Assembly: GCA_028751875.1 (NCBI GenBank)
Contig: CM054155.1
Coordinates: 2,131,346-2,195,345 of the forward strand
Reading direction: 5' to 3'
DNA length: 64,000 bases
Source of the DNA: Rapana venosa
Taxonomy: Eukaryota; Mollusca; Gastropoda; Neogastropoda; Muricidae
The notes beneath the pieces are model-generated. The model worked only from the letters and a program-made list of their open reading frames with translations, was not told the DNA's origin and searched no databases. This document shows positions 1-64,000 of this stretch, piece after piece. Position numbers and translations under genes: made by a program. Within the stretch, counting starts at the first letter, position 1. The number at the start of each line of letters is the position of its first letter.

Positions 1-4664
<4,664 letters not shown>

Positions 4665-5500
4665 GGTCATTTTAAGGGGGATTTAGAGTCTCATGCAGAT
4701 CAGGGCACACGTTGGGTAGAACCAATGAGTCGAGTCCACAAATGTTGAAACAGGTGGAGGACCAGAAAGCAAGGCGTGTTGTGGTGGGTAACGTTGTTGC
4801 GGTTAGTGACGTCAGAAGTGAGGGGGGAGGCAGATGTGGGGAATCCGCTGCAGTCGATGACGTATGCCGCACGTGTTCTCTTCTGGTTTTGCGGCGGTGA
4901 ATTCCAAGATTTACAATGTGCTCACGGAGTCGATTTTGCATATGGTGGAACACGTGAGGACAAAGCTTTCAAGTCTGTTGCAGTTAGAGTCATTGCAGTG
5001 GAGTAAGGAACACAGAGCAGTGGTGGAGGGGGTGGTTTTGGATCGTGAATCACGTGAAAATTTTCACGCTGCGGCAGGGTCAGGGTATGAAGGGTTGCAA
5101 AGACAAGCACAATCCGGTAAACACAAATCATCAGTCAATGAAATTTTGAAAATAAATATCAAATGAAGAAAATTATAAATTGAAATATATCAAATGTCAG
5201 ACAATGCCAAAGAAAACTGTTCTAACCGGATGTTGTAACAAAAACACAGATATAAAAATTTCCAGGAAGAACGTCGGAGAAACACACAATCACACACTCA
5301 AAACACAGAGACATGCACCATGCAGCCGCCAGGCGCAAAGGTTCAGCGTTGTTGGCTATGGTGGTAGAAAAAAACAATTGTTGCTATTTCATGGGGTAAA
5401 GAATCAAGATGAATTAAAATAAAATCAGACATGCAAGCATGCACAATATATGAAAATGTTTGTAAGATAAAGCTAATATGCGAACACACATACAAACAAG
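4665..5500. other. Unassigned segment with a short + strand ORF
   Basis: This is good-quality sequence that I cannot match to copy 2. A plus-strand frame is open at 4864-5166 (100 codons, ending TGA after about 5166) and reads like a helical, charged polypeptide (for example SKIYNVLTESILHMVEHV). The frame before it (4712-4900) is also open, so one shift could join them. I do not recognise the protein and see no clear splice sites. It may be a retrotransposon fragment, a real exon, or chance. By gene order it lies in INTS6 intron 4. After 5170 the sequence is A-rich and featureless. Confidence 0.3.
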
Positions 5501-6393
5501 TACACAGGATGACCACAAAAAAAGCAGGCCTCTGAAATCAGATTGAAGTTCCAATTTCACTTTGCACTTCATCAGTGGAAAACTGAAAAATAACCCCTAT
5601 CGTCCTACTCCCTAGCATTGCACACACACACACACACTCCTGAGGCGTTAAGAGCACATGTGCAGCGAGAAAAGGTCTTGTTGGCCCTGTGTGCAAATAC
5701 ACACGCAACATCTTGCACACACGTTAAAACCCGTCCGCTTTTCTAAAGAGTAGGCCTTTGTGTGCTGGAGGGAAGGCATTACAAAATTTACAAAACCAGA
5801 TGCACAAAGGAACTGGATGAAAAAAGCACATTAGTGCTTATTCCATTATCCTCAAAATAAAAGAATAAATAACTCGGCTTCCAAAAGTAGTATATGATAG
5901 TACTGCTTTTATCATTCACTATGATTTTAAGCGTTTAAAACATTTCAGATATCAAAATGTTCATGAATATAACATACAGAGTGCAGGGGCTTTTATTAGT
6001 AGTGATATACTCTCAACATCAGAAAAATGCTACCATGTAATACAAATACATGAATGGTTTCTAAGACCAAAGAAAAAACATCAAGACAGTTACATTTCTT
6101 TATTCAGATATAAACAATTTATATTTCATCTTTTTAAAAAAAAAATAGATTCTACACAGAAAGTAAAAACAGTTTTGAATAAAATAATACAGTTTATAAA
6201 ATGTCAGACCATTTCCAGGGCAAGTCACTCCAGATGCACATACGTGCCCTCATACGCTTTCTTTTCAACAGAGCCATTCTCAGCAAGCCCATTCCAGAAG
6301 CTGTCAAAATGCTCAGTATGTCTTCTTGTCAAATCCAATCCTACACGATAACAACAAATAAAAAAATTAAACAAACAAACAAAAAGACTGCAC

Positions 6394-6483
6394 CTCATTC
6401 AAGACAGAAGATGCCGTCGTGATGGCTCCCCCGTCTGTTAGCATAATGATCACAGCTGACTCCAGGTAAAAAGGACTTCGACC
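6394..6483 (-). CDS. INTS6: INTS6 exon 4, copy 1
   Basis: This internal exon encodes 30 residues, beginning GRSPFYLESAVIIMLTDGGA and ending in SSVLNE. It matches the INTS6 VWA-domain segment that in human begins GRNPFFLEPAIIITITDG, with identical length. The acceptor is a T-rich tract followed by CAG at 6484-6486, and the donor is GAG/GTGCAG. Both ends are phase 0. The LTDG aspartate is expected to complete the metal-ion-dependent adhesion site of the VWA fold. INTS6 is part of the Integrator complex, which attenuates and terminates RNA polymerase II transcription and processes snRNA 3' ends in the nucleus. The copy-2 counterpart is degraded by indels. Confidence 0.9.
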
Positions 6484-7546
6484 CTGAAAAAGTGGTTTTG
6501 CTTTTTCATACTTGTTTCAACAATGTTTTATTTTTGTCATAATATACCAGCAACATGAGAAATTAAAAAAATAAGCTTAGAACTTAGCCTTGCATCACTT
6601 GCTAAGACATTCACAAAATATCCAAAATGTCATATAGTTTTAATTACAGGATTCCCAAAGCACTGAATAATACCATTAGAAACACAAGGACCTAAAAAAT
6701 GATCCTAACTAAAAACTGCGACTACCAAAAGTGAAAGTACAAGTCCACCCAACAATTTAATCCCAATTCTACCGAGAGATCATTATCATGAGCAAACATT
6801 ATTTGATATTTGTCGCAATATACAACTTATCACAATTCGGTTTATGTCCTAAAAATGTGTGTGTGCAAATGTGCCCAGTGTGTGTGTGTGTGTGCGTGTG
6901 TGTGTGTGTGTGATTTTACACTGCTGACGTTATGACCGTCTTCAGTATTGCTGATGTTTGGGTGCTTTTTCATCTTGTGACGTGTGCGTGCTAATGTTCA
7001 GACACTGGTATTTTTCTGTGATAAAGGTTTTCCTGTTTATTGCTTTCATGTATGGCTTGTAACCTACATGAATGTTTCTATTTGTGAGATAATAAAGAAT
7101 ATAAAGTGAATTGAAACAGCTCTGAGTTTACAGTGGCTATTGGCCTCATAATCTGCAGTGCAGCACTGCACATCACCCCCCACCCCCCTTTAAAAACCCA
7201 TCTTTCATGAGAGAAGAAAGGTATGATCAGAGGTGATTTTTCTAAAAATTCCCAATACTGAACTTAGAAAAATATTTACCATAGCCAGCACATAAACCCT
7301 AGTCTTTGCCAAATAATCATACTTCATATTAATCATAACACAGAAAGATGTCTTTTTTTTTGGCTATGGGTGAATACCTTAAGCATGCAAATGCTACATG
7401 AATTATATATACTAACAGAGCCAAGTAGCAACCTTTTAAACTCAAAATTAGGTGTATATTACAGTGGATGAACATGGCCAAAGTGAGAGAAATGGAAATG
7501 AGCAGTGTGGAAAACAGGACAATTTTAACAACAAACTTCAGACCTA
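6484..7546 (-). other. INTS6 intron 3, copy 1
   Basis: This is AT-rich intronic sequence between exons 3 and 4 on the minus strand. It contains a (TG)n tract at about 6858-6912 and no other open frame or repeat that I can support. The copy-2 equivalent (41249-42402) has the same content, with heavy homopolymer noise up to about 41830. Confidence 0.8.
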
Positions 7547-7696
7547 CTGGCCATATGTATCAACACCACTCTGCATGCGGAAGACGTTGAGGAGGTCAAA
7601 GGCACCCCTCAAAGATGGACCCACTGATGTCAGACCGCCGGCCTTGAGGTTTTTCAGCTCTGCTGTGAAGGTCACGGCCGATTCCTTCCAACCTGC
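7547..7696 (-). CDS. INTS6: INTS6 exon 3, copy 1 (donor altered by 1 bp)
   Basis: This exon encodes 50 residues, starting AGWKESAVTFTAELKNLKAG, continuing GLTSVGPSLRGAFDLLNVFR and ending DTYGQ. It matches INTS6 (human AGWKENHATFMNELKNLQ...DNYGQ) residue for residue in length. The GLT segment is the expected second MIDAS loop. The acceptor is AAAG before GCAGGT. The expected donor CAG/GTAGGT, intact in copy 2, lacks one G here and reads CAG/TAGGT. Splicing at the remaining GT would remove one coding base and shift the frame. This is either a consensus error or a real allelic lesion. Confidence 0.92.
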
Positions 7697-10600
7697 CTTT
7701 AATGTTGCATCCAAAATACTTTAGTCTTTAACAAGTTTAAATAGGTCAGTGTAATTTTTTATCATCAGTGTGTGTTTGTGTGTGTATGTGTGTGTGAGAG
7801 AGAGTGTGTGTGTGTTTGAGTGTGTGTGAGAGAGAGAGAACAAGACACAGAGAGAGAGAGAGAGGAGGGGAGAGAGAAGAGAGATTAAGAGAGAGAGAGA
7901 GAGGAGATGAGAGAGAGAGAGAGGAGAGAGAGAGGGGGAGGTGTGTGTGTTGTGTGTGACTGGTTGCAATATGTGACGCTCCAGCATGAAAGGGAGTCGC
8001 TTAGCACCTGACCCATTTTTCCCGCTAGGAGCCATTTTATGCGGGGTGGGGGTCGGTTGTAACTTTGGATTTTGATTATAAAACTATAGCCATTATTCTA
8101 CCTTGTAATAATATATCAAGACATAATTTTGGTTCCTTTTGTTTTTTAAACATGTTATAAAAATATCCAAGCCCTCTTTTGGGACCACCTATTACGACGC
8201 TAAATTTGTCAGTTTCTCATTTCTGCAGTCTATCATTTCAATTTGTAATAACTTTTCATAGAATTGTCCAATTTTTTCAATCTGTTTTAATTTTTGTATT
8301 GAATAGCCCTTTTATTGAGATCAATAAAAAGCCAACAACTAACAACTGACCCCTGGTGCACTGCAACTCATTATGTGGGGGGGCGTTACATATGTGTGTA
8401 TATAATTATAAGCAAATAAATTCCATTTATTATTATATAATTATAAACTAAAATGCATGCAGGCATGTGTACTTGTGAGTACTCTGTATTGGCATGTTTA
8501 AACTTTACTTTCCGTTCAAATAAAAGCTGAAGAAGAAATCAAACATAAAAAACAAGACTCTCCACCCAATCAATTTTTTAGCATAAACAATTCATAAACC
8601 CTGTGCCCATGTTGCACAAGCAATTATGTGTGACGTATGTAACTGAAAACGGACACTGACACGTCTGAACAAACAGTTCAAGCAGTCCTTTTGAGTGGCA
8701 ACTGTGTGTCTCTTAGTCTTAGCTTAATTACATTTTAAAAACTGACTGCAGCAAAGCAAGACATGTATCTAACTTTACAGGGATCCCCAAGGCACAGTTA
8801 TAGATCTACCAACCCACCCACCCTTACAATTACACATCTTGTTTTCACAGCATTACAGTTTCCGCTACAATTGGAGGAAAGCAGAGCAGAGGAAAACAAA
8901 ATTGCATGAATTATCTTTTTTTTAATTAAAAAAAAAAAGGGAAAAAAATATCTTTTTGCCATATGCTTTGCGATGTTACTTTCCCCCCAAAAATAAAATT
9001 AACAATGTCCCAAGAAATCTTCTTTTTGGCCCCAGTAGATAGGGAAAATTTCGGGGATTGATTCACATGGGTTTTTTTAATACTGGATGTTTTGGGCACC
9101 GTGTTGCTCCGTGCTTTGTTTTGGGGGGTTTTTTTTTGGGAGGGAGGAAGTTATTTTATTTTTTTTTTGGGGGTGGACAGCAGGAGTCCTCCTTTTTTTA
9201 CAAAATACATGCATCCCTTTTTTGATTTGTAATAGCGTCTATGAAAATCTTTTTTTATTAATTTACTTTCTTCCCCCCCCCAGGGGTTAGTTTTTTTTTG
9301 ACCCCTATTAAAAATGTAAATTTTTTTTTTTTATTCCACTTAGGTGTTACTAAAGCAAACGTTGGGACTTCAATACTTAACATTAAAAAGCGCAGCAAAA
9401 GCGGCAATAAATCGCAAATTATGCCATTTTTTTTAAAAAAAATATAAACACACCTTTCCTTTCTGTTTTACACGACTTTAAAAACTGAATTTTGGACCAC
9501 CCAAAACCAACTCACCCATAAAAGGCTTCCAATCCGCCTCTTTCCATTACCGATTCTGCACAACACTATACGTCTCCCCCCTTAGTCTTCCCCTTTGCAA
9601 CAACCAATTTATGGTTTTCTACACACAAAATTTTGCAGTAATTACATCAGAGGTGAAAGGGAAAAAAAAAAAGGTGTCCACACGGTAGGTCATGTGTGGT
9701 CCAACTCAAAAGTTTAGCATTTTGGGTGCCAGTGGTTTTTTCATTTAATGTTGTGTGTGTGTGTTTAACTGATTAATCTTTACAACAAAAAAACACACAA
9801 AAAAACCAGGGATCAAGTTCACATTTTTTTAGTCCCTTAGCATTTTAAACCCCTTTTGAGCCCGCAATAAGAAGGTGGGGACAGTTAAAATTTTTCCCCT
9901 GCCAAAAGAAAAAGTTGCTGTGAGGTTCGGGGTTTTTGATTCCACCTTCCCCTTTCCGCAGTTTGAAAAGGGAAATCAAACTGAATCAGTCAAGCCTTTG
10001 GATGACACTAAAAAAAACCCCCCTTGTGCGATGCATTATATATAAACATCTTGACACAGGTTAAAAACTTGTTCATTTTCGAAGAGTGATCTTTCATGCC
10101 GGCGGAACATGAAAAATTTAAAAAAAACGCTTGACAGGCTCGTTTTTTTAGACACCATCCCCTGAAAAAAGTGACAGTGCAGCTACCTAAAGGGTGGGGG
10201 GGAAAACGTTAATATAGCACAAATTCACCATGGTGAACCTCGAAGCTCAAGCCGGGAAAATGGGAGAAAAGAAAAAGATACTGTAAAAAAACCCTTTAAG
10301 CAACCTGGAAAATGATGACAGTGGAGCATAAAAGAAAAACAACAACAACAAAGTCCAGGAGAAGGGGAAAACAAAGGGAAAAAATAGAAAATACCCAAAC
10401 AAAAAGGGGGAAAGGAGAGAGAAAGGGGGGAGAGAGAGGAGGAGAGGGGAGGGGAGAGAGAGAGAGAGAGAGAAGAGAGAGAATAATGATTCTATTTTTT
10501 ATCAATTTGTGTTGCACAAAGGAAAAACGAAAATCTGAACCAAAAAAAAACAAAACCCTTTATTGGCTATAACCCTTTCAGTATGAGGGGGGAAAATTAA

Positions 10601-11632
10601 TTTTAAAAATTTTTTCCAAACAAAATCTATGGACAGAATAGCCCAACCTATGTCAAACCAAAGGGGGGATGGCAACTTTTTTGGGATGAAAAATGTTGGG
10701 TATGATGAATATTCACCAAAAAAGGGTACCCCACGTTACTCATATCAACCATTCATTCATGCGGGATCTATGTGGTCTAAAGTGATATAAATAAAAAAAA
10801 TTAATTTTTTAAATGACAAAAGCTCACAATGTCATACAGTCACTGGCTTACTCTTTTCCTTTTGAGGGTTATGGAAATTTTTGTTTTATTTATTTTCTTT
10901 TCTATCAAGGATAATGGAATAAGCACTTGTGTGCTTTTTTACATCCAGTCCCCATGTGTGTGCGGTTTTGTCAATTTTGTCATCTGTTCCCACCGGCACA
11001 CAATGACCTACTCTTTCGAAAAGCGGAACAGGGTTTAACATGCGCAAGATGTTCTGCATGCATTCGCACACAGGGCCCCAGTTTATAGTCTCATCCGATG
11101 GACTTTTTGGGGAGAGTGGAGACGGCACTGATGTTAACTCCAGGGGAAAATATCCCCTTGAAAGAGAAGTAATGTTCTGACCACTAGGCTATCCCGTCCT
11201 GTTTGGGAATAAACACTCGTGTGGATTTTTTTTACATCCAGTCCCCATGTGTAAGTAGTTTTGTAAATTGTGTCATCTTTGTGGAGTGCAAGGCCCGTCA
11301 CAAAATTTGTTGAGATCTGGAGAGCAGGGGGGGAGTAGGGGGGTTTAGAAGGGGGAAAGATTCAGAATAGTATGGGGATTCTTTTTTACATATAAAAATG
11401 CTTTAGCATTTCACTTTGAAATGCTTTTGGAGTCTTAGATGCATGACCAAAATCTTTTCAAATTGATTTTCGGGGGGGGGGGGCATTAAATGGATGGTGT
11501 TATGTATATATATTTTTTTTTTTTTAATAAAGATTTTGCATACTTTTACCATTTCCTTGGCTAGAATTTTTTCTTACAAAAATTATCCCCTTAAGCAATG
11601 TCCAATGTACTTGGGTTTGGTATTGAAAGGTT

Positions 11633-11697
<65 letters not shown>

Positions 11698-12363
11698 TGG
11701 GGGGGGGGGGGGGGGGGTCACTGTGTGTGTGTCCGTTCACATTCCTGATTTTGTTAAATTAATGTGTATGTTCACATCTCAACTTCATATGTCATTTTTA
11801 AATCAACCAGTTTACAATTTCTTTGTAGTTTTACATCAGATCTGTGCAGATTAATGTTTTTATTCCTGATAGTCACGTTGATGGTCCCCTTTCACTAGTT
11901 TTAGCAACAGGTGAAGAAACCCCCACATGGGCAATCAAAATAATGGCACCAAAGTCACTTCAGGTCCCTCCCTATCTTTGCATTAGGAAATAATTTTTAA
12001 AATATTCTCTGTAACTATATTTTATTTTTTGCCGTGACGTTTTAACCCAAAAAAATGATAGGTTTCTGTGCAATTTTCACCCTTTCAAACTGGGTGGAGT
12101 TGGACCTTCACCTTTGTTTATATTCATATGCAAATATGACCCGGTTGCCATACATTTTTGACCTTCCCACAATCCTTTGGCACATCGGGGAAGAAGATGG
12201 CGGGTGTGTGAAACAAATAACGGCCTCTTGGACTTAATTGTTCAACGCACCGCACCTGCAGCTTCACCCGGATCTAATTCTTGTTACACAGATTCTACAA
12301 GTTATAATCTATCAGAAGTGCTTACTTCTGGCGATCGATCTTACTGCTGTTTTGTTACTTTAC
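7697..12363 (-). other. INTS6 intron 2, copy 1
   Basis: This is a large intron. It holds a GT/GA microsatellite (about 7768-7960), a fragment of the widespread repeat end 'aaattccatttattatta' (about 8410), a homopolymer-error stretch (about 8900-10750), a GA tract (about 10420-10485), a SINE (10905-11200), a T-rich stretch (11512-11526), a GT array (11637-11696) and a G run (11700-11717). Several plus-strand frames overlap exon 2, but they are antisense shadows of it. I see no separate gene. Confidence 0.75.
10905..11200 (-). mobile_element. tRNA-derived SINE remnant in INTS6 intron 2, copy 1
   Basis: On the minus strand the right end reads as a tRNA-like head with a plausible A box, TAGCCTAGTGGTCAGAAC (about 11170-11190). 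It is followed by the body shared with 15045-15320 and 18000-18265, including 'tctcatccga', 'gtcatctgttcccacc' and 'ggaataagcac'. A partial second body copy follows at 11205-11290. The family is widespread in this window; naming it would need a repeat library. Confidence 0.65.
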
Positions 12364-12441
12364 CTTCACATTCGCTGGAGGATCTTCGAATGTCAGGAGC
12401 ATGAACCTGTCCCATCGGCTACTTAAATCGCGGGCTCTGTT
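12364..12441 (-). CDS. INTS6: INTS6 exon 2, copy 1
   Basis: This 78-bp exon encodes 26 residues: NRARDLSSRWDRFMLLTFED followed by PPANVK. The human counterpart is also 26 residues (LRARDPASRGDRYMLVTFEE then PPYAIK). The acceptor is CAG at 12442-12444, and the donor is GTGAAG/GTAAAG, phase 0 at both ends. The RDR-F/Y-ML-TFE core is diagnostic of INTS6. Two plus-strand open frames over this interval are antisense artefacts. Copies 1 and 2 are identical here by eye. Confidence 0.95.
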
Positions 12442-12579
12442 CTGAATACAAAAATAAAATAAAAAAGATTATTATATTTCAGTCAACAATTGTGAAACGG
12501 TGAAAAAAAATGGATTCGATTTTCTTACCCCGTTATAAAAGGGGCAGACAAAGGCACTTATTTAGTCTACCTCCTTTAC

Positions 12580-12690
12580 CTTCATAAAAGTCTCGATCGC
12601 TGCTTTTGCTACATCGAGCATTGTTGTTCCAAGATACGTGCGTTGATTCATAGACGCACTAGTATCAACCAAAAATACTATTATTGTCAT
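12580..12690 (-). CDS. INTS6: INTS6 exon 1 (start codon, VWA MIDAS), copy 1
   Basis: This first coding exon encodes 37 residues: MTIIVFLVDTSASMNQRTYL, GTTMLDVAKAAIETFMK. It aligns end to end with human INTS6 (MPILLFLIDTSASMNQRSHL...). DTSAS is the DxSxS metal-binding motif of the VWA domain. The donor is ATGAAG/GTAAAG, phase 0. The start was chosen by family length; an adjacent upstream ATG (12691-12693) would add one Met. A further upstream in-frame ATG exists here, but the reading frame upstream differs between copies because of small indels, so it is not credible. The product is a nuclear Integrator subunit. Confidence 0.95.
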
Positions 12691-12693
12691 CAT

Positions 12694-13000
12694 AACTTCA
12701 AAAGCCCCCAATATTTGTGTGTAAAGCGACACCGTCCGCGAAAACACGGCGGTATATTACGGAAAATTCTGGCAAGGCCTTCCCCTACGAAACAATGGCG
12801 CACGACTGAGGCTGGGCAAACTTGCAGGCTTTTTACGCCACGAATTTTGTCCACGTGACCTCAGCACCATTGGACTCTGATTGGACGAATATGGTGTAAG
12901 GGGATCAGTCTTTATGTGAACTAAGATTTTTTTTTCATCGAAAATAAAAACTGAAATAGCTCTTTCTATCGGGGGTAACAGAGGTGTCATACATTGTCAG
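12694..13000 (-). promoter_or_regulatory. INTS6: INTS6 5' flank / promoter, copy 1
   Basis: Immediately upstream of the INTS6 start, the minus strand carries two CCAAT boxes 11 bp apart (plus-strand ATTGG at 12869-12873 and 12880-12884). There is an E-box CACGTG (12852-12857) and an AATGGCGC motif resembling YY1 (about 12794-12801). No TATA box is evident. This is typical of a TATA-less housekeeping promoter. The sites are conserved in copy 2 (47773-47805). The transcription start was not determined. Confidence 0.55.
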
Positions 13001-14214
13001 CATACAAAGAGAAGTTTAAATAAGTCACGATATATACTTAGTACCTGTTAATGGGAAAACATAAAATTTCAAATCAGAAATAGGTCCCCTATCCTTGGGA
13101 AGGACAACATCCAGAGTTCTGTGTTCGGAAGTCGTTGGTCTTGTTTGTTTGGGGTTGGTTTTTTTCTTTTTCTTTTTTTTTTCCTTTGCTTTCTTCAGTA
13201 ATGGTCCGATCTGTTTGTTTAAGAAAATCATGCTGCCGAGCTATGGATCTCTTTTAAGTGTTTCCGAAAATGGTAACCTACAAATAATTTTGTGTACATA
13301 CCTGTGACAGTATATTACATTTTGGTTGGATGGGAGGGGGAAAAGTCTAAATTTAGAAAGAACACTGTTGTTGTTTTGTTGGGGGGAAGGGGGGGGGGGG
13401 GTTAACCTATATAATAGCAAATGGTGTAGGTCTACTTCGATTGATTCTAATTAGTTAAGACCACCTAGATTGATGATTAAATCTATGATCGATATGTGTA
13501 TTAGTTGCCAACTTCCGGGCTTTCCCACCTGTTTCATCAATTTGTGTTTACTGACCCCTACTGAAGGTAGACCAAACAAAAACATCTGGATAGGCCAGTG
13601 CATGCAACTTGTTACTTACCATGGTAAATCTAGTAAAGGCCTCAGGGATCATTGTTCATGCATGTGCCTCCAGTCAATCAATTTAAATATTCTTGTGGTT
13701 TGGGGCTGTTATGATTAGATTAAGGTCCCAGTGGAGATTTCCCATTTAGGGACTGATGTCTTTTCGCCCATATGTATACCCTTTTATAGTTCAAATGGCA
13801 TGCACCCAGTGCATTTTTTTTTAAGTAAGACAAAACCTACTCCTGTTTTTAAAAAAAAGTAGTGAATTGGTCATAGAAATAATGATTACAGGGTAATTCC
13901 ACATGATGTGTTTTTCATTCACATGAATTATGCATGGGCAGGATTTTCAGATAGGAAAAAGAACCCTTGCAAATTGGCTCTCTTCATCACCTTCCCCCCC
14001 CCCCCCCCTCCCCCCTTACAGAAACTTTTAAAAGGTCTATTTGCACTGCCCCAGTCCCTAAATTGGAAATCTGTACTGAGACAATAACTCTTATCATAAC
14101 AAGAGCCACCAGGGCTGAGTAGTCCTTATTAAAATATTTGTAAAGACCTTTATTAGTGTAACCTATATGATACATGAGGGGTTGTGCTCATTATCATCCT
14201 ACCACAGGCCATTG
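13001..14214. other. Intergenic sequence upstream of INTS6, copy 1
   Basis: This AT-rich sequence has a T-rich run (13155-13185), a G run (13389-13401) and a C run (13995-14009). I see no gene, tRNA or recognisable transposon. The copy-2 equivalent is 47924-49140 and is nearly identical. Confidence 0.6.
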
Positions 14215-14600
14215 CTGACCCTTCAGTGTCCATAGAATGTTGTTACGGGCATGCAGAAATGTTAGCTTTACACACAGGACCTCAGTTTATTGTATCATCT
14301 GAACACAAGACCTCAGTTTATTGTGTCATCTGAACACAAGACCTCAGTTTATTGTATTATCTGAACACAGGACCTCAGTTAATTGTACTGTCTGAACACA
14401 AGACCTCAGTTTATTGTGTCATCTGAACACAAGACCTCAGTTTATTGTATCATCTGAAGATTTTGTAGCGGAACAGAGCCATTGTAAACTATGGGGGGAA
14501 ATCTCTGTAGACTGCACAGCAAATGTGAATCTGCACCCTTGGATTAATCCAGACCACTGTACTAACCACTGTGGTAACTGCTCTGGAAAAAATTCTTAGT
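14215..14600 (-). mobile_element. SINE remnant carrying an internal minisatellite, copy 1
   Basis: The right end, read on the minus strand, looks like a tRNA-type head (TACCACAGTGGTTAGTAC, about 14556-14580). The left part is the 'ggacctcagtttattgtatcatctga' body motif found in other SINEs of the window, here expanded six times (see the minisatellite entry). Confidence 0.5.
14272..14457. repeat. 31-bp minisatellite, 6 copies, copy 1
   Basis: There are exactly six units of 31 bp (186 bp) beginning ACACAAGACCTCAGTTTATT with a few substitutions (ACAGG versus ACAAG, TATTATC, TACTGTC). The unit corresponds to a single-copy segment of the SINE bodies at about 15210, 18200 and 22755. The copy-2 array (49195-49380) also has six units. 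Confidence 0.92.
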
Positions 14601-15044
14601 CCACATGGAAACCAATCCTTTTACACCACATACTTGTCAAGAATTTTGGGACAAATTTCACAGGTGGTGGTTGTAAGTCACAAAGCATTTTGAATTAATT
14701 GTGTGTTTTATGCTCACAATTGCCCATTCATTAAGAAATCCTGAAGCAGTTTGATAGGTAGTTTCTTACGGAAGCAACTTACATAAGGCAAAATAAGCCA
14801 ACCAAAACCAACAAAAACACACACAAAGTGTGTGTCTGCCCACATGTACAAAACAAATCTGTGCCCACAGACAAAATCACTGGCAGGTGCCCCATGTATG
14901 ACCTTCTATTATGTGCAGGTAGTATGGTTGGACAATATTGGGAAGCATGCCCCCCACTCTCCCCATCCCCCAATGCTGAAGAGAAACTCAATTCCAAACA
15001 GGAAGGAGGCCTTTTTATTTATTCTTTCTTTATTTATTCTTTAA

Positions 15045-15320
15045 TATCGAGGATAATGGAATAAGCACTTATGTGCTTTTTTACATCCAGTCCCCGTGTC
15101 TATGCGGATTTGTGAATTCTGTCATCTGTTCCCACCGGCACACAATGGCCTACTCTTACAAAAAGTGGAACAGGATTTAACATGTGCGCAAGATGTTCTG
15201 CTGCGTTCGCACACGGGGCCTCGGTTTATAGTCTCATCCGAAGGACTTTGGGGGAGAGTGGAGTCTGCACTGATGTTAACTCCAGAGGAAAATATCCCCT
15301 TGAATGGGCCTCAGTTTGTG
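15045..15320 (-). mobile_element. SINE-body remnant, copy 1
   Basis: It shares 'ggataatggaataagcac', 'acatccagtcccc', 'tctgttcccaccggcacac', 'gtggaacagg' and 'ctcatccgaaggacttt' with 10905-11160 and 18015-18240. No convincing tRNA head or target-site duplication is visible. The copy-2 equivalent is about 49910-50165 and is noisy. Confidence 0.6.
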
Positions 15321-15701
15321 TGTGTATTCCTCTTTTTGCTGTTGCTTTGTGTTTGTGTTTCATTCCTCAGCTAGAAATCCAAGGTTCGCCAATGGTGAGA
15401 TTTTTGCATATGGGACTGTTTTTGCCTACCATTAATTATAGTAGCCACAGGGGAATGTGTGTTGTTTGAAGGATGGAGGAGTACCATCACAAAGTGCTGA
15501 AGTGTTCAGGATGACTTGTAAATTCAGGCAGCAAGACTTAGAGGAATAATGTTTTTTCCCCCAGCCTCCATCTCCCCACCCTGCCCCCAAAGTCAGTCTT
15601 ATTCTGGGGTGGGGGGGAATTTTCTATCACAAGTAAGTGTTTACCACATTCATATTCTGGGGTGGGGGGGAATTTTCTATCACAAGTAAGTGTTTACCAC
15701 A

Positions 15702-15805
<104 letters not shown>

Positions 15806-15924
15806 ACTCACATGCTCTCTCACACACACACACATTTTTACACACACAAACTACATGTACACAGTCATACACACACATTGTATTGTATCATATACCACTT
15901 TAAATCGCAGCAGATATCAAGTGC

Positions 15925-16290
15925 AATTCAGGCTGCTCTTCCCAGTGAGAGTGTTTCACCACAAGTGCAGCACCACCCTTTTTTCTGTTCCTTTCAGCAT
16001 GTGTATTTGTTTCCCTATCAGAGTGGCTTTTTTCATCAGAAATTTGCCAGGGACAACTCTCTTGTTGCCATAGGTTCTTTTACGTGCACTAAATGTGTTG
16101 CATATGGGATCTTGGTTTATTGTCTTTGGGAAAGACTAGCACCCACGCCACCACTCATGGTCTAGTGGACAGGGGGAAAGTTTCAAGCTAAAACATGTTT
16201 TGAACCACCGTACACTTTGAACCCAGACCTTTTGTTTTCTAGGCAGATGCGTTACCTCTAGACCACTGATCCACAGACATTTTGCATGTT
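15925..16290 (-). mobile_element. tRNA-derived SINE, second family, copy 1
   Basis: Landmarks in plus-strand order are 'ggctgctcttcccagtgaga', 'atttgccagggacaact', 'gttgccataggttcttttac', 'ccaccactcatggtctagtg', a degraded B-box complement (tttgaaccaccg) and 'gcgttacctctagaccactg'. The last is the complement of a tRNA A-box region. The element therefore lies on the minus strand with its head at the right. I recall this layout from marine gastropod sequences. The copy-2 equivalent is about 50690-51000. Confidence 0.7.
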
Positions 16291-16569
16291 TACACACTCA
16301 CTCACTCACACACACACAATCAGAAAAGTTACTTTCTGGATCAGTGCTTAAATCTACACTGTCATCTCAAAATGAACAGTCATGCTCCAACAAACATTAT
16401 CATACTTACTTTTACTATGGATGTAAAACGCACTTAAAAGATCTCAAAACGCACTTATTTCCTACCTGACACTTTCCCTTCATATTTCTACTTTTCAACA
16501 GCATCCTTTATTCCTTCATCACCAAAGGTTATGTGTGTGCATAAATTTGAAATATATTATTTGAGGAAA

Positions 16570-17660
16570 GTTGCATGTGTGTAAATGATGTGAGTGCAAG
16601 CGCTTCGGTTTGTTTCACAAGATTCAGCGCTATATAAATTCCATATATTATTATGAATGACTTTGGATTGGCATATATGTGGACTTTTGCATTTTGTTCT
16701 CAAGTGGCCTCTTTTGTGACAGTGATATCAAAATGTTGTGGCTTGGGTAAAGCTAAAAGGTATGGGCAGGAGCCACCTAGTGGCAACACAATTGAACTCC
16801 TGATATTTTGTTGTCCCCGCTACTCAGTGTTACAAACAGATTCAGATGTCCGTGCACAAAGATTTCTGTGATTGCTATGAATGGCATTCTGTACTTTAAT
16901 GAAGTACTCACCATTGATGTTATAGTGGTTAAGTTGAGAAATGATGTTAATATCTTTTTCCTTCTTTTTTCGTTTTTGATTTTTGCTCATGAAGTTTCTA
17001 AGGTATTCCAAGAGATTCTAGAATTTGGATTGAGAGGCCTAGGCCCATTTCTTTCTTTCATTTTACAGTCAACACCCACAGTGGTTTTGATTGACAGTGG
17101 TGTGCAGGGAAAGGAGGTATCTATTGTTGCATCACAATGTCAGGGACACACTGCATAGTCTTTAACATAGGAAGTGTAGGCCTACAAATATTTGGGATAA
17201 AAAAAAATAAATGCCCAAGACTTTACTTAACAGCAGTGGTCAACCACATTTTCATCAAGAAGTGGATGCTTCTGTCACCAACTGTATGATCCAATGTAGC
17301 AATGTCTCAGTCAAGTACATGCTCGCTATCTTCATACTTCCTCAATCTATTGATTTACTTTGGCATAAATAGGTAAGGGATATTTAATATGCATAATGTA
17401 GGCCTACAGGATACTGTTTACCATACAAGTATACAAACACAAAGAGGGGCACTGAGGGATGTACACCACACAACTTAACTGTCAAAATTTTCAGTGCCTC
17501 AAAATTCACAAGGCTTTATCAAGACTGGTTCAGTTCAAACCAGATTTTTCAGTTTGGGTACTAGTCATTTAGATGAGATAATAAGCCCAGGATCCATATA
17601 ATAATAATAATGTATGGAATTTATATAGCGCTGAATCTTGTAAAGCAACAAATCAAAGCG
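16570..17660. repeat. Inverted pair of dispersed repeat ends, copy 1
   Basis: 'agattcagcgctatataaat tcc' on the plus strand at about 16620-16645 reappears inverted at about 17605-17640 (ggaatttatatagcgctgaa), each flanked by ATT/TAA trinucleotide repeats. This 'gcgctatataaattcca' end is a common dispersed repeat terminus in marine invertebrates. Whether the roughly 1-kb interval is one element is unknown. Confidence 0.45.
17071..17158 (+). other. Possible terminal exon of an unknown gene, copy 1
   Basis: A pyrimidine-rich tract ending TTACAG (to 17070) precedes an open frame beginning STPTVVLIDSGVQGKE and ending with a TAG stop after GHTA. It looks exon-like but is short, and the copy-2 counterpart (about 51720-51805) has indels that break it. 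I do not recognise the protein. Chance is a serious alternative. Confidence 0.2.
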
Positions 17661-17999
17661 CTCAGATGATTTTTTTTTTAATTGATTTTTTTTTATGCGT
17701 GTGTATGCAAATTTTTTAAATTTTGTCATGTGTTCCCACCGGCACACAATGGCCCATATGTGTGTTTTCAACATAAGGTTATATACAGCTTTGTTTAACT
17801 TTCTTAAGGGCAACTCTTCCCAGAGAAAGCATCTTCAATTTGACACAGCTGAATCTGCCATGACCATAAGTAATATACTATACAATTTAAAATGTGACTT
17901 CAGCCAGGACCATTCTATTGCTGTACCCATTCAGCAACTATTTTCATTTCATATTCATTTAATTCTTTTATTTACAGGGTAAAGGAATAAGCACTTGGT

Positions 18000-18265
18000 T
18001 GCTTTTTAGAGGATATTGGAATAAGCACTCATGTGCTTTTTAGAGGATAATGGAACAAGCACTCATGTGCTTTTTACATCCTGTCCCTGTGTGTATGCAG
18101 TGTTGTATTTGTCATCTGTTCCCACCATAGCCTACTCTTCAGAAAAGTGGAACTGGTTTCAACATGTGCCCAAGATGTTCCACGTGCGTTCACACACACG
18201 GGACCTCGGTTTATAATCTCATCCGAAGGACTTATGGGGGAGTGGAGTTGACTGCAAGTTTTTGT
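18000..18265 (-). mobile_element. SINE-body remnant, copy 1
   Basis: This is the same family as 10905-11200 and 15045-15320. 'gcactcatgtgctttttaga' and related text is repeated two or three times at the left end (17990-18070), followed by 'ctgttcccacc' and 'ataatctcatccgaaggact'. The copy-2 equivalent is about 52600-52825. Confidence 0.6.
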
Positions 18266-19144
18266 TCTATTTAGTATGTTGTGTTCGATTACGACTTTAA
18301 GTCATAAGATACCAGCAACATTTACGACACCTATTTTGACCGTTATTAGTGCCGAAAATTGCTTTCTAAATATGCATTATATACTTTTGATATTCACCGT
18401 TATCATCGCTTTTGAAACCTGATATGGGATAGGAGGTGAAAGTGTAACAAGTCATCTGGAATAATAGTAACGACTGCTGAAAAAATGTTACGTTGCCGAC
18501 AAGGAAACGAAACTGCCTGCTGAAAAAATATTGTTTTCTTCCCTGGGCCCTTTCTAGGTAAAATAACAAGGTGTGGCATAGCACTAGTATTGTTAAAAGG
18601 CACATAGGTGCTTATTCCAACAGTCGGCAAACCATCTATTGGTCATTTCCTGTAACCCACTCGCCAACTCTGGGGATAATTTCCGCCTCAGTAACCAGCA
18701 TTTGCCCACAGCCAACTTGTAATATTTATGCCTAACTGGCTGTGCGCTTCCAAATCGTGATGATCAAGAAAAATCTCTGCATGAGTTAATGAGAGCAGTT
18801 AAGACATGGGTGACCCTCACAGCAGTACGTAGCTGGTCAGGATCGTCAACAAACTCGGCCAACTCAGAACTGAAGTAAAATGAAATTATCAGTAGGCCTA
18901 GGCCTGGCCTACAGACCAGATAACAGCCATGTCATGAATCTTAAAAGCCGAGTTTGTGAAGACAAGAGCGTGTGTGTTATCGTGTTTGTTGTGTCACTTG
19001 TATCAGGAAAAGAATCTCAGTGTGTGTTGGAATCAATGCTGAATCAGCAGTGTGTGTGTGTGCATGCACGCGCGAGTTTGTGTGTACGTGCGTTCACGAG
19101 CATGCAAGTTTAAAAGGCAACAGTGTAATGCAAAATCTCGATAT
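18266..19144. other. Intergenic, copy 1; GT and CG alternating tracts
   Basis: I see no gene. 19051-19094 is an alternating purine-pyrimidine tract (tgtgtgtgtgtgcatgcacg and onward), immediately left of the LINE 3' tail. Confidence 0.6.
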
Positions 19145-21330
19145 CAAAGTCAAAGTCAAAAACACTTTAATCATCCCATGAAGGGCAATTACAATACTGA
19201 CAGGCAGATTGACACTCATCAAATATATCAAAGACACAAAAGCTATATTTCATATTGGTTTTCAAATAAAATGTCACGACACACACACACACCACACACG
19301 CGCGCGCATGCGCACACACATCAATTGTGAACACAATTTTAAACCCATTGACTAGAAGACATAAAAACTTATTTTTACGCACGCATAAACGCAGCACTAC
19401 ACACGCACGTACGTGTGTGTGCGAATACGCCCATGCACACCCACACCATACACCAATATATGAATTCAATGTTTTAAGACAGTTGACTAGAACACAGACT
19501 TATTTCACACACCCACACACACCCCACACACACAATTATGTATTGACTACACTCGTAACAATGACAATCAGGCAGATAATTCAGAGAAATGTAAGAACTA
19601 GGTAGTCAACATCATTGTGAATTCAGAAGTCGAATGCTTATGGCACAAAAGAATTTCTTTTTCTGTTGGTTTTGCTGATGGGACACTGAAAACGGCGTTC
19701 CAAAGGCAACATTTGAAATTCTGGAAACAAAGCATGAGAGGATCAGCCAAAATGGCTGTGGCTTTTCGTACAAGCTGCTGATTGCAGAACGACATGAGAT
19801 CTCTTTGTTCTTTTCCAATTATTTTGAGCAGATTCTTACAATTCTCTGCAGGCCATTCTTGTTTTTAACACTAAGGTTATTGTACCAACAAATGAAAGCA
19901 AAACTTAGAACACTCTCTATGTAAGACTTGTAAAACAAGGAAAGGATCTTTTTGTCTACAAAAAATGAGTTCAGTTTCCTCAGAAAATACAGACGTTGTT
20001 GTCCCTTTTTGACAATAGCGTCAGTGTTAACGTCCCAGTTTAACTTGTGGTCAAAAACAGTTCCCAGATACTTATGTTCAAAACGTTTTCAACCTCTTGA
20101 TTATGGATAATAATATTCTTAGGAGTATGCCTGATCTTCTGAAGTCGATAGGCAGGTCTTTAGTTTTAGAAACATTTAGCTCCAGATAGGCCTCGTCACA
20201 CCAGTGTACGAACTCGGTGAGGGCTGGACCATGGTCTAAGACTGATCCGGATAAGAGGGATAACAGAGCACTATCGTCTGCGAACTTTACCAGAAAGGAA
20301 TTTCCATAGTTGCTTCTGCAATCATCTGTGTATAGAATGTACAGAAGTGGTGAGAGGACGCAACCCTGCGGAGAACCAGTGCAGGTAAATCTAACCGAAG
20401 AAGATATTTTGTTGGCAAAACACGCTGTGGTCTGTTGGTTAAAAATTCAATCAGCCAACGAACAAGTTGATTGTCTACGTCAATTTTGAAAATTTTTTTG
20501 TTAACCAGAACGTGAGGCTGCATTGTATTGAAAGCTGAACTAAAGTCAGGGAACAATATTCTGGCATGAGAGTCAGGTGTTTCCAAGTGGCTATACAAAC
20601 TTGTTCAAAATGAATAGTTTGGCATCTTCGACACCCCTTCGAGACCTGTATGCAAATTGCAGTGGGTCAAGGTCTTTCTCTGTAGCAGAAAGAATGAGAG
20701 ATTTTACGATCTTTTCCAGCGTTTTCATCACAAGAGATGTGAGAGCTACAGGTCTAAAATCGTTAGGCCGAGAAGGATTGGGTTTCTTTGGAAGAGGTAT
20801 TACATTGGAAGTTTTCCAAATAACAGGAATCTGACAAGTATCCAGTGAGGCCTGGAACAGGTGTTGAAGGACACTGGCAAGCTCAGTAGCGCAGAATTTC
20901 AGGGTTCTTCCACATATACCATCTGGTCCGGGAGATTTGTTAATATTTATTGCCTTTAAGTGCTTACAGATAATTTCTTCATCAACAATGACGCTATTCT
21001 CAGAAACTAGGGATTGCTTAGATCATTTAATTCATCTGAGAAATCATGCTTTTCAAAGCTAGTAAAAAATGCGTTTAGATGGTCTGGTAAGTTGTTATCA
21101 CATACTCCCTGCAAACTGATCTTTGAACCTATGTTGGACACCTACCATATTTACTGCAGACATATTTTTGATACCCTGCCATGCAGAACGAAAATTGTTC
21201 CTCGCAAACTTGTCTTCTATCTTATTTTTATATATACGTCTGGCCCGTGCAACAGCAGCTTTGACTTCTTTGTTTACTTCCTTCTTTTGTTGTTCTGTGC
21301 CTGTGTAAAAGGGAAATAACCAGTTTTAAT
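19145..21330 (-). pseudogene. Rex1/CR1-like LINE ORF2 remnant (reverse transcriptase), copy 1
   Basis: On the minus strand, in pieces separated by frameshifts, the order is as follows. A basic N-terminal segment contains KAAVARARRIYKNKIEDKFA. The fingers region carries DGICGRTLKFC, PVIWKTSNVIPLPKKPNPSR, DFRPVALTS and DPLQFAYRSRRGVEDA. The palm has DFSSAFNTMQPHVLV and a degraded SPQG region. The catalytic box is KFADDSALLS, with FADD at 20273-20284, followed by LELNVSKTK and YLGTVFD-like C-terminal sequence to about 19610. The 3' end has ATTAAAG...GACTTTGACTTTGA near 19145-19170. No endonuclease domain is present, so it is 5'-truncated and dead. Confidence 0.88.
19281..19440. repeat. CA/CG alternating microsatellites in the LINE 3' UTR, copy 1
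   Basis: Alternating purine-pyrimidine runs (cacacacgcgcgcgcatgcg at 19291-19310, then acacgcacgtacgtgtgtgt at about 19400) are followed by further CA repeats to about 19535. They are candidate Z-DNA-forming tracts. The copy-2 version (53780-54020) is shorter and noisy. Confidence 0.7.
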
Positions 21331-22640
21331 ACATTAACTTAAGGTATGTAGCCACAGAGAGCCCCTTGACGTGGTGGTTGGTTGATACAGTTCATCAATC
21401 GGATAACTCCGCTGGGACTCTAATATAATAAAAGAAGGACAGGTGAGATGAATCAGCAATGGAAATTATTTTTAGAAAACGTTTGCGATGGGGGATAATT
21501 TCAGTATCACGTATTCTCAGTGCAAGTTGTAATGGGCACTGATAGTCCTATGAGAATAACTTTGAAGAAAGAAACAAAAGCCACTGTATTTGAAGAATTT
21601 CGGGCTTTGCCTTTTGTTCTTTATTTCGTCTTCAGTGTAGCTAACCCATAGAGTTGATTGAATAGGAAAGTTGCTCCCATGCGTCAGTCACACTGCAAGT
21701 GGATATTCCTACTCACTACACCATTCATTCCATACCAGCAATTCTTTGGATATTCCTACACACTACACCATTCATTCCATACCAGCAATTCTTTGTGTGC
21801 ATGTGTATTCCTTGTATGTTTGTCCGTCGTGTCCGACGATGACCGCCAAAACAGCAGAGGAGGCAGCTGCTGTTTTGGAAACTGGGCAGAAATTTGATTA
21901 TAGTGGAGATGCCTTGCCCACAGCACATCCCCACTCTCTTGGCCAAGTGGGCATAAGGGCAGTCAGCGTTGGAGATACTCTCCAAAGGCCAACCAGCCCC
22001 CAGGGCTGCAGCACATAAGGACTGTGCAAGTCAAGCCTCCTAGTCAGAGAGTCATAGTCGATCACTAAAGACTAAGCTGTAAAGTGGAATTCCATGAGTG
22101 GGAAAGCCACTGGTCATACAGCCTCTCACCTTGCTGTTGCCCCCAGCGTCAATGGTTTAATCAAGAACTGTGGTAAAGCCCAGGCGCTGACGGCATAAGT
22201 ATGCATGTGTATTCCACTTTCAGTCAGGGCAGATTTCTGTGTGTGAAATTTGGGCTGCTCTCCCTGGGGAAAGCATGCCACCACAAGAGCAGCACCACTT
22301 TTGTTGTGTTGTGCGTTCCCCAGCTTTACACTCTGGGGGTCACCCAGAACGGGCACTCTGACTCGCTCATCCCACCTGGGAATCACTGTGAGATAGGAAG
22401 CACACCGGATGGAAGTTTGCGTGTATGACTATTTTCAAGCACCTCGCCAAATAGGCAGCCATACTCCGACTTCAGAGGATTTTTTTCTCCTTTAAAAGAA
22501 GAGTGCAGGTTGTTTTGTTAAGAGCTTGTCATGGCTGAAGGCAATCTCAACACAACATTTTAGTGTAGGCCTTGGCAATTAGCTGACATCAATAACTGAC
22601 ACAGCTTTTGGCCTGGGCCCAACCACTCTTTTTTTTCTTT
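21331..22640. other. Repeat-derived intergenic sequence, copy 1
   Basis: It contains a tandem direct duplication of a 47-bp unit at about 21702-21795 (each with 'cactacaccattcattccat'). Then follows about 500 bp with 'gtgtccgacgatgaccgcca', 'cccagggctgcagcacataa' and 'gtggaattccatgagtggga', which I recall as a dispersed gastropod repeat. The open frames here (21671-22018 and 22201-22428) look repeat-derived. I see no host gene. Confidence 0.5.
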
Positions 22641-22900
22641 TTCTGTCTGCTTTTCTACCACAGTAGCTTTTCTCTATGTAGAAATTTGCCACGGATCATT
22701 CTTTTGTTGCCGTAGGTTATTTTATGTGCGATGAATGTGTGTTGCACACTGGACCTCAGTTTATTGTCTCCTCCGAAAGACTTGGACCCAGACCACCACT
22801 CACAGACTAATGGATGGGGGAAGGTTTCAGACACAAACGGGGATCGAACCAGAACTTCTCGCTTTCTAGGCGTTACCTCCAGACAACCGATCCACATTTG
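22641..22900 (-). mobile_element. tRNA-derived SINE, second family, copy 1
   Basis: This is the same family as 15925-16290: 'aatttgccacggatcattct', 'tttattgtctcctccgaaag', 'agaccaccactcacagacta', then GGGGATCGAACC (complement of a B box) and 'ggcgttacctccagac'. It lies on the minus strand with the tRNA head at the right. The copy-2 equivalent is 56925-57185. Confidence 0.75.
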
Positions 22901-25339
22901 TTTTCTTTGTGGGGTCAGTTGATAAATCTTTTATAGTGCCTTATGACTGGGGTTTAGGGCCACTGAGGCTCCTCAGTGCGACCTCTGAGACTATTGACCC
23001 CAGCTGAGGTGCCTTTGCTGTCAATGAGCAGGGAGGGGCACAGGCAGGCCTGTAGTTCCTCAATGAAGTGGGACTTTGGAGCTGCAGTGTCAAACATGAC
23101 ACTTTTGCAAAACAAAACACACTTCCAAAACAAAGCCAAAAAACGACTAATAGTGAAAGACAACACACATACCCTAATTCCAATCAACCAATAGGTTATA
23201 CTTGCATCATTGTTATTACACACACACACACACACACACACGTGCATACTGCCTTACTAGTCTCTGACTCCAGAAGCTAGGCTTGTATATAGTAAGAACA
23301 AACCCATCAGCGAAAAGGATATTCAGTGTCGACCTCGCTAGTATCGGCAGCAGCAATTTGTTTCTGCTTGTGAATTTTTAACTCTCTCTCTCTCTCTCTC
23401 TGTCATTGTCTCTCTTTCTCCTCGTTTTTGCTGCGCTCAGACTGGTCACGCCTATGGGTGTGGCACATAATAATTATGCGCTCAGTTCTATCGTACATAA
23501 ACTGGAGAGAGAGTTCTGAAAACACGGAAGAAGACATCACACCACTGCCCAACTGATGATCATGTAAGGTGACACCCACAAAAAGAAAGGTGAAAAAAGT
23601 AAATGAAAAGAAAATGGGGGTTAAAAAAGAAGAAGAATTCAGGGATGATTAGTCTACCGTTTTTTGTCTTTCCGTTTTGGCAGCAGCCTTCTTGCCATAG
23701 GCCCCTACTACCCCTCCCCGGGCCGCTTGTGTGTGTGTGTGTGTGTGTTGTAGTAGTAGTAGAAGGTAGTTGTAGTAGTAGCAGCTACAGCAGTAGAAGA
23801 TGTAGTAGCAGCAGTGAAAGTAGTAGCCTAGCAGTTGCAGTGGTAGACCTATGCCCTTGAAAAGCCACGAGATCATAGACTGAACTTGAAATTTACCGTC
23901 ATTAGCTCAGCCGCATTCAATTATTGTACGACCACCCTTGAAAAAAACAACACACACATATACCGTCAATTGATTGATTAATTTCTTTCCTCAGCGCAGC
24001 GCTGTTAGTTGAGTATGGCCTAGGCTGTTGCCCATCGTCTCATGAGTTTTCGATTGTAGTGAACTGAGGTACCCAACATAAAATTATTAATAGTAGGTGT
24101 TGTACTGTTATGATCAATATCATCATAGTCACCAGCATAATTTTTTGTAAGAGGCCATCATTTACGTGATTGTTATCAGTAGCTGGAAAATGGAATAGGC
24201 CTACCGATTACAAAAAAAAACCAAATAAAGGGGGGAAAACCCAAATAAAGGGGGAAAAACCCACTATATAAACGTTATTACCGATATTAAATTCAAGAAT
24301 AAAGATACGAAACAGCGTAAGAACAGAACAAGCGGAAAGGGAGGGAGGGGAGAGAAAATCATCGATCGATCTAAATTCAATGTCTGGGAAAACGAGTTTG
24401 GTAGGGCTGTGGGACGAGAAAGTTACCTCCCTTTAGCCTATGGAAGTGCAATCTGTGAAAGATGTCTGCTGTGATGATCACGATCAGCAACAAACAGCAG
24501 GGCTGGAAATGGTGTGTACTAGCCTAGCTACCATTAGCACTGTTTGAAATATTTACTGTCCTCTCATGTCGATGTGGGAAAATTATAGATCATTGATGAG
24601 CGCTATTCTATCTAGAATTAGGACACCGGGGTTTTGTTGCCCTGAGAAAATCAATGATTGTGGCTTTCTTTGATTCTCCAAATCTCGGTGTCGTCTGTTA
24701 CAGTGTTAGGCTACTGTCTTTGTCCCAGATTTTCATTGAGTGTATCTTAACCCAAACATTCGAGTAGGCAAACCATACATCGCAACGCATGAGCGCTAAA
24801 ATCAGGTTGGATGTGTGTGTGTGTGTGTATGTGTGTGTGTTTGTGTGTGTGTGTGTTTTGTTGTTGTTGAGCTTAAAGTATATTCACACTTGGTGATCAT
24901 TTTTCTTCATCAGATTGTAATAGTACACACACAAAACATTCCAAAGAGAAAAAAATAAGAGGAAGAAACAAAACCAATTAACAAACCCAAACAAAAACAA
25001 AAAACAGCCACACAGTTACATAGCAACAAGAAAACAAACAGATGAGATATGAACCAGTGTTTACAATTAGGCCTACCAGAAAACATTCACAACTAATCCT
25101 AGCAATGTCAGCAATTTCTTGTCTACGAGAGAGTATGTCAACAGCTTCCAACTGAATTCCACTGCCAGATCTTTTGTGAACAGAATTTAAAACAGGGCAT
25201 TGATAAAGGTTTTGTTCAAAGATAATGGTAGAGAGCAAACACTTGTAACATTTCAAGAATATTTTGTATTCCAAGGAATTTAAACATACTTTTTAGAGGA
25301 GAGTTGAAATATTACTAGGTTAGAGTATCATAGACTAAC
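22901..25339. other. Intergenic with simple repeats, copy 1
   Basis: There is (AC)n at 23219-23240, (TC)n at 23382-23402 (absent from copy 2), a GT run at 23728-23749 followed by a TAG/GTA trinucleotide array to about 23850, a short direct repeat of 'ccaaataaagggggaaaa' at about 24220-24260, and GT tracts at 24812-24856. Short ORFs over these arrays are low-complexity. I see no gene. Confidence 0.6.
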
Positions 25340-25725
25340 TTGGTCTGCACTGGGCAGGGTTTGTACTGTGTGGCCTTCTGTGCATGTGACTTTGCAGTTA
25401 GTCTGCCTGCTGACCTCAGCCGACACATTCCAGCTTCAGAGCAGCTCATTTCGGTGTAAAATATGCATTCTGGGTATGTATATGTTTCCATAACTCCCCA
25501 AATGCCGACATGAACTACAGGATCTTTACTGGGCATTTATTGATCTTCCACATGTATACACAAAGGGAATTAAGGCACTGGCAGATCTGTACTTGAAGTT
25601 GACCTGGGAAATTGTAAAATTCCCCACCCTTAATTCACCAGACACCATTGTCAAGATTTGAACCCAGGATTTCATGGACCCAGGGGATTGAAGTCAAAAC
25701 AGTCTTAGCTACTTGATGGTAGCAT
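25340..25725 (-). mobile_element. tRNA-derived SINE, third family, copy 1
   Basis: Landmarks are 'tttcggtgtaaaatatgcat', 'tgaactacaggatctttact', 'gatcttccacatgtatacac', 'ggcactggcagatctgtact', 'gttgacctgggaaattgtaa', and the B-box complement 'gatttgaacccaggatttc' near the right end. The tRNA-like head lies at about 25650-25725 on the minus strand. The same arrangement is common in marine gastropod genomes as I recall them. The copy-2 equivalent is about 59595-59985. Confidence 0.75.
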
Positions 25726-26570
25726 CTATCGGATAGACTGATATTTCATGTTTGCTTTGAAATTATAAAAAAAAAGTTTATGTGCATGATTTTTCAATGA
25801 ATGTCTTTTTTCAATTTATATTATAAAAAATTTGCCATCGCACCCTGTTTAGCTCAACAGTCCACTCTTTCAAGTTTTATTCCAAAGGAACACAGCCAAA
25901 AACTATTACAATATCCCAAGTCATGACATGAGGAGTGTCATGACATAATTATGATAAATCTTTTCTGACTGTTGGGACCCAGTCTTGCAGGGTACATTAA
26001 TATCATAAAAACCGACTCGACAGTGCAAAAGAAAACTATGTTAAAAAGCATGACTATTACTGCAGAAAATCAGTGCCATGAAGAAGGCATACAATTTAGC
26101 TGTAAACAATGAGTATGAGCAACCCATCCCGAGACAATAGATTATTTTTGTATTTTCAAAGCAGGAATAACAAACCCTAATCCTGCATCTAAATCATACA
26201 CCAAACCATCTGTAAATACTTTGAAATGGCCTTGAATAATGTATAATTTCAAGATGTTCTAAATCAGGAGTTGATGATTGATCAGTCATTATCATTTCTC
26301 TCTTGAATTAGGCAACGCAAAGAAGAAGAATTTCTCTCTTGAACAGTATAGTCGGTACTGAATTGACCCTGTTGACTAATTGAGCCTACTGTTGCTCTCA
26401 CTGTGGTATTTTACTATGATGGGAATTGAAGAAAGGTCTACATCACAGCATATTCTGCCAGTAAGTCAAAGACATCATTTCAAATTAGATAAAGGGAAGA
26501 TATTTGTTGAGCTCTTTTACTAGTGTTACTGTTAGGATAATCCATATTTGAATAGACCTATAAATCCTGG
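25726..26570. other. Intergenic, copy 1
   Basis: This is AT-rich sequence without a supported gene, RNA or named repeat. Copy 2 (59986-60850) carries an 18-bp insertion near 60672 relative to this copy. Confidence 0.55.
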
Positions 26571-27539
26571 CAAGGCAACCTTCCTCAACCAGGTGGGTCC
26601 CATGAGTGAAGGATAGGGGAATGGACCCCCCCCCCAAAAAAAAAAAAAAGAAAAAAAAAAAAAAGGATGTTAGCTGCAAAAGCAGCCCCGCACCAACTGG
26701 TGACGTTCCTATCAAGACAGGGTGGGACAACAGGTGGCTGTGTTGTCTCCATAAAATACCCCATATCATATGACCTATGATGGGCACATCAGGTGATCAA
26801 GAGCCGCACTTAAAGCTCTGCCCCCTGGGCTCCCAGGGTAATGCTAACAGGAGATAAGGGTGGGGTAACCTTGACAGAAACCTAGAGGGCTGAAGTCGTG
26901 GTATGGGGCCAAAGAGTGCTCTCGAACAAGTCATCATACCATGCAATAAACAAACAAAAAGCCTGAAGACTCTGTCAGATACTGGTGAAAGTAATGGTGC
27001 TTGCCCTGTGAAGAAATATGTGGCCAATGGAGATAACTCTGCAAACCAAGCTGTACGGCCCATGAGAGGAGCTGGAAAGGACTTGCCATTATTTTTTCTC
27101 AAGACACATCTGATAGTGTAAAGTGAATGAGAGGAGAAGAAAAATCTGTAAATAATCAGTTTTGACTGAATTTGATACTGAGAGGCTTCTTAAGATATGT
27201 ACTTAGCTACAGAGAAATGGCGTTGATCTGAGGGAGAAAGCAAATTATCCTTTTTATAAGTGATTAGTATGCAATGTAGTTGTGTGAACTAGAACCCCAA
27301 GAGCTTATTTTCAAGGTTGATTTACTGTCAGTACTTCGCAGCTTTTTCACCAAAGAGCATGGTGCTGAAATGTGCACTTCTGCCCTTAAACCATTTTGAT
27401 CTGACCAGAGTAGAAACAGCTGCTAAAATAATGTCATTGTGGTCTGATGTTTTTTGTTGTTGTTGTTGTTGTCTTGAGCCCGTGGCTGGTCAGCAGTCAT
27501 TTTTAGGTAGTCTGGTCTTTTTCTTGCTGTGTCTATTAG
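26571..27539 (+). other. Possible LINE 5' end / ORF1 fragment, copy 1
   Basis: A GC-richer leader ('ctccataaaataccccatat', 'cctgggctcccagggtaatg') follows an A-rich run at 26637-26665. It leads into a frame starting at 26903: MGPKSALEQVIIPCNKQTKS through NQAVRPMRGAGKDLPLFF, stop at 27121. The copy-2 version (61176-61397) ends differently after a 2-bp change. The layout suggests the start of a retrotransposon first ORF, but no diagnostic domain is seen. Confidence 0.3.
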
Positions 27540-28340
27540 CTTTTGATATAGAATCTCTGATGTAATTTAAGTTTGAAAATAATAAATACCCAAGAACTTG
27601 ATGTTTTGTGAATATTTCATCTTATTACCATCCATTTCTATTGGTAACGAACTTCGACTTTCTCCAGATAGAAAAACAACACATTGAATCTAGTTTTTCT
27701 CCTAAAACATCAAGCCTATATTTCTTTCATATATCTAGTTTGTCTAATGATATAAATTATTATGCTGTCTTCAAAGATGTATCTATTAGCTTTGTAATTA
27801 TCAGCAATGGTACTAGTTTACACTTATTCACGATTTTGTAATGGATACATCAATCAGATGGTATGCTATGTCTTACATATATATGACATGAATTTTGTTA
27901 AAGGTATGATAGAATATAAACAAACTATAGGATGCCCTTGCTTTTGGAATCCTTTCAATATCTACTTTGGTCTGAAACATCAACCACTGGCGCATTGACT
28001 TTAGGCCCCCCCCCCCCCCCCCCAAGCAAAACCCAAATAAAAAGCAAAAAACTATAAAACCCACCAAAACATGGTTGAATTGAAACAGTTCACCACTGAC
28101 TAAAATAACTTTTTGCTTAGATAGTAATATATCATCATCAATTATATCAAGCATGCCATATGTTATTGGTAGGCTTTACTGTGTCAAAAAAATGTGGCAA
28201 GCATACTCATTCTATGAACGCTTTTTTTTTAACATGGCTTGTAAGCTTCACTAGATGGTCTGTTATACACCTGCCTTTTCTGAAACCAGCTTTAGTCACA
28301 AGAACAATCCTTTCTAAACGTTCCTGCTTGTGAAATTAAT
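27540..28340 (-). pseudogene. Jockey-like LINE reverse-transcriptase remnant abutting the satellite, copy 1
   Basis: Minus-strand reading from 28340 leftward gives ALISQAGT directly after the satellite-encoded SYRPIA. Next, in another frame, come RLERIVLVTKAGFRKGRCIT and DHLVKLTSHV, then FFDTVK...WHA (motif A region), and a KFLGV-like segment near 27590. The catalytic box expected near 27800 is destroyed in this copy, whereas copy 2 retains YADD. The family assignment (Jockey-type, SYRPIALTS and GFRKGRCTTDHLV signatures) is from memory. Confidence 0.75.
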
Positions 28341-31300
28341 GCTATTGGTCTGTAACTATCAAGGGATGGGTTATGCTATTGGTCTGTAACTATCAACAGA
28401 TGGGATATGCTATTGGTCTATAACTATCAACAGATGGGCTATGCTATTGGTCTATAACTATCAAGGGATGGGCTATGCCATTGGTCTGTAACTATCAAGG
28501 GATGGGCTATGCTATTGGTCTATAACTATCAACATATGGGCTATGCTATTGGTCTATAACTATCAAGTGATGGGCTATGCTATTGGTCTGTAACTATCAA
28601 CAGATGGGCTATGCTGTTGGTCTATAACTATCAAGTGATGGGCTATGCTATTGGTCTGTAACTATCAACAGATGGGCTATGCTATTGGTCTGTAGCTATC
28701 AAGTGATGGGCTATGCCATTGGTCTATAACTATCAAGGGATGGGCTATGCTATAGGTCTGTAACTGTCAAGGGATGGGCTATGCTATAGGTCTGTAACTA
28801 TCAAGGGATGGGCTATGCTATTGGTCTATACCTATCAAGGGATTGGAGGCACCGTGGTCGAGTGGTTTAGACGGTCGACTCGTGATCCAGAGGTCGCGGG
28901 TTCGATCCCCGCTCGGCTCGGTGTTGTGTCCTTGGGAAAGACACTTTACTCCTATTTTCCTCACTCCACCCAGGTGTACAAGTGGGTACCAGCTCTGCTG
29001 GGGAAGTATCTGGCGACAGACTAGCGTCCTGTTACAGGGGTGGTGAAAAACCATCAGTTCGCTTAACGCTACAGAAACCGGGATAAGCTCCGGCTCTATG
29101 GTCCTTCTGGATCGAAAGAACATACTTTTTTTCTTTTTATCAAGGGATTGGCTATGCTATTAGTCTGTAACTATCAACAGATGGGCTATGCTATTGGTCT
29201 ATAACTATCAAGGGATGGGTTATGCTATAGGTCGGTAACTATCAAGGGATGGGCTATGCTATTGGGTCTATAACTATCAAGGGATGGGCTATGCTATTGG
29301 TCTGTAACTATCAAGGGATGGGCTATGCTATTGGTCTGTAACTATCAAGGGATGGGCTATGCTATTGGTCTGTAACTATCAAGGGATGGGCTATGCTATT
29401 GGTCTGTAACTATCAAGGGATGGGCTATGCTATTGGTCTCTAACTATCAACATATGGACTATGCTATTGGGTCTTTAACTATCAAGGGATGGGCTATGCC
29501 ATTGGTCTCTAACTATCAAGGGATGGGCTATGCTATTGGTCTGTAACTGTCAAGGGATGGGCTATGCTATTGGTCTAGAACTATCGAGGGATGGGTTATG
29601 CTATTGGTCTATAACTGTCAAGGGATGGGCTATGCTATTGGTCTATAACTATCAAGGGATGGGCTATGCTATTGGTCTATAACTATCAAGGGATGGGCTA
29701 TGCTATTGGTCTATAACTATCAAGGGATGGGCTATGCTATTGGTCTATAACTATCAAGGGATGGGCTATGCTATTGGTCTATAACTATCAAGGGATGGGC
29801 TATGCTATTGGTCTATAACTATCAAGGGATGGGCTATGCTATTGGTCTATAACTATCAAGGGATGGGCTATGCTATTGGTCTATAACTATCAAGGGATGG
29901 GCTATGCTATTGGTCTATAACTATCAAGGGATGGGCTATGCTATTGGTCTGTAACTATCAAGGGATGGGCTATGCCATTGGTCTGTAACTGTCAACAGAT
30001 GGGCTATGCTATTGGTCTGTAACTATCAAGGGATGGGTTATGCCATTGGTCTGTAACTATCAACAGATGGGCTATGCTATTGGTCTGTAACTGTCAACAG
30101 ATGGGCTATGTTATTGGTCTGTAACTAACAAGTGATGGGCTATGCTATTGGTCTAGAACTATCAACAGATGGGCTATGCTGTTAGTTTATAACTATCAAT
30201 GGATGGGCTATGCCATTGGTCTGTAACTATCAAGGGATGGGCGATGCTATTGGGTCTATAACTATCAAGGGATGGGCTATGCTATTGGTCTAGAACTATC
30301 ATGGGATGGGCTATGCTATTGGTCTATAACTATCAACATATGGGCTTTGCTATTAGGTCTATAACTATCAAGGGATGGGCTATACTATTGATCTAGAACT
30401 ATCAAGAGATGAGCTATGCTATTGGTCAGTAACTATCAAGGAATGGCTATGCTATTGGTCTATAACTATCAAGGGATGGGCTATGCTATTGGGTCTATAA
30501 CTGTCAAAAGATGGGCTATGCTATTGGTCTCTAACTATCAAGGGATGGCTATGCTATTGGGTCTATAACTATCAAGGGATGGGCTATGCTATTAGATCTA
30601 TAACTATCAAGGGATGGATAATGCTATTGGTCTGTAACTATCAAGGGATGGGATATGCTATTGGTCTCTAACTATCAACAGATGGGCTATGCTATTGATC
30701 TATAAGTATCAAGGGATGGGCTATGCTATTGGTCTATAACTTTCAAGGGATGGTCTATTGTATTGGTCTATAACTGTCAACTGATGGGCTATGCTGTTGG
30801 TCTATAAGTATCAAGGGATGGGCTATGCTATTGGTCTATAACTTTCAAGGGATGGTCTATTGTATTGGTCTATAACTGTCAACTGATGGGCTATGCTGTT
30901 GGTCTACAATTATCAAGGGATGGGCTATGCTGTTGGTTTATAACTATCAAGGGATGGGCTATGCCATTGGTCTGTAACTATCAAGGGATGGGCGATGCTA
31001 TTGGTTCTATAACTATCAAGAGATGGGCTATGCTATTGGTCTAGAACTATCAAGGGATGGGCTATGCTATTGGTCTATAACTATCAACATATGGGCTTTG
31101 CTATTAGGCCTATAACTATCAAGGGATGGGCTATACTATTGATCTAGAACTATCAAGAGATGGGCTATGCTATTGGTCTGTAACTATCAACAGATGGGCT
31201 ATACTATTAGTCTGTAACTATCAACAGATGGGCTATGCTATTGGTATATAACTATCAAGGGATGGGCTATGCTATTGGTCAGTAACTATCAAGGAATGGC

Positions 31301-32750
31301 TATGCTGTTGGTCTATAACTATCAAGGGATGGGCTATGCTATTGGGTCTATAACTGTCAAAAGATGGGCTATGCTATTGGTCTCTAACTATCAAGGGATG
31401 GCTATGCTATTGGGTCTATAACTATCAAGGGATGGCTATGCTATTGGGTCTATAACTGTCAAAGGATGGCCTATGCTATTGGGTTTATAACTACCAAGGG
31501 ATGGGCTATGCTATAGGTCTCTAACTATAAACAGATGGGCTATGCCATTTGGTCTATAACTTATCAACAAATGGGCTATGCCATTGGGTCAGTTACTATC
31601 AAGGGATTGGCTATATTATTGGTCTATAACTATCAAGGGATGGGCTGTGCTATTGGGTCTATAACTATCAAGGGATGGGCTATGCTATTGGGTCTATAAC
31701 TATCAAGGGATGGATAATGCTATTGGTCTGTAACTATCAAGGGATGGGATATGCTATTGGTCTCTATCAACAGATGGGCTATGCTATTGATCTATAAGTA
31801 TCAAGGGATGGGCTATGCTATTGGTCTATAACTTTCAAGGGATGGTCTATTGTATTGGTCTATAACTGTCAACTGATGGGCTATGCTGATGGTCTACAAT
31901 TATCAAGGGATGGGCTATGCTGTTGGTTTATAACTATCAAGGGATGGGCTATGCCATTGGTCTGTAACTATCAAGGGATGGGCGATGCTATTGGGTCAAT
32001 AACTATCAAGGGATGGGCTATGCTATTGGTCTGTAACTATCAAGGGATGGGCTATGCTATTGGTCTATAACTATCAACATATGGGCTTTGCTATTAGGTC
32101 TATAACTATCAAGGGATGGGCTATGCTATTGGTCTATAACTATCAAGGGATGGGCTATGCTATTAGCCTATAACTATCAACAGATGGGCTATCCTATTGG
32201 TTTATAACTATCAAGGGATGGTCTATGTTATTGGTCTATAACTATCAAGGGATGGACTATGCTATTGGGTCTATAACTATCAAGAGATGGGTATGCTTTT
32301 TGTCTGTAACTATCAAGGGATGGGCTGTGCTATTGGTCTATAACTATCAAGGGATGGGCTATGCTATTGGGTCCATAACTATCAAGGGATGGGCTATGGT
32401 ATTGGTCTGTAACTATCAAGGGATGGGCTATGATATTGGTCTATAACTATCAAGGGATGGGCTATGCTATTGGTCTGTAGCTATCAACAGATTGGCTATG
32501 CTATTGGTCTGAAACTATCAAGGGATGGGCTACGCTATTAGGTCTATAACTCAAGGGATGGGCTATGCTATTAGGTCTATAACTATCAAGGGATGGGCTA
32601 TGCTATTGGTCTGTAACTATCAAGGGATGGACTATGCTATTGGTCTATAGCTATCAAGGGATGGGCTATGCTATTGGTCTATAACTATCAAGGTATGGGC
32701 TAATCTATCGGGTCTATAACTATCAAGGGGTGGGGTATGCTATTTGGGTC
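28341..32750. repeat. 34-bp satellite array, copy 1 (~120 units)
   Basis: The tandem unit is 34 bp (consensus begins GGGATGGGCTATGCTATTGG and ends TCTATAACTATCAA). Variants include TCTGTAAC, AACAGATGG for AAGGGATGG, and an extra G before TCTATAAC. A SINE interrupts it at 28847-29137. Excluding that, about 4.1 kb remains, roughly 120 units. Read on the minus strand, the unit encodes PSLDSYRPIA, part of the adjacent LINE reverse transcriptase. The right end is degraded and runs toward the gap. Short plus-strand ORFs inside exist only where an extra G shifts past the TAA. Confidence 0.97.
28847..29137 (+). mobile_element. tRNA-derived SINE inserted into the satellite, copy 1
   Basis: The 5' tRNA-like head has an A box (TGGTCGAGTGG) and a B box (GGTTCGATCCC). 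The body includes CCTTGGGAAAGACACTTTAC and CACCCAGGTGTACAAGTGGG, a central-domain type shared by many invertebrate SINEs, and the tail is T-rich. It is flanked by a perfect 14-bp target-site duplication TATCAAGGGATTGG (28833-28846 and 29138-29151). The acceptor stem does not pair well, so it is not a functional tRNA gene. Confidence 0.93.
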
Positions 32751-32935
32751 TATATAAAACTATTTTGGCTATATTAATATGATGGGCTTTCATTGGCTAA
32801 ACTTATTTTTCAAGGGTTTTGGGTAGTTAATATGAATGGAATTATTTCTTCCCAAGGTTTGTGTGCAAAGGGGTTTTTAATTTTTAAGGGGTGGTACTAT
32901 TGGGGCTTTTCTTCAAAGGAAAAGTTTTTTTAATA
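32751..32935. other. Degraded contig end next to the gap
   Basis: The satellite periodicity fades and homopolymer-rich, error-like sequence runs to the Ns. I see no gene. Confidence 0.7.
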
Positions 32936-33435
32936 NNNNNNNNNNNNNNNNNNNNNNNNNNNNNNNNNNNNNNNNNNNNNNNNNNNNNNNNNNNNNNNNN
33001 NNNNNNNNNNNNNNNNNNNNNNNNNNNNNNNNNNNNNNNNNNNNNNNNNNNNNNNNNNNNNNNNNNNNNNNNNNNNNNNNNNNNNNNNNNNNNNNNNNNN
33101 NNNNNNNNNNNNNNNNNNNNNNNNNNNNNNNNNNNNNNNNNNNNNNNNNNNNNNNNNNNNNNNNNNNNNNNNNNNNNNNNNNNNNNNNNNNNNNNNNNNN
33201 NNNNNNNNNNNNNNNNNNNNNNNNNNNNNNNNNNNNNNNNNNNNNNNNNNNNNNNNNNNNNNNNNNNNNNNNNNNNNNNNNNNNNNNNNNNNNNNNNNNN
33301 NNNNNNNNNNNNNNNNNNNNNNNNNNNNNNNNNNNNNNNNNNNNNNNNNNNNNNNNNNNNNNNNNNNNNNNNNNNNNNNNNNNNNNNNNNNNNNNNNNNN
33401 NNNNNNNNNNNNNNNNNNNNNNNNNNNNNNNNNNN
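32936..33435. other. Scaffold gap, exactly 500 N
   Basis: The 500 consecutive Ns are a conventional fixed-size join of unknown true length. It separates contig 1 (satellite end) from contig 2 (INTS6 intron 6). Open frames spanning it are meaningless. Confidence 1.
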
Positions 33436-33907
33436 CCCCCTTTTCTTTTCCCCTCCCCCCCTCCCCCCACCACCCCCCTGGCTCGTGCTCCTCTTTCTTT
33501 TCCCCTCCTCCTCCCCCCCTTTTCCCCCACCCACTCCTGGCTGTGCTCCTCTTTCTTCTCCTCCTCCTTCTCCTCCTCCTCCCACCACCACTCCTCCTGT
33601 TTCCTACCTTCTCCGGTCACGCGCCAGCTTTTCTGAAGCTGCTACGCCTCCTTGAGAAAACTTGTTTATCACTACTGCCCTCACATCTATTCCCTTACAT
33701 TTTACTACATCCAAGTTCCCACCTCTTCTTCAGGACTTAACATTCTCAGGCTGCACACCCGGCTCATCAAATCTCGTACCAAACTCACTAAAACCTTCAA
33801 ACCCATCACATGTGCTTACCTTGGGTGTACACCAATTCCGCTCACTGACCGTAGGGTAGGGAAGGAGACACAGACACACACACAAAGACAGACAGAGAGA
33901 GAGATAC
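33436..33907 (-). other. INTS6 intron 6 fragment with a polypyrimidine tract
   Basis: 33436-33600 is almost pure C/T on the plus strand (purine-rich on the minus strand). After that comes non-repetitive sequence and a CA/GA microsatellite at 33870-33903 abutting exon 6. INTS6 exon 7 and later exons are not visible before the gap. Confidence 0.65.
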
Positions 33908-34036
33908 CTTCACTGTTCACTGGGGGGTCCGGGCCGATTTTCTCGAAGTGGAGGACAACCCCGTTCTGGACTTTCTGCACAAGCGACTCCATGGCTCCTG
34001 TCACCATCTTCTGGCTGTACACCGCGTAGGACCGAC
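33908..34036 (-). CDS. INTS6: INTS6 exon 6
   Basis: This 129-bp exon encodes 43 residues in phase 1/1: GRSYAVYSQKMVTGAMESLV, then QKVQNGVVLHFEKIGPDP, ending VNSE. The human segment is GRSYSVCSPRMLNQCLESLV then QKVQSGVVINFEKAGPDP. The acceptor is CCTTCAG before GTCGGTCC (CAG at 34037-34039), and the donor is GAAG/GTATCT. It lies at the C-terminal end of the VWA region. Only contig 2 contains it. The CA-repeat just upstream (34040-34070) lies at the acceptor polypyrimidine position. Confidence 0.95.
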
Positions 34037-34651
34037 CTGAAGGCACGCACACACACACACACACACACACACAAATACACGACTGACTTCCTCACTTCTC
34101 CCTTAATTCACCTTCTTGACCCCATTGCTTACAGCAGCAGCATCAACTGCATAAAATGACAGAGTAGACCCCATTTTGTATCATCTAGTTTGGGCATGAA
34201 GTAACAACATCGCAAATATTTATCTTTTGCTTTTTTTTATCTTCTGTGAAACATCTTTCTTTTCTGCTGTTCCCACACTGCTTGCTCATCCCCATCTCGA
34301 TGCAATCACCGCAGCCAATACCATGCTGCTCAAGTCATGTCATGTCCTGTCCTATCTTCATGACCACAAATTCACAGGGAGCTTATCAATGTCAAACTGT
34401 ACTGTATGTTTCCTTTCATGCTAATTATAGCCTGGCTTCAACAAGGCCTCACAGCCACACCAGAGTGCACAAATCCAACACCACTCAGTCAAGAGCACTA
34501 AATTTAGCGTGCCCATTCCATTTACCTTGTCCAAGTGTGGTCAGTTCCTGCTGCTATAATTAGCACCAGCTGACCCAGGCTAGGCTAGGCTGGGATGGGA
34601 TGGGATGGGATGGGATGGATAGCAGTTGAGAGCAGCTTGAAAGTGGGGGAG

Positions 34652-34682
<31 letters not shown>

Positions 34683-35445
34683 TGGGCGTAGCGGACAGTT
34701 GTGAGACAAAGAGACACCTGCAGTGGTGTTGGCTAAACAACTGGAGCCATTTTCTGATGATGACATCTCCACTGAGCATTGTGTTCCACTGTACTGCAGG
34801 TCCCAGACTTCCCAACCAGCCCCGCCTCTGACAAGATCACTCGGGGCAGAAAGCGGATTGAGCTGGGTCAAACTTTACCACGACTACTGCATTTGAACAT
34901 GCCACATTCCATCCAGGAGCTGGAAATGCAAACCACTGCACCAGGGTAATCTGGTGACATTAGTGTCGTCTGCTACTATGTAACAATTACTGAACACTTT
35001 GCACTTGTTTCTGTTTTTTCCTCATTTCATCCCGCCAAGCTTTTTCTTTCTTTGTAGATTTGAGGTTTTTTCAACAAAATTCATGTATGTTATTTTTGGC
35101 AGAAAGCCAACGCATTTCAAGAAAAGCGGGAACTCCGCATATATTCCAGGCATCCCCGAAGTGGGAATGCGGTGACCTTCATGGCGGGGCAAAAACAGGC
35201 ACAGGCCAAGTGTCACTATTGGGGAACCCAGAGCTCTAGCCAAGCAACAAGCAAAAACAATAACAAGGGTCAAAAATACCACGCAAATCTGGACCAAACC
35301 AGAAACAAGCCAAAAACAAAGGAACCACTGAATAATCAACTGTATTGTTTAAAAATATAATTGCTGAATTCTCTCATCAAGACTTGGGGAAGGGGGGGGG
35401 GGGGGGCACACACTGCCAATCCCCTTTCCCCCTGCCCTTACCCAC
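34037..35445 (-). other. INTS6 intron 5
   Basis: It contains a (TGGGA)n pentanucleotide repeat at about 34592-34616 and a G-rich tract with a long G run at 34645-34690. The latter is C-rich on the transcribed sense strand, so a G-quadruplex could form on the plus strand. Quality drops from about 35350. I see no other gene. Confidence 0.65.
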
Positions 35446-35630
35446 CTCCTGGGAACGTCAAAAAATGGGGAAACAATGGGCTGTTTTCTGCTGGGGGTTT
35501 TAGGGAAAAATTGGGCCCCTCAGGGGGGAAAACTACAGGCAGGGGGGAGGACCCGGGGGAAATTCGCTGATCCCATCGGAAAAAGGGTTTTTTGGTCACT
35601 CGGGGCCAGGGGGCGTTGTTAGAGCTCAAC
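35446..35630 (-). CDS. INTS6: INTS6 exon 5 (consensus damaged)
   Basis: The minus strand retains TKKPFFRWDQR (about 35560-35600), matching the INTS6 signature ELTKEPFRWDQR. It is preceded by a proline/asparagine-rich stretch like the human NSPLPG segment. The 3' end reads like a damaged PMCDVPG then G/GTGGGT. Its phase 1 donor (GT at 35444-35445) fits exon 6. The expected length from the family is about 184 bp, which puts the 5' end near 35630. Frames are broken by homopolymer errors of the kind seen throughout this stretch, so I do not read the breaks as pseudogenisation. Confidence 0.75.
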
Positions 35631-36649
35631 GATACAAAATCTACAACCCAATAAAAAAATATCTGAAAACAAACTCGTTTTCCCCCAGAAAAAAAGTAGC
35701 TCTGCCAAGTTCTGATGCAATTTTATTTTCGGTTGCCCAGAAAAAAAAAAAAAGCCCCCATAAAGAGCTTTCTTCTGTCTGGGCTTTACCACTGTTAAAA
35801 CCCGGGTGTTTTTGAAAAAGGTCCCTTTTTCACTTTCATACCCGCTGAAATGTAAAAAATTTTAAGAAAACAAACTGGGGAAAAATTTTCTTTTGACTTT
35901 CTGGGGTTAATGCACTTTTTGGGAATTTTAAAAAAAACTCTCTCTTGTGACCTTAACCCGGGGCCCTTTTTTGATGCTGAAAAGTGATGGGGACAAAGGG
36001 TTGTTTTGCCAAAAAATAATAATAAAAGGAAAATTTTTATAGCCATATCTTTTAGAGACAAAAACAAAGTGCCTTTTCAAAACAACTCATTCTTACCCCA
36101 AAATCATACAAAACCCGTGTATAGTTTTCCCTCAAAATCCAAAAAGTGCACACAAAAGCACACAAACACACACGCGCACACACACAAAACCCCACACACC
36201 AACCACACAGGCACACACCCTGGTGGGGAATAGAAAATTTTGGGTGTTGAAGGAGGGAAAAAAAATGGAGATGAGGGGAGGAGAAAGGGTAAAACTTAGG
36301 GTTTTTTAAAAAAATCCTTTTTAGGACTGGGTTTAAAAAATTTCATAAAAGGCCCTTTTTACGGGGAAAAAGAGAGGGGGATCATTCCACATCAAAGGAC
36401 AGCCCAAAAAGAAAGAGCGACGGCCGTTTGGGGGATTGGGGTTTAAAAAAAAGGTATTCGCCCAAAAAACAAGGGATCTGCCGCAGAGCGGGGGGAACGG
36501 GAAGGGGTACAAGTGAAGAAAATTCAAAAGAGGGAGGCTGGGGGGGTTTTTGTGGGAAAATTTGTAACAGAGGGACTGATCTTATGTTTACCCCTTTTGG
36601 CCAGGGAGCCAGTGGGGCGATTGCAAAAGAGGGGTAATATGGGTCAGAT
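35631..36649. other. INTS6 intron 4, noisy sequence
   Basis: This is low-quality sequence with inflated homopolymers and a CA-rich tract at about 36150-36220. I see no supported gene. Confidence 0.55.
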
Positions 36650-37870
36650 TTTTTCTTTTTTGAGGGGTTAGACGAGCTGCAGGGTTTTTTTTACGTTTAA
36701 GGGATTGGGGTAGATGATGCGGCAGACCAGCCCCAAGAGTTTAATAAATCCCCCGGGCGTGAAAGTTTGGAGCCCCAAAAAGTTTGGAAATTTTAACTGT
36801 TTGGGCCGGGACTTTCGAATTGACTTACGCCGTAAAATTTTTAGTAGCAGGAATGGCAGGTCTGAAATGATGAATTTTTGCCCTAGGAGTGGGGTTGTCA
36901 ATAATGACCCCCTAGATACTTCACAGCATTGGGTTAAAAAGGGGCGTTTCATTGCCAAGTTTTAAAGCTGGGTTTTGATGGAAAGAGGTTTGTGTTTTGG
37001 TCCCAACCCAACAAAGGTTTCTTTTTTAAACTGCATTTTGCTGTTTTGTTCTGTATCATCCAAAATTTTGGGATATCTTGGGAAAAAGTGGGCCATATTT
37101 GTAAAGAGAGAAGGCAGATTTTCAGGGTGTCCCCTGCTTAAAACTAGGTCATCTGCATAAAAATGATGGTTTATCTGATGGCGGTTAATTTAAATTTACA
37201 GTGGAGCAAGTAGAGGGTGAAAAGAACAGGGGCCCCCCAAAAGAAACCCCGTGGAACTCCCAATTTTCCCAACTTTCAGGTACTGCCTGAATCTGGGTTT
37301 CTGTGGGCTGTCTTAAAACGGTCAGAAAAGGGTTTAACTAAACCAGGGAAAAAGGTTGTACCAGTAACACCCAAAAAGTTTTTTGAAGACGGGAAGAAGA
37401 ATAAATGGTCAATAGTGTCAAAGGCTGCAGATAAACGAGGGAGTAAGAAGAGGATTTTTTCCCCGATCAGAAGGGGGTAGAAGTGTGTTTTTTAAAGGGA
37501 TGGGCAAAGGGTTTTTTTCAGTGCAAGGGGACGCAAAAGGCCCAAATGAAACCAGGAAAAGGGGGGACTGGGTTTGGGGAGGAAGGGGGTTTTTGAGGGT
37601 GTTTTTGAACACTTTTCAAGGACTTTAAAAATAAACGGTTTTGATTGGGAAAAAGGGCTATAGTTCTTTTAGAATGTTGGGGTCCCAAAGGGCATGGGTT
37701 TTTGAGTAGAGGTTTTACTATGGGAGTTTTTAAAAGCGAAGGGGAAAAATTTTTCCGAGACAAAGATAAGGGTTTTCTATATTGTATAGTGGGAATTTAA
37801 TTTGGGGGAGGGACTGCCCAAAAAAGAAGCAGGTTGGGGTCAAGATCACAATTTTTATAGTCATTCCTTT
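36650..37870 (-). pseudogene. L2/CR1-like LINE reverse-transcriptase fragment in INTS6 intron 4
   Basis: On the minus strand from right to left: DLDPLPAS (about 37845), FKTPIVKPLLK (about 37740-37700), a KNYRPISNL-like region, SAAFDTIDH (37410-37434), a damaged QGSVLGPVLFTLY region (about 37250-37200), the catalytic box FYADDLVL (YADD at 37148-37159), and KFLGL-like sequence near 36780. This order is typical of an RNA-directed DNA polymerase of CR1/L2-type non-LTR elements. It is a different family from the LINEs at 19.1 and 27.5 kb. Frames are heavily broken, partly by consensus error. No endonuclease domain was seen. Confidence 0.8.
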
Positions 37871-40204
37871 CAGAAAATTTGTTCGATTTCTTTCTCGCAA
37901 TTCATTTCCGGGGAAAATTGGGGGGATAATTAAAAAAGTTTTGGTTGAATTGATAAATTTGAATTTTAAAATTTTGGGGTTTTAGAAAATAATGAAAAAT
38001 TTTACAAGGGTAATTGGTTGGGGAAATTAAAAGAAAATTTTTTTAGAAAAGAAATAAATTGTTAGTTTTGGGAAAAAAATTTAAAAATTTGAAGGAAAAA
38101 AAGAATTAAAGAATATTGTTTTGGTGGGTTTTTAAGAATTTGGTATTAAAATTTTTTGATTTTTTAAGAAATTTTTTTAAATTTTTTTTTTTTTTGGTTA
38201 AATTTGGGTTTTTTTGGGAAGGGAATAAATTTTTAATTAAGGGTTTTAAAGGAAAAGGGGAAGTAAGTAGTAGGTTTTTTTTCTATAATTTTTGAATAAA
38301 TTTATTTAAATTATTTTTAAATTTTATTGGTAAAAAATTTTGGGGAAATAAATTTGAATATAAAAGGTTGAGGTTTTGGGGGGTTTTTATTTTTTTATAT
38401 AATTTTTAGAATGTTTTTAAAAAGAAAAAATTTATTTTTAAATGAAAAAATTTTAATATAAAAATTTGAATGTAAATAAATTTTTAAATTAATTGTAAAA
38501 AGTTTTTTAACATGTGTTTTAAGATTATTTTGTATTCTTAATAAATAAAGAAATTTTTAAATGAAAAAAGAGTTGACATAAATAAATTGAATTTAATTGA
38601 TTAAATTTAAAAGAATTAAAAAAGTTTTTTTTGGGGAAAAATTTTTAATGGGAAAAGGGGGGTCCAGAAAATTTGGGTGGGAAAATGAAAGGGGTTGTCA
38701 AACTAGCAAGGGTTTGGGGGTCAAGGAAAAACAGAAAATAAAGGGAAAAAGGGCCCGGTGGTTTTGGAAAAGAGGCAAACCCCCCCTTTCGAAAAAAATT
38801 TTGGTGAAAAAGGAATTTTTGACGGGAAACCCGAACTTGGGGAAGGGGAGTCTTTTTCTGAAGAAAAATTTTAACCCCCGGAAGGGGAGGGGAAAAAAAG
38901 TTTTGTTTTTGGTTTTTTTTTTTGCTTTCCGCCTAGTTTGGGTTTTGCGTTTTGGGAAAAAATTGTCAAGGGTTTTTTTGGGTTGCAAAAACACAGGGGA
39001 AAAGGGGGCATGTCCCAAAAGGGGTTGGGGGGATTTAGGTTAAAGGGGAGATTTTGGGGTTTTTAGGGGAAACACTTTTTGGAAAAAAAGGTTTTTTAAA
39101 AGGCCTTGGGGGTTCGATTTAAAGACGGTTGGTTTTCGTTGGGCAAAAAAGAATAGCCTGAGGAACAGTGAGGGTAAGGCTAGATGTGAAACCTTTTGGG
39201 AATTTTCGGAATGAGTTTGGCTTTGGGGGTTTTTAAGGGGGGGAAAAGGTGAACCAAGGAAATGGGGGAAAGAGCTTACTCAAGGGGGACCGGTTTCGGG
39301 ATTTGAAACCAAAAAGTAAAATTTTTTGAAAGGTTAAACAAATGGTTGGGAAACTTTGGGGGAAAAGAAAAGCAAAAGGCCAGGTTGGGAGGGAACGGGG
39401 GCCGAAAATAAAGAGCCCGGAAGGGGAGGGAGGCCCGATTGGTTTTGGGGAAAAAAAGGGTGCAGTTTTGACAGGGGGGAATGCCCGAGTGTTTCCCCTT
39501 TAGGGGTTTTTGGGGGAAAAAGATTTTGACCAAGGGGGGTACATTTTTGGCTTGGTGGGAAAAAAAGTTTTTAAAAACTTAATCAGGTTTGCAAAAAAAG
39601 AAAAAAGACGCCCTTGGGGCAGTTTGGGTTTTGGAAAACAAGGAGAGGTTTTAGGGGGGGGTTTTTGGGGAAACGGGGGTAGTGAAAATTTTACTCTGGG
39701 AAGGGCAGGATGAAAAATGTTTAAAGAAAGGGAAAATGGAAACAAAATTTTTTAGTCAATGGGGAAAATTTTAAACCCCCCTTAAAAAAATTTAAAAAAT
39801 TTAAAGTCTCCAAGCAATCAAAAAAAAACGTTTTTGGGGGTTTTTTTAACCCAAAAACCCGATAAAAAATTTTTGAAAAGGGGGAGGCCAAAACAATAAA
39901 AAGGGGGGGGGGTGGGGGGGGGCCTGGGGCCGGTAAAGTTTTCCCCGGGAGTGCTTTGGGGGGGAAGGGGGAAAAAAACAAAGGGGTTTTTTTCTGGTTT
40001 GGGGGGGAAAAATTCCCAAAATTTAAAATTTAAAAATTAAAATCAAACCAATTTTTCAAATCATTTCAAAAAAAATAAAATTTTGGGGAAAAAAATGGGG
40101 GGGTTTGGGGGGGAAAAAAAAAAACAAACACAAAAAAAAGCGGGAAAACAAACAAAAACCCAAAAACCAAGGGAAAAAAAAAAACAAAAAATGGGAAAAA
40201 AACC
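37871..40204. other. C-depleted and homopolymer-rich intronic stretch
   Basis: 37986-38600 contains only a handful of C residues in about 615 bases while G remains common. The rest is A/G/T-heavy with long homopolymers. The open frames here have biased composition (Lys/Gly/Phe or Pro/Phe/Lys) and are not credible genes. Copy-2 homology to copy 1 becomes recognisable from about 40205. Confidence 0.6.
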
Positions 40205-41157
40205 CCAAAAAAAAGCAGCCCTCCCCGGGAATTTTTAATTTGAAAAAAATTCCAATTTCTTTTTTTTTGCAACTTCCAAAAAAAAACAAAAGGGAAACGG
40301 GAAAAAAAAAAACCCCTAAACGGGGCCTTTTTTTCCCCTTTAAGCCAATCCACACACACACCACCCCTCCTGAGGCTTTTAAAAGCACATGTGCAGCGAG
40401 GAAAAAAGGCTTTTTGGCCCTGTTTTGCAAAAACACAAGCAACATCTTTTCCCACACGTTTAAAACCCCGTCGCTTTTTTTAAAGATTTGGCCTTTGTGT
40501 GCTTGGGGGGAACCCTTACCCAAAAATTTTTAAAACCAGAAGCCCCAAAGGAACTGGTGAAAAAACACATTAGTGTTTTCCCCTTTAAACCTTTAAAAAA
40601 ACAAAATAAATAAAATCGGTTCCAAAAAATAGAAAATGGATAGTAAATGCTTTTATCATTCAAATATGATTTTAAACGTTTTTTAAAAAAATTTCGATAT
40701 CAAAATTTTTTCTGAATAAAACATACAGAGTGGGAGGGGTTTTATTTGTATTTATTTTACCCTCAACAACAGAAAAATGCTCCCTGTAAAACAAAAACCT
40801 GAATGGTTTCAAGACCAAAGAAAAAAATCAAGACAGGGTTTCATTTTTTATTCAGAAAAAAACCAAATTTTTATTTCTTTTTTTTAAAAAAAAAATTTGA
40901 TTCCCCCCCCAGAAAGTTTAAAAAAAGTTTTGGGAAAAAAATAAAACAGTTTTTAAAAAAGCAGACCATTTTTCCGGGGGAAAGTCACTCAGATGCACAT
41001 TGCCCTCATACGCCTTTTTTTTCCCAAAAGAGCCATTTTCAGCAAGGGCCCTTCCAGAAGCTGTCCAAAAAAACCATATGTCTTCTTTCAAATCCCCAAA
41101 CCTACCCGATAACAACAAATAAAAAAAATTAAACAAACAAAAAAAAAAAGACTGCAC

Positions 41158-41248
41158 CTCAAATTTAAGACAGAAGATGCCGTCGTGTGGCTCCCCCTCT
41201 GTTTTGAAAATGATCCCCAGCTGACCCAGGGAAAAAGGGGCTTCGACC
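41158..41248 (-). CDS. INTS6: INTS6 exon 4, copy 2 (noisy)
   Basis: This is homologous to 6394-6483, with the same CAG acceptor (41249-41251) and GAG/GTGCAG donor. It is 91 bp instead of 90, with several homopolymer changes that break the frame. The neighbouring intron shows the same error type, so this is most likely a consensus error in a functional exon. Confidence 0.8.
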
Positions 41249-41706
41249 CTGAAAAAGTGGGTTTTTTTTTTTCCTACTTGTTTTTAACAATTTTTTATTT
41301 TTGTTCCCTAATATACCAAAAAACATGAGAAATTAAAAAAATTTAAACTTAGAACTTACCTTGCTCCCCTTTTCTAAGAATTCAAAAAATTCCAAAATGT
41401 CATTTTAGTTTTTTTTACAAAATTCCCCCAAAAAAACACTGAAAAAAACCAATTTTGAAACCCCAAGGACCTAAAAAAATCCTAAAATTTAAAAATGCGA
41501 ATACCAAAAATGAAAAAATACAAGGCCCAACCCCAAAAATTTAACCCAATTTTTAAAGAGAGATAAATTTTCCCTGAGCAAACCTTATTTTATATTTGTC
41601 GCCAAAAAAATTTTCAACTTTTTCACAATTTTGGGTTTATGTCCTAAAAAATTTTGTGTTTTGCAAAGTGCCCAGTGTTTTTTTGTGGGGGGTGCGTGTG
41701 TGTGTG

Positions 41707-41737
<31 letters not shown>

Positions 41738-42402
41738 TTTGTGTGTTTGTTTCGGGCTGTGTGTGATTTAAAACTTTCGCCCTTATGCCCCTCTTTATAA
41801 ATTTCTGATTTTTTGGGTGCTTTTTTCATCTTGTGACGTGTGCATGCTAATGTTCAGACACTGGTATTTTTCTGTGATAAAGGTTTTCCTGTTTATTGCT
41901 TTCATGTATGGCTTGTAACCTACATGAATGTTTCCATTTGTGAGATAATAAAGAATATAAAGTGAATTGAAACAGCTCTGAGTTTCCAGTGGCTATTGGC
42001 CTCATAATCTGCAGTGCAGCACTGCACATCACCCCCCACCCCCCTTTAAAAACCCATCTTTCATGAGAGAAGAAAGGTATGATCAGAGGTGATTTTTCTA
42101 AAAATTCCCAATACTGAACTTAGAAAAATATTTACCATAGCCAGCACATAAACCCTAGTCTTTGCCAAATAATCATACTTCATATTAATCATAACACAGA
42201 AAGATGTCTTTTTTTTTGGCTATGGGTGAATACCTTAAGCATGCAAATGCTACATGAATTATATATACTAACAGAGCCAAGTAAGCAACCTTTTAAACTC
42301 AAAATTAGGTGTATATTACAGTGGATGAACATGGCCAAAGTGGAGAAATGGAAATGAGCAGTGTGGAAACAGGACAATTTTAACAACAAACTTCAGACCT
42401 AC

Positions 42403-42552
42403 CTGGCCATATGTATCAACACCACTCTGCATGCGGAAGACGTTGAGGAGGTCAAAGGCACCCCTCAAAGATGGACCCACTGATGTCAGACCGCCGGCCT
42501 TGAGGTTTTTCAGCTCTGCTGTGAAGGTCACGGCCGATTCCTTCCAACCTGC
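42403..42552 (-). CDS. INTS6: INTS6 exon 3, copy 2
   Basis: This intact 150-bp exon (50 residues, AGWKESAV to DTYGQ) has a canonical donor CAG/GTAGGT (GT at 42401-42402) and the same weak acceptor, TTAAAG before GCAGGT. It is the reference version for judging the one-base loss in copy 1. Coding sequence is otherwise identical to copy 1 by eye. Confidence 0.95.
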
Positions 42553-42705
42553 CTTTAATGTTGCATCCAAAATACTTTAGTCTTTAACAAGTTTAAATAG
42601 GTCAGTGTAATGTTTTATCATCAGTGTGTGTTTGTGTGTGTATGTGTGTGTGAGAGAGAGTGTGTTGTGTGTGTTTGAGTGTGTGAGAGAGAGAGAGAAC
42701 AAGAC

Positions 42706-42795
<90 letters not shown>

Positions 42796-45317
42796 TGTGT
42801 TTGTGTGTGAGTGGTTGCACATATGTGACGCTCCAGCATGAAATGAGTCGCTTAGCACCTGACCCACTTTTCCGCTAGGAGCCATTTTATGCAGGTGGGG
42901 GTCAGTTTGTCAACTTTGAGATTTTGATTATAAAACTATAGCCATTATTCTACCTTGTAATAATATATCAAGACATAATTTTGGTTCCTTTTGCTTTTAA
43001 ACATGTTATAAAAATATCCAAGCCCTCATTCTGACCACCTATTACGACGCTAAATTTGTCAGTTTCTCATTTCCTGCAGTCTATCATTTCAATTTGTAAT
43101 AACTTTTCATAGAATTGTCCAATTTTCAATCTGTTTTAATTTTTGTATTGAATAGCCCTTTTATTGCAGATCAATAACAAGCCAACAACTAACAACTGAC
43201 CCCTGGTGCACTGCAACTCATTATGTGGGGGAGCGTTACATATGTGTGTATATAATTATAAGCTATATAAATTCCATTTATTATTATATAATTATAAACT
43301 AAAATGCATGCAGGCATGTGTACTTGTGAGTACTCTGTATTGCATGTTTAAACATACATACACGTTCAAATAAAAGCTGAAGAAGAAATCAAACATAAAA
43401 ACAAGACTCTCCACCCAATCAATGTTTAGCATAAACAATTCATAAACCCTATGCCCATGTTGCACAAGCAATTATGTGTGACGTATGTAACTGAAAACGG
43501 ACACTGACACGTCTGAACAAACAGTTCAAGCAGTCCTTTTGAGTGGCAACTGTGTGTCTCTTAGTCTTAGCTTAATTACATTTTAAAACTGACTGCAGCA
43601 AAGCAAGCACATGTATCTAACATCACAGGGATCCCAAGGCACAAGTTATAGATCTACCAACCCACCCACCCTTATAATTACACATCTTGTTTTCACAGCA
43701 TTACAGTTTCCGCTACAATCTGGAGGAAAGCAGAGCAGAGGAAAACAACTTGCATGAATTATCTTTTCTTCAATTAAAAAAAAAAAAGACAAAAATGATC
43801 TTTTCTGCCATATGCTCTTGCGATGTTACTTTCGCCCATAAATCAAATTAACTAATGTACAATGTAATCTTCATTTCTGACCAGTAGCAGTAGGGACAAT
43901 TCAGGATTGATTCACTATCGGTTTTTAATACTGGATGTGTTGGCACCGTGTTGCTCCGTGCTTTGTTTTGGGGCTTTAGTTTTTGGAGGGAGGAAGTTCT
44001 TTTATTTTTTATTTTGGGGTGGACAGCAAGAGTCCTCCTTGTTTTTACAACATACAGTGCATGCACTTTTGATTTGTAATAGCGTCTATGAATAATACTT
44101 GTTTTATTAATTCAACTTGCTTCCTCCCCCCCCCCCCACCCCCACCCAGGCGTTAGTTTTTATGACCACTATTAAGTAATGTAAGTCTTTTTTTTTTAAT
44201 TCCACTTAAGGTGTTACTAAAGCAAGCAGTTGGGACTATCAACTACTTAACATTAACATGCGCAGCAAAATGCGGCAATATAATCGCAAATTATGACCAT
44301 TTTTTAAAAATAAATATAAGCTACACCTTTCCATTATCTGTTCACACGACCTTAAATACTGAATATTTGGACCACACCAAATCCAACCTCACCACTACTA
44401 ATGGCTTCCAATCCTGCCTCTTTCCATTACACGATTCTGCACAACACTATACAGTCTCCCTCCTTAGTCTTCCACTTTGCAACAACCAAATTGATGGTTA
44501 CTACACATCAAAATTATGCAGTATATTCACATCAGAGGTGAAATGGAAAAACATGGTGTCCACACTGGATATGGTCATGTGTGGTCCAACTCAAAATGTT
44601 TAGCATCTTGGTGCCAGTGGTTTGTTCATTTAATGTGTGTGTGTGTGTGTTTTAACTGATTATATCTTTACAACAAAAAACACACACAAAAAACCATGGA
44701 TCAAGTTCACATTTTCTTAGTAACCTTATGCAGTTTAACCCTGTTGAGCCTCTGCAATAAGGAAGGTGGCAGGACAGTTAAAATGTTCACCTGCCTAAAA
44801 AGTAAAAAGTTGACTGTGAGGTTCTGGGTTTGATTCCAGCCTTGCCCTTTCTTCGCAGTTTGACAAGGAAATCAAACTGAATCATGTCAAGTCCTTTGGA
44901 TGACACTATAAACCAACACCCCTTGTGCGCATGCATATATATATAGAACATCTTGCACACAGGTTAAAAACTTGCTTCACCTTTCAGAAGAGTAGATCAT
45001 TTCATGCCGGCAGGAACGGATGAAAAATTTCAAAAACGCTTGCACAGGCGTCGTGTTTTAGACACCATCCCTGAACAAAGTGACAGTGCAGCTACCTAAA
45101 TGGTGAAGGGGAAAAACGTTAATATACGCACAAATCTCACCACTGGTGAACCTCGAAGCTCAAGCCGAGGAATGGGAGAAAAGAAAAAGATACATGTCAA
45201 AAACCCCTTTAAGCAACCTGGAAAATGATGACAGTGGAGCATGAAAGAACAGCAACAACAACAAAGTCCAGGAGAAGGGGAACAACAAGGAAAAGATAGA
45301 AGACTACCAAACAGAGA

Positions 45318-45386
<69 letters not shown>

Positions 45387-46565
45387 ATGATTCTATTTTC
45401 TATCAATTTGTAGTTGCACAATGGAAAAACTGAAAATCTGAACCAAAAAAAAAACAAACCCTTTATTGGCTATAACCATTTCAGTATGAGGGGGGAAAAT
45501 ATAATTTAAATATTTTTCCAAACAATAATCTATGGACAGAAGTAGCCCAACCTATGTCAGAACCAAAGGTGGACTGGTCAACTTTATGTGGGATGAAAAA
45601 TGTCTGGCTATGAACTGAATATTCACCAAAATAGGCTACCCCACGTTACTCATATCAACCATTCATTCATGCGTGATCTATGTGGTCTAAAGTGATATAA
45701 ATTTTTAAAAATTTAATTTTTTAAATGACAAAAGCTCACAATGTCATACAGTCACTGGCTCACTCTCTTTTCCTTTTGAGGGTTATGGAAATTTTTGTTT
45801 AATTTATTTTCTTTTCTATCAAGGATAATGGAATAAGCACTTGTGTGCTTTTTTACATCCAGTCCCCGTGTGTGTGCGGTTTTGTCAATTTTGTCATCTG
45901 TTCCCACCGGCACACAATAACCTACTCTTTCGAAAAGCGGAACAGGGTTTAACATGCGCAAGATGTTCTGCATGCATTCGCACACAGGGCCCCAGTTTAT
46001 AGTCTCATCCGAAGGACTTTTTGGGGAGAGTGGAGTGGGCACTGGTGTTAACTCCAGGGGAAATATCCCTTGAAAGAGAAGTAATGTTCTGACCACTAGG
46101 CTATCCCGTCCTGTTTGGGAATAAACACTCGTGTGGATTTTTTTTACATCCAGTCCCCATGTGTAAGTAGTTTTGTAAATTGTGTCATCTTTGTGGAGTG
46201 CAAGGCCCGTCACAAAATGTGTTGAGATCTGGAGAGCAGGGGGGAGTAGGGGGGTTTAGAAGGGGGAAAAGATTCAGAATAGTATGGGGATTCTTTTTTA
46301 CATATAAAAATGCTTTAGCATTTCACTTTGAAATGCTTTTGGAGTCTTAGATGCATGACCAAAATCTTTTCAAATTGATTTTCGGGGGGGGGGGGGGGGG
46401 GGCATTAAATGGATGGTGTTATGTATATATATATATTTTTTTTTAATAAAGATTTTGCATACTTTTACCATATCCTTGGCTAGAATTTTTTCTTACAAAA
46501 ATTATCCCCTTAAGCAATGTCCAATGTACTTGGGTTTGGTATTGAAAGGTGTTACTCTGTGTGTG

Positions 46566-46609
<44 letters not shown>

Positions 46610-47285
46610 GTGGGGGGGGGGGGGGGGGGGGGGGTCACTGTGTGTGTGTCCTGTTCACATTCCTGATTTTGTTAAATTATAATGTGTATGTTCACATCTC
46701 AACTTCATATGTCATTTTTAAATCAACCAGTTTACAATTTCTTTGTAGTTTTACATCAGATCTGTGCAGATTAATGTTTTTATTCCTGATAGTCACCTTG
46801 ATGGTCCCCTTTCACTAGTTTTAGCAACAGGTGAAGAAACCCCCACATGGGCAATCAAAATAATGGCACCAAAGTCACTTCAGGTCCCTCCCTATCTTTG
46901 CATTAGGAAATAATTTTTAAAATATTCTCTGTAACTATATTTTATTTTTTGCCGTGACGTTTTAAACCCAAAAAAATGATAGGTTTCTGTGCAATTTTCA
47001 CCCTTTCAAAACTGGGTGGAGTTGGACCTTCACCTTTGTTTATATTCATATGCAAATATGACCCGGTTGCCATACATTTTTGACCTTCCCACAATCCTTT
47101 GGCACATCGGGGAAGAAGATGGCGGGTGTGTGAAACAAATAACGGCCTCTTGGACTTAATTGTTCAACGCACCGCACCTGCAGCTTCACCCGGATCTAAT
47201 TCTTGTTACACAGATTCTACAAGTTATAATCTATCAGAAGTGCTTACTTCTGGCGATCGATCTTACTGCTGTTTTGTTACTTTAC
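42553..47285 (-). other. INTS6 intron 2, copy 2
   Basis: This good-quality version of 7697-12363 has a GT/GA microsatellite (about 42624-42795), a GA array (about 45317-45384), a SINE (about 45823-46120), a GT array (46556-46610) and a G run (46611-46634). The plus-strand frame at 44211-44603 is open for 130 codons but has no recognisable domain and is broken in copy 1. I do not call it a gene. Confidence 0.75.
45823..46120 (-). mobile_element. tRNA-derived SINE remnant in INTS6 intron 2, copy 2
   Basis: This is the allelic or duplicate copy of 10905-11200, at the same position in the intron and with the same tRNA-like A box on the minus strand. Confidence 0.65.
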
Positions 47286-47363
47286 CTTCACATTCGCTGG
47301 AGGATCTTCGAATGTCAGGAGCATGAACCTGTCCCATCGGCTACTTAAATCGCGGGCTCTGTT
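47286..47363 (-). CDS. INTS6: INTS6 exon 2, copy 2
   Basis: It is identical in length and sequence by eye to 12364-12441 (26 residues, core DRFMLLTFED). The acceptor CAG is at 47364-47366 and the donor is GTGAAG/GTAAAG. Confidence 0.95.
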
Positions 47364-47502
47364 CTGAATACAAAAATAAAAATAAAAAAGATTATTATAT
47401 TTCAGTCAACAATTGTGAAACGGTGAAAAAAAATGGATTCGATTTTCTTACCCCGTTATAAAAGGGGCAGACAAAGGCACTTATTTAGTCTACCTCCTTT
47501 AC

Positions 47503-47613
47503 CTTCATAAAAGTCTCGATCGCTGCTTTTGCTACATCGAGCATTGTTGTTCCAAGATACGTGCGTTGATTCATAGACGCACTAGTATCAACCAAAAATA
47601 CTATTATTGTCAT
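47503..47613 (-). CDS. INTS6: INTS6 exon 1 (start codon, VWA MIDAS), copy 2
   Basis: Its 37 residues are identical to copy 1, starting MTIIVFLVDTSASMNQ (DxSxS motif), with donor ATGAAG/GTAAAG. An adjacent upstream ATG lies at 47614-47616. The sequence just upstream differs from copy 1 by small indels, so only the start used here is conserved in both copies. Confidence 0.95.
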
Positions 47614-47616
47614 CAT

Positions 47617-47923
47617 AACTTCAAAAGCACCAATATTTGTGTGTAAAGCGACACCGTCCGCGAAAACACGGCGGTATATTACGGAAAATTCTGGCAAGGC
47701 CTTCCCCTACGAAACAATGGCGCACGACTGAGGCTGGGCAAACTTGCAGGCTTATACGCCACGAATTTTGTCCACGTGACCTCAGCACCATTGGACTCTG
47801 ATTGGACGAATATGGTGTAAGGGGATCAGTCTTTATGTGAACTAAGATTTTTTTTTCATCGAAAATAAAAACTGAAATAGCTCTTTCTATCGGGGTAACA
47901 GAGGTGTCATACATTGTCAGCAT
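47617..47923 (-). promoter_or_regulatory. INTS6: INTS6 5' flank / promoter, copy 2
   Basis: It has the same elements as copy 1: E-box CACGTG at 47773-47778 and two inverted CCAAT boxes (plus-strand ATTGG at 47790-47794 and 47801-47805). Confidence 0.55.
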
Positions 47924-49194
47924 ACAAAGAGAAGTTTAAATAAGTCACGATATATACTTAGTACCTGTTAATGGGAAAACATAAAATTTCAAATCAGAAA
48001 TAGGTCCCCTATCCTTGGGAAGGACAACATCCAGAGTTCTGTGTTCGGAAGTCGTTGGTCTTGTTTGTTTGGGGTTGGTTTTTTTCTTTTTCTTTTTTTT
48101 TTTCCTTTGCTTTCTTCAGTAATGGTCCGATCTGTTTGTTTAAGAAAATCATGCTGCCGAGCTATGGATCTCTTTTAAGTGTTTCCGAAAATGGTAACCT
48201 ACAAATAATTTTGTGTACATACCTGTGACAGTATATTACATTTTGGTTGGATGGGAGGGGGAAAAGTTGTCTAAATTTAGAAAGAACACTGTTGTTGTTT
48301 TGTTGGGGGGAAGGGGGGGGGGGGGGTTTAACCTATATAATAGCAAATGGTGTAGGTCTACTTCGATTGATTCTAATTAGTTAAGACCACCTAGATTGAT
48401 GATTAAATCTATGATCGATATGTGTATTAGTTGCCAACTTCCGGGCTTTCCCACCTGTTTCATCAATTTGTGTTTACTGACCCCTACTGAAGGTAGACCA
48501 AACAAAAACATCTGGATAGGCCAGTGCATGCAACTTGTTACTTACCATGATAAATCTAGTAAAGGCCTCAGGGCTCATTGTTCATGCATGTGCCTCCAGT
48601 CAATCAATTTAAATATTCTTGTGGTTTGGGGCTGTTATGATTAGATTAAGGTCCCAGTGGAGATTTCCCATTTAGGGACTGATGTCTTTTCGCCCATATG
48701 TATACCCTTTTATAGTTCAAATGGCATGCACCCAGTGCATTTTTTTTTTAAGTAAGACAAAACCTACTCCTGTTTTTAAAAAAAAGTAGTGAATTGGTCA
48801 TAGAAATAATGATTACAGGGTAATTCCACATGATGTGTTTTTCATTCACATGAATTATGCATGGGCAGGATTTTCAGATAGGAAAAAGAACCCTTGCAAA
48901 TTGGCTCTCTTCATCACCTTCCCCCCCCCCCCCCTCCCCCTTACAGAAACTTTAAAAGGTCTATTGCACTGCCCCCAGTCCCTAAATTGGAAATCTGTAC
49001 TGAGACAATAACTCTTATCATAACAAGAGCCCCAGGGCTGAGTAGTCCTTATTAAAATATTTGTAAAGACCTTTATTAGTGTAACCTATATGATACATGA
49101 GGGGTTGTGCTCATTATCATCCTACCACAGGCCATTGCTGACCCTTCAGTGTCCATAGAATGTTGTTACGGGCATGCAGAAATGTTAGCTTTAC

Positions 49195-49380
49195 ACACAG
49201 GACCTCAGTTTATTGTATCATCTGAACACAAGACCTCAGTTTATTGTGTCATCTGAACACAAGACCTCAGTTTATTGTATTATCTGAACACAGGACCTCA
49301 GTTAATTGTACTGTCTGAACACAAGACCTCAGTTTATTGTGTCATCTGAACACAAGACCTCAGTTTATTGTATCATCTGA
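49195..49380. repeat. 31-bp minisatellite, 6 copies, copy 2
   Basis: It has the same unit, copy number and internal variants as 14272-14457. It sits just before the abrupt onset of noisy consensus at about 49430. Confidence 0.92.
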
Positions 49381-49429
49381 AGATTTTGTAGCGGAACAGA
49401 GCCATTGTAAACTATGGGGGGAAATCTCT

Positions 49430-52400
49430 GTAACTGCCACGCAAATGTGAATCGCACCCTTGGTTTAACCAGACCATGACAAACCCCACTGTTGGAAAAA
49501 CTGCCTGGAAAAATTTCTTTCCCACATGGAAAACCCAATCCTTTTACCAACATAAATTTGGGCAAGATTTTGGGGAAATTTTCCGGGGGGTTTTTAAGTC
49601 AAAAAAACAAAAAAAATTGTGTTTTTTGCTCCTTCCCCCTTTCTTGTTCCTGGGCTTTGGGTGTTTTTTGGGGGCAATTTTTTTGGGGGGTGCCCCCCCC
49701 CCCAAAAGTTTGTTGTCCCCCACATGTACAAAACAAATCTGTGCCCCAGCAAAAATCAGGGCCAGGTGCCCATGTATGCCTTTTTTTGGGTAGTAGGTTG
49801 GGACAATTTGGGAAGCATCCCCCCCCACTCCCCTCCCCCAATCTGAAGAGAACTCAATTCCAAACGGGAAAGGACCCCTTTTTTTTTATTTTTTCTTTTT
49901 TTTTATTTTTAATATCGGGTAAATGGAATAAGCACTTATGGTTTTTTTTACATCCAGCCCCGTGTCTATGCGGATTTGTGAATTCTGTCATCTGTTCCCA
50001 CCGGCACACAAGGGCCCTACTTTTACAAAAGTGGGGAACAGGTTTTTAACTGTGCCAAGTGTTTGCTGCGTTCGCACCGGGGCCTGGTTTATAGTCCATC
50101 CGAAGGACTTTGGGGGAAGGGAGTTTGCACGTGTTAACCGGGAAAAAATTTCCCCCTTGAATGGCCTCGTTTGTTTTGGTATTCCCTTTTTTTTGCGTTG
50201 TTTGTGTTGTTTTTTCTTTCCTCGCTAGAAAATCCAAGGTTCCCCAATGGTGAGATTTTTGCTAGGGACTTTTTTTGCCTCCCTTAAATTTTTATGCCAA
50301 GGGGGAATGTGTTGTTTGAAGGTGGAGGAGTACATCACAAAGGTGAGTGTTCCAGGGATGACTTGTAAATTCGGCAAAAAGACTTAGAGGAATAATGTTT
50401 TTTCCCCAGCCCCCATCTCCCCCCCTCCCCCCAAAGTCAGTTTATTCGGGGTGGGGGGGAAATTTTCTATCACAAGTGTTTACCAAATTCATTCTTCTCT
50501 CTCTCTCCTCTTCTCCCTTCTCTCTCTCTCTCTTCTTCTCCTCTCTCTCTCTCTCTTTCCTTCTCTCTCTTCACTCACCACATCTCTCTCAAACAAAAAC
50601 AATTTTACCACCAAACACATGACAAAACTCCCCAAATTGATTGTTCATTCCTTTTAAAATGCGGTTTATAAGGTAAATTCGGGCGCTCTTCCCGGAGAGT
50701 TTTCCCCACAAGTCGCCCCACCCTTTTTTGTTCCTTTCCTGTTATTTTTTCCCTATAGAGGGGCTTTTTTCATCAAAATTTCCGGGACACCTCTTGTTGC
50801 CATGGGTTCTTTTTATGCACAAAAGGGTTTTGCAATGGGTCTGGTTTATTGTTTTTGGGGGAAAGACTAGCCCCCCACCACCACCATGGTTAGTGGCGGG
50901 GGGAAAGTTTCAAGCAAAACGGTTTTTGAACCACGAACTTTGAACCCAGACCTTTTGTTTTTGGGCAATCTTACCTCTAGCCCACTGCCACAGACTTTTG
51001 ATGTTACACAATCACCACTCAACACACACAATCAGAAAAGTTATTTTCTGGTCAGTCTTAATCTACACGTCATCCAAAAGAACTTCAGCCCAACAAACAT
51101 TATATACTTTTTTTAATGGATGAAAACGCATTTTTAAAGATCTAAAAAAGCACTTTTTCCTACCGGCCTTTCCCCATATCCTACTTTTCAACAGCATCCT
51201 TAATCTCCTTCCCCCACCCCACAAAGTGTTTGTGTGTGAAAATTTGAAAATTTTATTGAGGAAAGTTTCAGTGGTAATGTTGTGAGTGCAAGCGCTTCGG
51301 TTTGTTTCAAAAGATTCCGCTATTAAATTTCCATTTTTTTATATGACTTGGTTGGCATATGGGGGATTTTTGCTTTTTTTTCAAGGGCCCTTTTTTTGGC
51401 AGTGATAAAAAAAATTTTGTGGCGGGGGTAAAGAAAAAAGGTTTTGGGCAGGAGCCCCTAGTGGAAAAAATTGAACTCCTGATTTTGTTGTCCCGCCTCA
51501 GTGTTACAAACAGATTAGTGTCCTGCAAAAGTTTTTGTGTTGCTATGAATGGCATTCTTACTTAAGAAGTACTCACCATTGATTTATAGGGGTTAAGTTG
51601 GAAATGATGTAAATTTTTTTTCCTTTTTTTTTCTTTTTTGATTTTTGCCATAGTTTCAAAGGTTTTAAAGGATTCTAAAATTGGTTGAGAGGCCTGGGCC
51701 CATTTCTTTTTTTCTTTTTCAGCAACACCCCGTGGTTTTGATTCAGTGGTGTGCGGGAAAGGAGGTATCTTTGTTGCATACTGTAGGAAAACACTGCATA
51801 GTTTTTAAAATGGGAAATTGTGGGGCCTACAAATATTTGGAAAAAAAAAAAAATAAAGCCCAAGGGACTTTATTTTTAACACAGGGGTAAACCCATTTTC
51901 ATCAAAAAGTGGATGCTTCTTTCCAACTGTATGATCCAAATTTGTAGCAATGTCTCGTCAAGTACAGTCGCTTTTCTACTTCCTAAATCTATTGTTTTTA
52001 CTTTGGCAAAAAATAAAAGGGGTTTTAATTGTTTAATGTAGGCCTAAAGGGATACTGTTTACCATCAAGAAACAAAACAAAGGGGGGCCCCGGGGATGAA
52101 ACCCCACACAATTAACTTCAAAATTTAGTGCCTCAAAATTCAAAAGCTTTACAGGACGGGTTCATTTTTCAAACCAATTTTTTCAGTTTGGGACTAGTCT
52201 TTAGATGAATAATAAGCCCGGCCCATATAATAATAATAATTATGGAATTATATGCCTGAATCTTGTAAAGAAACAAATCAAAGCGCTAGAGATTTTTTTT
52301 TTTAATTGATTTTTTTTATGCGTGTTATGAAAATTTTTAAAAATTTTGTCATTTTCCCACCGCAAAAAAAGGCCCAATTTGTTTTTTTCAACAAAAGGTT

Positions 52401-53649
52401 ATATACCTTTTTTTAATTTTTAAGGGGAAAAACTTCCAGAGAAAGAAATTTAAATTTTGCCACTGTTGCCATGACCTTTTTAAATATACTATACAATTTA
52501 AAATGTATTTTCAGCCAGGCCTTCTATTGCGTCCCCTTCAGCAACATTTTCTTTCCCATATTCATTTAATTCTTTTATTTACGGGTAAAAGGGGAATAAA
52601 AGCACTTGTTGCTTTTTAGAGGATAGGGAATAAGCATCAGTGCTTTTTACACCCTTTTTTGTCCCTGTGTGTATGCAGTGTTGTTTTTTGTCATCTTTTC
52701 CCCCACCATAGCCTACTTTTCCCAAAAATGGAACTGGTTTCAAAATGGCCCAAGATTTCCACGGCGTTCACAACACGGGACCTCGGTTTTAATTCACCCC
52801 AAGGACTTTGGGGGAGTGGATTTGACTGCAATTTTTTTGTTTATTTAGTATTTTGTGTTCTTACGCTTTAAGTCATAAGAAAAAGAAACATTTACGCACC
52901 TATTTGACCGTTTTTAGTCCCGAAAATTGTTTTTAAAATACTTTAATACTTTGTTTTTCACCTTTATCTCGTTTTTTGAACCGTAGGGGATAGGAGGTGA
53001 AAGGGTAAAAAGTCTCGGGAAAAATGAAAACGCTGAAAAAATTTAAAAATTTTCCGACAAGGAAAACAAAAATCCCGCTGAAAAAAATTTTTTGTTTTTT
53101 CCCGGCCCCCTTTTTGGGGAAAATAACAAGGTGTGGCATAGCACTAGTATTGAAAAAAGGAAATAGGGCTTATTCCAAGTGGGAAAACCATCTATTGGTA
53201 TTTCCGTAACCCTCGCAACTCTGGGGGGATAATTTCCGCCCCAGTAACACATTTGCCCACCCAACTTGTAATTTTTCCTAACTGGCTGTGCCTTCCAAAA
53301 CGTGATGACAAGAAAAAAATTTTGCATGAGTTAATGAAGGCATTAAGCAGGGGGACCTCACAGCGACTACTGGTGATCGTCAACAAACTGGCCAATCAGA
53401 ATGAAGTAAAAAGAAATTTCATAGGGTAGGCTGGCCTACAGACCAGATAACAGCCATGTCATGAATTTAAAAACCGAGTTTGTGAAACAAGAGGGTGTGT
53501 TATTGGTTTGTTGTGTCACTTGTATCAGGAAAAGAATCTCTGTGGTTGGAATCAAGCTGAATCGCAGTGTGTGTGTGTGCATGCACGCGCGATTTGTGGT
53601 ACGTGCGCACGAGCGCAAAGTTTTTAAAAGGAACAGGTAATGCAAAAAT
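49430..53649. other. Noisy copy of the 14.5-19.1 kb repeat-rich intergenic region
   Basis: It contains degraded copies of the SINE bodies (about 49910-50165, 50690-51000 and 52600-52825) and the CT microsatellite (about 50493-50575). Homopolymer indels are frequent. I see no additional gene. Confidence 0.7.
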
Positions 53650-55690
53650 CGAATAAAGTCAAAGTCAAAAAACATTTAAAATTTCCCTTTAAGGGCAAAT
53701 TACAATATGAAGGCGATTGAAACCACAATATATCAAAGACACAAACTTTTTTATATTGGTTTTTTTAAATAAAATGTCACGACACACACCCCACCAAAAC
53801 GCGCGAGCGCAACCATCAATTTGAAAAAATTTTTTAAACCATTTTAAGAAGACATAAAAACATTTTTACGCACGCAACTACCACGCACGTACGTGTTTTT
53901 TGTGCGGGAACACGCCCCGCACACCCACACTACACCAATTTTGAAAATTTAAATTTTTAAAACAGTTGACTAGAACACAGACTTTTTCACACACCCACCA
54001 CCCCAAACACACACACAATTTTTTTGACTACACCTAACAATGACAATCAGGAATAATTCGGAAATGTAAGAAATAGGTGTCAAATCATTGTGAATTCAGA
54101 AGTCGAAGCTTACTGGCAAAAAAAAGAATTTCTTTTTTTTTGGTTTTGCTGTGGGGCACTAAAACGGCGTTCCAAAGGGAACATTTGAAATTCTGGAAAA
54201 AAGCTAGAAAGGATCCCAAATGGTGTGGCTTTTCGTACAAGCTGCGATTGCAGAACGAAATGGATCTCTTTTTTTCTTTTTTCCCTTTATTTTGAGCGTT
54301 TTACAATTTTTCTAGGCCCATTCTTGTTTTTAACACTAAAGGGTTTTTGTACCCAAAAAATGAAAGCAAAACTTTGAACCTTCTATGTAAGACTTGTAAA
54401 ACAAGGAAAGGATCTTTTTTCTACAAAAATAGTTCTTTCCTCAAAAAAACAGAGTTGTTGTCCCTTTTTGACAATAAGCGTCAGTGTTTAAGTCCCAGTT
54501 TAATTGTGGTCAAAAAAAAGTTCCCCGATACTTTTAGTTCAAAACGTTTTAAAAACCTTTTAAAAAAATTCAAACTAAAAAATTTTAAAAAACATTACAG
54601 GTTTTTTTTAAAAAATTTTCCCAAAAAAATTTACACCTGTAGGAAACGGTAGGGCCTGGCCTTCTGAGTCGGGTAAAGGGGCAGGGCAGTTGGGCTTTAC
54701 CCCGAAAGGTTTCCAAATTTTTCGCCTCGTGTTAATTTAAGAAGTGGTGGGGGGCAAACCCCGCGGGAAACCAGTGCAGGTTCTAAACCGAAGAAGGAAA
54801 TTTTGGGCCCAAAAACCTTGTTTTGGTTTTTTAAAAATTTTTTTAAAATTCAATCACCAACAAAAAAGTTGTTGTCTACGAATTTTTGAAATTATTTTGT
54901 TAACCAGAACGTGAGGTGCTGTATTGAAAATGAATAAAGTCAGGAAAAATATTTGGCATGAGAGTCAGGTGTTTCAAGTGGCTTTCAACTTGTTCAAAAA
55001 GAATATTTGGCTCTTCGACACCCCTTCGAGAAACCCATGCAAATTGCAGTGGGTCCAGGTCTTTCCTTAGCAGAAAGAATGAGAGATTTTTCATCTTTTC
55101 CCCTTTTTTTTTCAAAAAGAGTGAGAGTAAGGTCTAAAACTTAGGCCGGGGGAAGGATTGGGTTTTTTGGGGGGTTTACATTTGGGAAATTTTCCAAATA
55201 AAGGAATCGCAAGTTATCCGTGGGGCCGGAACAGGGTTGAAGGACATGGCAAGCTCAGTAGCGCGAATTTCAGGGTTTTTCCACATATACCATCGGTCCG
55301 GGAGATTTTTTAAAATTTATTGTTTAATGCTTTCAGATATTTCTTCTCAACAATGACGCTATTCTCAAAACTAGGGATTTTTAAAAAAACATTTTAATTT
55401 TCTGAGAAATTGTTTTCAAGCAGTAAAAAATGGTTTAGATGTCGGTAAGTTTTTTATCACTACCCCCTGCAAACTGTCTTTGACCTATGTTGGACAACAC
55501 CAAAATTTTCTGCAGACATATTTTTGATCCCTCCATGCAGAACGAAAAAATTTTTCTCGCAACTTGTCTTCTATTTTTTTTATATAACGTCGGGCCCCTG
55601 CAACGGCTTTGATTCTTTTTTTTACTTTCCTTTTTTTGTTGTTCTGTGCCCGTGTAAAGGGGGAAAAACCGTTTTTAAACATTAAACTTA
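53650..55690 (-). pseudogene. Rex1/CR1-like LINE remnant, copy 2 (noisy)
   Basis: This is the copy-2 equivalent of 19145-21330. It retains DPLQFAWVSRRGVEE (about 55010-55060), the ARRYIKKIEDKLREKFFRSAW segment in part (about 55550-55620) and the GACTTTGACTTT tail near 53655. The catalytic region (about 54660-54740) is garbled by the poor consensus. Confidence 0.75.
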
Positions 55691-56924
55691 AGGTTGTGCC
55701 ACAGAGAAACCCCTTGCTGGTGGGTTGGTTGATAAGTTCATCAATCGGATAACTCCTGGGACTCAATATAATAAAAGAAGGACAGGTGGAGAATCAGCAA
55801 TGGAAATTATTTTTAGAAAACGTTTCGATGGGGGATTATTTTCAGTATCCGTATTCTCTGCAAATTGAATGGGCACTGATATCCCCTTTAGAATAACTTT
55901 TAAGAAAGAAACAAAAAACCATGTTTTTTGAAAAATTTCGGGGGTTTGCCTTTTGTTTTTATTTCGTCTTTAGTGAGCTAACCCATAGGTTTTATTGAAA
56001 AGGAAAGTTTCCCCTGGTCAGTCCACTGCAAAGTGGGAATTTCCTATCAATACACCTTCTTTCCCAAACCCAATTCTTTGGATATTCCTACAACTACACC
56101 ATTCATCCATCCAGCAATTCTTTTTGTGCATTTATTCCTTTAGTTTGTCGTCGTGTCCGCGTGACCGCCAAAACAGCAAGGGGGGAGGGTGCGTTTTTTG
56201 GGAAAATGGGGAGAAATTTTTTTTATTGGAGATGCCTTTCCCAAAACATCCCCACTCTCTTGGCCAAGTGGGGATAAGGGCATCAGGTTGGGGAGATTCT
56301 CCAAAGGCCAACCACCCCCAGGGGTGCAGAATAAGGGCTGGCAATCAACCCCCTAGTCAAGGTCAAGTCATCACTAAAGGGCTAAGCTGTAAAATGGAAT
56401 TCCATGAGGGGAAACCATGGGATACAGCCCCTCACCTTGCGTTCCCCCCCCCCAATGGGTTTAAACAAGAATGTGGAAACCCCGGGGTGCGGTAAGTATG
56501 CATTGTATTCCACTTTCAGTCAGGGGCAGATTTTGTGTGGGAAATTTGGGCTTCTCTCCCTGGGGGAAAACGGCCCCCAAAAAGACAGCACACTTTTTTT
56601 TGTTGGCGTTCCCAGCTTTTCACTCTGGGGGTCACCCAAACGGGCACCTGACTCGCTCATCCCACCTGGGAAAACACTGTGAGTAGGAAGCAACCGGGTG
56701 GGAAATTTGCGTGTATGACTATTTTCAAGACCTCCCAAAAGGCAGCCTACTCCGACTTCAGAGGGTTTTTTTTTCCTTTAAAAAAAGAGTGCAGGTTGTT
56801 TTGTTAAGAGCTTGTCATGGCTGAAGGCAATTTCAACACAACATTTTAGTGTAGGCCTTGGCAATTAGCTGACATCAATAACTGACACAGCTTTTGGCCT
56901 GGGCCCAACCACTCTTTTTTTTCT

Positions 56925-57185
56925 TTTTCTGTCTGCTTTTCTACCACAGTAGCTTTTCTCTATGTAGAAATTTGCCACGGATCATTCTTTTGTTGCCGTA
57001 GGTTATTTTATGTGCGATGAATGTGTGTTGCACACTGGACCTCAGTTTATTGTCTCCTCCGAAAGACTTGGACCCAGACCACCACTCACAGACTAATGGA
57101 TGGGGGAAGGTTTCAGACACAAACGGGGATCGAACCAGAACTTCTCGCTTTCTAGGCGTTACCTCCAGACAACCGATCCACATTT
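56925..57185 (-). mobile_element. tRNA-derived SINE, second family, copy 2
   Basis: It is nearly identical to 22641-22900, including the GGGGATCGAACC B-box complement. Good consensus quality resumes just upstream, at about 56760. Confidence 0.75.
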
Positions 57186-57501
57186 GTTTTCTTTGTGGGG
57201 TCAGTTGATAAATCTTTTATAGTGCCTTATGACTGGGGTTTAGGGCCACTGAGACTCCTCAGTGCGACCTCTGAGACTATTGACCCCAGCTGAGGTGCCT
57301 TTGCTGTCAATGAGCAGGGAGGGGCACAGGCAGGCCTGTAGTTCCTCAATGAAGTGGGACTTTGGAGCTGCAGTGTCAAGCATGACACTGTTTTGCAAAA
57401 CAAAACACACTTCCAAAACAAAGCCAAAAAACGACTAATAGTGAAAGACAACACACATACCGTAATTCCAATCAACCAATAGGTTATACTTGCATCATTG
57501 T

Positions 57502-57537
<36 letters not shown>

Positions 57538-59072
57538 ATACTACCTTACTAGTCTCTGACTCCAGAAGCTAGGCTTGTATATAGTAAGAACAAACCCATC
57601 AGCGAAAAGGATATTCAGTGTCGACCTCCCTAGTAGCGGCAGCAGCAATTTGTTTCTGCTTGTGAATTGTCTCTCTTTCTCCTCGTTTTTGCTGCGCTCA
57701 GACTGGTCACGCCTATGGGTGTGGCACATAATAATTATGCGCTCAGTTCTATCGTACATAAACTGGAGAGAGAGTTCTGAAAACACAGAAGAAGACATCA
57801 CACCACTGCCCAACTGATGATCATGTAAGGTGACACCCACAAAAAGAAAGGTGAAAAAGGTAAATGAAAAGAAAATGGGGGTTAAAAAAGAAGAAGAATT
57901 CAGGGATGATTAGTCTACCGTTTTTTGTCTTTCCGTTTTGGCAGCAGCCTTCTTGCCATAGGCCCCTACTACCCCTCCCCGGGCCGCTTGTGTGTGTGTG
58001 TGTGTGTGTTGTAGTAGTAGTAGAAGGTAGTTGTAGTAGTAGCAGCTACAGCAGTAGAAGATGTAGTAGCAGCAGTGAAAGTAGTAGCCTAGCAGTTGCA
58101 GTGGTAGACCTATGCCCTTGAAAAGCCACGAGATCATAGACTGAACTTGAAATTTACCGTCATTAGCTCAGCCGAATTCAATTATTGTAGGACCGCCCTT
58201 GAAAAAAAACACACACACATATACTCAATTGACTGATTAATTTCTTTCCTCAGCGCAGCGCTGTTAGTTGAGTATGGCCTGCCCATCGTCTCATGAGTTT
58301 TCGATTGTAGTGAACTGAGGTACCCAACATAAAATTATTAATAGTAGGTGTTGTACTGTTATGATCAATATCATCATAGTCACCAGCATAATTTTTTGTA
58401 AGAGGCCATCATTTACGTGATTGTTATCAGTAGCTGGAAAATGGAATAGGCCTACCGATTACAAAAAAAAAACCAAATAAAGGGGGGAAAACCCAAATAA
58501 AGGGGGAAAAACCCACCATATAAACGTTATTACCGATATTAAATTCAAGAATAAAGATACGAAACAGCGTAAGAACAGAACAAGCGGAAAGGGAGGGAGG
58601 GGGAGAGAAAATCATTGATCGATCTAAATTCAATGTCTGGGAAAACGAGTTTGGTAGGGCTGTGGGACGAGAAAGTTACCTCCCTTTAGCCTATGGAAGT
58701 GCAATCTGTGAAAGATGTCTGCTGTGATGATCACGATCAGCAACAAACAGCAGGGCTGGAAATGGTGTGTACTAGCCTAGCTACCATTAGCACTGTTTGA
58801 AATATTTACTGTCCTCTCATGTCGATGTGGGAAAATTATAGATCATTGATGAGCGCTATTCTATCTAGAATTAGGACACCGGGGTTTTGTTGCCCTGAGA
58901 AAATCAATGATTGTGGCTTTCTTTGATTCTCCAAATCTCGGTGTCGTCTGTTACAGTGTTAGGCTACTGTCTTTGTCCCAGATTTTCATTGAGTGTATCT
59001 TAACCCAAACATTCGAGTAGGCAAACCATACATCGCAACGCATGAGCGCTAAAATCAGGTTGGATGTGTGTG

Positions 59073-59105
<33 letters not shown>

Positions 59106-59594
59106 TTTGTTGTTGTTGAGCTTAAAGTATATTCACACTTGGTGATCATTTTTCTTCATCAGATTGTAATAGTACACACACACAAAACATTCCAAAGAGA
59201 AAAAAATAAGAGGAAGAAACAAAACCAATTAACAAACCCAAACAAAAACAAAAAACAGCCACACAGTTACATAGCAACAAGAAAACAAACAGATGAGATA
59301 TGAACCAGTGTTTACAATTAGGCCTACCAGAAAACATTCACAACTAATCCTAGCAATGTCAGCAATTTCTTGTCTACGAGAGAGTATGTCAACAGCTTCC
59401 AACTGAATTCCACTGCCAGATCTTTTGTGAACAGAATTTAAAACAGGGCATTGATAAAGGTTTTGTTCAAAGATAATGGTAGAGAGCAAACACTTGTAAC
59501 ATTTCAAGAATATTTTGTATTCCAAGGAATTTAAACATACTTTTTAGAGGAGAGTTGGAATATTACTAGGTTAGAGTATCATAGACTAACTTGG
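57186..59594. other. Intergenic with simple repeats, copy 2
   Basis: It matches 22901-25339, with an AC array (57507-57533), a GT plus TAG/GTA trinucleotide array (about 57989-58105) and GT tracts (59065-59105). Repeat lengths differ from copy 1. I see no gene. Confidence 0.6.
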
Positions 59595-59985
59595 TCTGCA
59601 CTGGGCAGGGTTTATACTGTGTGGCCTTCTGTGCATGTGACTTTGCAGTTAGTCTGCCTGCTGACCTCAGCCGACACATTCCAACTTCAGAGCAGCTCAT
59701 TTCGGTGTACAAAATGCATTCTGGGTATGTATGTGTTTCCATAACTCCCCAAATGCCGACATGAACTACAGGATCTTTACTGTGCATTTATTGATCTTCC
59801 ACATGTATACACAAAGGGAATTAAGGCACTGGCAGATCTGTACTTGAAGTTGACCTGGGAAATTGTAAAATTCCCCACCCTTAATTCACCAGACACCATT
59901 GTCAAGATTTGAACCCAGGATTTCATGGACCCAGGGGATTGAAGTCAAAACAGTCTTAGCTACTTGATGGTAGCATCCATCGGAT
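59595..59985 (-). mobile_element. tRNA-derived SINE, third family, copy 2
   Basis: This is the copy-2 equivalent of 25340-25725, with the same landmarks and orientation and a few substitutions. Confidence 0.75.
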
Positions 59986-60849
59986 AGACTGATATTTCAT
60001 GTTTGCTTTGAAATTATAAAAAAAAAAGTTTATGTGCATGATTTTTCAATGAATGTCTTTTTTCAAATTATATTATAAAAAATTTGCCATCGCACCCTGT
60101 TTAGCTCAACAGTCCACTCTTTCAAGTTTTATTCCAAAGGAACACAGCCAAAAACTATTACAATATCCCAAGTCATGACATGAGGAGTGTCATGACATAA
60201 TTATGATAAATCTTTTCTGACTGTTGGGACCCAGTCTTGCAGGGTACATTAATATCATAAAAACCGACTCGACAGTGCAAAAGAAAACTATGTTAAAAAA
60301 GCATGACTATTACTGCAGAAAATCAGTGCCATGAAGAAGGCATACAATTTAGCTGTAAACAATGAGTATGAGCAACCCATCCCGAGACAATAGATTATTT
60401 TTGTATTTTCAAAGCAGGAATAACAAACCCTAATCCTGCATCTAAATCATACACCAAACCATCTGTAAATACTTTGAAATGGCCTTGAATAATGTATAAT
60501 TTCAAGATGTTGTTCTAAATCAGGAGTTGATGATTGATCAGTCATTATCATTTCTCTCTTGAATTAGGCAACTCAAAGAAGAAGAATTTCTCTCTTGAAC
60601 AGTATACTCGGTACTGAATTGACCCTGTTGACTAATTGAGCCTACTGTTGCTCTCACAGTGGTATTTTACTAGGTGTAGTATTGTTGGTATGATGGGAAT
60701 TGAAGAAAGGTCTACATCACAGCATATTCTGCCAGTAAGTCAAAGACATCATTTCAAATTAGATAAAGGGAAGATATTTGTTGAGCTCTTTTACTAGTGT
60801 TACTGTTAGGATAATCCATATTTGAATAGACCTATAAATCCTGGCAAGG

Positions 60850-60909
60850 CAACCTTCCTCAACCAGGTGGGTCCCATGAGTGAAGGATAGGGGAATGGAC
60901 CCCCCCCCA

Positions 60910-60940
<31 letters not shown>

Positions 60941-61830
60941 GTTAGCTGCAAAAGCAGCCCCGCACCAACTGGTGACGTTCCTATCAAGACAGGGTGGGAC
61001 AACAGGTGGCTGTGTTGTCTCCATAAAATACCCCATATCATATGACCTATGATGGGCACATCAGGTGATCAAGAGCCGCACTTAAAGCTCTGCCCCCTGG
61101 GCTCCCAGGGTAATGCTAACAGGAGATAAGGGTGGGGTAACCTTGACAGAAACCTAGAGGGCTGAAGTCGGTGGTATGGGGCCAAAGAGTGCTCTCGAAC
61201 AAGTCATCATACCATGCAATAAACAAACAAAAAGCCTGAAGACTCTGTCAGATACTGGTGAAAGTAATGGTGCTTGCCCTGTGAAGAAATATGTGGCCAA
61301 TGGAGATAACTCTGCAAACCAAGCTGTACGGCCCATGAGAGGAGCTGGAAAGGACTTGCCATTATTTTTCTCAGACACATCTGATAGTGTAAAGTGAATG
61401 AGAGGAGAAGAAAAATCTGTAAATAATCAGTTTTGACTGAATTTGATACTGAGAGGCTTCTTAAGATATGTACTTAGCTACAGAGAAATGGCGTTGATCT
61501 GAGGGAGAAAGCAAATTATCCTTTTTATAAGTGATTAGTATGCAATGTAGTTGTGTGAACTAGAACCCCAAGAGCTTATTTTCAAGGTTGATTTACTGTC
61601 AGTACTTCGCAGCTTTTTCACCAAAGAGCATGGTGCTGAAATGTGCACTTCTGCCCTTAAACCCATTTTGATCTGACCAGAGTAGAACAGCTGCTAAAAT
61701 AATGTCATTGTGGTCTGATGTTGTTGTTGTTGTTGTTGTTGTCTTGAGCCCGTGGCTGGTCAGCAGTCATTTTTAGGTAGTCTGGTCTTTTTCTTGCTGT
61801 GTCTATTAGCTTTTGATATAGAATCTCTGA
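60850..61830 (+). other. Possible LINE 5' end / ORF1 fragment, copy 2
   Basis: This is the equivalent of 26571-27539. The frame begins at 61176 with MGPKSALEQVIIPCNKQTKS and ends SDTSDSVK at 61397, differing from copy 1 at its C-terminus by a small indel. No domain is recognised. Confidence 0.3.
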
Positions 61831-62602
61831 TGTAATTTAAGTTTGAAAATAATAAATACCCAAGAACTTGATGTTTTGTGAATATTTCATCTTATTACCA
61901 TCCATTTCTAATTGTAACGAACTTCGACTTTCTCCAGATAGAAAACAACACATTGATCTAGTTTGTTCTCCTAAAACATCAAGCCTATTTTCTTTCATAT
62001 ATCTAGTTTGTCTAATTGATAAATTTTCTTCTCATGATTATTATAGCTGTTTTAGAAGTATGTTTCCTAATTCATCCATATTGTAATATCATCTGCATAT
62101 GGTACTAAGTTTACATTATTTGACAGAATTTTGGAAAGGTAATGAATAAGAATAGAAAACAAACAGTGTAGGAGTGCCATTGACTTTTGAGGAATTCTGG
62201 TTTCAATATTTTTGAGTGATGAAATCATTGAACCTACTGTTGCGCATGTTGAACTTTAAGACCCCCCCCCCCCCCCCTCCCCAAGCAAAACCCAAACAAA
62301 ACTAAAGCAAAAACTAAAAAACCCACCAAAACATGTTGATATTGAAACAGTTCACCACTGACTAAAATAACTTTTAGCTTAGATAGTAATATATCATCAT
62401 CATTATATCAAGCATGCCATATGTTATGGTAGGCTTTACTGGTGTCAAAAAATGTGGCAAGCATACTCATTCTATGAGCGCTTTTTTTTTTTAACATGGC
62501 TTGTAAGCTTCACTAGATGGTCTGTTATACACCTGCCTTTTCTGAAACCAGCTTTAGTCACAAGAACAATCCTTTCTAAACGTTCCTGCTTGTGAAATTA
62601 AT
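61831..62602 (-). pseudogene. Jockey-like LINE reverse-transcriptase remnant abutting the satellite, copy 2
   Basis: On the minus strand, AGFRKGRCITDHLVKLTSHV-type sequence (about 62495-62575) precedes a long in-frame palm segment. This has RIPQ and CLFSILIHYLSKIL, then the catalytic box PYADDITIW with YADD at 62088-62099. It is much closer to a functional reverse transcriptase than copy 1, although stops occur on both sides. The element continues from the SYRPIA coding segment that forms the satellite unit. Confidence 0.82.
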
Positions 62603-63891
62603 GCTATTGGTCTGTAACTATCAAGGGATGGGTTATGCTATTGGTCTGTAACTATCAACAGATGGGCTATGCTATTGGTCTGTAACTATCAACAGATGGG
62701 CTATGCTATTGGTCTGTAACTATCAACAGATGGGTTATGCTATTGGTCTGTAACTATCAACAGATGGGCTATGCTATTGGTCTGTAACTATCAAGTGATG
62801 GGCTATGCTATTGGTCTGTAACTATCAACAGATGGGCTATGCTATTGGTCTATAACTATCAAGGGATGGGTTATGCTATTGGTCTGTAACTATCAAGTGA
62901 TGGGCTATGCTATTGGTCTGTAACTATCAACAGATGGGCTATGCTATTAGGTCTATAACTATCAAGTGATGGGCTATGCTATTGGTCTGTAACTATCAAG
63001 TGATGGGCTATGCTATTGGTCTGTAACTATCAACAGATGGGCTATGCTATTGGTATATAACCATCAAGGGATGGGCTATGCTATTGGTCTGTAACTATCA
63101 ACAGATGGGCTATGCTATTGGTCTATAACTATCAAGTGATGGGCTATGCTATTGGTCTGTAACTATCAACAGATGGGCTATGCTATTGGTCTATAACCAT
63201 CAAGGGATGGGCTATGCTATTGGTCTGTAACTATCAACAGATGGGCTATGCTATTGGTATATAACTATCAAGTGATGGGCTATGCTATTGGTCTGTAACT
63301 ATCAAGGGATGGGCTATGCTATTGGTCTATAACTATCAAGGGATGGGTTATGCTGTAGGTCTGTAACTGTCAAGGGATGGGATATGCTATTGGTCTATAA
63401 CTATCAAGGGATTGTCTATGCTATTGGTCTATAACTATCAAGTGATGGGCTATGCTATTGGTCTGTAACTATCAACAGATGGGCTATGCTATTGGTCTGT
63501 AACTATCAACAGATGGGCTATGCTATTGGTCTGTAACTATCAACAGATGGGCTATGCTATTGGTCTATAACTATCAAGGGATGGGTTATGCTATAGGTCT
63601 GTAACTGTCAAGGGATGGGCTATGCTATTGGTCTATAACTATCAACAGATGGGCTATGCTATTGGTCTGTAACTATCAACAGATGGGCTATGCTATTGGT
63701 CTGTAACTATCAACAGATGGGCTATGCTATTGGTCTGTAACTATCAACAGATGGGCTATGCTATTGGTCTATAACTATCAAGGGATGGGTTATGCTATAG
63801 GTCTGTAACTGTCAAGGGATGGGCTATGCTATAGGTCTGTAACTATCAAGGGATGGGCTATGCTATTGACCTATACCTATCAAGGGATTGG
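62603..63891. repeat. 34-bp satellite array, copy 2 (left part)
   Basis: It has the same unit as 28341-32750. About 1275 bp (37.5 units) lie before the SINE target-site duplication, against 492 bp (14.5 units) in copy 1. The difference is 23 whole units to within 1 bp. Alternation of TCTGTAACTATCAACAG and TCTATAACTATCAAGGG-type units is common here. Confidence 0.97.
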
Positions 63892-64000
63892 AGGCACCGT
63901 GGTCGAGTGGTTTAGACGGTCGACTCGTGATCGAGAGGTCGCGGGTTCGATCCCCGCTCGGCTCGGTGTTGTGTCCTTGGGAAAGACACTTTACTCCTAT
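63892..64000 (+). mobile_element. tRNA-derived SINE in the satellite, copy 2 (cut by window end)
   Basis: It is the same insertion as 28847-29137, preceded by the same TATCAAGGGATTGG (63878-63891). The A and B boxes are present and the body is truncated at the window edge. The shared site shows the insertion predates the split of the two copies. Confidence 0.92.

What the first reader, a model, noticed from the sequence alone, without database searches (positions are those of the whole stretch)
28341..32750. 34-bp satellite made from a reverse-transcriptase motif
The minus-strand satellite unit reads PSLDSYRPIA, the conserved SYRPI segment of Jockey-type reverse transcriptases. The array ends exactly where the rest of that domain (ALISQAGT, then AGFRKGRC, FFDTVK, and YADD in copy 2) continues on the same strand. 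The satellite therefore seems to have nucleated inside a LINE by local tandem amplification of about 34 bp. Because 34 is not a multiple of 3, it cannot be a protein repeat. TE-to-satellite conversion is known, but seeding within a conserved RT motif with the parent still attached is a clear, possibly undescribed case.
Basis: partly seen in the sequence, partly recalled or inferred. Interest (0 to 1): 0.8.

Follow-up and report, generated by a model that had tools for sequence, protein, structure and literature searches.

The report
Minisatellite grown inside a dead retrotransposon
A dead jumping gene in an animal genome carries a short stretch of its own enzyme code copied more than a hundred times in a row; this looks like a clear example of a known way in which repetitive DNA is born.

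Summary
Over 100 minus-strand 34-bp units run up to 28339; the last continues unbroken into a LINE reverse-transcriptase relic: NPSLDSYRPIA|LISQAG, then AGFRKGRC, FFDTVK and, in copy 2, YADD. Chance is excluded: 0 of 200,000 shuffles of the junction unit match eight relatives' RT segment as well. The flank without array letters finds a 508-aa relative at E 8.6e-35. Of 123 related proteins collected, 108 show the segment and none shows a second copy there. Best explanation: local tandem amplification of 34 bp inside one dead LINE copy. Corrections: an RNase H-like part follows, so 'Jockey-type' is doubtful; a SINE interrupts the array; its far end is lost in poor sequence before a gap; the 'two copies' may be two haplotypes of one locus. 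Satellites from LINE ORF2 are already described, so this is a new member of a known kind. Arrays elsewhere in the genome, and same-genome LINE copies, stayed untested: the genome search failed 16 of 16 times.

The parts
28339..28846 (-). RT-proximal part of array 1: 15 units of 34 bp (the one at the SINE partial)
28339..28372 (-). junction unit, NPSLDSYRPIA, in frame with LISQAG of the LINE
28846..29140 (+). tRNA-headed SINE inserted in the array; TATCAAGGGATTGG on both sides looks like a target-site duplication
   Evidence: Rfam tRNA match at 28848-28920; sequence; edges ambiguous by a few bases
29141..32754 (-). distal part of array 1: 107 segments (first and last partial), with internal segmental duplications
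32755..32935 (.). degraded-looking sequence before the 500-N gap; the far end of the array is not seen
28150..28338 (-). LINE RT relic directly after the array: LISQAG, ERLERIV, AGFRKGRCITDHLVKLTSHVKK, FFDTVK, NNIWHA
   Evidence: translation; tblastn of P0002, P0007 and P0010
27149..27680 (-). LINE RT relic, region after the palm (KFLGIY..ARKRPDYLKM..VRSKW..)
   Evidence: tblastn of P0010, P0011
26020..26228 (-). RNase H-like part of the same relic (FKVFTDGLVYDLDAGLGFVIP)
   Evidence: tblastn of P0010 residues 439-506, joint E 1.5e-6; no Pfam match for this piece
62601..63891 (-). array in the second copy: 38 units between LINE and SINE
62484..62628 (-). second copy: SLDSYRPIALISQAG and AGFRKGRC..SHVKKK
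   Evidence: tblastn of P0002
62073..62252 (-). second copy: IPQKS..LFSILIH..YADDITIWM
   Evidence: tblastn of P0001, P0003, P0011; Pfam RVT_1 E 0.005, below its cutoff
61420..62007 (-). second copy: region after the RT palm
   Evidence: tblastn of P0010, P0011
60309..60481 (-). second copy: RNase H-like part
   Evidence: tblastn of P0010, joint E 2.4e-6
63891..64000 (+). second copy: same SINE, cut by the window end
   Evidence: 99.1% over 110 bp

Best explanation
The array is a minisatellite born in place inside a dead copy of a LINE whose RT is followed by an RNase H-like part. A 34-bp piece coding (S/N)PSLDSYRPIA plus one base, at the start of the RT domain, was tandemly duplicated, most likely by replication slippage or repair (inferred), then expanded to over 100 units by slippage and unequal exchange (inferred). 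The array has no coding role as an RT piece: each unit shifts the frame by one base. The LINE part downstream of the duplicated segment still lies beside it. A SINE later inserted into the array, before the two assembled copies parted. Shown: the junction, the identity of the flank, a single copy of the segment in related proteins, internal segmental duplications. Inferred: the order of events and the molecular mechanism.
For: The junction unit runs in frame into LISQAG of the LINE. 0 of 200,000 shuffles match relatives' RT segment as well. The flank without array letters finds P0010 over 98% of the query, E 8.6e-35, and P0011. Relatives P0002, P0005, P0007 read GKPKS[AS]IASYRPIAL[TI]SHAG once. 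Of 123 proteins collected, 104 have one [YF]RP[IVL] match and 1 has two, the other being PFRPV 147 residues away; of the 18 without a match, 13 begin downstream of the place, 3 have an altered single copy (SYRPT, SYRLM, SYRSI), and in 2 it is missing or not recognised. The junction is identical over 142 nt in both copies. Exact internal duplications of 105-128 bp lie at offsets of 853-1092. 15 against 38 units lie between LINE and SINE in the two copies.
Against: No DNA of an intact copy from this genome was seen; single copy is shown only in related, mostly unnamed proteins, by a regular expression that would miss a decayed duplicate. The eight proteins of the shuffle test came from a query that contained the unit; the flank-only hits P0010 and P0011 begin downstream of the place, though P0010 is 75% identical to P0003, which carries the segment once. 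The upstream half of the LINE is not found in the window: the far array end is lost at the gap. In the distal part of array 1, neighbouring units are hardly more alike than distant ones (4.2 differences at distance 1, 3.9-5.0 at distances 31-80), so no slippage gradient is seen. Raw changes among units are rich in silent ones for the RT frame (143 silent, 149 replacement, against 23:76 possible), as if constrained; I put this down to two common variants, unit positions 9 and 21, both third codon positions, because distinct change types (10:35) are not enriched.
Confidence: 0.9

Rival explanations
1. A 34-bp satellite of other origin was already there, and a 5'-truncated LINE landed beside it; the SYRPIA reading is coincidence.
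For: 5' truncation is usual for LINEs (recalled), and the upstream half of the element is absent from the window.
Against: 0 of 200,000 fixed-frame and 0 of 1,500 any-frame shuffles reach the observed match, and the frame and position are those needed to continue the RT next to LISQAG.
Confidence: 0.03
2. The unit was amplified in another copy of the same LINE and reached this locus by recombination or transposition, as part of a dispersed satellite family.
For: The array is long and its units lie 6-7% from their consensus; genome-wide distribution could not be tested (genome search did not complete).
Against: The flank continues the LINE without a break, and one local event explains what is seen.
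Confidence: 0.06
3. The array and its two versions are assembly artefacts of poor reads.
For: Parts of the window look like low-quality sequence, and array 1 ends in degraded bases at a gap.
Against: Both copies carry the array with the same junction and the same SINE, with many distinct unit variants. Lengths may be wrong; existence hardly.
Confidence: 0.01

Closest known systems
PROsat of Phodopus roborovskii (LINE-1 ORF2-related satellite; from PMC9659126, passages and section 6 seen, not the original paper)
   Same: tandem repeat related to a LINE coding region
   Different: ORF2 is reported 88% similar to a small region of PROsat only; here the whole 34-bp unit reads as RT code and the LINE is still attached
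HinfI/SCR1 satellite of chicken (CR1, 3' UTR and part of ORF2) and Pvc 20 of harbour seal (L1 ORF2), as listed in a table of PMC9659126
   Same: satellite repeats from LINE ORF2 sequence
   Different: different LINE families; unit lengths and flanks of these were not read here
Minisatellites from Alu, B1 or MaLR elements (tables and passages of PMC6947457 and PMC9659126)
   Same: short unit amplified from a retroelement
   Different: those parents are SINEs or LTR-type elements, not a LINE coding region

Membership tests
TE-derived minisatellite or satellite | head-to-tail array of a unit homologous to part of a TE | tested here: met
TE-derived minisatellite or satellite | segment single-copy in relatives of the TE | tested here: met
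   108 of 123 collected proteins show it (105 by motif, 3 altered), none shows a second copy there; 13 begin downstream, 2 lack it. Same-genome DNA not available
TE-derived satellite as a genome-wide family | arrays at several loci | not tested
   The genome search unanswered 16 of 16 times
LINE (non-LTR retrotransposon) relic | RT domain homology in the flank | tested here: met
   flank-only query finds P0010 at E 8.6e-35; P0010 carries Pfam RVT_1 at E 7.2e-32; of four short relic pieces scanned directly, one matched RVT_1 (E 0.005, below cutoff) and three matched nothing
Jockey clade | no RNase H after the RT (recalled, from no call) | tested here: not met
   RNase H-like parts at 26020-26228 and 60309-60481 match P0010 residues 439-506; Pfam RNase_H scores 19.9 in P0010 and 25.6 in P0056 against a cutoff of 25.8; the relic's own piece has no Pfam match. 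Two relatives carry the given name 'transposon X-element', recalled as a Jockey-clade name
I-like LINEs with RNase H | RT followed by RNase H; placement in a tree | tested here: inconclusive
   domain order indicated; no tree with reference elements made

The most novel reading that the evidence does not exclude
The unit is the founder of a satellite family spread through this genome, all seeded at one spot of the RT motif of a LINE, so that the birth locus with its parent still attached can be studied beside its descendants.
Probability: 0.15. Interest if true: 0.5.

Novelty: new member of a known kind. Interest (0 to 1): 0.32.

Why it matters
It catches a tandem repeat with its source sequence still joined to it, in frame, so the origin of the unit can be read directly instead of being inferred from distant similarity. 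[quoted passage not shown]

Tried and rejected
Protein repeat: rejected, since 34 is not a multiple of 3; distinct change types show no silent bias (10:35 against 23:76 possible), although raw counts do (143:149). Chance: rejected. Array as a normal part of the LINE family: rejected, none of 123 collected proteins has it. Upstream half of the LINE in the window: not found; at E 1e-6 the 123 proteins hit only this relic (both copies) and the other LINE near 20 kb; at E 0.05 the first 11 proteins gave a few further short weak matches. Array or LINE in other collections: 24-base pattern in viral contigs, 0; P0002 in viral contigs, 4 pattern matches, 0 confirmed; alignment A2 in viral contigs, 35 pattern matches, 0 confirmed; P0010 in genome contigs, 18 pattern matches, 0 confirmed. 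These collections hold viral and prokaryote contigs, so the blanks say little. Amphioxus as host was a guess of mine, followed by one paper search only (0 papers). The host is not identified. In the profile search (best 120 of 1,199 shown), sources name the snails Nucella lapillus and Batillaria attramentaria, the spider Trichonephila clavipes and the fish Fundulus heteroclitus; two hits bear prokaryote metagenome labels (Sulfurovum sp., Nitrososphaeraceae archaeon).

Full report
What is there. Array 1 (28339-32754) and array 2 (62601-63891) are made of 34-bp units. Segmentation on the minus strand gives 107 + 15 + 38 segments; 158 of the 160 are complete enough for the column counts, and 128 are exactly 34 nt. 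The most variable positions of the unit are 9 (C, T, A), 10 (C, G) and 21 (T, C). Of the 128 segments of exactly 34 nt, 80 end in SYRPIA in the frame of the junction unit. A tRNA-headed SINE (28846-29140; Rfam tRNA) splits array 1 and stands beside the same variant unit in copy 2, where only its first 110 bp are in the window.

The flank. On the minus strand, directly after the last unit, comes LISQAG in frame, then in another frame ERLERIVLVTKAGFRKGRCITDHLVKLTSHVKK with FFDTVK and NNIWHA (copy 1), and in copy 2 IPQKS..LFSILIHYLSKILSNNVNLVPYADDITIWMN. Protein searches indicate a LINE reverse transcriptase: 9 proteins at E up to 1e-3 among 84 candidates with the unit included in the query, and 2 of 886 candidates, P0010 (E 8.6e-35, 98% of the query) and P0011, with the flank alone. 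These queries joined pieces across frames and from both copies. Direct Pfam scans of four short pieces gave one weak match, RVT_1 at E 0.005, below its cutoff, and three without a match. The relic extends to 26020 with an RNase H-like part, which Pfam does not recognise in the relic itself. Stops in that part are shared by both copies.

Origin of the unit. In the eight relatives that cover the place the reading is GKPKS(A/S)IASYRPIAL(T/I)SHAGK (three) or GK(P/S)xxxxNSYRPI(A/S)(L/I)TSH(V/T)CK (five). The junction unit reads NPSLDSYRPIA and runs on into LISQAG. Scored against these eight it gets 30.6; the best of 200,000 dinucleotide shuffles gets 24.6. The eight came from a query that held the unit, but P0010, found by the flank alone, is 75% identical to P0003, which is one of them. 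Of 123 proteins collected (one search listed only the best 120 of 1,199), 104 carry one [YF]RP[IVL] match, 1 carries two (P0087; the other is PFRPV, 147 residues upstream) and 18 carry none. Of the 18, 13 begin downstream of the place, 3 have an altered single copy there (P0020, P0058, P0090), P0045 seems to have lost it and in P0074 I did not recognise it. None shows a tandem copy. Between the L after SYRPIA and AGFRK the relic has 46 nt, where seven relatives imply 90 and P0007 108, a lesion shared by both copies.

Behaviour of the array. In the RT frame, distinct change types among units are 10 silent and 35 replacement, as expected without constraint (23:76 possible); raw counts are 143 silent and 149 replacement, because two third-position variants (unit positions 9 and 21) are common (the reading is mine). 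Array 1 holds exact internal duplications of 105, 125 and 128 bp at offsets of 990, 1092 and 853 bp, and a homogeneous run at 29618-29950. Neighbouring units are hardly more alike than distant ones. Between LINE and SINE there are 15 units in copy 1 and 38 in copy 2. This fits a length-variable minisatellite, but assembly error cannot be excluded in such sequence.

The two copies. 5621-28340 and 40351-62602 align in the same order in two long pieces, with about 250 bp near 20.1-20.3 kb left out. Of 23 stretches of about 1 kb, 8 differ by 0.2-1.3% and 15 by 2.3-13.1%. I judge the low ones to be the well-read ones and take the copies as two haplotypes of one locus placed one after the other across the 500-N gap; this is an inference, and a duplication is not excluded.

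Comparison with print. Two reviews, of which I saw passages and, in PMC9659126, section 6, list satellites from LINEs (PROsat, Pvc 20, HinfI/SCR1) and minisatellites from SINEs and LTR-type elements. Of the ten paper searches I saw the listings only; no listed title or abstract start concerns this unit. The library holds open-licence papers only, so no claim of absence from print is made. The kind is known; the attached parent and the position at the RT motif make a neat example.

Limits. 'Satellite' is therefore more than the evidence carries; 'LINE-derived minisatellite' fits.

Noticed in passing
28846-29140 and 63891-64000: tRNA-headed SINE inserted within the array beside the same variant unit in both copies; apparent target-site duplication TATCAAGGGATTGG in copy 1
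   Followed up: partly
19822-21325 (-): second, different LINE RT relic (NDFRPVALTS..FADD), hit by 90 of the 123 collected proteins at E 1e-6
   Followed up: no
5621-28340 and 40351-62602: two copies in the same order; 8 of 23 one-kb stretches differ by only 0.2-1.3%; perhaps two haplotypes joined across the gap at 32936-33435
   Followed up: partly
1-5000 and about 36000-40350: sequence that looks badly read, with a poly-G run at 245-1403
   Followed up: no
14272-14458 and 49195-49381: 31-bp unit, 6 copies, in both copies
   Followed up: no
17971-18076: another 34-bp period, 3 copies, of different sequence
   Followed up: no
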